This document shows, piece after piece, positions 1-40,142 of a stretch of 40,142 bases of DNA. How positions within the stretch are numbered: the stretch's first letter is position 1; each line of letters opens with the position of its first letter. Where the stretch lies: the NCBI GenBank assembly GCA_021792405.1, contig JAJYUU010000027.1, positions 1 through 40,142 of the forward strand. Reading direction: 5' to 3'. Both the position numbers and the translations under genes were made by a program. Under the pieces are notes generated by a model, which worked only from the letters and a program-made list of their open reading frames with translations, did no database searches and had not been told where the DNA came from. The stretch comes from Actinomycetes bacterium (GTDB lineage Bacteria; Actinomycetota; Actinomycetes; Streptosporangiales; Streptosporangiaceae).

Positions 1-685
1 CAGGTGGCAGCGCGCCGGATCCGCGGTCTTCATGCAGGCGGTGCGGGTGCTCGGTGTCCCCGCACGCCGCGCGCAGTGCCTGCAGCACGGCCGCGCCGTC
101 GGCGGCCGGCAACCGGACGGTCATCGCCAGCGACCCGTCATCGTCGACCCGGAACGAGCACCGGCGCGCGGTGGCGGCGTGCTGGTCATCGGCGCGGGGG
201 ACCCGGCGGTGCGCGGCGGCGAACCGCTCCAGCTGCCCGGCGGTCATCGGCCCGGCCAGCTCGGCCAGGCCCGCCTCGGTCTGCGCGGTGGCGATCCGGG
301 TCAGCGCCCGCACCTTCGCATACGACATCCGCCCGGCGGCGAACTCACCGATGATCACCGGCAGGTCCCGCAACGCCCGGGCGACCCGGACATGCTCGCG
401 CGCGGTGCCCGGCGCGACCTGGCACTTCCACGACAGCCACGCCGAGCACGACGGCAGGTCCCAGCTCGCCCAGCCCTGCCGCGCGTCAAAATCGCCGACC
501 AGCAGCAGGAACCGGCACGTCGCCGCGGCCAGATGCCCGGCCAGCTCACAGATCTCCGCTTCCAGCCGCTCCAGCGGCACCGCTGACACAGTCCCGTCGC
601 CGCCCGCCGCACCCCCGCCCGCCGCACCCCCGGCCACCGAGGTACCAGGCGCGACCTCACCAGCGTGCTCTGCTAATTCGCTCAT
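1..685 (-). CDS. DUF222 / 13E12-repeat HNH endonuclease-type protein, N-terminal part, cut by window edge
   Basis: The reading frame starts with ATG at 685 and stays open to base 1, giving 228 residues of a truncated protein. After a Gly/Ala-rich N-terminus (about residues 10-35) it carries the DUF222 signature: an acidic helix region, then WASWDLPSCSAWLSWKC, a block with ARALRDLPVI, the AGRMSYAKVRALTR helix and an MTAGQLERFA segment. These are typical of the actinobacterial 13E12 repeat family. Members usually end in an HNH nuclease domain, which would lie beyond the left edge. The family is multicopy in actinobacteria and often linked to mobile DNA; its biological role is poorly defined. 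Two palindromic sites lie just upstream (733-826) and may control it. Family assignment is firm; nuclease activity is inferred only. Confidence 0.85.
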   Translation of the reverse strand, partial: MSELAEHAGEVAPGTSVAGGAAGGGAAGGDGTVSAVPLERLEAEICELAGHLAAATCRFLLLVGDFDARQGWASWDLPSCSAWLSWKCQVAPGTAREHVRVARALRDLPVIIGEFAAGRMSYAKVRALTRIATAQTEAGLAELAGPMTAGQLERFAAAHRRVPRADDQHAATARRCSFRVDDDGSLAMTVRLPAADGAAVLQALRAACGDTEHPHRLHEDRGSGALPP

Positions 686-732
686 GTGTTTGATAGTAGA
701 CGCAGGCTCTGACAATCGGCCGGCCGGCAACA

Positions 733-826
733 GCGCGTTCCCGCGGAAACGCGGCACGACCAGGTGAGCCGAGGAGCGGCGCCCGGCCCGCGGCTGGTCG
801 CCGCCGCGTTTCCGCGGGAATGCGGC
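733..826. promoter_or_regulatory. Pair of near-identical palindromic sites upstream of the DUF222 gene
   Basis: Two 23-24 nt sites, 733-755 and 803-826, share the palindromic core TTyCCGCGGrAA followed by yGCGGCrCGAC. Because each site is nearly self-complementary, they are both direct and inverted repeats of one another, with about 70 bp between start points. They sit 50-140 bp upstream of the DUF222 start at 685, where an operator would be expected. A role as binding sites for a dimeric regulator is inference; a small mobile-element end is an alternative. Confidence 0.45.
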
Positions 827-875
827 GCGACGGACGATCGTGCGCGGACGCGCGATCCGATTTCGCGTTCAGTTG

Positions 876-1037
876 TCACGAGTCAGCGAAAATGGGCCGG
901 AGTCGAGACCAGCTGCTCTCGGTACACCACATAGGTATGCGGTCGAGCGGAGCCTCAACCTCGACCCGTATGGCGCCGTGCGACGGCTGGCCGGTCCAGA
1001 CGTCGATCCACTGCCCCTGCGGCAGCCTAGCCAAAGC
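876..1037 (-). pseudogene. Remnant of the C-terminal beta-sandwich of a GH31 alpha-glycosidase
   Basis: About 53 codons on the minus strand read ARLPQGQWIDVWTG, then VEVEAPLDRIPMW, ending at a TGA at 876. The pattern (LP-x-G-x-W-x-D-x-WTG, then EAPLDRIP) is the hallmark of the C-terminal region of family GH31 alpha-glucosidases and alpha-xylosidases. The catalytic barrel that should precede it is missing: the frame further upstream is Arg-rich with no GH31 resemblance and runs into the unrelated gene at 1118. After DRIPMW the usual hydrophobic Gly-containing segment is also degraded. I read it as a relic left by a deletion or insertion in this accessory region. The similarity is short, so confidence is moderate. 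Confidence 0.5.
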
Positions 1038-1117
1038 GGCCGCATGAGTGGCAGCCCCGCGCCGCCGCCGAACCGCAGGCCGGCCGGCCCGCCAGGGCGC
1101 GCTCATCAACATTCTGA

Positions 1118-2926
1118 TCAGACTTGCCTGAGGGCGGGAACAAGGGATCCGGGGTCGCGCAGCATGATGGATGCCATGGTTTGCCACTCGTCCGCAGATG
1201 CCGCTCCGGCGGCGACCGGCGGCCCGGTTCCCAGGCCGCTAGCTGCCGGTTCGATGAACGGCTGGTAGGCCTTGAGGAACTCTTCGCGGGGGTGGTTGCG
1301 CAGCTCAATCGCTGAATCGACCATGTCAGACAGGCCGAACCTGGCCTGACTGAGGGTTTCCTCAAAGGCGCCGCGCAAGACGGTGGCGGTGTCGAGCAGC
1401 AAGTCCTGGAGTTGCGGCGTGTTGCCGGAGGGACGCAGGGCATCGATCGCGGCCTCGGTTACGTCTGTTAGTTCCCCTAGTTCCCGCAAGTTCATAGCTG
1501 TCACGCTGGCGGCGCCTGGTATGCGAACCCGCTCTGCCGAGTCGGCCAGGTTGCGCAAGCGGGCAGCCAGTGCAGGGCTGCCCCGCGGCACCAGTCTTGG
1601 CACCTGCGAGAGCGCGGAGGCCAGTCCGAGCACGGATGTCCATTGCTGCTGCTGCTGGATGTGGCCTTCCTCTTGATACTGGCGCAGTGCACGCAAAAAT
1701 CCCGCAGCGCAATCGAGGCCATCCAGCCGGAACAGCGCGTCCGGCAGGTCGGCTCCAAGGTTGAAGGCCCAGCGCATGCCGAGCGTATATAGCAGCATTC
1801 GGGCACGCAACGACCCAGGCGCATCTGGCTCTGCTAGGCGCTGCAGCGACACGGCCGCGTTGAACAGCCGGGCCGGAACCTGGTGCACTGCCGACTCGGC
1901 CGCCAGTGCGGTTACAGCGGACGAGGACTCGATCCGGGCCATGTCGGCGGCATCTTCGGTCCAGGGGCCGGCCAGCGTCCCGAGCTCATCCAGGACCGTG
2001 AGGGCTGCACGAGGCTTACTGTGCTCCAGCCCAAGTGCCGACAGGAGTTCGGCCGCCCGGTTCTCCTGGACCGGCAGGTCCCTGACGGTCGCCGCCAGGA
2101 TAGTCCGCAGCGTCCTGACGACGTCCGCGCCGCCAGCGCCCAGTACACGATCGGGAAGAATGACCCACAAATTGTTCCCAGCATTCCCCGCCGCGACAGA
2201 CAGCACCTGGCGCGCTGCGTTGTCGAACGGCACGGTGGGTTCCTGAAGCAGGTGCCACACACCCATCAGCGCGTAGTGGTAGATGAAGATCCGCATCAGT
2301 CGGCTCTGCCGGTCATCTAGGCCAGTCATAAGTTGCGCCACCAGCCCGACCGTCTGGTAGATGCCGATTCTGCGGGGTCGCCTATCGGCATCGAGATATC
2401 CAAGCAGCGGCGGGATAAGTGGAACAACTCGCTGGTTTCCGCGCAGCGGCTCGAGACCCTGCACTACGATGTCTGTGATCCGCTCCCTGGTCACTTCCTC
2501 CGTGCGGCCGATATCTTGCTGCAGTCGCTCGACGGTGGATGCCAGAGTGCCACTGATGAACAGCGGTGCCGTCTCAGCCGTCAGCTGTTCGGCGGCCGCG
2601 CTGACGAGAAGCTGAACAGTGCGGGCATCGCCCGGCAGGCCAGCATCCGCCTGACTGATCGGGTCGGCAAGGGCAGCGCCGATCAACGAAATGTTACTGC
2701 TGACCGTCGCCATGACTAGATCCCAGGCGCCGGAATCCCCGCTGTCGGGCCCAGGCGGCTCGTTGCCGGCGCTCACCCACATCTCCCGTACACGGCCGGC
2801 GTATTGCTCTGCCTGGGTCGGCCGGTATATCGGGAGCGCGAACTGCGAGATAATGCTGGCCTGCTCTGGCTCCTTCCGGACGCGCGCGTCCTCGTCTGGA
2901 TGGATGCCACCGTCTGGACCGCTCAC
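1118..2926 (-). CDS. Unrecognised large helical protein, partner of the KAP-type NTPase
   Basis: This is a 602-residue protein I cannot assign to a family. Its ATG at 2926 overlaps the stop of the upstream KAP-type NTPase gene (ATGA, 2926-2923), so the two are translationally coupled and very likely act together. It has no convincing signal peptide or membrane helix. The N-terminal 30 residues are charged and probably disordered. The rest looks mostly alpha-helical, rich in Leu/Ala with many AL, LL and RL pairs, as in HEAT- or TPR-like solenoids. A short Gln run (QQQQQ) lies near residue 425. No catalytic motif, zinc cluster or DNA-binding motif stands out. Possible roles are a cytosolic adaptor, sensor or effector for the membrane NTPase. 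Real coding is supported by its length, codon bias and coupling. Confidence 0.8.
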   Translation of the reverse strand: MSGPDGGIHPDEDARVRKEPEQASIISQFALPIYRPTQAEQYAGRVREMWVSAGNEPPGPDSGDSGAWDLVMATVSSNISLIGAALADPISQADAGLPGDARTVQLLVSAAAEQLTAETAPLFISGTLASTVERLQQDIGRTEEVTRERITDIVVQGLEPLRGNQRVVPLIPPLLGYLDADRRPRRIGIYQTVGLVAQLMTGLDDRQSRLMRIFIYHYALMGVWHLLQEPTVPFDNAARQVLSVAAGNAGNNLWVILPDRVLGAGGADVVRTLRTILAATVRDLPVQENRAAELLSALGLEHSKPRAALTVLDELGTLAGPWTEDAADMARIESSSAVTALAAESAVHQVPARLFNAAVSLQRLAEPDAPGSLRARMLLYTLGMRWAFNLGADLPDALFRLDGLDCAAGFLRALRQYQEEGHIQQQQQWTSVLGLASALSQVPRLVPRGSPALAARLRNLADSAERVRIPGAASVTAMNLRELGELTDVTEAAIDALRPSGNTPQLQDLLLDTATVLRGAFEETLSQARFGLSDMVDSAIELRNHPREEFLKAYQPFIEPAASGLGTGPPVAAGAASADEWQTMASIMLRDPGSLVPALRQV

Positions 2927-4809
2927 GCCGTTCCTCCGCCGGCTCCATAAGCTAGGGAAGCGGCGTCGTAGGCAGCCAGAACAATCGTTGCTACCTGCTG
3001 CGGTGACAACGACACATGCCGCTCCTCCGCAAGGGAATTAGCCATGCTCAAGTTCTCATGGAGGATTCCAAGGAGGGCGCGAATGGGCGGCCTGACCAGT
3101 TTGTCCTTCATCGTGAGCCAGTTGCCAAGGCCCTGCTGAACAGCGTCACCGACCGTGCTCAGATTCGCCTGCGCGGGCTGGTCCGTCGCCGGTGCAGGCG
3201 AGAGAAGCGCGCAGGCCAGACGCGCAAGAGAAGGAAAGTGGGTCGTGACCATTGCGGCCAGATCCTTTGGACCCGGCGGGCGAACGATGATTCCCGCAGG
3301 GCTTAGGTACTTCTCCTCGAAGAGCCGCTGGAGCCTTTCGCGGCGCGGCCACGGCGCAGCCGCGAACACCCCAAAGCGCAGCGCCATTGCCAGCGCATCG
3401 GCGCCGACAGGCGGTTTTCCCAGAAATCCGTCCAGATGCGCGAGCGGTTGGTCCTCGCGATTGCGGCGAGAAAAGACATTGGCGGCCGACTTCTGCGCAC
3501 CCTCCGGTGCAGACAACTGATGTTCGCCGCTGTCGTCTGAAGATGATGACGACAGGTTTCTCCGCTCTACGCTGAACTTGCTGCGCAGATCGTCCCAGAA
3601 CTCAAGGACCGTCTCAGCACTGCCGGTGTCAACGTCGCCGGCCACCTGACGTCCGAAGCGGTCGTCGTACAGGACAGCGTCCATGGAGGATGCTAGATCG
3701 GGCAAGACTGTTTGCATAGGATTAAATACCTTATAGCGTACTTGTGCATGAACGTACGGAATGATGACGGTTACATTAGAGATTGCAACTGAACGCCTGG
3801 CCAGCGTCAGGGCGGCCTGGGTGACCGCAGGGGCCGCGCGGTCGAGCTCATCAAGCACTACCACTGTGCCGCCGCGAGCCGCCTTACTGTGGGCGATGAT
3901 CCGTTCGAGGTGACGCTGCCACTGGATACTTGGAATGTCGAACCGCAACTCAAAGTTGGCCCTGCTGTTTCTCGGTCCCAGAGCAAGGCTCGACCGCGCC
4001 TCCCTCAAGGCGGTAACCCAGCGCTCAAGAAGAAAGATTGCTGGCACCCGTAGCCAGTTGAGGTGCGCCATGTAGGCGGGGTGGCTGAGCAGCGACTCGA
4101 AAATGGCAGCCTGCAGGTCGGCTTCCTTTTGCTGCTGCCAGACGTCCACCACCACCACAGCGGGCGCAGCGGGGTCAAGGTCCCATTCCTGTTTGAGCTG
4201 CTGGACGAGAAAGGACTTGCCCTCTCCCTGGCGGCCCTGGATGGGCAGCACGCGGTCGTAGTTGGCGTCCCTGATCAAGCGACGAAGTTTGTCGACGTCG
4301 TCTTGCTGGCACGGCAGAAGCCGGTAAGGCGGCTGCGCAGCTCGACCGCGCGCATGCGCCCAAGTCGCGTGTCGGTGCAGCAAGAGGATCTTCGCGAAGA
4401 CCATGGCGAGGATGAGCGCGGCCGGTATGCGAGCCCAAAGGTCGACAGTAGCCGTTTTGCTATGGTTCAAGGCATCTGGCAAGTCGACAACAAGCATGAT
4501 CGAGGCGGCAGCCGCCAGTACTGGGACGAGCCATGCGAGCCAAGGCAGCCATAAGTAAGCTGAGTAGGCGACGATTACAATCAGGACTAGCGCCGCCAGT
4601 GGGTAGACGCCGGGCAAGGCGCCGGGGGGTGTCATCGACAGGATCCCCGAAGGTAAGTGGTCGGCCAGCCAAGGCGGCCACCCGGACGCGCAAAGGCGGT
4701 CAGCGGTCAGCATAAGAAGGGCCAGCGCAAGTGCGGCGACGACGAGCAGCTGCCTAAGCCGCCAGGCCAATCCTTGCACTGCCCGAACCCCACGGCTGGC
4801 TGCTGTCAT
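2923..4809 (-). CDS. Membrane-anchored KAP-family-like P-loop NTPase
   Basis: This 628-residue protein has four predicted membrane helices at about residues 20-36, 66-88, 90-109 and 126-145, then a cytosolic P-loop domain. Walker A is GRQGEGKS (192-199). The second strand ends VVVVDVW (218-224), in the place of the F-N-x-W of KAP proteins. Walker B is VVVLDELDR (316-324), matching the (D/E)-x-L-D-R of KAP/STAND-like NTPases. A further strand, SNVTVIIPYVH, follows near 341-351. The C-terminal 200 residues are helical with a Ser/Asp-rich linker near 425. In the KAP family (Kidins220/ARMS, PifA) the NTPase sits against the membrane, and bacterial members include phage-exclusion proteins. The gene is first in a two-gene unit with the protein at 1118-2926. 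Low-GC patches, for example near 3710-3780, hint at acquisition by transfer. Substrate and trigger are unknown. Confidence 0.8.
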   Translation of the reverse strand: MTAASRGVRAVQGLAWRLRQLLVVAALALALLMLTADRLCASGWPPWLADHLPSGILSMTPPGALPGVYPLAALVLIVIVAYSAYLWLPWLAWLVPVLAAAASIMLVVDLPDALNHSKTATVDLWARIPAALILAMVFAKILLLHRHATWAHARGRAAQPPYRLLPCQQDDVDKLRRLIRDANYDRVLPIQGRQGEGKSFLVQQLKQEWDLDPAAPAVVVVDVWQQQKEADLQAAIFESLLSHPAYMAHLNWLRVPAIFLLERWVTALREARSSLALGPRNSRANFELRFDIPSIQWQRHLERIIAHSKAARGGTVVVLDELDRAAPAVTQAALTLARRSVAISNVTVIIPYVHAQVRYKVFNPMQTVLPDLASSMDAVLYDDRFGRQVAGDVDTGSAETVLEFWDDLRSKFSVERRNLSSSSSDDSGEHQLSAPEGAQKSAANVFSRRNREDQPLAHLDGFLGKPPVGADALAMALRFGVFAAAPWPRRERLQRLFEEKYLSPAGIIVRPPGPKDLAAMVTTHFPSLARLACALLSPAPATDQPAQANLSTVGDAVQQGLGNWLTMKDKLVRPPIRALLGILHENLSMANSLAEERHVSLSPQQVATIVLAAYDAASLAYGAGGGTA

Positions 4810-4861
4810 TGACGCCCCACCGCCTCCCTTTCGAATCTTCAGGCATAAAGGAGACGCTTAC

Positions 4862-4891
4862 CAAATAGCCTCGGGTTACTAGAAAAATCAA
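4862..4891 (-). promoter_or_regulatory. Possible promoter of the NTPase two-gene cassette
   Basis: On the minus strand TTGATT (4891-4886) is followed after 18 bp by TATTTG (4867-4862), 53 bp ahead of the ATG at 4809. A GGGAGG ribosome-binding sequence lies about 12-15 bases before that ATG. The -10 element is poor, so this is a tentative call supported mainly by the unusually AT-rich stretch. Confidence 0.3.
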
Positions 4892-4909
4892 GAGAATTGA
4901 CGGTCTCGA

Positions 4910-5110
4910 TCGACATCCTTGGCGCTGATCGCCGGGACGGTTTCGTACGTGCACATGCATCTGGTGGTGCAGTTGCATGGGCAGCCTGGGTGGGTCGGAC
5001 ACGATTTGGCGGTTGTCAGTTGCCGGCGGTCGCGGGACAGACGACCATCATGCTCGACCCGGTGGCGATGGTCGGTTCGGAGCGAGAACGGAACAAGGGC
5101 ATCTGGCCAC
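4910..5110 (+). pseudogene. Decayed DUF2637 / SpdB-like plasmid-transfer membrane protein fragment
   Basis: One plus-strand frame reads IAGTVSYVHMH, then LHGQPGWV (about 4922-4990). The adjacent frames continue with LSVAG and TIMLDPVAMV. In that order these resemble the (V/F)S(Y/F)xHMHxLA, HGEPGW and PLSVDG segments of actinobacterial DUF2637 (SpdB-like) proteins. The match is split over three frames with no usable start, so it can only be a frameshifted relic. DUF2637 proteins belong to conjugative plasmids and integrative elements, which supports past mobile DNA next to the NTPase cassette. The assignment rests on short motifs recognised by eye. The remainder of 4810-5178 holds only the upstream region of the NTPase gene. 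Confidence 0.42.
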
Positions 5111-5178
5111 AGTCACTCAGGCAGCCGCCCCGGCCGCCCGAGCTGGTCAAGACCTGGTCGGCGGTCATCCTCAGCACG

Positions 5179-5517
5179 TCACACCGCGGCCGGGCCACGC
5201 TCGCCGGTTCGCACCCGCAACGCGTCCTCGACCGGACTAATCCACAGTTTCCCGTCACCGATGGTGCCGGTATTGCTGACCTTGGCGATGGCCTCGGCGA
5301 CTGGCCAGGCCAGCTCGTCCGCGGTGAGGATGTCTATCCTGAGCTTTGCCAAGACCAGTGCTGCCGCATCTTCGGGCCGGTTCGGGCTGAGGTGCCCGAA
5401 CTGACGGCCGAAGCCGCGCACCTGCGTGGCGGTAAGGCCGCGCGCCCCGGCGGCGCATACCGCTTGGGTCACGTCATCGAGCTTGTCCGGCCTGACTATC
5501 GCGGTAACGAGCTTCAT
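5179..5517 (-). CDS. PII signal-transduction protein with atypical T-loop
   Basis: This 112-residue protein starts MKLVTAIVRPDKLDDV at the ATG at 5517, which is preceded by a strong GGAAGGGGGG sequence. The PII fold signatures are intact: VRGFGRQ (33-39), the B-loop TGTIGDGK (83-90) and the C-terminal RVRTGERG (101-108), which bind ATP/ADP at subunit interfaces. The T-loop (about 37-56) departs from the family. Where GlnB/GlnK have GHTEVYRGAEY, this one has GHLSPNRPEDAA, and residue 51 is Ala instead of the Tyr that is uridylylated or adenylylated. It therefore probably cannot be modified by GlnD and may bind different partners. No amtB or glnD is adjacent. A VOC-family gene lies 110 bp upstream on the same strand. 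Confidence 0.9.
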   Translation of the reverse strand: MKLVTAIVRPDKLDDVTQAVCAAGARGLTATQVRGFGRQFGHLSPNRPEDAAALVLAKLRIDILTADELAWPVAEAIAKVSNTGTIGDGKLWISPVEDALRVRTGERGPAAV

Positions 5518-5627
5518 CTCATGACCCCCCTTCCCCGGAATGCTGCGACGCGCACTCGCCGTGCGGGCAGGGCCGAAGGTCCGTTCACAGCCTGGCGGAC
5601 GGCACTCAACCCCCCGGCACATGCGTG

Positions 5628-6035
5628 TCAGGAGTCGTCGGAGCTGATGGCTTCGTAAGTGTGCAGCTGGATGCGCAGACCGGACGGGTCGGTGACGTTC
5701 AGTGCCCAGCCCAGGTGAGCCTGCCGTGGACCGGAATGGCTGACGCCGAGCTCGGTCAGCCGCGCGGCCCAGGCCGCCAGATCTTCCTGGCTGGCGACCC
5801 GGAAGCTGAGCACTGCCACGCCGTCGGCCGGCTGCACCGCCAGCGCGAGATCGGCTGGCCGGCACAGCTGCAGCAGCATCCCTTCCGGATGCTCGAGCAC
5901 GATCCTGGTCACGAAGTCCTCGGCTTCCTCGATAAGGATGCGCTCGAAGCCGAACACGCGCTCGTACCAGTCGCTGGCACGATCCAGGTCCGTCGCCGCC
6001 AGGCTAACGTGGTGGAACCCGCAGATGCGTAGCAC
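5628..6035 (-). CDS. VOC-superfamily (glyoxalase/bleomycin-resistance-like) protein
   Basis: This 135-residue, single-domain protein starts at GTG 6035. It opens with GFHHVSLAATDLDRASDWYERVFGF, split here as GFHHVSLAATDLD and WYERVFGF, the usual first beta-alpha-beta unit with a metal-ligand His. It ends with LNVTDPSGLRIQLHTYE, the conserved DP-x-G-(L/N)-x-(I/V)-(E/Q) strand of VOC proteins. Members are metal-dependent lyases, dioxygenases, isomerases or drug-binding proteins, and sequence alone does not fix the substrate. Upstream there is no clear Shine-Dalgarno sequence; TAAAGT lies six bases before the GTG, so a leaderless transcript is possible. It precedes the PII gene on the same strand. 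Confidence 0.88.
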   Translation of the reverse strand: MLRICGFHHVSLAATDLDRASDWYERVFGFERILIEEAEDFVTRIVLEHPEGMLLQLCRPADLALAVQPADGVAVLSFRVASQEDLAAWAARLTELGVSHSGPRQAHLGWALNVTDPSGLRIQLHTYEAISSDDS

Positions 6036-6150
6036 AGCCCGACTTTAACCGGGCACCCCGCGGTCGCCCTGGCCGACTTAGCGCTACCGCAGCTCCGTCG
6101 TCTGCGGGCGCAGGCAGAGTAGCCAGAAGTCTGACGACAGGGGCATCCTC

Positions 6151-7482
6151 GTGCGACAGCATGGTCGCGTGGCAGGTCACCAGCAGTCCCGGCGGGCTGA
6201 ACTCAGCCGGCCGCCAGGCTCCCGGCCGCTGCCTGGGGCCGCTGCCCAGACGCTGCCCGAGGCGGGCGCCAAGACGGTGCTCTTCCTCGTCGCCGACACG
6301 GGGGGCGGGCACCGGCGCGCAGCCGAGGCGGTCACCGAGGCGCTGATGGCGCGCTACCCGGGGCAGTTCCGGCCGGTGCTCTGTGATCCGCTGGCTGGCC
6401 CGGCAGCAGCCCGGCCGCTTCGCTGGCTGGCCCGCCGTTACGGGCCGGTAGTCCGTTCTGCACCCTGGGCCTGGGGCGCCGCCTACTACCTCACCAGCTC
6501 CAGGCCGGTCATGGCGGTGCTCTGGCGCACAGTGTTCGCACTCGCGGACCGACCGGTAAAACGGGCCGTCGCCGCGTCCAGGCCGGCCGTCGTGGTGTCC
6601 TGCCACCCGCTGACCGGCCGGGCAGCCGGCCGTGCCGCGCAGCGGATACCCGTGGTCACGCTGGTCACCGACCTGGTCAGCGTCCACCCGTCGTGGCGGT
6701 ACCAGGGCTCATCGCAGGTCGCGGTGCCGACCGCGCAGGCAGGCACCAGGCTGGCCGCCGCCCCCGGCTCCGTCGGGTGCACTGTCACTGGCCTGCCGAC
6801 CGCAGTTGGCTCGCTGCCCGGTCCGCTGCAGGCCGGCGAGCGCGCCAGGTTGCGCCGCAGGCTCGGCGTCGCCGAGGGTGACTTCCTCGTGCTGCTCACC
6901 GGCGGGGCCGAGGGGTGCGGTCGCCTGGGGCGGCGGGCCAGAGCGATCTTGCGGGCCAGAGACGAGGTCCACGTCGTGGTCATCTGCGGCCGGAATGAGC
7001 GGTTGCGCCGCCGGCTGAGCGCCGTCCGCTCCGGCCAGGGCCGGCTGACGGTCCTGGGGTTCGTCACGAACGTCGGCGACTGGCTTCGCTGCGCCGACGT
7101 GGTGGTTACCAAGGCCGGTCCCGGCATCATCGCCGAGGCAGCCTGCTGCGCCACGCCGATGCTGCTGACCTCGCATCTGCCGGGCCAGGAGCGCGGCAAT
7201 GCCGAGTGGGTGACCCAGGCCGGAGCCGGCCGCTCCGCGCGCGGCATCCGGAGCATGCTGCGCGCGCTCGGCGAACTGGCCACCGACCCTGGCGCGCTCG
7301 CCCTGCTGCGCGCGGGCAGCCGTGCGCTGGCCAGGCCGGCCGCGGCGACGCAGGTGGCTGACCTGATCGCCGCGCAGGCGGCGGCACAGCCCGCTCCGCA
7401 GGCGGCGGCACAGTCCGCTCCGCAGGCGGCGGATGCCAGCTGGACCGGTCGCTGCCAGCTGACCAGCGCGGTGCCGCGATGA
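6151..7482 (+). CDS. MGDG-synthase/GT28-like glycosyltransferase
   Basis: This 443-residue protein resembles monogalactosyldiacylglycerol synthase and processive diglucosyl-diacylglycerol synthase enzymes (GT-B fold, family 28). The N-terminal domain has VLFLVADTGGGHRRAAEA (about 43-60), the lipid-acceptor glycine loop, and SCHP...VTDLVSVHPSW near 150-182. The C-terminal nucleotide-sugar domain has VVICGRNERL (277-285) and TKAGPGIIAEA (320-330), the UDP-sugar-binding signature. The first 38 residues are not conserved, so the GTG at 6151 is uncertain and an internal start is possible. The C-terminus has an Ala/Gln/Pro-rich repeat (AAQ[PS]APQA). It overlaps the next gene by ATGA, which suggests a shared role in glycolipid or glycan metabolism. 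Acceptor and donor are not determinable here. Confidence 0.82.
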   Translation: MRQHGRVAGHQQSRRAELSRPPGSRPLPGAAAQTLPEAGAKTVLFLVADTGGGHRRAAEAVTEALMARYPGQFRPVLCDPLAGPAAARPLRWLARRYGPVVRSAPWAWGAAYYLTSSRPVMAVLWRTVFALADRPVKRAVAASRPAVVVSCHPLTGRAAGRAAQRIPVVTLVTDLVSVHPSWRYQGSSQVAVPTAQAGTRLAAAPGSVGCTVTGLPTAVGSLPGPLQAGERARLRRRLGVAEGDFLVLLTGGAEGCGRLGRRARAILRARDEVHVVVICGRNERLRRRLSAVRSGQGRLTVLGFVTNVGDWLRCADVVVTKAGPGIIAEAACCATPMLLTSHLPGQERGNAEWVTQAGAGRSARGIRSMLRALGELATDPGALALLRAGSRALARPAAATQVADLIAAQAAAQPAPQAAAQSAPQAADASWTGRCQLTSAVPR

Positions 7483-8642
7483 ACCTGGCCGGGCGGCTGG
7501 CGTCGGGCATCCCGGTCCTGGCCGAGCTCAGGGTCGCCAGACCGAGCCAGCCGCTGACCAACCGGTGGTCGCAGCTGCCGGTCGAGTCAGCCGGCGCCAC
7601 GCTGCTCGGCCTCAGCTTCCGGCCGCTGCAAGCGCGCGAGTTCGGCCTCGACCCGCAGCGCGCGCTCGCCGAGTTGCTGCCGTACCCGTTCCCCCTGCTA
7701 CGGCTCGCCGCGTACTGGGATCAGGTCGAGCAGGCGCCGGGCAAGCTCGATACCACGGCGGTTGACTGGCAACTGGACGCGGCCGACCGCGCCGGTAAGA
7801 AGATCATCCTGTGCGTCGGTGCAGTGAAGGCGTTCGGCTACCCGGAGTTCTTCGTTCCCCGCCATCACCTGCCGGTACCGCTGCCAGAGGGACAGCTGAT
7901 CGGCGCTGACGGGCACCGGGCGCTGCTCGATGCCGCCGTCAGCTTCGTCAGCCGGATCGTCGAGCGGTACCGGGACCATCCGGGGATCGTCGGCTGGCAG
8001 GTCGAGCACGACGCCGTTGACCCGCTCGGCATGGAGCATTCCTGGCGGCTGGCTGCCAGCTTCGTCGCCGCCGAGGTCGCCGCGGTCCGGGCCGCCGACC
8101 CGTCCCGGCCGATCGTGCTGAACGGGTTCCTGCCGACATCGCTCCCGGTCAGGCTCCAGCAGCAGTGGCGAACCAGGGATCAGGGCGACTCGCTCGCCGT
8201 CGCGGCCCGGCTTGCGGACACCGTCGGCCTCGACTTCTACCCGCGGCACGGGCTGGTCAGGCTCGGGCCGGTGACCGCCTACCTGGCCGGCAGCGACACC
8301 CGGTGGGCGCGCCGCGCGAGCCTGGCGTACTGCCGTGACGTGGCCGGGTCCGGCCGTCGCATCATGGTCGCCGAAGGCCAGGCCGAGCCATGGGAAACGG
8401 TGACGACGCCGCCGAGCCAGCCGGGTCGCGGCATGTTCAGCTGCCTGCCCGAGCACGTCATCGGCAACTACAACGCGGCCATGCGGCTTGGCCGCAGCGT
8501 GCCGTCCGGCCTGTGGGCCTACCTGTTCTGGGGCGCGGAGTACTGGCTGCTGCGCCAGCGGCAGGGTGACGACACTTATCTGCGCGCCTTCGGCCGGGTG
8601 CTCGAGGCCGGCCTGCCTACCTCACTCGCTCGCGGTAGCTGA
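7479..8642 (+). CDS. GH42/GHL-like TIM-barrel glycoside hydrolase homologue
   Basis: This 387-residue protein is translationally coupled (ATGA) to the glycosyltransferase upstream. The barrel resembles beta-galactosidase family GH42: PYPFPLLRLAAYWDQVEQAPG (in two parts, PYPFPLLRLAAYWD and EQAPG), VERYRDHPGIVGWQVEHD (GWQVEHD at 172-178) and MVAEGQAEPWE (E299). GH42 enzymes normally read GWQxxNE with the catalytic acid/base Glu after Asn. Here the two residues are His177-Asp178, while the nucleophile-position Glu299 is kept. Either Asp serves as the acid/base or the protein has a changed activity. There is no signal peptide, so it is probably cytosolic. Its 3' end overlaps the convergent ABC permease gene by 26 bp. 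Confidence 0.75.
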   Translation: MNLAGRLASGIPVLAELRVARPSQPLTNRWSQLPVESAGATLLGLSFRPLQAREFGLDPQRALAELLPYPFPLLRLAAYWDQVEQAPGKLDTTAVDWQLDAADRAGKKIILCVGAVKAFGYPEFFVPRHHLPVPLPEGQLIGADGHRALLDAAVSFVSRIVERYRDHPGIVGWQVEHDAVDPLGMEHSWRLAASFVAAEVAAVRAADPSRPIVLNGFLPTSLPVRLQQQWRTRDQGDSLAVAARLADTVGLDFYPRHGLVRLGPVTAYLAGSDTRWARRASLAYCRDVAGSGRRIMVAEGQAEPWETVTTPPSQPGRGMFSCLPEHVIGNYNAAMRLGRSVPSGLWAYLFWGAEYWLLRQRQGDDTYLRAFGRVLEAGLPTSLARGS

Positions 8643-9483
8643 ACAGGGCACCGCCGACGGCGAGCAAGGCGGCCGTCAGCGCCGCGATGACGGCCAGGTC
8701 AGCACCCGCGCCAACGGCCACGACCCGGTGATAGCCGGGCTGGCCGGCGTAGAAGGTGGCACGGGCCAGTTCCACGCAGTAGCGCATTGGCAGCAGCCAG
8801 GCGATGTCGGCAAGCAGCCGGGGCGCATGGGTCAGCGGCACCAGCACCCCGCCGAGCACGTACTGGGGGATGATCAGGAACTGGAAGATCTGCATCGCGG
8901 ACCGCTGGTTGGGCAGCGCCGCGATGGTGGCCAGGCCGAACGCGGCGCCCAGCAGGCAGCAGGCAAGCCCGGTGCCGGCCAGCCCGAGCAGCTGCCATGC
9001 GCTCATCCGGACCCCGATGGCAACCGCGAAGCCGACAATCAGCACGCCCTGGCTGATCGCGACCGCGCTCTCGCCGGTGATCTTCCCGGCGAGCAGCGCT
9101 GGCCGGGAGACGGGGGCGACGAAAAGCTCGCGGGAGAAGTCGTTCTCGCGGTCCTCGACGATGGAGATCATCCCGGCCGCTGCAGACTGGAACAGGGCCG
9201 CCGGGAGCACGCCGGTAAACGACAGCGTGATCGTGCTCAGCCCGGTGACCTTCCCGACGGTTGCCTGCAGCAAGCCGCCAAGACCCGCAATCAGCAAGAC
9301 CGGGAACGCCAAATTTACCGCCAGCCGCAGCCTGTCCCTGAGCAGCTTGATGACATCACGCTGGGCTATCGCCAGCAGGGCGCTGACCTCGGCTGCTGCC
9401 CTACCCGGCAGGGCTGTCCGGGCGGCCGGGCTTACCGGTCTTGCCAGCGGTGCCGGGCTCGATCCGGCCATCCGCCCTGTCAC
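8617..9483 (-). CDS. ABC-2 type transporter permease
   Basis: This 288-residue integral membrane protein has about six hydrophobic helices. An N-terminal cytosolic segment rich in Ala/Pro leads to the RDVIKLLRDRLRLAVNLAFPVLL helix (RDVIKLLRDR and AVNLAFPVLL). The IVEDRENDFSRELFVAPVSRP motif (IVEDREN, FVAPVSRP) is typical of DrrB/NodJ-type ABC-2 permeases. The GTG start at 9483 overlaps the TGA of the ATPase gene (GTGA), fixing the start and showing an operon; an ATG four codons later is an alternative. Together with the ATPase it should form an export pump, probably for a lipophilic compound or drug. Its 3' end overlaps the convergent GH-like gene. Confidence 0.9.
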   Translation of the reverse strand: MTGRMAGSSPAPLARPVSPAARTALPGRAAAEVSALLAIAQRDVIKLLRDRLRLAVNLAFPVLLIAGLGGLLQATVGKVTGLSTITLSFTGVLPAALFQSAAAGMISIVEDRENDFSRELFVAPVSRPALLAGKITGESAVAISQGVLIVGFAVAIGVRMSAWQLLGLAGTGLACCLLGAAFGLATIAALPNQRSAMQIFQFLIIPQYVLGGVLVPLTHAPRLLADIAWLLPMRYCVELARATFYAGQPGYHRVVAVGAGADLAVIAALTAALLAVGGALFSYRERVR

Positions 9484-10295
9484 CGCGTCTGGTCTTCCTG
9501 CTTGTCGCCGACCAGGGCGAGGTAGGCGTCTTCGAGCGAGCCGGCGCCGTGGCGCCGTTTGAGCTCCGCCGGACTGCCGCGTTCGACGATCTGCCCGGCC
9601 ACGATTACGCAGGCGGTGTCGGCGGACTCGGCTTCTTCCAGGTAATGGGTCGTCAGCAGGATGGTAGTCCCGAACCTCGCTCGTGCCTGCCGCAGGTAGA
9701 CCCACAGGCTGCGCCTGCTCTCGGGGTCCAGGCCGGCGGTCGGTTCGTCCAGGAAGAGCACGCGGGGCTGGTGCATCAGCGCGCGAACGATTTCCAGCCG
9801 CCGTCGCTGGCCGCCGGACAGCGATCTGACGGGCCGGCCGAGCAGGTCGGCCACGCCCAGGATGTCGGCCACTCCGGCGACCTGGGTCCGGTAGGCAGCC
9901 GGCATCATCCGGTACAGCGGCCGCCACCGGTACATCCCGTACAGCAGCGCGTGTAGCCGGAGGTTCTCCTCGGCGGTGAGGTTCTGGTCCAGTGCGGGCT
10001 GCTGGAACACCACGCCGATCTGGCGGCGCACGCCCGCCTGATCGGTGGCGGTATCCCGGCCGCCGATCCGGACCAGGCCCGATGTCGGCTCCAATGTGGT
10101 CGTGAGGATGCCGATCGTGGTGGTCTTGCCTGCGCCGTTCGGCCCGAGCAGGCAGCAGAACTCGCCGCTGGCGACCTGGAAGCTGATCCCGTTCACCGCG
10201 TTGCGCTCCGCGCCCCGGTAGCGCTTGACCAGGTCAGCGACTTCGATGACAGGCACGGGCGGTCCCGGCAGCTCAGGCGGTGTCAGGGTGGCCAT
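9480..10295 (-). CDS. ABC transporter ATP-binding protein, DrrA/CcmA-like
   Basis: This 271-residue nucleotide-binding subunit carries Walker A GPNGAGKT (51-58), the Q-loop near VVFQQPALD (95-103), signature LSGGQ (159-163), Walker B VLFLDEPTAGLD (179-190) and the switch His in TTHYLEE (H217). The order and the FQQPALDQNLTAEENL segment match the daunorubicin-resistance (DrrA) class that works with an ABC-2 permease, here the next gene. It begins inside the end of the cupin gene (23 bp overlap) and overlaps the permease by GTGA, so the three form one transcription unit. Substrate is unknown. Confidence 0.93.
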   Translation of the reverse strand: MATLTPPELPGPPVPVIEVADLVKRYRGAERNAVNGISFQVASGEFCCLLGPNGAGKTTTIGILTTTLEPTSGLVRIGGRDTATDQAGVRRQIGVVFQQPALDQNLTAEENLRLHALLYGMYRWRPLYRMMPAAYRTQVAGVADILGVADLLGRPVRSLSGGQRRRLEIVRALMHQPRVLFLDEPTAGLDPESRRSLWVYLRQARARFGTTILLTTHYLEEAESADTACVIVAGQIVERGSPAELKRRHGAGSLEDAYLALVGDKQEDQTR

Positions 10296-10857
10296 CGCGC
10301 GCTACCCGGCGGACCGGCAGCCGCCGGTACGCCGCGTCGAGGCCGCGGGCTCTTGCCGTCCGCGCGAGCGCGCGCATGAGCAGCCGCACCAGTGCGCGAG
10401 GCAGGTACGGGGCCGCGACTTCGCGCTCGAATTCGGTCATGAACAGCGCGAGCTCCAGCGGCCGGGGGACCGCCCGGCCCGCGGCGTGCTGGTCCTGCGC
10501 CAGCGCGGCCGCGGTCTCCAGCAGTTCCTGCATGCGCAGGGCCGGCCGCGACTCGACGCATACTCTCGCGGTGACCCGCCCGGCATTGGCAAAGTGATGC
10601 ACGGTCCCCGGCGGAACCACCACGCGCTGCCCCGGTCCCGCGACGAGGCGGCGCCCGCCGACCCGGAAGCGCATCCTTCCCTCCAGCACCGTGAAGGTTT
10701 CCCATTGCTCGGGATGAGCATGGCTGCTCGGAACCCGGCCGCCTGGCGCGAGCCTGAGCTCCCAGTCGAGCACCTGGCCGCCGGTCTCCTCGGCAGTGCG
10801 CAGGATCGCTATCTGCTCGCCGCTGAGCGGATTCACGATGAGGTTCGGCTGGGTCAT
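10273..10857 (-). CDS. Cupin-domain protein, first gene of an ABC export operon
   Basis: This 194-residue protein has a complete cupin: motif 1 G(X)5HXH(X)4E(X)6G at 40-60 (His46, His48, Glu53) and motif 2 G(X)5PXG(X)2H(X)3N at 76-91 (His87). All four metal ligands are therefore present. The C-terminal half is helical and Arg-rich (ALVRLLMRALARTARARG) with no recognised domain. A GGAGGGG sequence precedes the ATG at 10857. The gene leads the operon with the DrrA-like ATPase and ABC-2 permease, overlapping the ATPase start. It could be a small-molecule sensor or an enzyme acting on the exported compound; the sequence does not decide. Confidence 0.88.
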   Translation of the reverse strand: MTQPNLIVNPLSGEQIAILRTAEETGGQVLDWELRLAPGGRVPSSHAHPEQWETFTVLEGRMRFRVGGRRLVAGPGQRVVVPPGTVHHFANAGRVTARVCVESRPALRMQELLETAAALAQDQHAAGRAVPRPLELALFMTEFEREVAAPYLPRALVRLLMRALARTARARGLDAAYRRLPVRRVARDGHPDTA

Positions 10858-10879
10858 CGGCTCCCCTCCAGTTGGCTGA

Positions 10880-10913
10880 TGTCTGCACCGACAGCTGGTG
10901 TCTGCACTGACAG
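10880..10913 (-). promoter_or_regulatory. Two tandem operator-like sites upstream of the cupin-ABC operon
   Basis: The 15-mer TGTCTGCACyGACAG occurs at 10880-10894 and again at 10899-10913, a 19-bp period, on the upstream side of the cupin ATG (10857). Each copy is an interrupted palindrome with TGTC and GACA half-sites. Tandem sites of this kind suggest cooperative binding by a TetR-, MarR- or PadR-like repressor, as is common for DrrAB-type pumps. No regulator gene is adjacent, so the binding protein would be encoded elsewhere. Confidence 0.5.
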
Positions 10914-11076
10914 TAGTCCGCCCCTAGCACTGGGACGGCGCGCCGACGGCTGCGGGCAGCGCGACGGCAGCCGTGAAAGGCAGCCGCCTCTATCGGAGTT
11001 TCTAGTGGTACGAGAGCGCATCCATGGGGTAGGGGCCGAGGTACCAGGACATGGCCACAGACCGGGGGTGGTTGCC

Positions 11077-11430
11077 ATGTCAGGACCGCTTGTCAGCCTT
11101 TGGGTGATGCCGATCGTCATCGCGTCTTCGCTGGTGTTCTGGCTTGGAATCGTGTTGTACGCGTCATTTCATCCGAAGTGGAAGCACCACGGTGTACCAC
11201 CGAGCTATGAGGTGGCTGGCGGGAGCTTCATGGCGATCGATGGCGGCCGGCAGCTCGAGCCCATCCCCGGACAGCCGGTCCATGAGATTCCGGGCCCGCG
11301 TGCTCCGACCGCTGCGGAGAGGTACGAGACTGCCGATCTCGGGGCCACCGGCGCCACCGCCAGCCCGCAGGGCGCTCCCGAGCAGCAGGAAGAAACCCGG
11401 CGCGCTGGCATAGGCCTGCCGCCGCGGTAA
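11077..11430 (+). CDS. Small single-pass membrane protein of unknown function
   Basis: This 117-residue protein starts MSGPLVSLWVMPIVIASS at the ATG at 11077, after a GGGGGTGG sequence. One strongly hydrophobic helix (about residues 6-29) is followed by KWKHH and a hydrophilic Pro/Ala/Glu-rich tail with the segments VPPSYEVAGGSFMAIDGGRQ (VPPSYEVAGG, MAIDGGRQ). This is the layout of small actinobacterial membrane proteins with a cytosolic tail. I recognise no family. It is divergent from the cupin-ABC operon, and its upstream region (10914-11076) shows no other gene. Confidence 0.6.
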   Translation: MSGPLVSLWVMPIVIASSLVFWLGIVLYASFHPKWKHHGVPPSYEVAGGSFMAIDGGRQLEPIPGQPVHEIPGPRAPTAAERYETADLGATGATASPQGAPEQQEETRRAGIGLPPR

Positions 11431-11482
11431 GCGACACGCGCAGTTGAGGTACGGTAGGCGGCCGATCTGTGAGACTAGGAAC

Positions 11483-11569
11483 ATGGACGAGTCGGCCGAA
11501 GCCGCGATCGCGGAGGCTGTCGCCTTGCTCAGGCAGGCGGGAGCCCTGACGGCGCTGTATCGTCGATAG
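11483..11569 (+). CDS. Possible 28-residue small ORF
   Basis: ATG 11483 opens MDESAEAAIAEAVALLRQAG and runs to a TAG at 11567-11569; AGGA lies four bases upstream. The predicted peptide is a single amphipathic helix ending ALYRR. It lies 35 bp before the nucleotidyltransferase-like gene and could be a leader, a small protein or the relic of a longer gene. There is no homology basis, so it is only a candidate. Confidence 0.2.
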   Translation: MDESAEAAIAEAVALLRQAGALTALYRR

Positions 11570-11603
11570 ACGCGCCTAACCTCGTCGCCGTGCAGGAGCA
11601 GCC

Positions 11604-12401
11604 GTGGGAGTTCAGCCTGGCGAAGCGCCAGAAGCGGTCGCGGACGATCCGCTGCCCGAGGCGATTGCCCTGGCCGAAGGTGCTCATCGGGCCGGCGTCG
11701 GGCTGAAGCTGCTCGGCGGACTCGCGGTCCGGGTGCTCACGCCTGGCCTGCCGCCGCGCCTGCGGCCAGGGCAGGACATGGACTTTGCCTGCCTGTCCAA
11801 GGGGCGCAAGGCGACCGCCGCGTTCCTTGAGGACAACGGCTGCGTGCCGGATCGCAGGTTCAACAACCTCAACGGCGACCGGCAGATGTACTTCACGGCG
11901 CCGTCGGGCCGGCCTGTCGACGTGATGGTGGACCGACTGACCATGTGCCACGTCCTCGACTTCCGCCCCGGATACTGGCGTCTTCCATTCACCCTGGACG
12001 CGATCGACGTCCTGCTGTCGAAGCTGCAGATCTTCGAGCTGAACGAGAAGGACGCCAGGGACATCCTGCAGTTGCTAGCCGGGCTGCCCGCGAGGGACTC
12101 CGGTGGCGGCTCCGAAGCTGGCGCAGCCGGGCCCTTCCTGGACATCAACCGGTTCGGCCAGCTGCTGGCCGGCGACTGGGGCTGGTGGCGCACTGTCACC
12201 GGGAACCTGGAAAAGCTCCCGGCACTCGCCGCCGACAAGTCCGGACTCGTCCCGGTCGGCGCGCGCTACGATCCGCTCGCCCAGGCACGTCAGCTTGCCG
12301 ACGTCGCTGAGTCGGTGCCCAAGGGCATGAAGTGGAAGCTGCGCGCCAACGTCGGCGATCGCGTCCGCTGGTACGAGCTGCCGGAGGAAGTCGGGCACTA
12401 A
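11604..12401 (+). CDS. Nucleotidyltransferase-fold protein (AbiEii/MNT-like)
   Basis: This 265-residue protein starts at GTG 11604, with AGGAG eight bases upstream. It shows the nucleotidyltransferase pattern: a helix, then LKLLGGLAVRVL (GG at 38-39), QDMDFAC with Asp58 and Asp60 as the first two carboxylates, and GRPVDVMVDRL with Asp106 as the third. A conserved LLSKLQIFELNEKDARDILQLL helix (LLSKLQIFELNEKD) follows near 150-170. Relatives include AbiEii-type toxins and uncharacterised housekeeping proteins that transfer NMP to an acceptor. No antitoxin such as AbiEi is adjacent, so a toxin role is not supported. The metallophosphoesterase gene follows after 52 bp on the same strand. Confidence 0.7.
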   Translation: MGVQPGEAPEAVADDPLPEAIALAEGAHRAGVGLKLLGGLAVRVLTPGLPPRLRPGQDMDFACLSKGRKATAAFLEDNGCVPDRRFNNLNGDRQMYFTAPSGRPVDVMVDRLTMCHVLDFRPGYWRLPFTLDAIDVLLSKLQIFELNEKDARDILQLLAGLPARDSGGGSEAGAAGPFLDINRFGQLLAGDWGWWRTVTGNLEKLPALAADKSGLVPVGARYDPLAQARQLADVAESVPKGMKWKLRANVGDRVRWYELPEEVGH

Positions 12402-12453
12402 TCCGGCCGCTGCACCCATTGCGCAGACCCGGCCGCAAAGGCACCATCGTGAC

Positions 12454-13392
12454 ATGAAGATCTTTTTTGCCACCGATATCCATGGATCGGAGGTCTGCTG
12501 GCGCAAGTTCCTTAATGCAGCGGCTTTCTACAAGGCCGACATGGTGGTGCTCGGGGGCGACGTCACCGGAAAGGCGATGGTGCCGATCACCGCCCGGGCC
12601 GGTTACTGGGAGGTGACGCTGCGCGGCGAGACGCTTCGCCTCGACTCCAAGACCGAACTCGACACCGTCGTGACCCAGATTCGCAACAGCGGGTTTTATC
12701 CCGCTGTCGTCAGCCCGGATGAGCTCACGCATCTTGGCCAGAGCGAGGCTGCGGTCGGCGAGCGCTTCGAGCACGAGATGATCAGCTCGCTGGACCGGTG
12801 GCTCGATATGGCCGACGGCAAACTCCGTGGCGGCGCCATCCCGTGCATTCTCAACGGCGGAAACGATGACATTTTCGAGATCGACAGCGTCATCGACGCC
12901 TCGCCGTGCGTGAGCTTCGCTGAGGGCAAGCTGCTGGACTTGGACGGCTTCTCGCTGGTGTCTATGGGCTGGACGAACCCTACCCCGTGGCACACCTACC
13001 GGGAAGCACCGGAAGCGGACCTGGCCGCCAAGATCGAGACGCTGGCCGGCCTGGTGCCGGACATGAGCCGGGCAATCTTCAACTTCCATGCCCCCCCGTA
13101 CGGATCCGGGCTCGATGAGGCGCCCGCGCTGGACGCGAACTTGCGCCCGATGCATGGCGGCGCGGTCATGAAGCCGGTCGGCTCCACCGCGGTTCGGGCA
13201 GCGATAGCGAAGCACCAGCCGATGCTGTCGGTACACGGCCACATTCACGAGAGCCGGGCCATCAAGCGGCTGGGCCGCACTCTGGCGATCAACCCCGGCA
13301 GCGTGTACGGAGACGGGGTACTCCAGGGTGCCGTGCTCGATTTGGACTCCAAGAAGGCGAAGGTCAGCAAATACCTGCTGGTGAACGGGTGA
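12454..13392 (+). CDS. Calcineurin-like metallophosphoesterase
   Basis: This 312-residue protein carries the five blocks of the dinuclear metallophosphoesterase fold: D8-x-H10 (FATDIHG), GGD at 34-36 (VVLGGDVTG), GND at 136-138 (ILNGGNDD, Asp at the usual His of GNHE), His212 (FNFHAPPYG) and GH-x-H at 262-263 (VHGHIHE). NPGSVYGDG follows near the C-terminus. The second block sits before an insertion of about 90 residues (45-130). Substrates of this class range from phosphodiesters to nucleotides and cannot be named here. The ATG at 12454 follows the nucleotidyltransferase-like gene by 52 bp; a functional link is possible but unproven. Confidence 0.85.
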   Translation: MKIFFATDIHGSEVCWRKFLNAAAFYKADMVVLGGDVTGKAMVPITARAGYWEVTLRGETLRLDSKTELDTVVTQIRNSGFYPAVVSPDELTHLGQSEAAVGERFEHEMISSLDRWLDMADGKLRGGAIPCILNGGNDDIFEIDSVIDASPCVSFAEGKLLDLDGFSLVSMGWTNPTPWHTYREAPEADLAAKIETLAGLVPDMSRAIFNFHAPPYGSGLDEAPALDANLRPMHGGAVMKPVGSTAVRAAIAKHQPMLSVHGHIHESRAIKRLGRTLAINPGSVYGDGVLQGAVLDLDSKKAKVSKYLLVNG

Positions 13393-13468
13393 CACGGGCC
13401 GACAGCCAGCCGGCCGGCGGCAATGCGGGACGGCCAGCCAGCTGGCCGCCAGAGACTGAGAGGCGGAA

Positions 13469-15085
13469 ATGGCGACAGAATCCGTGAGCGGAACCCCGAC
13501 CCTGTTCCTGCGTAACGCGACCGGCCTGGTCCGCGGCTGGTCGGTCCGTGATTCGATCATCTATGCCTGCCTGGCGACGAACTTCGTGACGCTCGGGATC
13601 TACGAGTTCACCTTTGCGGGCCCGGCGTTCCCCAAGGGCCAGTTCATCACCTCGATCATCATCTCGGCGGTCCTGGTCTCGTTCCTCGTCGTGGCCTACA
13701 GCGGGCTGATCGTGACGATCCCGCGGGCGGGCGGCGACTACGTCTGGCAGACCCGGATCCTCGGCAGCGGCGTCGGTTTCGTGATGGCCGCTACCGGCTG
13801 GTGGTTCATCCTCTGGCTGTGGGCGCCGATCTACGGCAACATCCTGTCGGTCCAGCTCTTCCAGCCGTTGTGGGCAACCTTCGGTGATCCCGGCGGCGCC
13901 GCCTGGTTCGCCACCAAGACGGGCATCTTCGTGGTCTGCCTGATCACGATCGCGATCGCCGGCGTCCTCGTCTCGCTCGGCATGGCAGGATACGCGCGGA
14001 TCCAGAAGTGGTGCTTCTACGGCGGCCTCGTCGCCTTCGCCGTCGTGGTGATCCTGCTGCTGATCAACAGCCACTCCTCGTTCGTCAGCTCGTTCAACTA
14101 CGAAGGGCAGAAGCTCTTCGGCGTGCACAACGCCTACGCGGCTACCAACGCAGCGGCACGGAAAGCGGGCTACAGCACGTACGGCATGGGATTCGGGCCG
14201 ATCGGGCCCACCATGCTCCTGGTGCCCGCGATGATGTTCTTCATCCTGTGGCCGAACTGGGGCTCGACGCTGTACGGCGAGATCCGCGGCGCGAGCGACT
14301 TCAAGCGGGTCTTCACCGGCATGTTCACCGGGCTGTGGATCACCGTCCTGCTGACCATCGTGTTCCTGCTCCTGGTTGACAAGACGATCGGCTGGGGCTT
14401 CTATCAGAACCTCAACTCGCTCGATTACAACCTCACGCCGGAGTTTGGCATCTGGCCGTACCCGTTCCTGTTCGCCGGCTGGCTCGTGCACAACACCGCG
14501 TTCCAGGTCATCCTGATCCTGGCGCTCAGCCTGTGGTTCTTCGGCTGGGTGGGCACGCTGTTCCTGTCCTCGACCCGGGTCATCTTCGCGGCAGCGTTCG
14601 ACCGCGTGCTGCCCGACCGCGCGGCCGAGGTCTCCGAGAAGCGCAAGGTGCCGTTGTACTCGCTGATCCTGATGCTGCTCCCGGCGGCCGGCCTGTCCGC
14701 GGTCTACGCGTACTGGCTCAGCTTCCGCAACTACACCCTCGATGCGACATTGGTCATCGCAGTGACGTACCTGTTCAGCGCGATCGCCGTGGTCATCCTG
14801 CCGTGGCGGAAGCCGGACCTGTGGGCGGCGTCGCCGGCGAGCCGGCTCAAGCTCCTCGGCGTGCCGGTTGTGCCGGCGGCCGGCTGGGTGACCATCGCGC
14901 TGCTCGTCTTTGACCTGTACGAGTGGTTCTCCAATGACTTGTACTTCGTCAACAACCGCGACTCGCTGTACTTCATGGCCATCCTGTATGTGCTCGCGAT
15001 CGTGGTGTACGTGGTCGCCCGGCTGGTGCGCCGCCGTCAGGGGATCGACCTCGGCCTGATCAACAAGGAGATACCGGTCGAGTAG
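13469..15085 (+). CDS. APC-superfamily amino acid/amine permease
   Basis: This 538-residue protein has about 12 hydrophobic helices. The first transmembrane unit reads GIYEFTFAGPAFPKG and the next TIPRAGGDYVWQTR. The latter is the (P/R)-x-GG-x-Y motif found in amino acid-polyamine-organocation transporters. Later helices contain FFILWPNWGSTLYGEIRG in pieces (LWPNWGSTLYGE), and a polar C-terminus ends LGLINKEIPVE. GAGAGGCGG precedes the ATG at 13469. It lies directly ahead of a dimethylglycine/sarcosine dehydrogenase-like gene and etfBA on the same strand, so a methylated amine or amino acid is the likely cargo. That is inference from context; the family also carries ordinary amino acids. Confidence 0.88.
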   Translation: MATESVSGTPTLFLRNATGLVRGWSVRDSIIYACLATNFVTLGIYEFTFAGPAFPKGQFITSIIISAVLVSFLVVAYSGLIVTIPRAGGDYVWQTRILGSGVGFVMAATGWWFILWLWAPIYGNILSVQLFQPLWATFGDPGGAAWFATKTGIFVVCLITIAIAGVLVSLGMAGYARIQKWCFYGGLVAFAVVVILLLINSHSSFVSSFNYEGQKLFGVHNAYAATNAAARKAGYSTYGMGFGPIGPTMLLVPAMMFFILWPNWGSTLYGEIRGASDFKRVFTGMFTGLWITVLLTIVFLLLVDKTIGWGFYQNLNSLDYNLTPEFGIWPYPFLFAGWLVHNTAFQVILILALSLWFFGWVGTLFLSSTRVIFAAAFDRVLPDRAAEVSEKRKVPLYSLILMLLPAAGLSAVYAYWLSFRNYTLDATLVIAVTYLFSAIAVVILPWRKPDLWAASPASRLKLLGVPVVPAAGWVTIALLVFDLYEWFSNDLYFVNNRDSLYFMAILYVLAIVVYVVARLVRRRQGIDLGLINKEIPVE

Positions 15086-15115
15086 CACGGCTGCCGGCAT
15101 CCGCGCGGGCTCTCT

Positions 15116-15161
15116 GATGCACTGACAGAATCTTCCGGGAACGGGCATTCTGCGGTGCATC
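15116..15161 (+). promoter_or_regulatory. Interrupted inverted repeat between permease and dehydrogenase genes
   Basis: GATGCAC-tga-CAGAAT (15116-15131) pairs with ATTCTG-cg-GTGCATC (15147-15161), giving a 13-bp stem with a small internal loop and a 15-nt apical loop. It sits 30 bp after the permease stop and 120 bp before the next start. It may be a terminator, an attenuator that sets the permease-to-enzyme ratio, or an operator. No U-tract follows. Confidence 0.4.
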
Positions 15162-15281
15162 GTGCCCGCCGGGCCGCGGTCGCGCAGCGACGGGCGGCAC
15201 ACTGGCACAGATAGCGTTCGGCCCGGGCAAGGACCGGCCCAGACAGAGATGACGGAGATCGGGCATGACGGAGATCGCGGC

Positions 15282-17801
15282 ATGACGGAGACACCAGATC
15301 GGGCCAGCGCGGTCATCATCGGGGCCGGCATCGTCGGCAACAGCCTGGCTTATCACCTGGCCAGGCTCGGCTGGACGCAGCTCGTCCTGCTGGATTCCGG
15401 CCCGATGCCGAACCCCGGCGGCTCGACCGGCCACGCTTCGAACTTCATCTTCCCGATCGAGTACTCGAAGATGATGATGGAGCTGACCAGGGACAGCACC
15501 GAGCAGTACAAAGAGCTGGGCGTGTTCACGCAGAGCGGCGGCATCGAGGTCGCCCGGACCGAGGCGCGGATGCAGGAACTGCGCCGCCGGTGCACGCAGG
15601 CAAAGTCGTGGGGCATCCCGGCCGAGCTGCTCACCCCCGAGGGCGTCCGCAAGCTGGTGCCCTACCTCGACGACGCGGTGATACTCGGCGGCGCCTACTT
15701 CCCGACGGTCGGCGTCGTCGACTCGCTGCGGGCCGGCACGCTGATGCGCGAGCGAGCGCAGCAGCTTGACGCGCTGACGGTAGTGGCCGGCGCCGAGGTA
15801 GTCGGCATCGACAAGGCCGCCGACGGCCGGGTGGCCGGCGTGCGCACCAGCAAGGGCGACATCGCAACCGACGTCGTCGCAATCTGCTGCGGCGTGTGGA
15901 GCCCGCGGGTAGCCCGGATGGCCGGCGCTCGCATCCCGCTGACCCCGATCGTGCATCAGATGATCAGCGTCGGCCCGATCGCGCTGTTCGACGGGACCGA
16001 GGGGGAGATCGGCTACCCGATCGTCCGCGACGTGGACGAGAACATGTACGAGCGCCAGCACGGCGGTGACATGGAGGTCGGCTCGTACGCGCACCGGCCG
16101 ATCATCGTGGCGCCTGATGACATCCCGTCGATCGACGAGGCAGTCCTGTCGCCGACCGAGATGCCATTCACCTCCGACGACTTCGACCCGCAACTGGAGC
16201 GCGCGCTCGAGCTGATGCCCGATCTGCTGGGTGACGAGCGGGCTGGCGTCCGGTACGCGATCAACGGGCTGATCTCGATGACGCCGGACGGGCACCCGGT
16301 GCTGGGCGAGACGCCCGAGGTGCCGGGCCTGTGGTCGGTGGCGGCCAGCTGGATCAAGGAAGGACCTGGCATCGGCCGCGCGGTCGCCGAGTGGATGAGC
16401 GGAGTCACGCCCGAGGTCGACATTCACGAAGCCGATGTTTCCCGGTTCTACTCCCACCAGCGCACCACCGCGCACGTGACGGCGCGGGCACGTGAGGCCT
16501 TCAACAAGATGTACGGAATCGTGCATCCCAGCGAGCAGTGGCAGTCCGGCCGGCCAGTCCGGGTCAGCCCGGTGTACCAGGAAGAACGCGATCTCGGCGC
16601 GGTGTTCCACGAGACCGCCGGCTGGGAACGGCCGATGTGGTACAAGCACAACCGCGACCTGCTCGACCGGTACGCCGGCAAGCTGATGGACCGCGGCAGC
16701 GAGTGGGAGTCCCGCTGGTGGTCGCCGATCATCAACGCGGAGCACCTGGCCATGCGCGACCGTGCTGCGCTGTTCGACCTGTCCGCGTTCGCGATCCTGG
16801 ACATCACCGGACCGGGCGCCCTGGATGCGGTGCAGCGGCTCGCGGTGGCCCAGATGCAGGTGCCGGTGGGGAAGGTGGTCTACACCTCGTTCCTGGACGA
16901 CGCAGGCGGATTCCGGGCTGATCTGACCATCATGCGCCTGGGCCCGCGGCACTTCCGGGTCGTCACCGGTGGCGCCACCGGGATGGCCGACCTGAAGTGG
17001 ATCAGCGATCACCTGCCGGATGACGCCTGCGCCGTGGTCACGGACCTGACCTCGGCCTGGACGACGTTCGGCCTGTGGGGGCCCAAGGCACGGGAGATCC
17101 TTCGGCACCTCACCGATGACGACATCTCGAACGCTGGCTTCCCGTTCGGGACCTGCCGGGAGATCGAGGCCGAGGGGCTGACGGTGCTCGCGTCGCGGAT
17201 CTCCTATGTCGGTGAGCTCGGCTGGGAACTCTACGTTCCGATCGAGCAGGGCCGCAGGCTCTGGGAAGCGCTGTTCTCGGCTGGCCTGGCCTACGGCATG
17301 GTGCCCGCGGGAATCGGCGTGTACGGCACGACCGGCCGGCTGGAGAAGGGTTACCGCGCCTACGGAGCCGATCTGGATGCCAGTTACAACCTCGTCGAGG
17401 CGGGGATGGCCCGGCCGAAGGTCAAGGAGCAGGACTTCGTCGGCAAGGCCGGTTACCTGCGCCAGCGCGCGGCACCGCCGGCCGCGATCCTGTGCACGCT
17501 GACCGTCGACGACCATGCCTGCGCGTCGGGCGAACTGCGCTACATGCTGGGCGGCGAGCCGGTGCTCTCGGCGGCGGGCGAGCCGCTGACCGACGCGAAG
17601 GGACGCCGGTCCTATGTCACCAGCGCGGGGTCCGGCCCGTCGGTCGGAAAGCACCTGCTGCTGGCCTACCTGCCGCCGCAGCAGGCGATAGCGGGTACCC
17701 CGCTGCTGGTGGAGTACCTGGGTGAGCAATACCCGGTCACCGTGGCCGTGGCCGGCTCGACGCCGCTGTTCGATCCGGCTAACGAGCGGATCAGGAGCTA
17801 G
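15282..17801 (+). CDS. FAD-dependent dimethylglycine/sarcosine dehydrogenase-like protein with GcvT domain
   Basis: With the ATG at 15282 the protein has 839 residues. An N-terminal DAO-type FAD domain has VIIGAGIVGNS (GxGxxG at 14-19) and GGSTGHAS. His51 there matches the covalent FAD-linking His of mammalian dimethylglycine dehydrogenase (GSTWHA). From about residue 440 on it is a GcvT/aminomethyltransferase-like domain (RDRAALFDLSAFAILDITGPGA in parts: RDRAALFDLS, ITGPGA; later SYVGELGWELYV), which binds THF and captures formaldehyde as methylene-THF. This architecture oxidises N-methyl groups of dimethylglycine or sarcosine. The etfBA genes directly downstream supply the electron acceptor. 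Two in-frame ATGs exist (15249 and 15282); the second has GGAG nine bases upstream and leads straight into the FAD domain. Confidence 0.88.
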   Translation: MTETPDRASAVIIGAGIVGNSLAYHLARLGWTQLVLLDSGPMPNPGGSTGHASNFIFPIEYSKMMMELTRDSTEQYKELGVFTQSGGIEVARTEARMQELRRRCTQAKSWGIPAELLTPEGVRKLVPYLDDAVILGGAYFPTVGVVDSLRAGTLMRERAQQLDALTVVAGAEVVGIDKAADGRVAGVRTSKGDIATDVVAICCGVWSPRVARMAGARIPLTPIVHQMISVGPIALFDGTEGEIGYPIVRDVDENMYERQHGGDMEVGSYAHRPIIVAPDDIPSIDEAVLSPTEMPFTSDDFDPQLERALELMPDLLGDERAGVRYAINGLISMTPDGHPVLGETPEVPGLWSVAASWIKEGPGIGRAVAEWMSGVTPEVDIHEADVSRFYSHQRTTAHVTARAREAFNKMYGIVHPSEQWQSGRPVRVSPVYQEERDLGAVFHETAGWERPMWYKHNRDLLDRYAGKLMDRGSEWESRWWSPIINAEHLAMRDRAALFDLSAFAILDITGPGALDAVQRLAVAQMQVPVGKVVYTSFLDDAGGFRADLTIMRLGPRHFRVVTGGATGMADLKWISDHLPDDACAVVTDLTSAWTTFGLWGPKAREILRHLTDDDISNAGFPFGTCREIEAEGLTVLASRISYVGELGWELYVPIEQGRRLWEALFSAGLAYGMVPAGIGVYGTTGRLEKGYRAYGADLDASYNLVEAGMARPKVKEQDFVGKAGYLRQRAAPPAAILCTLTVDDHACASGELRYMLGGEPVLSAAGEPLTDAKGRRSYVTSAGSGPSVGKHLLLAYLPPQQAIAGTPLLVEYLGEQYPVTVAVAGSTPLFDPANERIRS

Positions 17802-17806
17802 CGCTC

Positions 17807-18604
17807 GTGGACATCCTGGTCCTGGTTAAGCGAGTGCCGATGGTGGGCGGCAAGATGGTGCTGACCGCCGACGGCCAGGACGTCGATACCCGCCTGTCCG
17901 GGTTCACCGTCAGCCCGCACGAGGAGTGCGCGGTCGAGGAAGCGGTGCAGGTCACTGAGCGGCTCGGCGGCACCGTCACCGTGCTGACGCTCGGCCCGCC
18001 GGAGGCCGCCGATCAGTTGCGGGACATGCTGGCCCTTGGCGCGCACCGCGGCGTCCTGCTGGAGACCGATGGGCGCGAGTGGGGCCCGATTGCCACGGCG
18101 GCCGCTATCGCGGCGGCAATTGGCGAACTGGGGCCTGCCGCGTTCCCGCTCATACTGGCCGGGAACGAGGCCGCCGATACCGGCGGCTACCAGGTGGGGA
18201 TCCGCCTCGCGCACGCACTCGGGCGGCCGTGCGTTACCGGGATCAAGCGGCTCGAGGTCGCCGGCGACTTGCTGCGCGCGTGGCGCGACTACGGCGGCGG
18301 GCAAGAGGAGTTCGAGCTCGCGCTGCCCGCCGTGGTCGGCGTCAAGGAGGGCATCAACCTGCCCCGTTACCCGTCGCTGCCGGGGCGGCTGCGGGCGAAG
18401 CGGGCGCAGATCGAGGTGCGCAAGCCGGCCTGGCAGGCGGACGGACTGCGCAAGATAGCGCTGCGGGTGCCAGCCGGGTCGGCGCAGCGGGCGCGCGTGC
18501 TCGGCCATGGGGCCGGCGCCGTGCCGGAACTCATCCGGGTACTCGGCGACATCGGCGTGCTCGCGCCGGCCGGCCGGGCTGAGGCCGACGGGACCGTCGC
18601 GTGA
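17807..18604 (+). CDS. etfB: Electron transfer flavoprotein beta subunit
   Basis: This 265-residue EtfB starts at GTG 17807, five bases after the dehydrogenase stop. Recognisable blocks are MDILVLVKRVP at the N-terminus, SPHEECAVEEAVQ (about 36-48), the AMP/flavin-region ILAGNEAADTGGYQVG (in parts LAGNEAADTGG) and LPAVVGVKEGINLPRYPSL (VKEGINLPRYPSL). It pairs with EtfA, overlapping it by GTGA. As part of this cluster it most likely accepts electrons from the FAD dehydrogenase upstream and passes them to the quinone pool via an ETF-quinone oxidoreductase not present here. It is probably a dedicated copy for amine oxidation. Confidence 0.93.
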   Translation: MDILVLVKRVPMVGGKMVLTADGQDVDTRLSGFTVSPHEECAVEEAVQVTERLGGTVTVLTLGPPEAADQLRDMLALGAHRGVLLETDGREWGPIATAAAIAAAIGELGPAAFPLILAGNEAADTGGYQVGIRLAHALGRPCVTGIKRLEVAGDLLRAWRDYGGGQEEFELALPAVVGVKEGINLPRYPSLPGRLRAKRAQIEVRKPAWQADGLRKIALRVPAGSAQRARVLGHGAGAVPELIRVLGDIGVLAPAGRAEADGTVA

Positions 18605-19737
18605 GCGGGCCGGTGCTCTGCCTGGTCGAGGTCGACGACGGTGAGATCGCGGGGCCGTCGCAGCGGGCGCTTGCGGTCGCGCGGTCGCTGGCCAGCGGGC
18701 CGGCGCGGGCTGACCCTGAGCGGGCTGACCCGGCGTCGGCTGGCTTGCCCGCGGACGGCGGCCTGACCGCGGTGGTCTTCGCCACGCTGGGCGGCCCCGC
18801 CGATCGAGCCGCGGCCGACCTGGCCGGCCAGGGTGTCACCGAGCTGTGCGTGGTGGCGTCGGGCGAGCTCACCTGTTACGCCCCGGTGGCATGGGCGCGC
18901 GCAATCGAGCAGCTCATCGCGGCCCGCTCAGCGGCGGCGGTGGTTGCGGCCGCCACCGACCGCGGCGCCGAGGTGCTGGCACACCTTGGCGCGCTCACCG
19001 GACTCCCCGTCGCCGCGAACTGCGTGGCGGCCACCGCGACAAGTGACCAGAACTGGCGCCTGCTCCGGCACCGCTGGGCCGGGAGCTTGCTCGAGGACGC
19101 AATCCTGGCGGCGCCTGTTGCGCTGCTCACCGTCGCGGCCGACGCGGTTGCGGCCGACGCGGTTGCGGATGACGGTGCCGTACCTGAGCCGGCCAGTGCT
19201 TCGCCCGATGCAAGCGGGCAGGTCGTCGCGCCCGTTTCCGGCGGAGCGATGATTCCGGCCGCCGACATGCCGGTGACGACCTTCGCGCCCGCCCTGCAGG
19301 CAGCGGACCTGCGCGTGCGTGCTACCCAGTCGGCCGGGCAGGGCGGCGGGATGTCGCTGGCGACAGCCCGGGTCGTGGTCGGCGGCGGCCGCGGCGTCGG
19401 CGGGCCGGACGGCTTCGCCGCGCTCGAGGAACTGGCCGGATTGCTGGGCGGAGTCGTCGGCGTGTCCAGGGTGGTGACGAGCCAGGGCTGGCGACCGCAC
19501 CGGCAGCAGGTCGGGCAGACCGGCACGAAGATCTCGCCGGAGCTCTATCTGGCCTGCGGCATCAGCGGGGCGATCCAGCACATGGCCGGCTGCCAGTCAG
19601 CCAAGCACATCGTGGCGGTGAACACCGATCCGGACGCGCCGATCATGTCACGCGCCGAGTATGCGGTGATTGGTGACCTGAACGAGGTGATTCCCGCGCT
19701 GGTGGCCGCGATCAGGGCGGCTGGCGGCCAGGAGTAG
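18601..19737 (+). CDS. etfA: Electron transfer flavoprotein alpha subunit
   Basis: This 378-residue EtfA starts with GTG 18601 inside the etfB stop. The C-terminal FAD-binding domain is classical: ARVVVGGGRGVGG, QVGQTGTKISPELYLACGIS (QTGTKISPELYLACGIS), GAIQHMAGCQSAK, IVAVNTDPDAPI and DYAVIGDLNEVIP-like AVIGDLNEVIPAL. The N-terminal domain is less conserved. Between the two domains is an Ala/Asp/Pro-rich insert (about 178-225) with the repeat AADAVAADAVADD, and an ARADPERADPA stretch lies near residue 35; these look like unstructured linkers. The subunit carries the redox FAD and works with EtfB for the dehydrogenase at 15282. A copy of TAGAAGCTCGCGGCC overlapping its stop codon is repeated 20 bp later. 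Confidence 0.93.
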   Translation: MSGPVLCLVEVDDGEIAGPSQRALAVARSLASGPARADPERADPASAGLPADGGLTAVVFATLGGPADRAAADLAGQGVTELCVVASGELTCYAPVAWARAIEQLIAARSAAAVVAAATDRGAEVLAHLGALTGLPVAANCVAATATSDQNWRLLRHRWAGSLLEDAILAAPVALLTVAADAVAADAVADDGAVPEPASASPDASGQVVAPVSGGAMIPAADMPVTTFAPALQAADLRVRATQSAGQGGGMSLATARVVVGGGRGVGGPDGFAALEELAGLLGGVVGVSRVVTSQGWRPHRQQVGQTGTKISPELYLACGISGAIQHMAGCQSAKHIVAVNTDPDAPIMSRAEYAVIGDLNEVIPALVAAIRAAGGQE

Positions 19738-19819
19738 AAGCTCGCGGCCACGGGTAGAAGCTCGCGGCCGCGGATCGCTGTCGGCGTGCCATTCTCGCGG
19801 GCGGCGCGGCCTCGCGGGC

Positions 19820-19913
19820 GCCGCCCCGGCGACTTGCTCCATGATCGATGTTGGGTTTTTGCTGCTATAGCAACAGAAACCCAACATCGACGACTCGCGG
19901 TCGCCGGGGCGGC
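19820..19913. repeat. Nested inverted repeat (possible bidirectional terminator or repeat element)
   Basis: An outer repeat GCCGCCCCGGCGAC (19820-19833) pairs with GTCGCCGGGGCGGC (19900-19913). Inside it, TCGATGTTGGGTTT (19845-19858) pairs perfectly with AAACCCAACATCGA (19877-19890). The centre can form TTGCT/AGCAA around GCTAT. The AT-rich inner repeat stands out from its GC-rich surroundings. It sits between etfA and the convergent G1-peptidase pseudogene, where a two-way terminator would fit, but the nested arms also look like a dispersed element. Confidence 0.6.
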
Positions 19914-19929
19914 CCTGATCTTCGCTAGC

Positions 19930-20640
19930 TCAGATCGACCTGATCCAGGTGTTGCTGAAGGCGCCGGCGCTAGACATGGAGCTAGTCGAGTCCTTCTCGC
20001 GGCCGCTGTTGTCGATCATGATGATCTGAGTCGGGCTCTGCGTGCCCATTGAAGTGCCGTTGGCCGCTCGAGACCGTGTAGTCGATGGTGCCGAAGTCGG
20101 CGAGCGACAGGATCCCGCCGCTGGCCGTACAGCACTGCGCCTCGGTGATCACCTCAGCCAAGGACCGGGCGAAGCCGCTCTCGTTGATGGTCTGGGTCTG
20201 AGTCCAGCCCTGGGTACTGTCCGTGAGCACCAGCGTGTAGGTGTCGGTGCCGGAGAACGTCACCGATGCGCTCATGGCGTCGCCGGGCTTGACGGTGTTG
20301 GTGTAGTACACCGGGTACGCCGGATACATCTCGTACCAGCCGTAGTAATCCGGCGTAGAACCGGTGCAATCAGAGTCGGTTCCCGTTTGCTCCACCGAGT
20401 TACTGCTGTAGCCGTCGAGCCCCACCCAGAACGCGGCGTACTGGTCGCCGCGGCGGCACGTCGCGGTCGGCTGCGTCCAGCTCGCGGACACACTGGTGAA
20501 TGCGCCGTTCGAGCCGGTCACTGCCTAGCCTGACCAGTTCGTGCTGTAGGCCTGGAAACGGCCGTGCCGTCCCACTGCCCGCGCCGTGCCGCCGGGCCGC
20601 GCCATGACGCCGCCGGGCGCGAAACCGTGGATTGCGCCGC
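19930..20640 (-). pseudogene. G1-family (eqolisin-like, Peptidase_A4) endopeptidase, disrupted
   Basis: On the minus strand the sequence reads IHGFAPGGV...AYSTNWSG, an in-frame TAG (20527-20525), then AVTGSNGAFTSVSASW, FWVGLDGYSSNSVEQTG, YYGWYEMYPAYPV, VKPGDAMSASV and ILSLADFGTIDY. These are the blocks of actinobacterial G1 peptidases, including the conserved Gln (VEQTG) and Glu (AEVITEAQ) positions. The TAG replaces the Tyr of the usual NWSGYA. Near 20060-20068 the frame shifts; the next frame continues NGTSMGTQSPTQIIMID and ends NTWIRSI at the stop at 19930. The usual signal peptide is missing upstream of 20640. One stop, one frameshift and a lost start indicate a true pseudogene. The intact enzyme would be a secreted acid protease. 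Confidence 0.75.
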
Positions 20641-20774
20641 CGGGCCGCACCGTGGCGCTGGCCCTTGGAGATGGCTGGCCGCCGGGCCCACGACGCGGGG
20701 TGTGCGAGTAACTGTGGACATCCGGTGGATAAGCGGCGACTGCGGGGGATAACAATCGTCCCACTGTGGACGGA

Positions 20775-21038
20775 AAAAGAATCTTGAAAGAATTGCCCGA
20801 AAGCCTTGCGGGCACGGCGACGCAGGCACTAGAAAGTCGTTCAGCACCTTCAGAAGCAGGCCCTCTCGGGCGCAGTCCCGTGAGTATGCGGAAGACTTGG
20901 GCGACCGGGTCTCACGCGGTGGCCGCTGGCAAGGTGCAGGCGCGGCAGTGTCCGGATCGGTCGAGGAATCGGCAGGTCAGCGTCTTGCCGATGCCCTAGT
21001 GAGGCCCCTGCGGCTCATACCTGCGGGGGCCTCACTAG
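20775..21038 (+). ncRNA. Putative structured RNA element, copy 1, with terminator-like hairpin
   Basis: This stretch has no coding potential. It begins AAAAGAATCTTGAAA, continues with a GCCCG-(AAAGCCTTG)-CGGGC stem-loop, a TAGAAA segment, and a hairpin ATCGGCAGG/CTTGCCGAT. It ends in an 18-bp hairpin (20996-21013 with 21021-21038) around the loop CTCATAC. A diverged second copy follows 406 bp downstream in the same order. A TAACAAT sequence about 20 bp upstream of its start may be a -10 element. The layout (AT-rich start, several hairpins, strong terminal stem) fits an independent small RNA of about 260 nt on the plus strand. Strand and function are inferred; a mobile repeat is the alternative. 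Confidence 0.45.
20996..21038 (+). terminator. 18-bp hairpin with CTCATAC loop ending element copy 1
   Basis: The left arm (20996-21013) is CTAGTGAGGCCCCTGCGG and the right arm (21021-21038) is CTGCGGGGGCCTCACTAG, pairing over 18 positions with two G-T pairs. The loop is CTCATAC. There is no T-run after it, as is common for actinobacterial terminators. The same loop and GAGGCCCC stem base recur at 21396-21432. Confidence 0.65.
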
Positions 21039-21180
21039 CTTCTCGCGCAGGATGCAACTGTGCCCTGGCGGGGCTGGCTCCGTGGCCCGATGGGCGCTGG
21101 CGGCCGCTGTTGCGGCGAGACTTATGAAACCCGATAAGCTATTTGGCGGGTAAATCGCGGAGCGGTGCCGGCGACGCGCT

Positions 21181-21432
21181 AAAAGAATCTTGGAACTTCT
21201 CGCGAAAAGCCCTTGCGCCAGCCGTCCTGTCAGGCGTAGAAAATCAGTCACGGCCAAGCCGGTCCCGACCTCCGGAGTCATCCGCAGGCGGCGCAGAGCG
21301 GGTAACCGCGCTACGCCGCAGGGGCCTACCCCTGGCAGTACAGGTGACGTCAGCAAGTCGGCCGAGCGATCGGCAGGCAAGTGAAGCGCGCCTCGCTGAG
21401 GCCCCTCCATCTCATACATGGAGGGGCCTCAG
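21181..21432 (+). ncRNA. Putative structured RNA element, copy 2, with terminator-like hairpin
   Basis: This is a diverged copy of the element at 20775. It has the same opening (AAAAGAATCTTGGAA) and a stem-loop GCG-(AAAAGCCCTTG)-CGC with nearly the same loop but different stem bases. It then has a TAGAAAATC segment, the shared GATCGGCAGG motif, and a terminal 15-bp hairpin around CTCATAC. Overall identity to copy 1 is low outside these blocks, while their order and spacing are kept, which is how paralogous structured RNAs diverge. GATAAGCTAT about 45 bp upstream is a possible -10 region. The following gene starts at 21507, so a leader role for the DUF2332 gene is also possible. The 21041-21180 spacer holds no gene that I can support. 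Confidence 0.45.
21396..21432 (+). terminator. 15-bp perfect hairpin with CTCATAC loop ending element copy 2
   Basis: CTGAGGCCCCTCCAT (21396-21410) pairs perfectly with ATGGAGGGGCCTCAG (21418-21432) around CTCATAC (21411-21417). Compared with the hairpin at 20996 the upper stem has changed on both sides, keeping pairing, while the loop is identical. No T-run follows. Confidence 0.7.
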
Positions 21433-21472
21433 TCGGCTGCAGGCCCGGCTCGTCGGCTGCAGGCCCGGCTCG
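21433..21472 (+). repeat. Exact tandem duplication of a 20-mer
   Basis: TCGGCTGCAGGCCCGGCTCG occurs twice head to tail (21433-21452 and 21453-21472), directly after the terminal hairpin of RNA element copy 2 and 34 bp before the DUF2332 start. It is probably a recent slippage duplication; no function is evident. Confidence 0.8.
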
Positions 21473-21506
21473 CGCATCGTGAACCCGGAATAGTGCCAGT
21501 TCGCTC

Positions 21507-22610
21507 GTGCCTGCAATAGTGGCCGGCGTGGACACGTCGGGGCTGAGCGCGCCGCCCGAGGTCCGGACCGCGACGCTGCTGCGCTGGCAAGCAGACGCAT
21601 GCCGGGAACTCGGCAGCCCGCTGTACGGGGACCTGCTCACGCGCGCGGCCGGTGACCTGATTGCGGGCGGGCCCACGGCGGAAGTCCTCCGCGGCCACCT
21701 TGATGACCGGCTGTCGAGCGTGCTCGCACTGCGCCTGCTGGGCGGTGCCCACGCGCTGGCCCTGTCCGGTCAGGCGCCCGAGCTTGCCGCCTATTACCCC
21801 AGTTGCGGCGGACGCACCGAGAGCGAGCCGGGCAGCCCGCTGGCCTGGGCCGCACTCCGGCGCGTTCTGGCCGAGCGGGGCGAGACCATCCGCGGCTGGC
21901 TCGACCGCCCGCCGCAGACCAACGAGGTGGGCCGCGCGGCCGCACTTCTCGGCGGCCTCAGGGCCATCGCGGCCGACGTGCCCCTGCCGATCCGGCTCGT
22001 GGAGGTCGGCACCAGCGCCGGGCTGAACCTGCGTGCCGACCACTTCTGCGTGCCCGGCAGGGCCGGAAGCTACGGGAATCCGGATTCCCCGGTGGTACTG
22101 ACCGGCGGATGGCTCGGCGATCCGCCGCCGGTCAGCCGGATCGAGGTCGTTGAGCGAGTTGGCGGCGACCTCGCGCCGATCGATCCGCTGACCGCTCAGG
22201 GCCGCCTCACGCTGACCGCTTACGTCTGGCCCGACCAGGCTGAGCGGCTCAGCCGCCTGCGCGGCGCATTCGAGATCGCCGAGCGGGTTCCCGCCGAGCT
22301 CAGGGCCGAGTCCGCGTCGGACACTCTCGCCAGGCTCACGCTGGAACCCGGCAGCTGGACGGTGCTCTGGCACTCGATCTTCCGCCAGTACCTGAGCGAG
22401 GCACAGCGGACTGAGCTGGCGGAGGGCGTCGGGGCGCTCGGCATGGCTGCCACTGGCACCGCCCGGTTTGCCTACCTCTACCTGGAGCAGTCGCGGCAGG
22501 GCGGGTGCCCGGTGACGCTGACGACCTGGCCCGGCGGGTACCGGCGGGTGCTTGGCACCGCTCCGGCGCACGGCCTGCCCGTCCGCTGGCACCCGCCGCC
22601 TGCGCCATGA
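21507..22610 (+). CDS. DUF2332-family protein
   Basis: This 367-residue protein of the actinobacterial/alphaproteobacterial DUF2332 family has unknown function. Typical blocks are LLRWQADACRELGSPLYGDLL (LRWQADACRELGSPLY), FPSC-like AAYYPSCGG, LQTNEVGR-like PPQTNEVGRAA, IRLVEVGTSAGLNLRADHF (VEVGTSAGLNLRAD), GCDLAPID-like GGDLAPIDPLT, and WTVLWHSIFRQYLS near 285-300. The EVGTSAGLNL segment resembles a glycine-rich SAM-binding motif, so a methyltransferase-like fold is conceivable but not shown. GTG 21507 is taken as the start; GTG 21528 is an alternative. It follows the tandem RNA elements and ends 36 bp from the convergent DUF1638 gene. Confidence 0.88.
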   Translation: MPAIVAGVDTSGLSAPPEVRTATLLRWQADACRELGSPLYGDLLTRAAGDLIAGGPTAEVLRGHLDDRLSSVLALRLLGGAHALALSGQAPELAAYYPSCGGRTESEPGSPLAWAALRRVLAERGETIRGWLDRPPQTNEVGRAAALLGGLRAIAADVPLPIRLVEVGTSAGLNLRADHFCVPGRAGSYGNPDSPVVLTGGWLGDPPPVSRIEVVERVGGDLAPIDPLTAQGRLTLTAYVWPDQAERLSRLRGAFEIAERVPAELRAESASDTLARLTLEPGSWTVLWHSIFRQYLSEAQRTELAEGVGALGMAATGTARFAYLYLEQSRQGGCPVTLTTWPGGYRRVLGTAPAHGLPVRWHPPPAP

Positions 22611-22646
22611 TCTCGAAGGATCTTTAGCCCGAAACGGTGCACTTAT

Positions 22647-23390
22647 TTACGTGTTAACGCGGCAGCCGTGCTTGGCTACGCCGTGCTTAGCCGCCAGCAG
22701 TTGCTCTAGCTCGCGCTCCAGGCCGGCGGTGCCTACCTCGATGATGCGCAACGGCAGGCCGAACCGCGCCGCGATCCACCCGGCCCGCTCCGTCAGCACA
22801 TCCGTGCGGTCCTGTGCAAGCCAGACCAGCCTGCGGTAATGCCCGAAGTAGTCGCCCCACAGCTCGGGGTGCCGGTCGAGCCCCAGGCCGGCCAGCACTG
22901 TCGTGGCGAAACTCCGCACCAGGAAGTCGGTCAGCAGGTAGGTGCCGGGCTCACGCTCGAACAGCGCGCGCACGCGGTCAGCGCCGCCGAGCACGTCATA
23001 GCAGTGCAGCCCGCGCAGCCGGGCGAGGCCGAGCCGCTCGCACAGTTCGTCCAGCGCGCCGTAGCTGCCGCAGTCGGCGTAGCCGAGGACGACGCGCAGC
23101 CCGCGCGCCTGAAGTGCGGCGGCGAGCCCGGCCGCGGCCGGTCCGATCCGCTCCGGCCGGTTGTGCAGCATGGCAGGCAGCGGATGCACTTCGGCCGCCC
23201 AGCCCCGCCGCGCGACGATCTCGCGTACCGTCCCGGCCAGCGCACCGCAGGCGATCACGGCGACAGCGGCCGTCGCGGGTACCTCGCCCGGACGGGAACG
23301 GGGATTACTCCGGCCGGTGTCGTCAGGCCGGGAACTGCAGTTGATCGACGAATGCGTCGTTGAACCCGTCGCGGTCGGAGAGCTCGACAT
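22647..23390 (-). CDS. DUF1638 protein of the corrinoid methyltransferase operon
   Basis: This protein has up to 247 residues; the conserved part starts near AVAVIACGALAG (about residue 41). DUF1638 blocks are VIACGALAGTVREIV, HPLPAMLHNRPERI (with the LHNxP motif), VVLGYADCGSYGALDELC (YADCGSYGALD) and HCYDVLGG. The paired Cys and His residues suggest metal or corrinoid chemistry. DUF1638 genes accompany MttB/MtbC-type corrinoid methyltransferases in many genomes, but their role is not established. The only ATG ahead of the conserved region is at 23390, inside the activator gene (68-bp overlap), so the true start may differ. It is the last gene of the operon starting with the IclR regulator. 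Confidence 0.8.
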   Translation of the reverse strand: MSSSPTATGSTTHSSINCSSRPDDTGRSNPRSRPGEVPATAAVAVIACGALAGTVREIVARRGWAAEVHPLPAMLHNRPERIGPAAAGLAAALQARGLRVVLGYADCGSYGALDELCERLGLARLRGLHCYDVLGGADRVRALFEREPGTYLLTDFLVRSFATTVLAGLGLDRHPELWGDYFGHYRRLVWLAQDRTDVLTERAGWIAARFGLPLRIIEVGTAGLERELEQLLAAKHGVAKHGCRVNT

Positions 23391-25221
23391 ATTTCACCTC
23401 CCCGAGCAGGGCGAGTGCGCCAGCGCGCTCGCGAACCGACAGCAGCGCCATCTTGGCGCCCTCGCCGGCCACGTTGCCGGCGCTGACCACGCGAAGCACC
23501 GGCAGCTTCGGCACCAGGCCGAGGGCGATCGCGCTCGCTGGTGACAGGTAGCTGCCGAACGAGCCGGCCAGCAGCACCTGCTGGATGTCGCTCTCGGCGA
23601 GCCCGGCTTCGTCGAGCAGAACCCGCCAGCCGGTCGCGATGGCCGCCTTGGCGAACTGCAGCTCGCGGATGTCGCGCTGCGACAGGTAGACCGAGGCAGC
23701 GGCGTCGCCGGGTTCGCCGAGCCAATGCAGTACGAAGACACGCTCCTGGCCGAGCATGGTCAGCCGCGGGGCCAGGGCCGGCTGCAGGCCGGCGGCCACC
23801 TCGTCCGGTACCAGGCGGCCGGAGCGATCGAGCAGGCCCGCCCTGGCCAGCTCGGCAACAGTGTCGACCAGGCCGGATCCGCACAGGCCAGTAGGCTGGC
23901 AGTCGCCGATCACGGTCAGTTTCACATCGCCGGGGCCGATCGCAACGCCTTCGATGGCCCCGTCCGCGGCGCGCATTCCGCACCGGATGGCCGCGCCCTC
24001 GAACGCCGGGCCGGCCGGCGCGGCCGTGGCAAGCAGCCAGTCGCGGTTGCCGAGCACGATCTCGCAGTTGGTGCCGATGTCGATGAACAGCCGGATCCTG
24101 GCGTCCCGGTTCATTCCCGAGGCAAGCAGTCCGGCCGTGATGTCGCCGCCGACGTATGCCCCGAAGGCCGGGAAAACGAAGGCACGGGCCCGCGGGTGAG
24201 CGGGCACGTTTAGTTCGGCAGCGAGCACTTCCGGAAGCTCGCGTGCCGCCATGATGAACGGCGCCACGCCGAGCGGCTCCGGGTCGATGCCCAGCGCGAT
24301 GTGCGTCATCGTCGCGTTACCCGCGATGGCGATCTCGGTCACGTCGGCCGGGTCGGCGCCCGCCTGCGCGCACACCTCGGCAGCCAGTTCGCCGAGCGTC
24401 TGCCGGGCGAGCGCGCTCAGCGTGTCGAGCGCGCGAGGATCGAGCATGGTGGCGCTGATCCGGGTGATCACGTCGGCGCCGAACGGCTGCTGCTTGTTCA
24501 GCATCGAGGCCACCGCGAGCGGCGTCCCGGTGGCCAGGTCCAGCAAGGTGGCGACGACCGTGGTGGTGCCAAGGTCGAAGGCGATGCCGAGCAAACGTCC
24601 GGTAGTGTCGCCGGCCTGCACGTCGATCAGCACGTCATCGACGATGACCGCGGTCACCTTGAAGTCGGCGGCCCGCAGCCGGCGGCCGAGGTAGCGCAGC
24701 ATCGTGAGGTCCACGCGGAGTTCGAGATCGTCCAGCGCGGCCAGCACCCGCTCGATGTCGGTCTGCTGATCGGCTAGCGATGGCTCGGCCAGTTCCAGGT
24801 AGCGCTTCTGCGCGGCCGGCCGCAGGATGACCTGGCGACCGACGCCCACCGTGGCCGCCTTCGGCCTGGTCACCAGCGGCGGGACGGCAACCTGCAGGTC
24901 GGCGTCAGCCAGCGCCCGGCAGGCAAGCCGCCAGCCGGCCCGCAGTTCGTCCGGCGAGAACGCGCGGGCGTCCAGCGGCGAGACCGGCATGCTGCCGTCC
25001 AGCACTCGGACCTTGCATTTCTTGCAAGTGCCGTGGCCGCCGCAGGTGGAGTCGATCGCGATGCCGTTCCAGCTAGCCGCATCAAACACGGTGACGCCGG
25101 GCGGCACCCGCACTCGCAGCCCGCCAGGCTGGAACCACAGCTCGACCCGGGCGGGCTGGCTGGCCTCCGGCCCCGCCGTCGCGCGCGTCGCCGCGTCCTG
25201 TGTCACTGCGTCCTGTGTCAC
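23323..25221 (-). CDS. 2Fe-2S ASKHA-domain corrinoid activation protein (RACo/RamA-like, COG3894)
   Basis: The GTG at 25221 overlaps the stop of the methyltransferase gene (GTGA) and gives 632 residues. The N-terminus is a plant-type ferredoxin domain with Cys60-X5-Cys66-X2-Cys69-X21-Cys91 (DSTCGGHGTCKKC, then WRLACRA). The middle and C-terminal parts form the ASKHA-like corrinoid-activation region: GIAFDLGTTTVVATLLDL (FDLGTTTVVATLL), LFIDIGTNCEIVLG, GLCGSGLVD and VLLAGSFGSYL. Relatives use ATP hydrolysis and a low-potential electron to reduce inactive cob(II)alamin to cob(I)alamin on the corrinoid protein. The context (corrinoid protein, methyl-THF methyltransferase, MttB) makes that role very likely. 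Confidence 0.9.
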   Translation of the reverse strand: MTQDAVTQDAATRATAGPEASQPARVELWFQPGGLRVRVPPGVTVFDAASWNGIAIDSTCGGHGTCKKCKVRVLDGSMPVSPLDARAFSPDELRAGWRLACRALADADLQVAVPPLVTRPKAATVGVGRQVILRPAAQKRYLELAEPSLADQQTDIERVLAALDDLELRVDLTMLRYLGRRLRAADFKVTAVIVDDVLIDVQAGDTTGRLLGIAFDLGTTTVVATLLDLATGTPLAVASMLNKQQPFGADVITRISATMLDPRALDTLSALARQTLGELAAEVCAQAGADPADVTEIAIAGNATMTHIALGIDPEPLGVAPFIMAARELPEVLAAELNVPAHPRARAFVFPAFGAYVGGDITAGLLASGMNRDARIRLFIDIGTNCEIVLGNRDWLLATAAPAGPAFEGAAIRCGMRAADGAIEGVAIGPGDVKLTVIGDCQPTGLCGSGLVDTVAELARAGLLDRSGRLVPDEVAAGLQPALAPRLTMLGQERVFVLHWLGEPGDAAASVYLSQRDIRELQFAKAAIATGWRVLLDEAGLAESDIQQVLLAGSFGSYLSPASAIALGLVPKLPVLRVVSAGNVAGEGAKMALLSVRERAGALALLGEVKYVELSDRDGFNDAFVDQLQFPA

Positions 25222-26090
25222 CGTGCCGCCGGTCCCGGGCCGGCCTGGCGGGCCCGGTGCGCGGCTATCCACGCGGCGCCCCACGGATCCCGGTTGGTCA
25301 GCAGGTCGGCCGCCTTCACCGCCTGCACCAGCTGCTGCGACCGGGCGTCCATGATGGCGCTGGTGAGACCGCTGGCGATTGCCATTGGCAGGAACGCGGC
25401 ACCGATCGCGCCGCGGTCGGGCATCCCGAACGACACGTTCGACGCGCCGAGTGCCATGTTCACGCCCAGTTCGTCCCGGAGCAGTTCGATCGTCTCCAGC
25501 GTGCGCAGGACCAGGGAGGTATCGGCGCCGACCGGCATGGCCAGCGGGTCGATCACGATGTCCTCGATCGCGATGCCGTACGTGCCGGTGGCCACGTCCA
25601 CGATCTTGCGGGCCAGTTCCAGCCGCCTGGTCGGCTCTTCAGGGATCTCCTCCTCGTCGTTGGGCAGCCCGATGACAGCCGCGCCATGACGCTTGACCAG
25701 CGGAAGGATGGCGTCCAGCCGGTCGTCCTCAGCGGTGACCGAGTTGACCAGGGCCTTGCCCTGGTAGGCGGCAAGCCCGGCCTCGAGCACCTCGACGATC
25801 GAGGAGTCGAGGCAGAGCGGCAGATCGCAGCGGGACTGGATCAGCCGGATCGCGCGGGTCATCAGCTCCGCCTCGTCGCACAGCGGAGCGCCCATGTTCA
25901 CATCGAGTACCATCGCGCCGCCGGCCAGCTGCTCGGCCACGTCGATCTCGATTCTGGCCAGATCACCGCGCCGCAACTGCTCCTGGAAGATCTTGCGGCC
26001 GGTCGGGTTGATCCGTTCGCCGATGATGCAGAACGGGTTCTCCCCGCCGATCCGCACCTGTCGGCTCGCCGAGGACAGGACTGTTTCCAT
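25218..26090 (-). CDS. Methyltetrahydrofolate:corrinoid methyltransferase (MtgA/AcsE-like)
   Basis: This 290-residue pterin-binding TIM barrel resembles dihydropteroate synthase and AcsE. Visible motifs are FCIIGERINPTGR (20-32), MVLDVNMGAP (60-69, pterin-contact Asp63 and Asn65), LPLCLDSS (about 90-97), ALVNSV, DIVIDPLAMPVG and ALGASNVSFGMP. In non-pyrrolysine MttB systems such as MtgABC this enzyme moves the methyl group from the methyl-corrinoid protein to THF, giving 5-methyl-THF. The corrinoid-protein gene is 53 bp upstream and the activator overlaps its 3' end. AcsE-like direction of transfer cannot be read from sequence, but the operon favours transfer to THF. Confidence 0.88.
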   Translation of the reverse strand: METVLSSASRQVRIGGENPFCIIGERINPTGRKIFQEQLRRGDLARIEIDVAEQLAGGAMVLDVNMGAPLCDEAELMTRAIRLIQSRCDLPLCLDSSIVEVLEAGLAAYQGKALVNSVTAEDDRLDAILPLVKRHGAAVIGLPNDEEEIPEEPTRRLELARKIVDVATGTYGIAIEDIVIDPLAMPVGADTSLVLRTLETIELLRDELGVNMALGASNVSFGMPDRGAIGAAFLPMAIASGLTSAIMDARSQQLVQAVKAADLLTNRDPWGAAWIAAHRARQAGPGPAAR

Positions 26091-26143
26091 CGGGGCTAGA
26101 TCCGTTCGCTAGTTGGCGGTCGGGGTGCGGGCGGCATGTTCAG

Positions 26144-26809
26144 TCAGGCGGGCGCGACAGCGCGGCGCGCCCGCAGCAGTTCCTTCGCGCGCACCACGGC
26201 GGCCGAGGCATCGGCGGCATACCCGTCGGCGCCAACCACGTCCGCATACTCCTGGGTGACCGGCGCGCCGCCGACCATCACGATGACCTGATCGCGCATC
26301 CCGGCCTTCTGCAGCGCGTTGATGTTCGCCTTGAACATCGGCATCGTGGTCGTCAGGAAGGCGGAGAACCCGACGATGTCCGGCTGGTGCTCCCTGATGG
26401 CGTCCAGGAACTTTTCCGGTGCCACCTGTACGCCGAGGTCGATCACTTCGAAGCCAGCGCCCTCGAACATGATGTTGACCAGGTTCTTGCCAATGTCATG
26501 CACGTCACCCTTCACCGTGCCCATCACGATCTTGCCGATCGTCTGGGCGCCGGTCTCGGCCAGCAACGGCCGCAGGATCTCCAGCGCCCCGGCCATTGCC
26601 TTGCCGGCTATGAGCATCTCGGGCACGAAGAAGTCGCCCCGCTCGAACCGCGCGCCGACCTCCTCGAGCGCGGGGATGAGCGCTTCGTAGAGCAGCGTCT
26701 CCGGCCCGAGGCCTAGTTCGAGCCCCTGCCTGGTGAGGCTGAGCACTTCAGGGCCGTTGCCGGTGAGAGTGAAGCCATAGAGCTGGCGCAGCATCTCGTC
26801 CGTGGTCAC
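26144..26809 (-). CDS. Corrinoid (B12-binding) protein, MtgC/MtbC-like
   Basis: This 221-residue protein has a four-helix cap (about 1-85, with RGDFFVPEMLIAGKAM) and a B12-binding Rossmann domain with D102-x-H104-x-x-G107 ([13 protein letters not shown]). His104 is the lower axial cobalt ligand. SxL/GG features follow (VGFSAFLTTT, VMVGGAPVT). This is the methyl-carrying subunit that takes the methyl from the MttB-family enzyme and gives it to the pterin-binding methyltransferase. Its ATG at 26809 is 15 bp after the IclR stop, so regulator and carrier are cotranscribed. Confidence 0.93.
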   Translation of the reverse strand: MTTDEMLRQLYGFTLTGNGPEVLSLTRQGLELGLGPETLLYEALIPALEEVGARFERGDFFVPEMLIAGKAMAGALEILRPLLAETGAQTIGKIVMGTVKGDVHDIGKNLVNIMFEGAGFEVIDLGVQVAPEKFLDAIREHQPDIVGFSAFLTTTMPMFKANINALQKAGMRDQVIVMVGGAPVTQEYADVVGADGYAADASAAVVRAKELLRARRAVAPA

Positions 26810-26824
26810 GAGGCACCTTCTTCC

Positions 26825-27646
26825 TTAACTGGCGAGGGCGGCATGCTGAACTCCGCGAGCGGGCTGGTCATGGCCCAGTAGCACGGACAGTGAGCGGGCG
26901 GCCGCCATGCAATTGCTCGCGGCTGCCGGAATCACAGCGGTCGTCAGTCGGCTAGCGGGTCCGGATACTGACAGCGCACCGATCACGATGCCGCCGTCGG
27001 CGAACACCGGCGCCGCGACCGCGACCAGCCCTGGCTCGAGCTCTTCGACGGTCACCGCGTAGCCGCGCTCGCGCACCGCGGTGAGCTCGTCGGCGAGCGC
27101 GGCGCGGCTGGTGACGGTCCGATCCGTGCGCTGCTCCAGGTGGCCGCCGGGCAGTTCGGCGCCGCCGAAGGCGATCAGGGCCTTGCCGAGCGCGGCGCAA
27201 TGCAACGGCACCCGCAGGCCCACCCAGTTAGTGCCGCCGATCAGGTACTTGCTGTCCACCTGGGCGATCTGCTCGACCAGGCCGCCGTCGCGGGCCACGC
27301 CCAGGTTGACCGTCTCGCCGGTTTCTTCGCCCAGCGCGGCGAGCACCGGCTGGGCCACGCTCACCAGGTCAGCCTCCGCGCCCCCACGCCAGGCATAGGA
27401 CACGAACACCTCGCCGGGGGAGAACCGGCCGGTCAGGTCGCGCCGGACCAGGCCGTTGCGCTCCAGCGCGGCCAGCAGCCTCGACGTGGTGCTCTTCGCC
27501 AGCCCGCTGGCGGTGATCAGTTCGGTGAAGGTGACCGGGTCGCGATGCCGGGCAACCTCGATGAGCAGCTGAGCCGCCCGGTCGACGGCCTGGGTTCCGG
27601 TCGGAGAGGTCACGGCGGCCTTTTTGCGGTATTTTGGTAGTTCCAT
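26825..27646 (-). CDS. IclR-family transcriptional regulator
   Basis: The ATG at 27646 gives 273 residues. A winged helix-turn-helix (about 16-80: GTQAVDRAAQLLIEV, FTELITASGLAKSTTSRLL in parts TASGLAKSTTSRLL) is followed by the IclR effector domain with GETVNLGVARDG, VPLHCAALGKALIAF (LHCAALGKALIAF), VTVEELEPGLVAVAAPV (EELEPGLVAVAAPV) and IGALSVSGP. An in-frame GTG at 27613 (AAAAAGG upstream) is an alternative start. It is the first gene of the corrinoid operon and is divergent from the MttB gene. The palindrome at 27640-27656 overlaps its start codon, so autoregulation and control of the MttB promoter are likely. The inducer is presumably the methylated amine or its product. Confidence 0.9.
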   Translation of the reverse strand: MELPKYRKKAAVTSPTGTQAVDRAAQLLIEVARHRDPVTFTELITASGLAKSTTSRLLAALERNGLVRRDLTGRFSPGEVFVSYAWRGGAEADLVSVAQPVLAALGEETGETVNLGVARDGGLVEQIAQVDSKYLIGGTNWVGLRVPLHCAALGKALIAFGGAELPGGHLEQRTDRTVTSRAALADELTAVRERGYAVTVEELEPGLVAVAAPVFADGGIVIGALSVSGPASRLTTAVIPAAASNCMAAARSLSVLLGHDQPARGVQHAALAS

Positions 27647-27656
27647 ACTACGGAAC
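27640..27656. promoter_or_regulatory. Palindromic operator candidate between IclR and MttB genes
   Basis: GTTCC-N7-GGAAC (27640-27656) is a perfect interrupted palindrome overlapping the ATG at 27646 and about 92 bp upstream of the MttB start. A second imperfect palindrome (GTAGT...ACTAC, 27637-27651) overlaps it. The size and half-site type fit IclR-family operators. Binding at this spot would repress the IclR operon and could act on the divergent MttB promoter. Confidence 0.5.
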
Positions 27657-27747
27657 CTTGTTCTACGATGTGATCCTAGATTCGCACGTTCCGGCGGGTC
27701 AAGGCGGCGCTTTCCGGCAGCCGTTCTGTCGCAGTCTCGAGGTGGAA

Positions 27748-29187
27748 ATGTTCCGCAACACGATGCCGAGGTACGAGATCTTGTCGCCCGACGCGATCGG
27801 AGTGCTCGACAAGGGCTGGCGCAGGATCGTGTCCGAGATCGGCGTCCAGTTCGCCAAGCCCGAGGCTGTCGAGTTGTTCCGCAAGGCCGGCCAGCGCACC
27901 GATGGGGAGGTCGTGTACCTCGATCCGGACTTCGTGCTCGAGCAGGTGGCACTGGCACCGCGCGAGTTCGACGTGCAGGCCAGGAACCCGGCGAACAACG
28001 TGCACATCGGCGGCGACGACATGGTCTTCGGCGCGGTTTACGGCTCGCCGTTCGTACGCGAGGGCGGCGTGCGGCGCGATGCGACGATGGACGACTTCCG
28101 CCGGCTGTGCATGCTGGCGCAGTCGTTCGGCGAGCTGGATTCCGCCGGGGGAGTCATCTGCGAGCCGAACGATGCGCCGCTTGACTCCCGGCACCTGGAC
28201 ATGGTCTTCGCGCTGCAGACCCTGACCGACAAGATCTACATGGGGAACGTGGTGTCCGGGCCTAATGCCGCGGACACCATCGCGATGACAGAGATACTGT
28301 TCGGCGGTCGCGCCGCGATCGAGTCGGTTCCCGCGACGATCTCATTGATCAACTGCAATTCACCGCTGCGCTGGGACGACCGGATGCTGGACGCCCAGTT
28401 TGAGTACTGTGCCGCAATGCAGCCGGTGGTTCTCACCCCGTTCCTGCTCATGGGGGCGATGTCGCCGGTAACGATCCCCGCCGCCCTGGTCCAGCAGCTC
28501 GCGGAGGCGCTTTCCGGGATCGCGCTGGCCCAGCTGATCAGGCCCGGCTGCCCGGTGATATTCGGGTCGTTCCTGTCCAACATCGACATGCAGTCGGGTT
28601 CGCCTAGCTTCGGCACGCCGGAGTCCGCGATCGGGCTGCTGTGCACCGGGCAGCTAGCGCGGCACTTCGGCCTGCCCTTCAGGACCGGCGGCGGCCTGAA
28701 CTCCAGCCAGACCTGCGACGCGCAGGCTGCTTACGAGTCGCTGATGACGCTGCTGCCGACGTTCCTGGCCGGCACGAACTGGGTCATGCACGCGGCGGGC
28801 TGGCTCGAAGGGGGGCTGGTGTCGAGTTACGACAAGTTCATCGTCGACATCGAGTTGCTGCGGATGCTGCAGGTAGAGTTCACGCCGCTGGAGATCGATG
28901 AGGCGTCGCTGGCCTTCGGCGCGCACACCGAGGTCGGGCACGGCGGTCACTTCCTCGGCGCGCAGCACACCATGGAGCGGTTCCGTGACTGCTTCTACCG
29001 GCCGCTGTTGTCCTCGACGGCGAACTACGAGCGCTGGCTGAAGCTCGGCGGCAAGGACGCCACCGCGCGGGCTGGTGAGATAGCCACGAGGACCCTGGCC
29101 GCGTACGAGCAGCCGCCACTCGACGACGCGGTGCGCGCCGAGCTTGCCGACTACGTCGCCCGGCGGCGCTCCGAACTCGGCGACTGA
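27748..29187 (+). CDS. MttB-family methyltransferase, non-pyrrolysine (glycine betaine/quaternary amine type)
   Basis: The ATG at 27748 (GAGGTGG four bases upstream) gives 479 residues. MttB-superfamily blocks include the N-terminal LDKGWRRIVSEIGVQF (with a helix-loop as in trimethylamine methyltransferases), VYGSPF, LDMVFALQTLTDKIYMG (HLDMVFALQTLTDK), CNSPLRWD, PVTIPAALVQQLAEAL (MSPVTIPAALVQQ), FGSFLSNIDMQSGSPSFGTP (FLSNIDMQSGSPSFGTP), FRTGGGLNSSQTCDAQAAYES (LNSSQTCDAQAAYES) and GHGGHFLGAQHT. There is no in-frame amber codon, so this is the Pyl-less branch, whose characterised members demethylate glycine betaine (MtgB), proline betaine (MtpB) or carnitine (MtcB). The product here is probably dimethylglycine plus methyl-corrinoid, given the dehydrogenase and etfBA nearby. 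The substrate remains inference. Confidence 0.88.
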   Translation: MFRNTMPRYEILSPDAIGVLDKGWRRIVSEIGVQFAKPEAVELFRKAGQRTDGEVVYLDPDFVLEQVALAPREFDVQARNPANNVHIGGDDMVFGAVYGSPFVREGGVRRDATMDDFRRLCMLAQSFGELDSAGGVICEPNDAPLDSRHLDMVFALQTLTDKIYMGNVVSGPNAADTIAMTEILFGGRAAIESVPATISLINCNSPLRWDDRMLDAQFEYCAAMQPVVLTPFLLMGAMSPVTIPAALVQQLAEALSGIALAQLIRPGCPVIFGSFLSNIDMQSGSPSFGTPESAIGLLCTGQLARHFGLPFRTGGGLNSSQTCDAQAAYESLMTLLPTFLAGTNWVMHAAGWLEGGLVSSYDKFIVDIELLRMLQVEFTPLEIDEASLAFGAHTEVGHGGHFLGAQHTMERFRDCFYRPLLSSTANYERWLKLGGKDATARAGEIATRTLAAYEQPPLDDAVRAELADYVARRRSELGD

Positions 29188-29518
29188 GGCCTCTGCAGTC
29201 GCCGGGCTGGCCGGTAAGCAGGAAACAGAGTCAAGATTTGGCAAAATTTGTCGGCGCGCGGTCTCGTCGTTAGCCTGAGAGAGCTGCCCTGGGCCTTATC
29301 CGGCCAATCCGTTGAGCTCTGGTGTAATACGGACACTCAATTGCCGGTGTTTGGGCTGGAATGATCAATTGTCAATTGGCCCACCTGGCTATCCCGGAAT
29401 TGCCGAGAGCGGTTAGTTCGCTCGCTCTGCGGTGTTTCCGCGCGCCCCTGACTTGGTACATTCCCCCAGGTTAGGCGCCTGTGTGTCGCCCAGGCGTAAC
29501 TCCGTCAGAAAGTAACGT
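29188..29518. other. 331-bp intergenic region without a gene
   Basis: I see no coding sequence here. It is more AT-rich than its surroundings and holds three CAATTG hexamers (29338, 29366, 29373). A 6-bp stem-loop, CGCCTG/CAGGCG (29476-29496), lies just before the NlpC/P60 start. NlpC/P60 genes in actinobacteria often follow a ydaO/c-di-AMP riboswitch, but I could not match that consensus. Confidence 0.5.
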
Positions 29519-30043
29519 GTGAACGAACGCATTCCGCGCTGCGGGCCGAAACGATTCTCAACTCAGCTGCGCAGCGCGGTGCAGGCCGCGCTCGCGGTCC
29601 TCGTTTTGCTCGTCGCATCCGTCGGACTATCTCAGCCGACTCCCGCAAGGGCCGATGTCGCGGCCACGGCCAGGAGGACCTCGGTCAGGAGCCTGCGACT
29701 GTCGATCTGGTTCTGGGCCCTGCACCAGCGGGGCAAGCCTTACATCTGGGGCGGCACCGGCCCCGCCGGGTTCGACTGCTCCGGCCTGGTGTACGCGGCT
29801 TACCGGGCACGCGGCGTGCGGCTGCCGCGCACTACCTACGAGATGCTGGGCAGCTGGCGGCTGATCCGGATCCCCAAGTCCCAGGCAAAGCGAGGTGACC
29901 TGGCTTTCTTCGGCACCGGTCACGTCGAGCTGTACGCCTGGGGGAACTTGACGTTCGGCGCGGAAGAGCCCGGCACCCGCGTCGGATACCACCGGATGAA
30001 CGCGTACTGGCATCCGACCATGTACTTCAAGGTGCGGATGTAG
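29519..30043 (+). CDS. Secreted NlpC/P60-family cell-wall endopeptidase
   Basis: This 174-residue protein starts at GTG 29519. A signal peptide covers about 1-45: basic start, hydrophobic AALAVLVLLVASVGLS, likely cleavage after PARA. The mature protein is essentially one NlpC/P60 domain: PYIWGGTGPAGFDCSGLVYAAY in parts (YIWGGTGPAGFDCSGLV) with catalytic Cys87, RGDLAFFGTGHVELY with His135, and a third polar position near the C-terminus. The expected reaction is cleavage of D-Glu/meso-DAP-type bonds in peptidoglycan stem peptides outside the cell. There is no SH3 or LysM anchor. A strong hairpin follows at 30079. Confidence 0.9.
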   Translation: MNERIPRCGPKRFSTQLRSAVQAALAVLVLLVASVGLSQPTPARADVAATARRTSVRSLRLSIWFWALHQRGKPYIWGGTGPAGFDCSGLVYAAYRARGVRLPRTTYEMLGSWRLIRIPKSQAKRGDLAFFGTGHVELYAWGNLTFGAEEPGTRVGYHRMNAYWHPTMYFKVRM

Positions 30044-30078
30044 GCCGGCAGCCGCTAGCTCGCGGCAGAGGCAGCCTG

Positions 30079-30124
30079 TGGGTGCCGAGTTGATGGGCCT
30101 GGAGTGCCACCAACTCGGCACCCA
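30079..30124 (+). terminator. Terminator-like hairpin after the NlpC/P60 gene
   Basis: TGGGTGCCGAGTTG (30079-30092) pairs perfectly with CAACTCGGCACCCA (30111-30124); TGG/CCA extends the stem after one mismatch. It is 36 bp past the NlpC/P60 stop and before the HAD gene on the same strand. No T-run follows. Confidence 0.7.
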
Positions 30125-30242
30125 TGAAGATCATCCCGGCTGGGCTTCGGCTAGTGCCCGCTCGGCATCCTCAATGCGGGCCGGCGTCAGCCCGGCTGCC
30201 CGCGCCGCTGCGACCGCGCGGCTGGTTTGCCAGGATGGTGCC

Positions 30243-30935
30243 ATGGCCGGGCTTACGGATGGCATGTCCGCAGTGGTGTTCGACTTCTTCGGCACGCTCA
30301 CGCCGGTCAGCCCGAGCGAGGCCTGGGCGAGCAACGCCGAACGGCTCGCTGACGTGCTGGACGTACCCGCCGCCTCGCTCGTGCGGGTGCTGGACGACAG
30401 TTTTCCCGAGCGGATCAGCGGTGCGCTCGGCGACGTGCGGCAGACCATGCAAGCGCTCGCGGAGCGACTGGGCGTCCGGCTCACCAGCGCGCAGCTCGAG
30501 AAGGCCGCGCGCGTCCGCCGGACTGTCCAGGAGTCGATGTTCACGCTGCGCCCCGAGGCGCTCGCGGTGATCCGCGGGATCCGTGCCAAGGGACTGCGGA
30601 CGGGCCTGGTCTCTGACTGCACATCGGAGCTTCCCGACGCCTGGCACCGGCTGCCGCTTGCCGGGGTCATCGACGTGCCGGTCTTCTCCTGCGTAGAGGG
30701 AACGCGCAAGCCAGACCCGCGGCTATTCCTCAAGGTCGCGGCTGGCCTTTGGGCCGAGCCAGCCCAGTGTGTCTACGTCGGCGACGGCGGCGGGCAGGAA
30801 CTGACCGGGGCCAGTGCCGTCGGGATGCGCGCCGTGCTGCTGGCCGGCCCCGACTGGCACGAGCACGGCGACCGTCGGCGCGAGCCGGGCTGGACCGGCC
30901 CGCGCATCGCATCGCTCCCCGAACTATGCCTGTGA
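30243..30935 (+). CDS. HAD-superfamily hydrolase
   Basis: This 230-residue protein starts at ATG 30243. The four HAD motifs are visible: VVFDFFGTLT (nucleophile Asp14), GLVSDCTSE (motif II Ser), GTRKPDPRLF (motif III Lys) and VYVGDGGGQEL (motif IV Asp). The position two residues after the nucleophile is Phe16 rather than the Asp of most phosphatases; the same D-x-F/Y pattern occurs in haloacid dehalogenases and several HAD subgroups, so phosphatase activity is not certain. A helical cap (about 30-110) makes it subfamily I. An ATG seven codons later is an alternative start. The next gene begins 46 bp downstream. Confidence 0.85.
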   Translation: MAGLTDGMSAVVFDFFGTLTPVSPSEAWASNAERLADVLDVPAASLVRVLDDSFPERISGALGDVRQTMQALAERLGVRLTSAQLEKAARVRRTVQESMFTLRPEALAVIRGIRAKGLRTGLVSDCTSELPDAWHRLPLAGVIDVPVFSCVEGTRKPDPRLFLKVAAGLWAEPAQCVYVGDGGGQELTGASAVGMRAVLLAGPDWHEHGDRRREPGWTGPRIASLPELCL

Positions 30936-30981
30936 CCAGGCGGTTCGTGCCAGATCGCCGATTCTGGCTGACAATGGAGTG

Positions 30982-32049
30982 ATGGATGATCTCGAGCGGG
31001 TAGGCGCCGCGTACCTGAGCCATCTCACCGAGGCCGACCTGCGCGCGCTGGTGCACGCGGACGAGGTCCCGGCCGCCACAGCGCAGGCCCGGCTGGCCGC
31101 CCTGCGCCGCGCTCCGGAGCTGCTGCTGGACGTGCTGGACCGGCCGGCGGTCTCAGCAGGCCTGCTGAACCTCGCCTCGGCCGGTTCGGCCGAGCGGTTC
31201 ACGCTGATCTCCCCGTTCCTGGTCTTCGCCGCAGCCATCCACCGGATCGCAGCTGACCTCCAGACCAGCGCATATGCCCCGGAGCGCACCGCACCCAGGC
31301 TGCGAGTGCCGGTCTTCGACGGCCCGCAGCTAGCCGCCTACCTAGCCAGCGCTGCGCACCGGTTGTTCCTCGCCGAGTTGCTGGCGTCGTTCTCACGGTC
31401 CTCCGGCGGCGTGATCGTCACCCGCACCTCCCAGGGCCTGCGCCGGCGCCGCTGGAACGATCTCGACCTCGGCAGGCTGGCCATGCTGCTCGAGTCACTG
31501 CCCGAGCCGGAGCGCGCGCCGGTGTGGCGCCGCCTGGGCGATCTCGCGCTCTTCCTGAGCGGAGTCTTCCCGGCCGCGATCGAGCGTGCCCTGACCGGCA
31601 GGCTCGACCCGGCTCGGCTTGCCAGGACGACCGGCCTGGCCAGCCCGCCGGTCGCCGATCTCGGGCCAGCGGAGCTGTTGGAGTGGTTTGGGGCGGGCTG
31701 GTACCGGCTCGCGGCCAGGCACGCCGGCCGCTACGCGATCTCGCCTGCCGCCGCCGCTCCGGCCTCGCCTGCCGCCGCCGCTCCGGCCTCGCCTGCCGCC
31801 GCCGCTCCGGCCTTGCCTGCCGCCGCCGCTCCGGCCTTGCCTGCCGCCGCTGCTCCAGCCGCCCCGATCCCGGCCAGCCCTCTTGCAGTCGGCCCCGATG
31901 CAGCCAGCCCCAATGCAGCCAGCACAGTTTCGGCCACCGCGCTGCGGGACAACGCCGAGCACTTCCACCAGGCCCGCCGGGTGCTGAACGCCGCCGCCGA
32001 CCGGTACCTGTTTCCGGTGGGTGTCGACTGGCTGACTCGGCCGGCCTGA
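30982..32049 (+). CDS. Unrecognised protein with an Ala/Pro octapeptide repeat
   Basis: This 355-residue protein has no family that I recognise. Residues 1-250 look like a compact helical domain: TEADLRALVHADEVPAATAQ (LRALVHADEVPAATA), FTLISPFLVFAAAIHRIA, VPVFDGPQLAAYLA, LGDLALFLSGVFPAAIE. A linker of five (S/L)PAAAAPA octapeptides encoded by a 24-bp tandem repeat follows (31741-31860). The C-terminus (ALRDNAEHFHQARRVLNAAADRYLF) is another helix pair. There is no signal peptide. The strand and frame are supported by consistent codon bias; start ATG 30982 follows GGAGTG. It lies after the HAD gene and its end is 18 bp from the convergent metH stop. Confidence 0.75.
   Translation: MDDLERVGAAYLSHLTEADLRALVHADEVPAATAQARLAALRRAPELLLDVLDRPAVSAGLLNLASAGSAERFTLISPFLVFAAAIHRIAADLQTSAYAPERTAPRLRVPVFDGPQLAAYLASAAHRLFLAELLASFSRSSGGVIVTRTSQGLRRRRWNDLDLGRLAMLLESLPEPERAPVWRRLGDLALFLSGVFPAAIERALTGRLDPARLARTTGLASPPVADLGPAELLEWFGAGWYRLAARHAGRYAISPAAAAPASPAAAAPASPAAAAPALPAAAAPALPAAAAPAAPIPASPLAVGPDAASPNAASTVSATALRDNAEHFHQARRVLNAAADRYLFPVGVDWLTRPA
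31741..31860 (+). repeat. Five tandem 24-bp repeats inside the unrecognised gene
   Basis: The unit (T[CT]GCCTGCCGCCGCCGCTCC plus GGCC) is repeated five times without gaps; three copies are identical, the fourth differs by one base and the fifth by three. It keeps the frame and encodes (S/L)PAAAAPA. Such in-frame repeats often vary in copy number between strains. Confidence 0.9.
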
Positions 32050-32067
32050 CCGGCGCGCGGCTAGCGG

Positions 32068-35742
<3,675 letters not shown>

Positions 35743-35933
35743 TCGACCCGCCTCTCCCCTGCTAGCCAGAAGAGACGCGGTCATGGCGCGGACTCTTTAG
35801 GCGTTTTTGACCTGGTCGCCAAGCTGTCTGTCAAATCTCTCCAGGTGCTTCCACACTACTGCATCCCGAAGCCATGCGGCCAGCGAGTACCCCGCTAGCG
35901 ACCAGGACGGGAACGGGCGGTACCGGCCGGCCG

Positions 35934-36959
35934 CTAGCCAGCGACCTCGCTTCTGAGCAGTTGAGCCGCTTGCACCAGCGCTGTCAGCTTGCCGTCCGCC
36001 GAGTCCCTGGGCAGGTACTTCATGCCGCAGTCGGGAGCCAGCACGATCTTCTCGGCCGGCACGTAGGGCAGCGCCCGCCGTGCCCGCGCGGCGATCTGCT
36101 CCGGCTTCTCGACGTCCGGGGTACTCAGGTCCAGCACCCCGAGAATGATCGTCTTGCCCGCCAGGTCGGCGAGCACACCGCAGTCCAGGCCGGACTGCGC
36201 GGTCTCGATGGAGATCTGGTCGGCTGAGCTCGCCGCCAGTTCCGGCAGGAATGAGTAGCCCGACGGCCGGTCGTGGATGATCGCCGCGTAGCCGAAGCAC
36301 AGGTGCACGGCGGTGGTGCCGGCGGCGCCGGCCAGCGCCGCGTTCACCACGGCCAGCCCGTACCCCTTCGCCGTCTCGGCCCTGGCCTGCAGGTACGGCT
36401 CGTCCAGTTGCACGATGTCGGCGCCGGCCGCGAACAGGTCGGCGACTTCGGCGTTCACTGCCGCCGCGTAGCCGAAGGCCGCCTCCTCCTTGGTCGGGTA
36501 GTAATCGTTCTGAGCCTGCTCTGCCATGGTGAACGGGCCGGGGACGGTGACCTTGATCTGGCGGTCGGTGTGCGCCCGGAGGAACTTCACCGCCTCGACG
36601 TTGACCGGGTGGCGGCGGCTGATCGGTCCGGTGATCCGCGGTACCGGGTTGGGGTGCCCGCTCCGGTCCAGCGCGGTGCCCGGGTTGTCGATGTCGATGC
36701 CGTCGAGAGCGGTAGCGAACGCGTTGGAATAGCTCTCCCGGCGGATCTCGCCGTCGGTGATGATGTCGAGGCCCGCATCCTCCTGGGCGCGGATGGCGAG
36801 CAGCGTGGCATCGGCCTGCGCCTGCTCCAGGAACTCCGGCCCGACCCGCCACAGTTCGGTGGCCCGCACCCGCGGCGGGAACCGCCCGGCTAGCCTGCCC
36901 CGGTCGATCAGCCAGTCCGGCTGCGGGTAGCTGCCCACGAGTGAGGTCGGGAAGAGCAC
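35934..36959 (-). CDS. Short core-MetE-type methionine synthase (C-terminal MetE domain only)
   Basis: GTG 36959, with GGAGG six bases upstream, gives 341 residues, less than half of classical MetE. It matches the catalytic C-terminal barrel: TSLVGSYPQPDWL, DIITDGEIRRESY, VPGPFTMAEQA, IVQLDEPYL, Zn ligands His219 and Cys221 (VHLCFGY), Glu252 (SIETAQS), LGVLDLSTPDVE and Cys311 (APDCGMKYLP). The N-terminal half needed for folate binding in full MetE is absent. Core-MetE proteins are thought to take the methyl from a methyl-corrinoid protein rather than methyl-THF. With a corrinoid protein encoded 9 kb away and metH directly downstream, both sinks may be used. The AKR gene is divergent. Confidence 0.85.
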   Translation of the reverse strand: MLFPTSLVGSYPQPDWLIDRGRLAGRFPPRVRATELWRVGPEFLEQAQADATLLAIRAQEDAGLDIITDGEIRRESYSNAFATALDGIDIDNPGTALDRSGHPNPVPRITGPISRRHPVNVEAVKFLRAHTDRQIKVTVPGPFTMAEQAQNDYYPTKEEAAFGYAAAVNAEVADLFAAGADIVQLDEPYLQARAETAKGYGLAVVNAALAGAAGTTAVHLCFGYAAIIHDRPSGYSFLPELAASSADQISIETAQSGLDCGVLADLAGKTIILGVLDLSTPDVEKPEQIAARARRALPYVPAEKIVLAPDCGMKYLPRDSADGKLTALVQAAQLLRSEVAG

Positions 36960-37033
36960 GGCTGCCTCCGGCAGAGATGGCGGCGGGGTTCTGGCCAAGT
37001 ATGCGCCCGTTGCCGGATAGCCCCGGCGGCAGG

Positions 37034-37062
37034 TTGACGTTAGCGGAACGGCTGCGGATAGT
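37034..37062 (+). promoter_or_regulatory. Promoter with leaderless geometry for the aldo/keto reductase gene
   Basis: TTGACG (37034-37039), a 17-bp spacer and GATAGT (37057-37062) form a good vegetative-type promoter. Transcription would begin about 37069-37071, that is at or next to the ATG at 37071. No Shine-Dalgarno sequence precedes that ATG, which fits a leaderless mRNA, common in actinobacteria. Confidence 0.55.
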
Positions 37063-37070
37063 GTCGCGCA

Positions 37071-37991
37071 ATGACCAGTGCAGCCGCCGCAGGTACCTGG
37101 ACGCTTGGCGACCTCGTCATCAACCGGATGGGCTTCGGCTCGATGCGCCTGACCCAGGATGGGCCGGCCTTCGCCGACGGCGCACTGCCGAGCGACCGCG
37201 GCCGGGCCATCACGACGCTGCGCCGGGCGGTCGACCTCGGGGTCAACCACATCGATACGGCCGCCTTCTACTTCTCCGCGATTCGCTGCGCCAACGAGCT
37301 GATCAACACCGCGCTCGCGCCCTACCCGGACGACCTGGTCATCGTCACCAAGGTCGGCCCTGGCCGCGATACCTGGGGCAACTGGACCAACGCCGCGCGC
37401 CCGGACCAGCTGCGCGGTCAGGTCGAGGAGAACCTGCGCCAGCTCGGTCGCGACCACCTGGATGTGGTGAACTACCGTCGGCAGGCGAGCGTGCACTCGA
37501 TATCCGAGCACTTCGGCGCGCTGGCAGAGCTGCGCGCCGCCGGGCTGATCCGCCACCTCGGTATATCCGGGGTAGAGCCAGCCCACCTAGCGCAGGCCCA
37601 GGCCATCGCGCCGGTGGTCTGCGTGCAGAATGCCTACAGCGTCAGCGACCGGCGGCCCGAAACGCGCGCCCTGCTGCAAGCCTGTGGCGAACAGGGCATC
37701 GCGTTCGTTCCGTTCTTCGCAATCGCCGGCGCTCGCCGACCCGGCGCCGGCGGCCGTGACGGCGAGTCGGGCAGCACGGGCGGCGCGGAGCCCCGGCAGC
37801 TTAGTGACATCGCCCGCGCGCACGACGCGACTGTCGCGCAGATTCGGCTGGCCTGGACGCTGCATCAGGGCCCGCACGTGCTCGCGATCCCGGGTACCGG
37901 CAACCCGGACCACCTGCTCGAGAACGTTGCCGCTGGCGCGATCGAACTTAGCGATGCTGAACTGGCCAGCCTGGCAGAGGTCAGCAGCTGA
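37071..37991 (+). CDS. Aldo/keto reductase
   Basis: This 306-residue (beta/alpha)8 oxidoreductase starts at ATG 37071. AKR signatures are MGFGSMRLTQDGPA, GVNHIDTAAFY (catalytic Asp and Tyr), VIVTKVG (catalytic Lys), LGRDHLDVVNYRRQ, the GISGVE strand, and the C-terminal IPGTGNPDHLLENVAA NADPH-binding part (AIPGTGNPDHLLEN). The catalytic His position of many AKRs is Asn here (VVNYR), as in the YdbC-like subgroup with LDVVNLR. A Gly/Ser-rich loop (GAGGRDGESGSTGGAE) replaces part of the usual C-terminal loop. Substrate is unknown. Its 3' end overlaps the convergent sigma-factor gene by 11 bp. Confidence 0.9.
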   Translation: MTSAAAAGTWTLGDLVINRMGFGSMRLTQDGPAFADGALPSDRGRAITTLRRAVDLGVNHIDTAAFYFSAIRCANELINTALAPYPDDLVIVTKVGPGRDTWGNWTNAARPDQLRGQVEENLRQLGRDHLDVVNYRRQASVHSISEHFGALAELRAAGLIRHLGISGVEPAHLAQAQAIAPVVCVQNAYSVSDRRPETRALLQACGEQGIAFVPFFAIAGARRPGAGGRDGESGSTGGAEPRQLSDIARAHDATVAQIRLAWTLHQGPHVLAIPGTGNPDHLLENVAAGAIELSDAELASLAEVSS

Positions 37992-39255
37992 CTTCCGAGA
38001 GCCGCTTGGCCAGGTAACGGCGTTCGGGTTCGGTCGGGGCCAGCGTCAGCGCTTCCCGGTAGCTCGCCGCTGCCGCCGTCCGGCGGTCCAGTCGGCGCAG
38101 CAAGTCCGCCCTGGTGGCGGGCAGCAGGTAATAGCCGGCCAGACCGCCGGCCGCGGCAAGCTGATCAACCAGGGCAAGGCCCGTTTCGGGGCCTTCAGCC
38201 ATCGCGACCGCGACGGCCCGGTTGAGCTCAACGACGGGGGAGGGCACGAACCGGCGGAGCTCTGCGTAGAGCAGCGCGATCTGCGCCCAGTCGGTGTCGG
38301 CCGCTTGCCGCGCTTCGGCGTGACACGCGGCGATGGCCGCCTGCAACTGGTAAGGGCCGGGCCTTTGGCACCGCAGCGCTGCCTCGAGCAGGGCGACGCC
38401 CTCGGCGATCTTCGCCGCGTCCCACCGGGTCCGGTCCTGGTCCTCCAGGCTGACCAGGTCGCCCTGCGCGTCGAGCCGGGCGGCGCTGCGGGCGTCCTGC
38501 AGCAGCATCAGCGCGAGCAGCCCGGTCGCTTCTGGCTCGTCCGGCATCAGCCCGGCCAGCAGGCGGCCCAGCCGGACCGCCTCGCCGGTGAGATCGGGCC
38601 GCAGCACGTCGGCCCCGGCCGAGGCCGAGTAACCCTCGTTGAACAGCAGGTACAGCACCGCGAGCACGCCGGTAGTGCGCTCGGGCAGCAGGTGCGCGGG
38701 CGGCACCCGGTACGGGATGCCCGCATCACGGATCTTGTGCTTGGCCCTGGTCAGCCGCTTGGCCATGGTGCCTTCGGGCACCAGGAACGCCCTGGCGATC
38801 TCCGCGGTGGTGAGCCCGGCGAGGGTGCGCAGCGTGAGCGCCACCCTGGCTTCGAGCGACAGTGCCGGGTGGCAGCAGGTGAACATGAGCCGCAACCGGT
38901 CGTCAGGGACGCCGCCGTCGCCCTGGAAAGTCGGCTCTTCCGGCACCGACAGCGCGGCGACCTGCTGCAGTTTGACTGTCTCGGTTTTGCTGCGGCGCAG
39001 CCGGTCGACAGCCCGGTTGCGCGCGGTGGTGGTCAGCCAGGCGCCCGGCCGGTCAGGCACGCCGTCGGAAGCCCACTTGGCCAGCGCCGCGGCGAACGCG
39101 TCCTGGGTGCATTCCTCGGCCAGGTCCCAGTTCCCGGTCATCCGGATCAGGGTGGCGACGACCTTTCCCCACTCCTGCCGGAACGCGTCGGCCACGGCAG
39201 CCTGCGCTGCACCGGTCCCGCTGCCGGGCATGCGTTCGCCAGCCGCAGCGGTCAT
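37981..39255 (-). CDS. ECF42-type RNA polymerase sigma factor with C-terminal TPR-like extension
   Basis: ATG 39255 overlaps the stop of the YCII gene (ATGA) and gives 424 residues. Sigma region 2 is WDLAEECTQDAFAAALAKW with PGAWLTTTARNRAVDRLRR (TTTARNRAVDRLRR). Sigma region 4 is LTLRTLAGLTTAEIARAFL with GTMAKRLTRAKHKIRD. The long C-terminus (about 185-424, starting with VPPAHLLPERTTGVLAVLYL in parts LLPERTTGVLAVLYLLFNEG) is the extension that marks the ECF42 group and folds as TPR-like helices (YREALTLAPTEPERRYL). ECF42 genes lie beside YCII/DGPF genes, as here, and have no anti-sigma factor. The extension is thought to take over control. Target genes are unknown. Confidence 0.92.
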   Translation of the reverse strand: MTAAAGERMPGSGTGAAQAAVADAFRQEWGKVVATLIRMTGNWDLAEECTQDAFAAALAKWASDGVPDRPGAWLTTTARNRAVDRLRRSKTETVKLQQVAALSVPEEPTFQGDGGVPDDRLRLMFTCCHPALSLEARVALTLRTLAGLTTAEIARAFLVPEGTMAKRLTRAKHKIRDAGIPYRVPPAHLLPERTTGVLAVLYLLFNEGYSASAGADVLRPDLTGEAVRLGRLLAGLMPDEPEATGLLALMLLQDARSAARLDAQGDLVSLEDQDRTRWDAAKIAEGVALLEAALRCQRPGPYQLQAAIAACHAEARQAADTDWAQIALLYAELRRFVPSPVVELNRAVAVAMAEGPETGLALVDQLAAAGGLAGYYLLPATRADLLRRLDRRTAAAASYREALTLAPTEPERRYLAKRLSEVSC

Positions 39256-39614
39256 ACGCTCGCCAGGACCGGCCGTACCTCGACGACGCCGCCGGCCAGG
39301 GCAACCGGATGCCGGGAGGCCGCGTAGATGGCCTCGTCCAGGTCGGTGCACTCGATCACGTCATAGCCGAGGATCTGTTCCTTGGTCTCGGCGAACGGCC
39401 CGTCAGCGACCAGCACTTCGCCGCCGCTGCTGCGGACCGTCGTCGCCGTGCCGCTCGGCTGCAGTTGCGAGCCCTCCACCAGCAGGACGCCGCGAGCCTG
39501 CATCTCCCGCGCCCACGGCATCCAGCACGGCTCGGCTGAATCGTCGTCGCCCAGGGGATGCGGCGCGAGCTCGGGCGCGGTCTCGTCGCCGCACATCAGC
39601 AGCATGTAGCGCAT
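39252..39614 (-). CDS. YCII/DGPF-domain protein
   Basis: This 120-residue protein has the YCII-related signature: MRYMLLMCGDE at the N-terminus, then VLLVEGSQLQPSGTATTVR, VLVADGPFAETKEQILGY with the DGPF motif, and DLDEAIYAASRHPVA. AGGAG lies seven bases before ATG 39614. It is the first gene of the operon with the ECF42 sigma factor, overlapping it by ATGA, the arrangement diagnostic of that sigma group. The domain may bind or sense a small ligand; its biochemical activity is not established. Confidence 0.92.
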   Translation of the reverse strand: MRYMLLMCGDETAPELAPHPLGDDDSAEPCWMPWAREMQARGVLLVEGSQLQPSGTATTVRSSGGEVLVADGPFAETKEQILGYDVIECTDLDEAIYAASRHPVALAGGVVEVRPVLASV

Positions 39615-39632
39615 CTTGATTCTCCTGTTCGA

Positions 39633-39661
39633 CTTATAGCTCGTCCATATTGTGCAGTCAG
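39633..39661 (-). promoter_or_regulatory. Promoter of the YCII-ECF42 operon
   Basis: On the minus strand CTGACT (39661-39656), a 17-bp spacer and TATAAG (39638-39633) precede the ATG at 39614. This is a good match to a vegetative promoter, giving a leader of about 12 bases that still contains the AGGAG sequence. Confidence 0.55.
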
Positions 39662-39798
39662 ATGCCGGCCCGTGCCGCGTCGATCAGGAGAAATACCCTG
39701 ACCCCGAGTCTGAGGCCGCTGATTATGGAAGTCGTGATCTTGGCTTTGCGCGCCACGGACAGTAACTGCGAAGGACAGCACAAGCCTGCACAACAGGA

Positions 39799-40018
39799 GT
39801 GATTCTAGAGGGCGAACGTCAGCGGCAGCACTGGTCTTTTGACCGTCGCGGAGGCAGCTTCATCGCGCCCGCCGACATCAAGGCTGCATGGGACGTGGTC
39901 CGCTGCCGCGCCAAGGTCGTGCAGGCCGCTGTGATCACCTGCGGCGGCGCAGCTGCCCTCGCTCACCGCGCGGTGCCACGAGCCCGGCTGCGGACTTCGG
40001 CCGCCGAGGCGGCAGTTA
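39799..40018 (+). pseudogene. Possible gene start truncated by an insertion sequence
   Basis: From GTG 39799 a frame reads HWSFDRRGGSFIAPADIK, AAWDVVRCRAKVVQAA, then becomes Ala/Arg-rich and runs into the IS end at 40019. The first 45 residues look protein-like, with mixed composition and a plausible strand-helix pattern, but I recognise no family. It may be the 5' part of a gene interrupted by the IS5-like element, or a chance frame. The rest of 39662-39798 shows no gene. Confidence 0.22.
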
Positions 40019-40142
40019 GAGCCTGTTTAAAAACCTCATGCCGCTTGTCGCAGGGCGGGCGATGCTGGTGCTGGCGCCGGTGGTGCCGCGGGCTGGCGGC
40101 GGGCCAGGCGCGCGGCCATGATGTGGATCATGGACCAGTACA
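40019..40142 (-). mobile_element. End of an IS5-family-like insertion sequence, cut by window edge
   Basis: From 40019 the sequence reads GAGCCTGTTTAAAAACC, typical of an IS5-type terminal inverted repeat, directly followed inward by the stop of a transposase on the minus strand. The flank is GGCAGTTA, so a TTA or TA target duplication is possible; the far end is outside the window. Confidence 0.65.
40036..40142 (-). CDS. IS5-family-like transposase, C-terminal fragment
   Basis: Thirty-four C-terminal residues are visible: YWSMIHIMAARLARRQ followed by a Pro/Ala-rich tail ending ALRQAA, stop at 40038-40036. YWSMIHIMxRRLA-type endings are characteristic of IS5-family (DDE) transposases. The catalytic part lies beyond the right edge, so integrity cannot be judged. 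Confidence 0.6.
   Translation of the reverse strand, partial: YWSMIHIMAARLARRQPAAPPAPAPASPALRQAA

Follow-up and report, generated by a model that had tools for sequence, protein, structure and literature searches.

A structured RNA recurring across Actinomycetes, with a nearly invariant terminal loop and, in most homologues, an upstream row of DnaA-like boxes

Downstream of etfB and etfA, and upstream of a DUF2332 gene, an actinobacterial draft genome (G000, 5.4 Mb) carries two similar, diverged elements in tandem. What do these elements encode, how might they be controlled, and what might their product do? The sequence-only reading of the window (the whole stretch of DNA analysed here, 40,142 nucleotides) had taken them for non-coding structured RNAs of about 260 and 250 nt, sharing an opening, a first hairpin, a short motif and a terminal hairpin. 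Both elements were confirmed at the positions proposed for them, and the common opening AAAAGAATCTTG was found in each copy, at 20775 and 21181 of the window sequence. Pfam gave no match for the open reading frames lying over the two elements, and a coding explanation was therefore rejected, in agreement with that reading. Either copy folds better than 200 of 200 shuffled sequences (z-scores relative to shuffles of -4.7 for copy 1 and -5.2 for copy 2).

Several further features were observed at this locus. A double palindrome is located 3' of etfA (19820-19913), in which a perfect 14-bp pair (19820-19833 and 19900-19913) encloses a pair of 23-bp arms (19845-19867 and 19868-19890); it is probably a large terminator or a repeat element. 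Between etfA and the RNAs, the minus strand carries an open reading frame of the Peptidase A4 family (19982-20521), and GTCGGCTGCAGGCCCGGCTC occurs twice, as a perfect 20-nt direct repeat, immediately 3' of the second terminator (21432-21471).

Promoter and extent of the two genes

The first hairpin of the earlier description did not hold up as an RNA structure. Its supposed loop contains the -35 box of a predicted promoter (Table 1), and the segment corresponds to that promoter. A stem of at least 4 bp was present at this position in 5 of 67 homologous genes, compared with 7 expected from shuffled pairing; as the pairing was no better than chance, the hairpin was rejected. Across the homologous loci, CTTG(T/C)G precedes TA(G/C)A(A/C)A, and the spacer between the two boxes, which is 18 bp long in 33 and 17 bp long in 30 of the 63 non-redundant genes, has no conserved sequence. 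The AT-rich element upstream of the promoter is kept within the family, and other AT-rich sequence takes its place elsewhere.

Transcription should start 6–8 nt past the predicted -10 box and end at the terminator, which would give transcripts of about 198 nt for copy 1 and about 186 nt for copy 2. Since AAAAGAATCTTG and the supposed first hairpin both lie upstream of this predicted start, the lengths given previously have to be revised, and the RNAs are expected to be approximately 190–200 nt rather than 250–260 nt long. Judged from sequence, these small RNA genes have a promoter and a terminator of their own, and each element is best explained as a free-standing small RNA gene with a putative sigma-70-type promoter and an intrinsic terminator.

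Table 1. Coordinates of predicted features of the two RNA genes in the window
Feature	Positions	Strand	Details
DnaA-like box row, copy 1	20713..20773	+	four boxes, spacings 11, 21, 20 bp
DnaA-like box TGTGGACAT	20713-20721	+	row upstream of copy 1
DnaA-like box GGTGGATAA	20724-20732	+	row upstream of copy 1
DnaA-like box GGGGATAAC	20745-20753	+	row upstream of copy 1
DnaA-like box TGTGGACGG	20765-20773	+	row upstream of copy 1
AT-rich element AAAAGAATCTTGAAA, possible UP element	20775..20789	+	upstream of promoter 1
Promoter 1	20806..20835	+	-35 TTGCGG 20806-20811, 18-bp spacer, -10 TAGAAA 20830-20835
RNA copy 1	20840..21037	+	predicted start, about +/-3 nt; covariance-model match 20837-21034, 87.9 bits
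5' domain, copy 1	20844..20937	+	P1, 20844-20850 with 20931-20937, closes a junction of two inner hairpins
GNRA hairpin, copy 1	20960..20973	+	GTCGA-GGAA-TCGGC
Terminator hairpin, copy 1	20997..21037	+	loop CTCATAC 21014-21020
AT-rich element AAAAGAATCTTGGAA	21181..21195	+	upstream of promoter 2
Promoter 2	21213..21242	+	-35 TTGCGC 21213-21218, 18-bp spacer, -10 TAGAAA 21237-21242; no DnaA-like row upstream
RNA copy 2	21247..21432	+	predicted start; covariance-model match 21243-21431, 96.6 bits
GNRA hairpin, copy 2	21361..21374	+	GCCGA-GCGA-TCGGC
Terminator hairpin, copy 2	21396..21432	+	loop CTCATAC 21411-21417

Fold, homologues and distribution of the RNA

The RNA is modelled as a 5' domain, where helix P1 encloses a junction of two hairpins, followed by a GNRA-capped middle domain and a terminator hairpin. 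The GNRA hairpins of the two copies end in ATCGGCAGG or GATCGGCAGG; the GATCGGCAGG-type motif pointed out previously was found in both copies, where it forms the 3' half of the GNRA hairpin. The terminal hairpins were also as described, with an identical CTCATAC loop on differing stems that still pair. In an alignment of 57 sequences, which was fitted to the structure model, changes on both sides were found at 35 of 40 base pairs, 92.9% of the cells were paired (79.8% after shuffling), and pairing fell to 29–47% when the partners were slid by 1–3 columns. In a structure-blind MAFFT alignment of 17 sequences, 19 of 40 pairs of a structure predicted from that same alignment covaried, with a score of 0.357 vs 0.199 for shuffled data. 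Selection acts on the RNA structure as such.

Some other lineages have versions of 250–570 nt with extra GNRA hairpins. Among these, enlarged RNAs of 450–570 nt were observed in Frankiaceae and other actinobacterial metagenome-assembled genomes (MAGs; L020, L053), with many additional CGGGNAACCG (GNRA) hairpins between promoter and terminator. In a third copy in the host genome (C21:6754-7008, L015; also L022), the middle hairpin domain is duplicated, and this copy has DnaA-like boxes of its own.

Homologues were sought in several ways. DNA searches detected copies, often in tandem, in 7 of 8 further genomes of the genus and in one more genus. The exact terminal-hairpin pattern was present at 48 loci, all from MAGs, among 84,980 species searched; these were labelled Streptosporangiaceae, Pseudonocardiales, Frankiales, Jatrophihabitans, Geodermatophilaceae and Nocardioidaceae, and the list is incomplete because the pattern requires CAT/ATG at the top of the stem. 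A covariance model built from 17 transcripts (R1, with rough E-values) matched 21 of 151 family genomes and, in the class Actinomycetes, 63 of 395 genomes, representing 46 of the 138 sampled genera, a class count that is slightly high since the weak matches include some plain terminators (L126-L128). In the most divergent families, it is mainly the promoter, the GNRA hairpin and the terminator that support the match. Only one weak R1 match was detected outside the class in a phylum-wide sample. Thus, a structured non-coding RNA recurs across many families of Actinomycetes. The covariance model search and the analysis of covariation had both been put forward with the sequence-only reading, and its central proposal, that two diverged copies of an RNA structure under selection lie in tandem, is borne out by class-wide homologues and strong covariation.

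Gene neighbours differ between lineages: etfA in the window and at one other locus (L035), yebC and ruvC in Geodermatophilaceae, and various metabolic genes elsewhere. No partner gene was conserved beyond the lineage level among the neighbours of homologous loci, and this change of context fits a trans-acting gene. The multiple, often tandem copies could also be viewed as the remains or the cargo of a mobile element (transposon, plasmid or phage). We consider this very improbable: the neighbours include the housekeeping genes etfBA and yebC-ruvC, promoter, fold and terminator are conserved, and no match to the RNA was detected in phages, plasmids or viral contigs. The homologues are not pieces of phages, nor of transposons, an origin that the initial reading had named as one that would speak against it.

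Rfam 15 gave no hit over the RNAs at the gathering threshold (window and 20 homologous loci) or in permissive scans (window 20600-21500 and 28 further loci), so that the Rfam search suggested earlier returned no matching family, and we found no description of the RNA in the open-access literature. The family has no counterpart in Rfam; in kind, it belongs to the bacterial structured RNAs and is set apart by an unusual regulatory region in front of the gene. It is rare for a free-standing structured RNA with a distribution spanning an entire bacterial class to be absent from Rfam.

Among known RNAs, Ms1/scr3559 is likewise actinobacterial and free-standing, and Ms1 is about 230–300 nt long (PMC9130861). 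Such similarity in size, together with the own promoter, would be compatible with an RNA that binds RNA polymerase like 6S RNA or Ms1, its actinobacterial relative, possibly as a replacement: the present RNA occurs in Frankiales and Geodermatophilaceae, and no Ms1 was detected in either Frankiales or Geodermatophilales (PMC9130861). However, Ms1 has a 6S-like fold and fixed synteny with a HAD hydrolase gene, whereas the consensus fold here is a junction with separate hairpins instead of a long rod with a central bulge, and the scores of R1 on HAD-IB flanks, the candidate Ms1 neighbourhoods, did not exceed chance (best 7.6 bits). A Streptomyces-like Ms1 query had no match in the genomes of the family. 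We regard a polymerase-binding role as unlikely.

Rows of DnaA-like boxes

Upstream of copy 1, we identified a row of four DnaA-like boxes (Table 1) that was not part of the earlier description. The same arrangement is present in most homologues. Counting as a box any site within one mismatch of TTRTCCACA, 132 boxes were found in the 200 nt upstream of 66 genes vs about 4 in shuffled sequences, and 118 of the 132 share one orientation. Distances between boxes peak at 12, 20–21, 24, 32–33, 45, 53 and 65 bp, with a period of about 10.75 bp, and the boxes would therefore face one side of the helix. The row consensus CTGTGGATAAC was derived from sites seeded with a core of TGTGGA or GGGGA; its reverse complement is a perfect DnaA box. 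The same 9-mers are used in the dnaA-dnaN regions of six genomes. The rows contain 44 sites per 2 kb, compared with 2–5 at oriC of the six genomes and 0.33 in control loci, a density roughly ten or more times that of the examined oriC regions. DnaA boxes with the oriC motif, the sequence mark of a DnaA-regulated gene, are thus present upstream.

The RNA loci are not part of an origin. An oriC or dnaA neighbourhood was rejected, with dnaA 200 kb from the RNA gene in one genome (G414) and, in another (G447), on the same contig at a distance of 1.39 Mb, and R1 had no match on oriC. Two families (f36 and f27) also lack the row, as do several tandem second copies, among them copy 2 of the window. 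Control by DnaA is therefore not a fixed part of the family, and the persistence of the RNA where the row is absent suggests that it is the RNA, and not the row alone, that is kept.

This last point bears on the possibility that function resides in the DNA row, which would then be an ectopic datA- or DARS-like locus for the titration, inactivation or reactivation of DnaA; the RNA would arise as a by-product of transcription at the locus or would assist it. A dense array of helically phased DnaA boxes at a distance from oriC would fit such a role: datA, DARS1 and DARS2 of E. coli are non-coding loci, likewise distant from the origin, at which DnaA boxes are clustered, with five boxes in datA and three in DARS1 (PMC4585315). 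In contrast to the present loci, where the row is followed by a promoter, a structured RNA and a terminator, no covarying RNA gene belongs to the definition of datA and DARS. A promoter and a terminator would be needless for a DNA element of this kind, and the RNA structure is selected and persists without the row in f36, f27 and second copies. We therefore judge it unlikely, albeit the least unlikely of the alternatives considered.

The closest known concept is CcnA of Caulobacter crescentus, a 182-nt non-coding RNA at the origin that is presumed to be activated by CtrA (PMC8959179). Like the RNA described here, it is the product of a short non-coding RNA gene tied to DnaA boxes and the cell cycle. 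However, the present RNA is encoded away from oriC, in another phylum, has another fold, and its DnaA-box row is located upstream of the promoter.

The terminal loop and a possible mode of action

The terminal loop is nearly invariant, whereas the terminator stem that carries it covaries. The loop is CTCATAC in 57 and CTCATGC in 3 of the 63 non-redundant genes (one of the three remaining loops is a mis-hit), and its closing stems are of 11 kinds in the same set. Rarer variants are UUCAUAC, CUGAUAC (one lineage) and CUCGUAA. We considered CTCATAC as a general terminator loop and rejected this explanation, as the genome has only four perfect GGCCCCT...AGGGGCC hairpins, three of which have CTCATAC; other long hairpins at the retrieved loci, which were partly chosen for CTCATAC, have scattered loops. 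A hairpin with the CTCATAC loop, and with neither promoter nor RNA body, was observed near a cobalamin riboswitch match (G000:C271:24196-24224; L129, L144), and similar hairpin-only CTCATAC matches occur in further genomes of the genus.

That the loop stays invariant while its stems change suggests a single conserved partner. The terminal loops fit the YUNR motif, with the exception of one further loop, CCCATAC. YUNR is a U-turn motif of RNA recognition loops that is typical of RNA-RNA contacts (PMC4485353, PMC6562991), and antisense RNAs with a YUNR recognition loop on a stem-loop resemble the present RNA in this respect (PMC4485353, PMC6562991). They differ in that each has one cognate transcript, whereas the loop described here is nearly invariant throughout the class. 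A different reading of the loop is that it imitates the anticodon loop of a CAU tRNA (Met or Ile2), with a tRNA enzyme or the translation machinery as its binding partner. C-U-C-A-U-A/G-C equals the CUCAUAA anticodon loop present in tRNAs of this genome at 6 of 7 positions, a weak lead: the match is short, the seventh base is nearly always C, one lineage has CUGAUAC, and no other tRNA-like part is present. Such mimicry appears improbable.

Of the explanations considered, we favor, as reasonably likely, a free-standing, trans-acting and probably DnaA-regulated RNA with a U-turn terminal loop and its own promoter and terminator. DnaA would bind the row, as its motif and spacing suggest, and would set transcription according to the level or nucleotide state of DnaA; the boxes lie upstream of the -35 box, a place suited to activation. 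The RNA may then act in trans via its U-turn terminal loop on one conserved partner, either an RNA or a protein, a step we propose with less certainty. Tandem second copies that have no boxes could provide a constitutive or differently regulated supply.

As the RNA usually lies behind a row of oriC-like DnaA boxes, it may connect a regulatory RNA with the replication of the chromosome. If DnaA does control it, replication initiation would be linked to an RNA in bacteria that are known mostly from MAGs and have a little-understood cell cycle. More tentatively, transcription of this class-wide RNA may be driven by an oriC-like, helically phased DnaA array; the state of the initiator would thereby be conveyed to a trans-acting RNA whose U-turn loop is invariant. 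If true, this would be an RNA branch of replication control, which has not been described for Actinomycetes.
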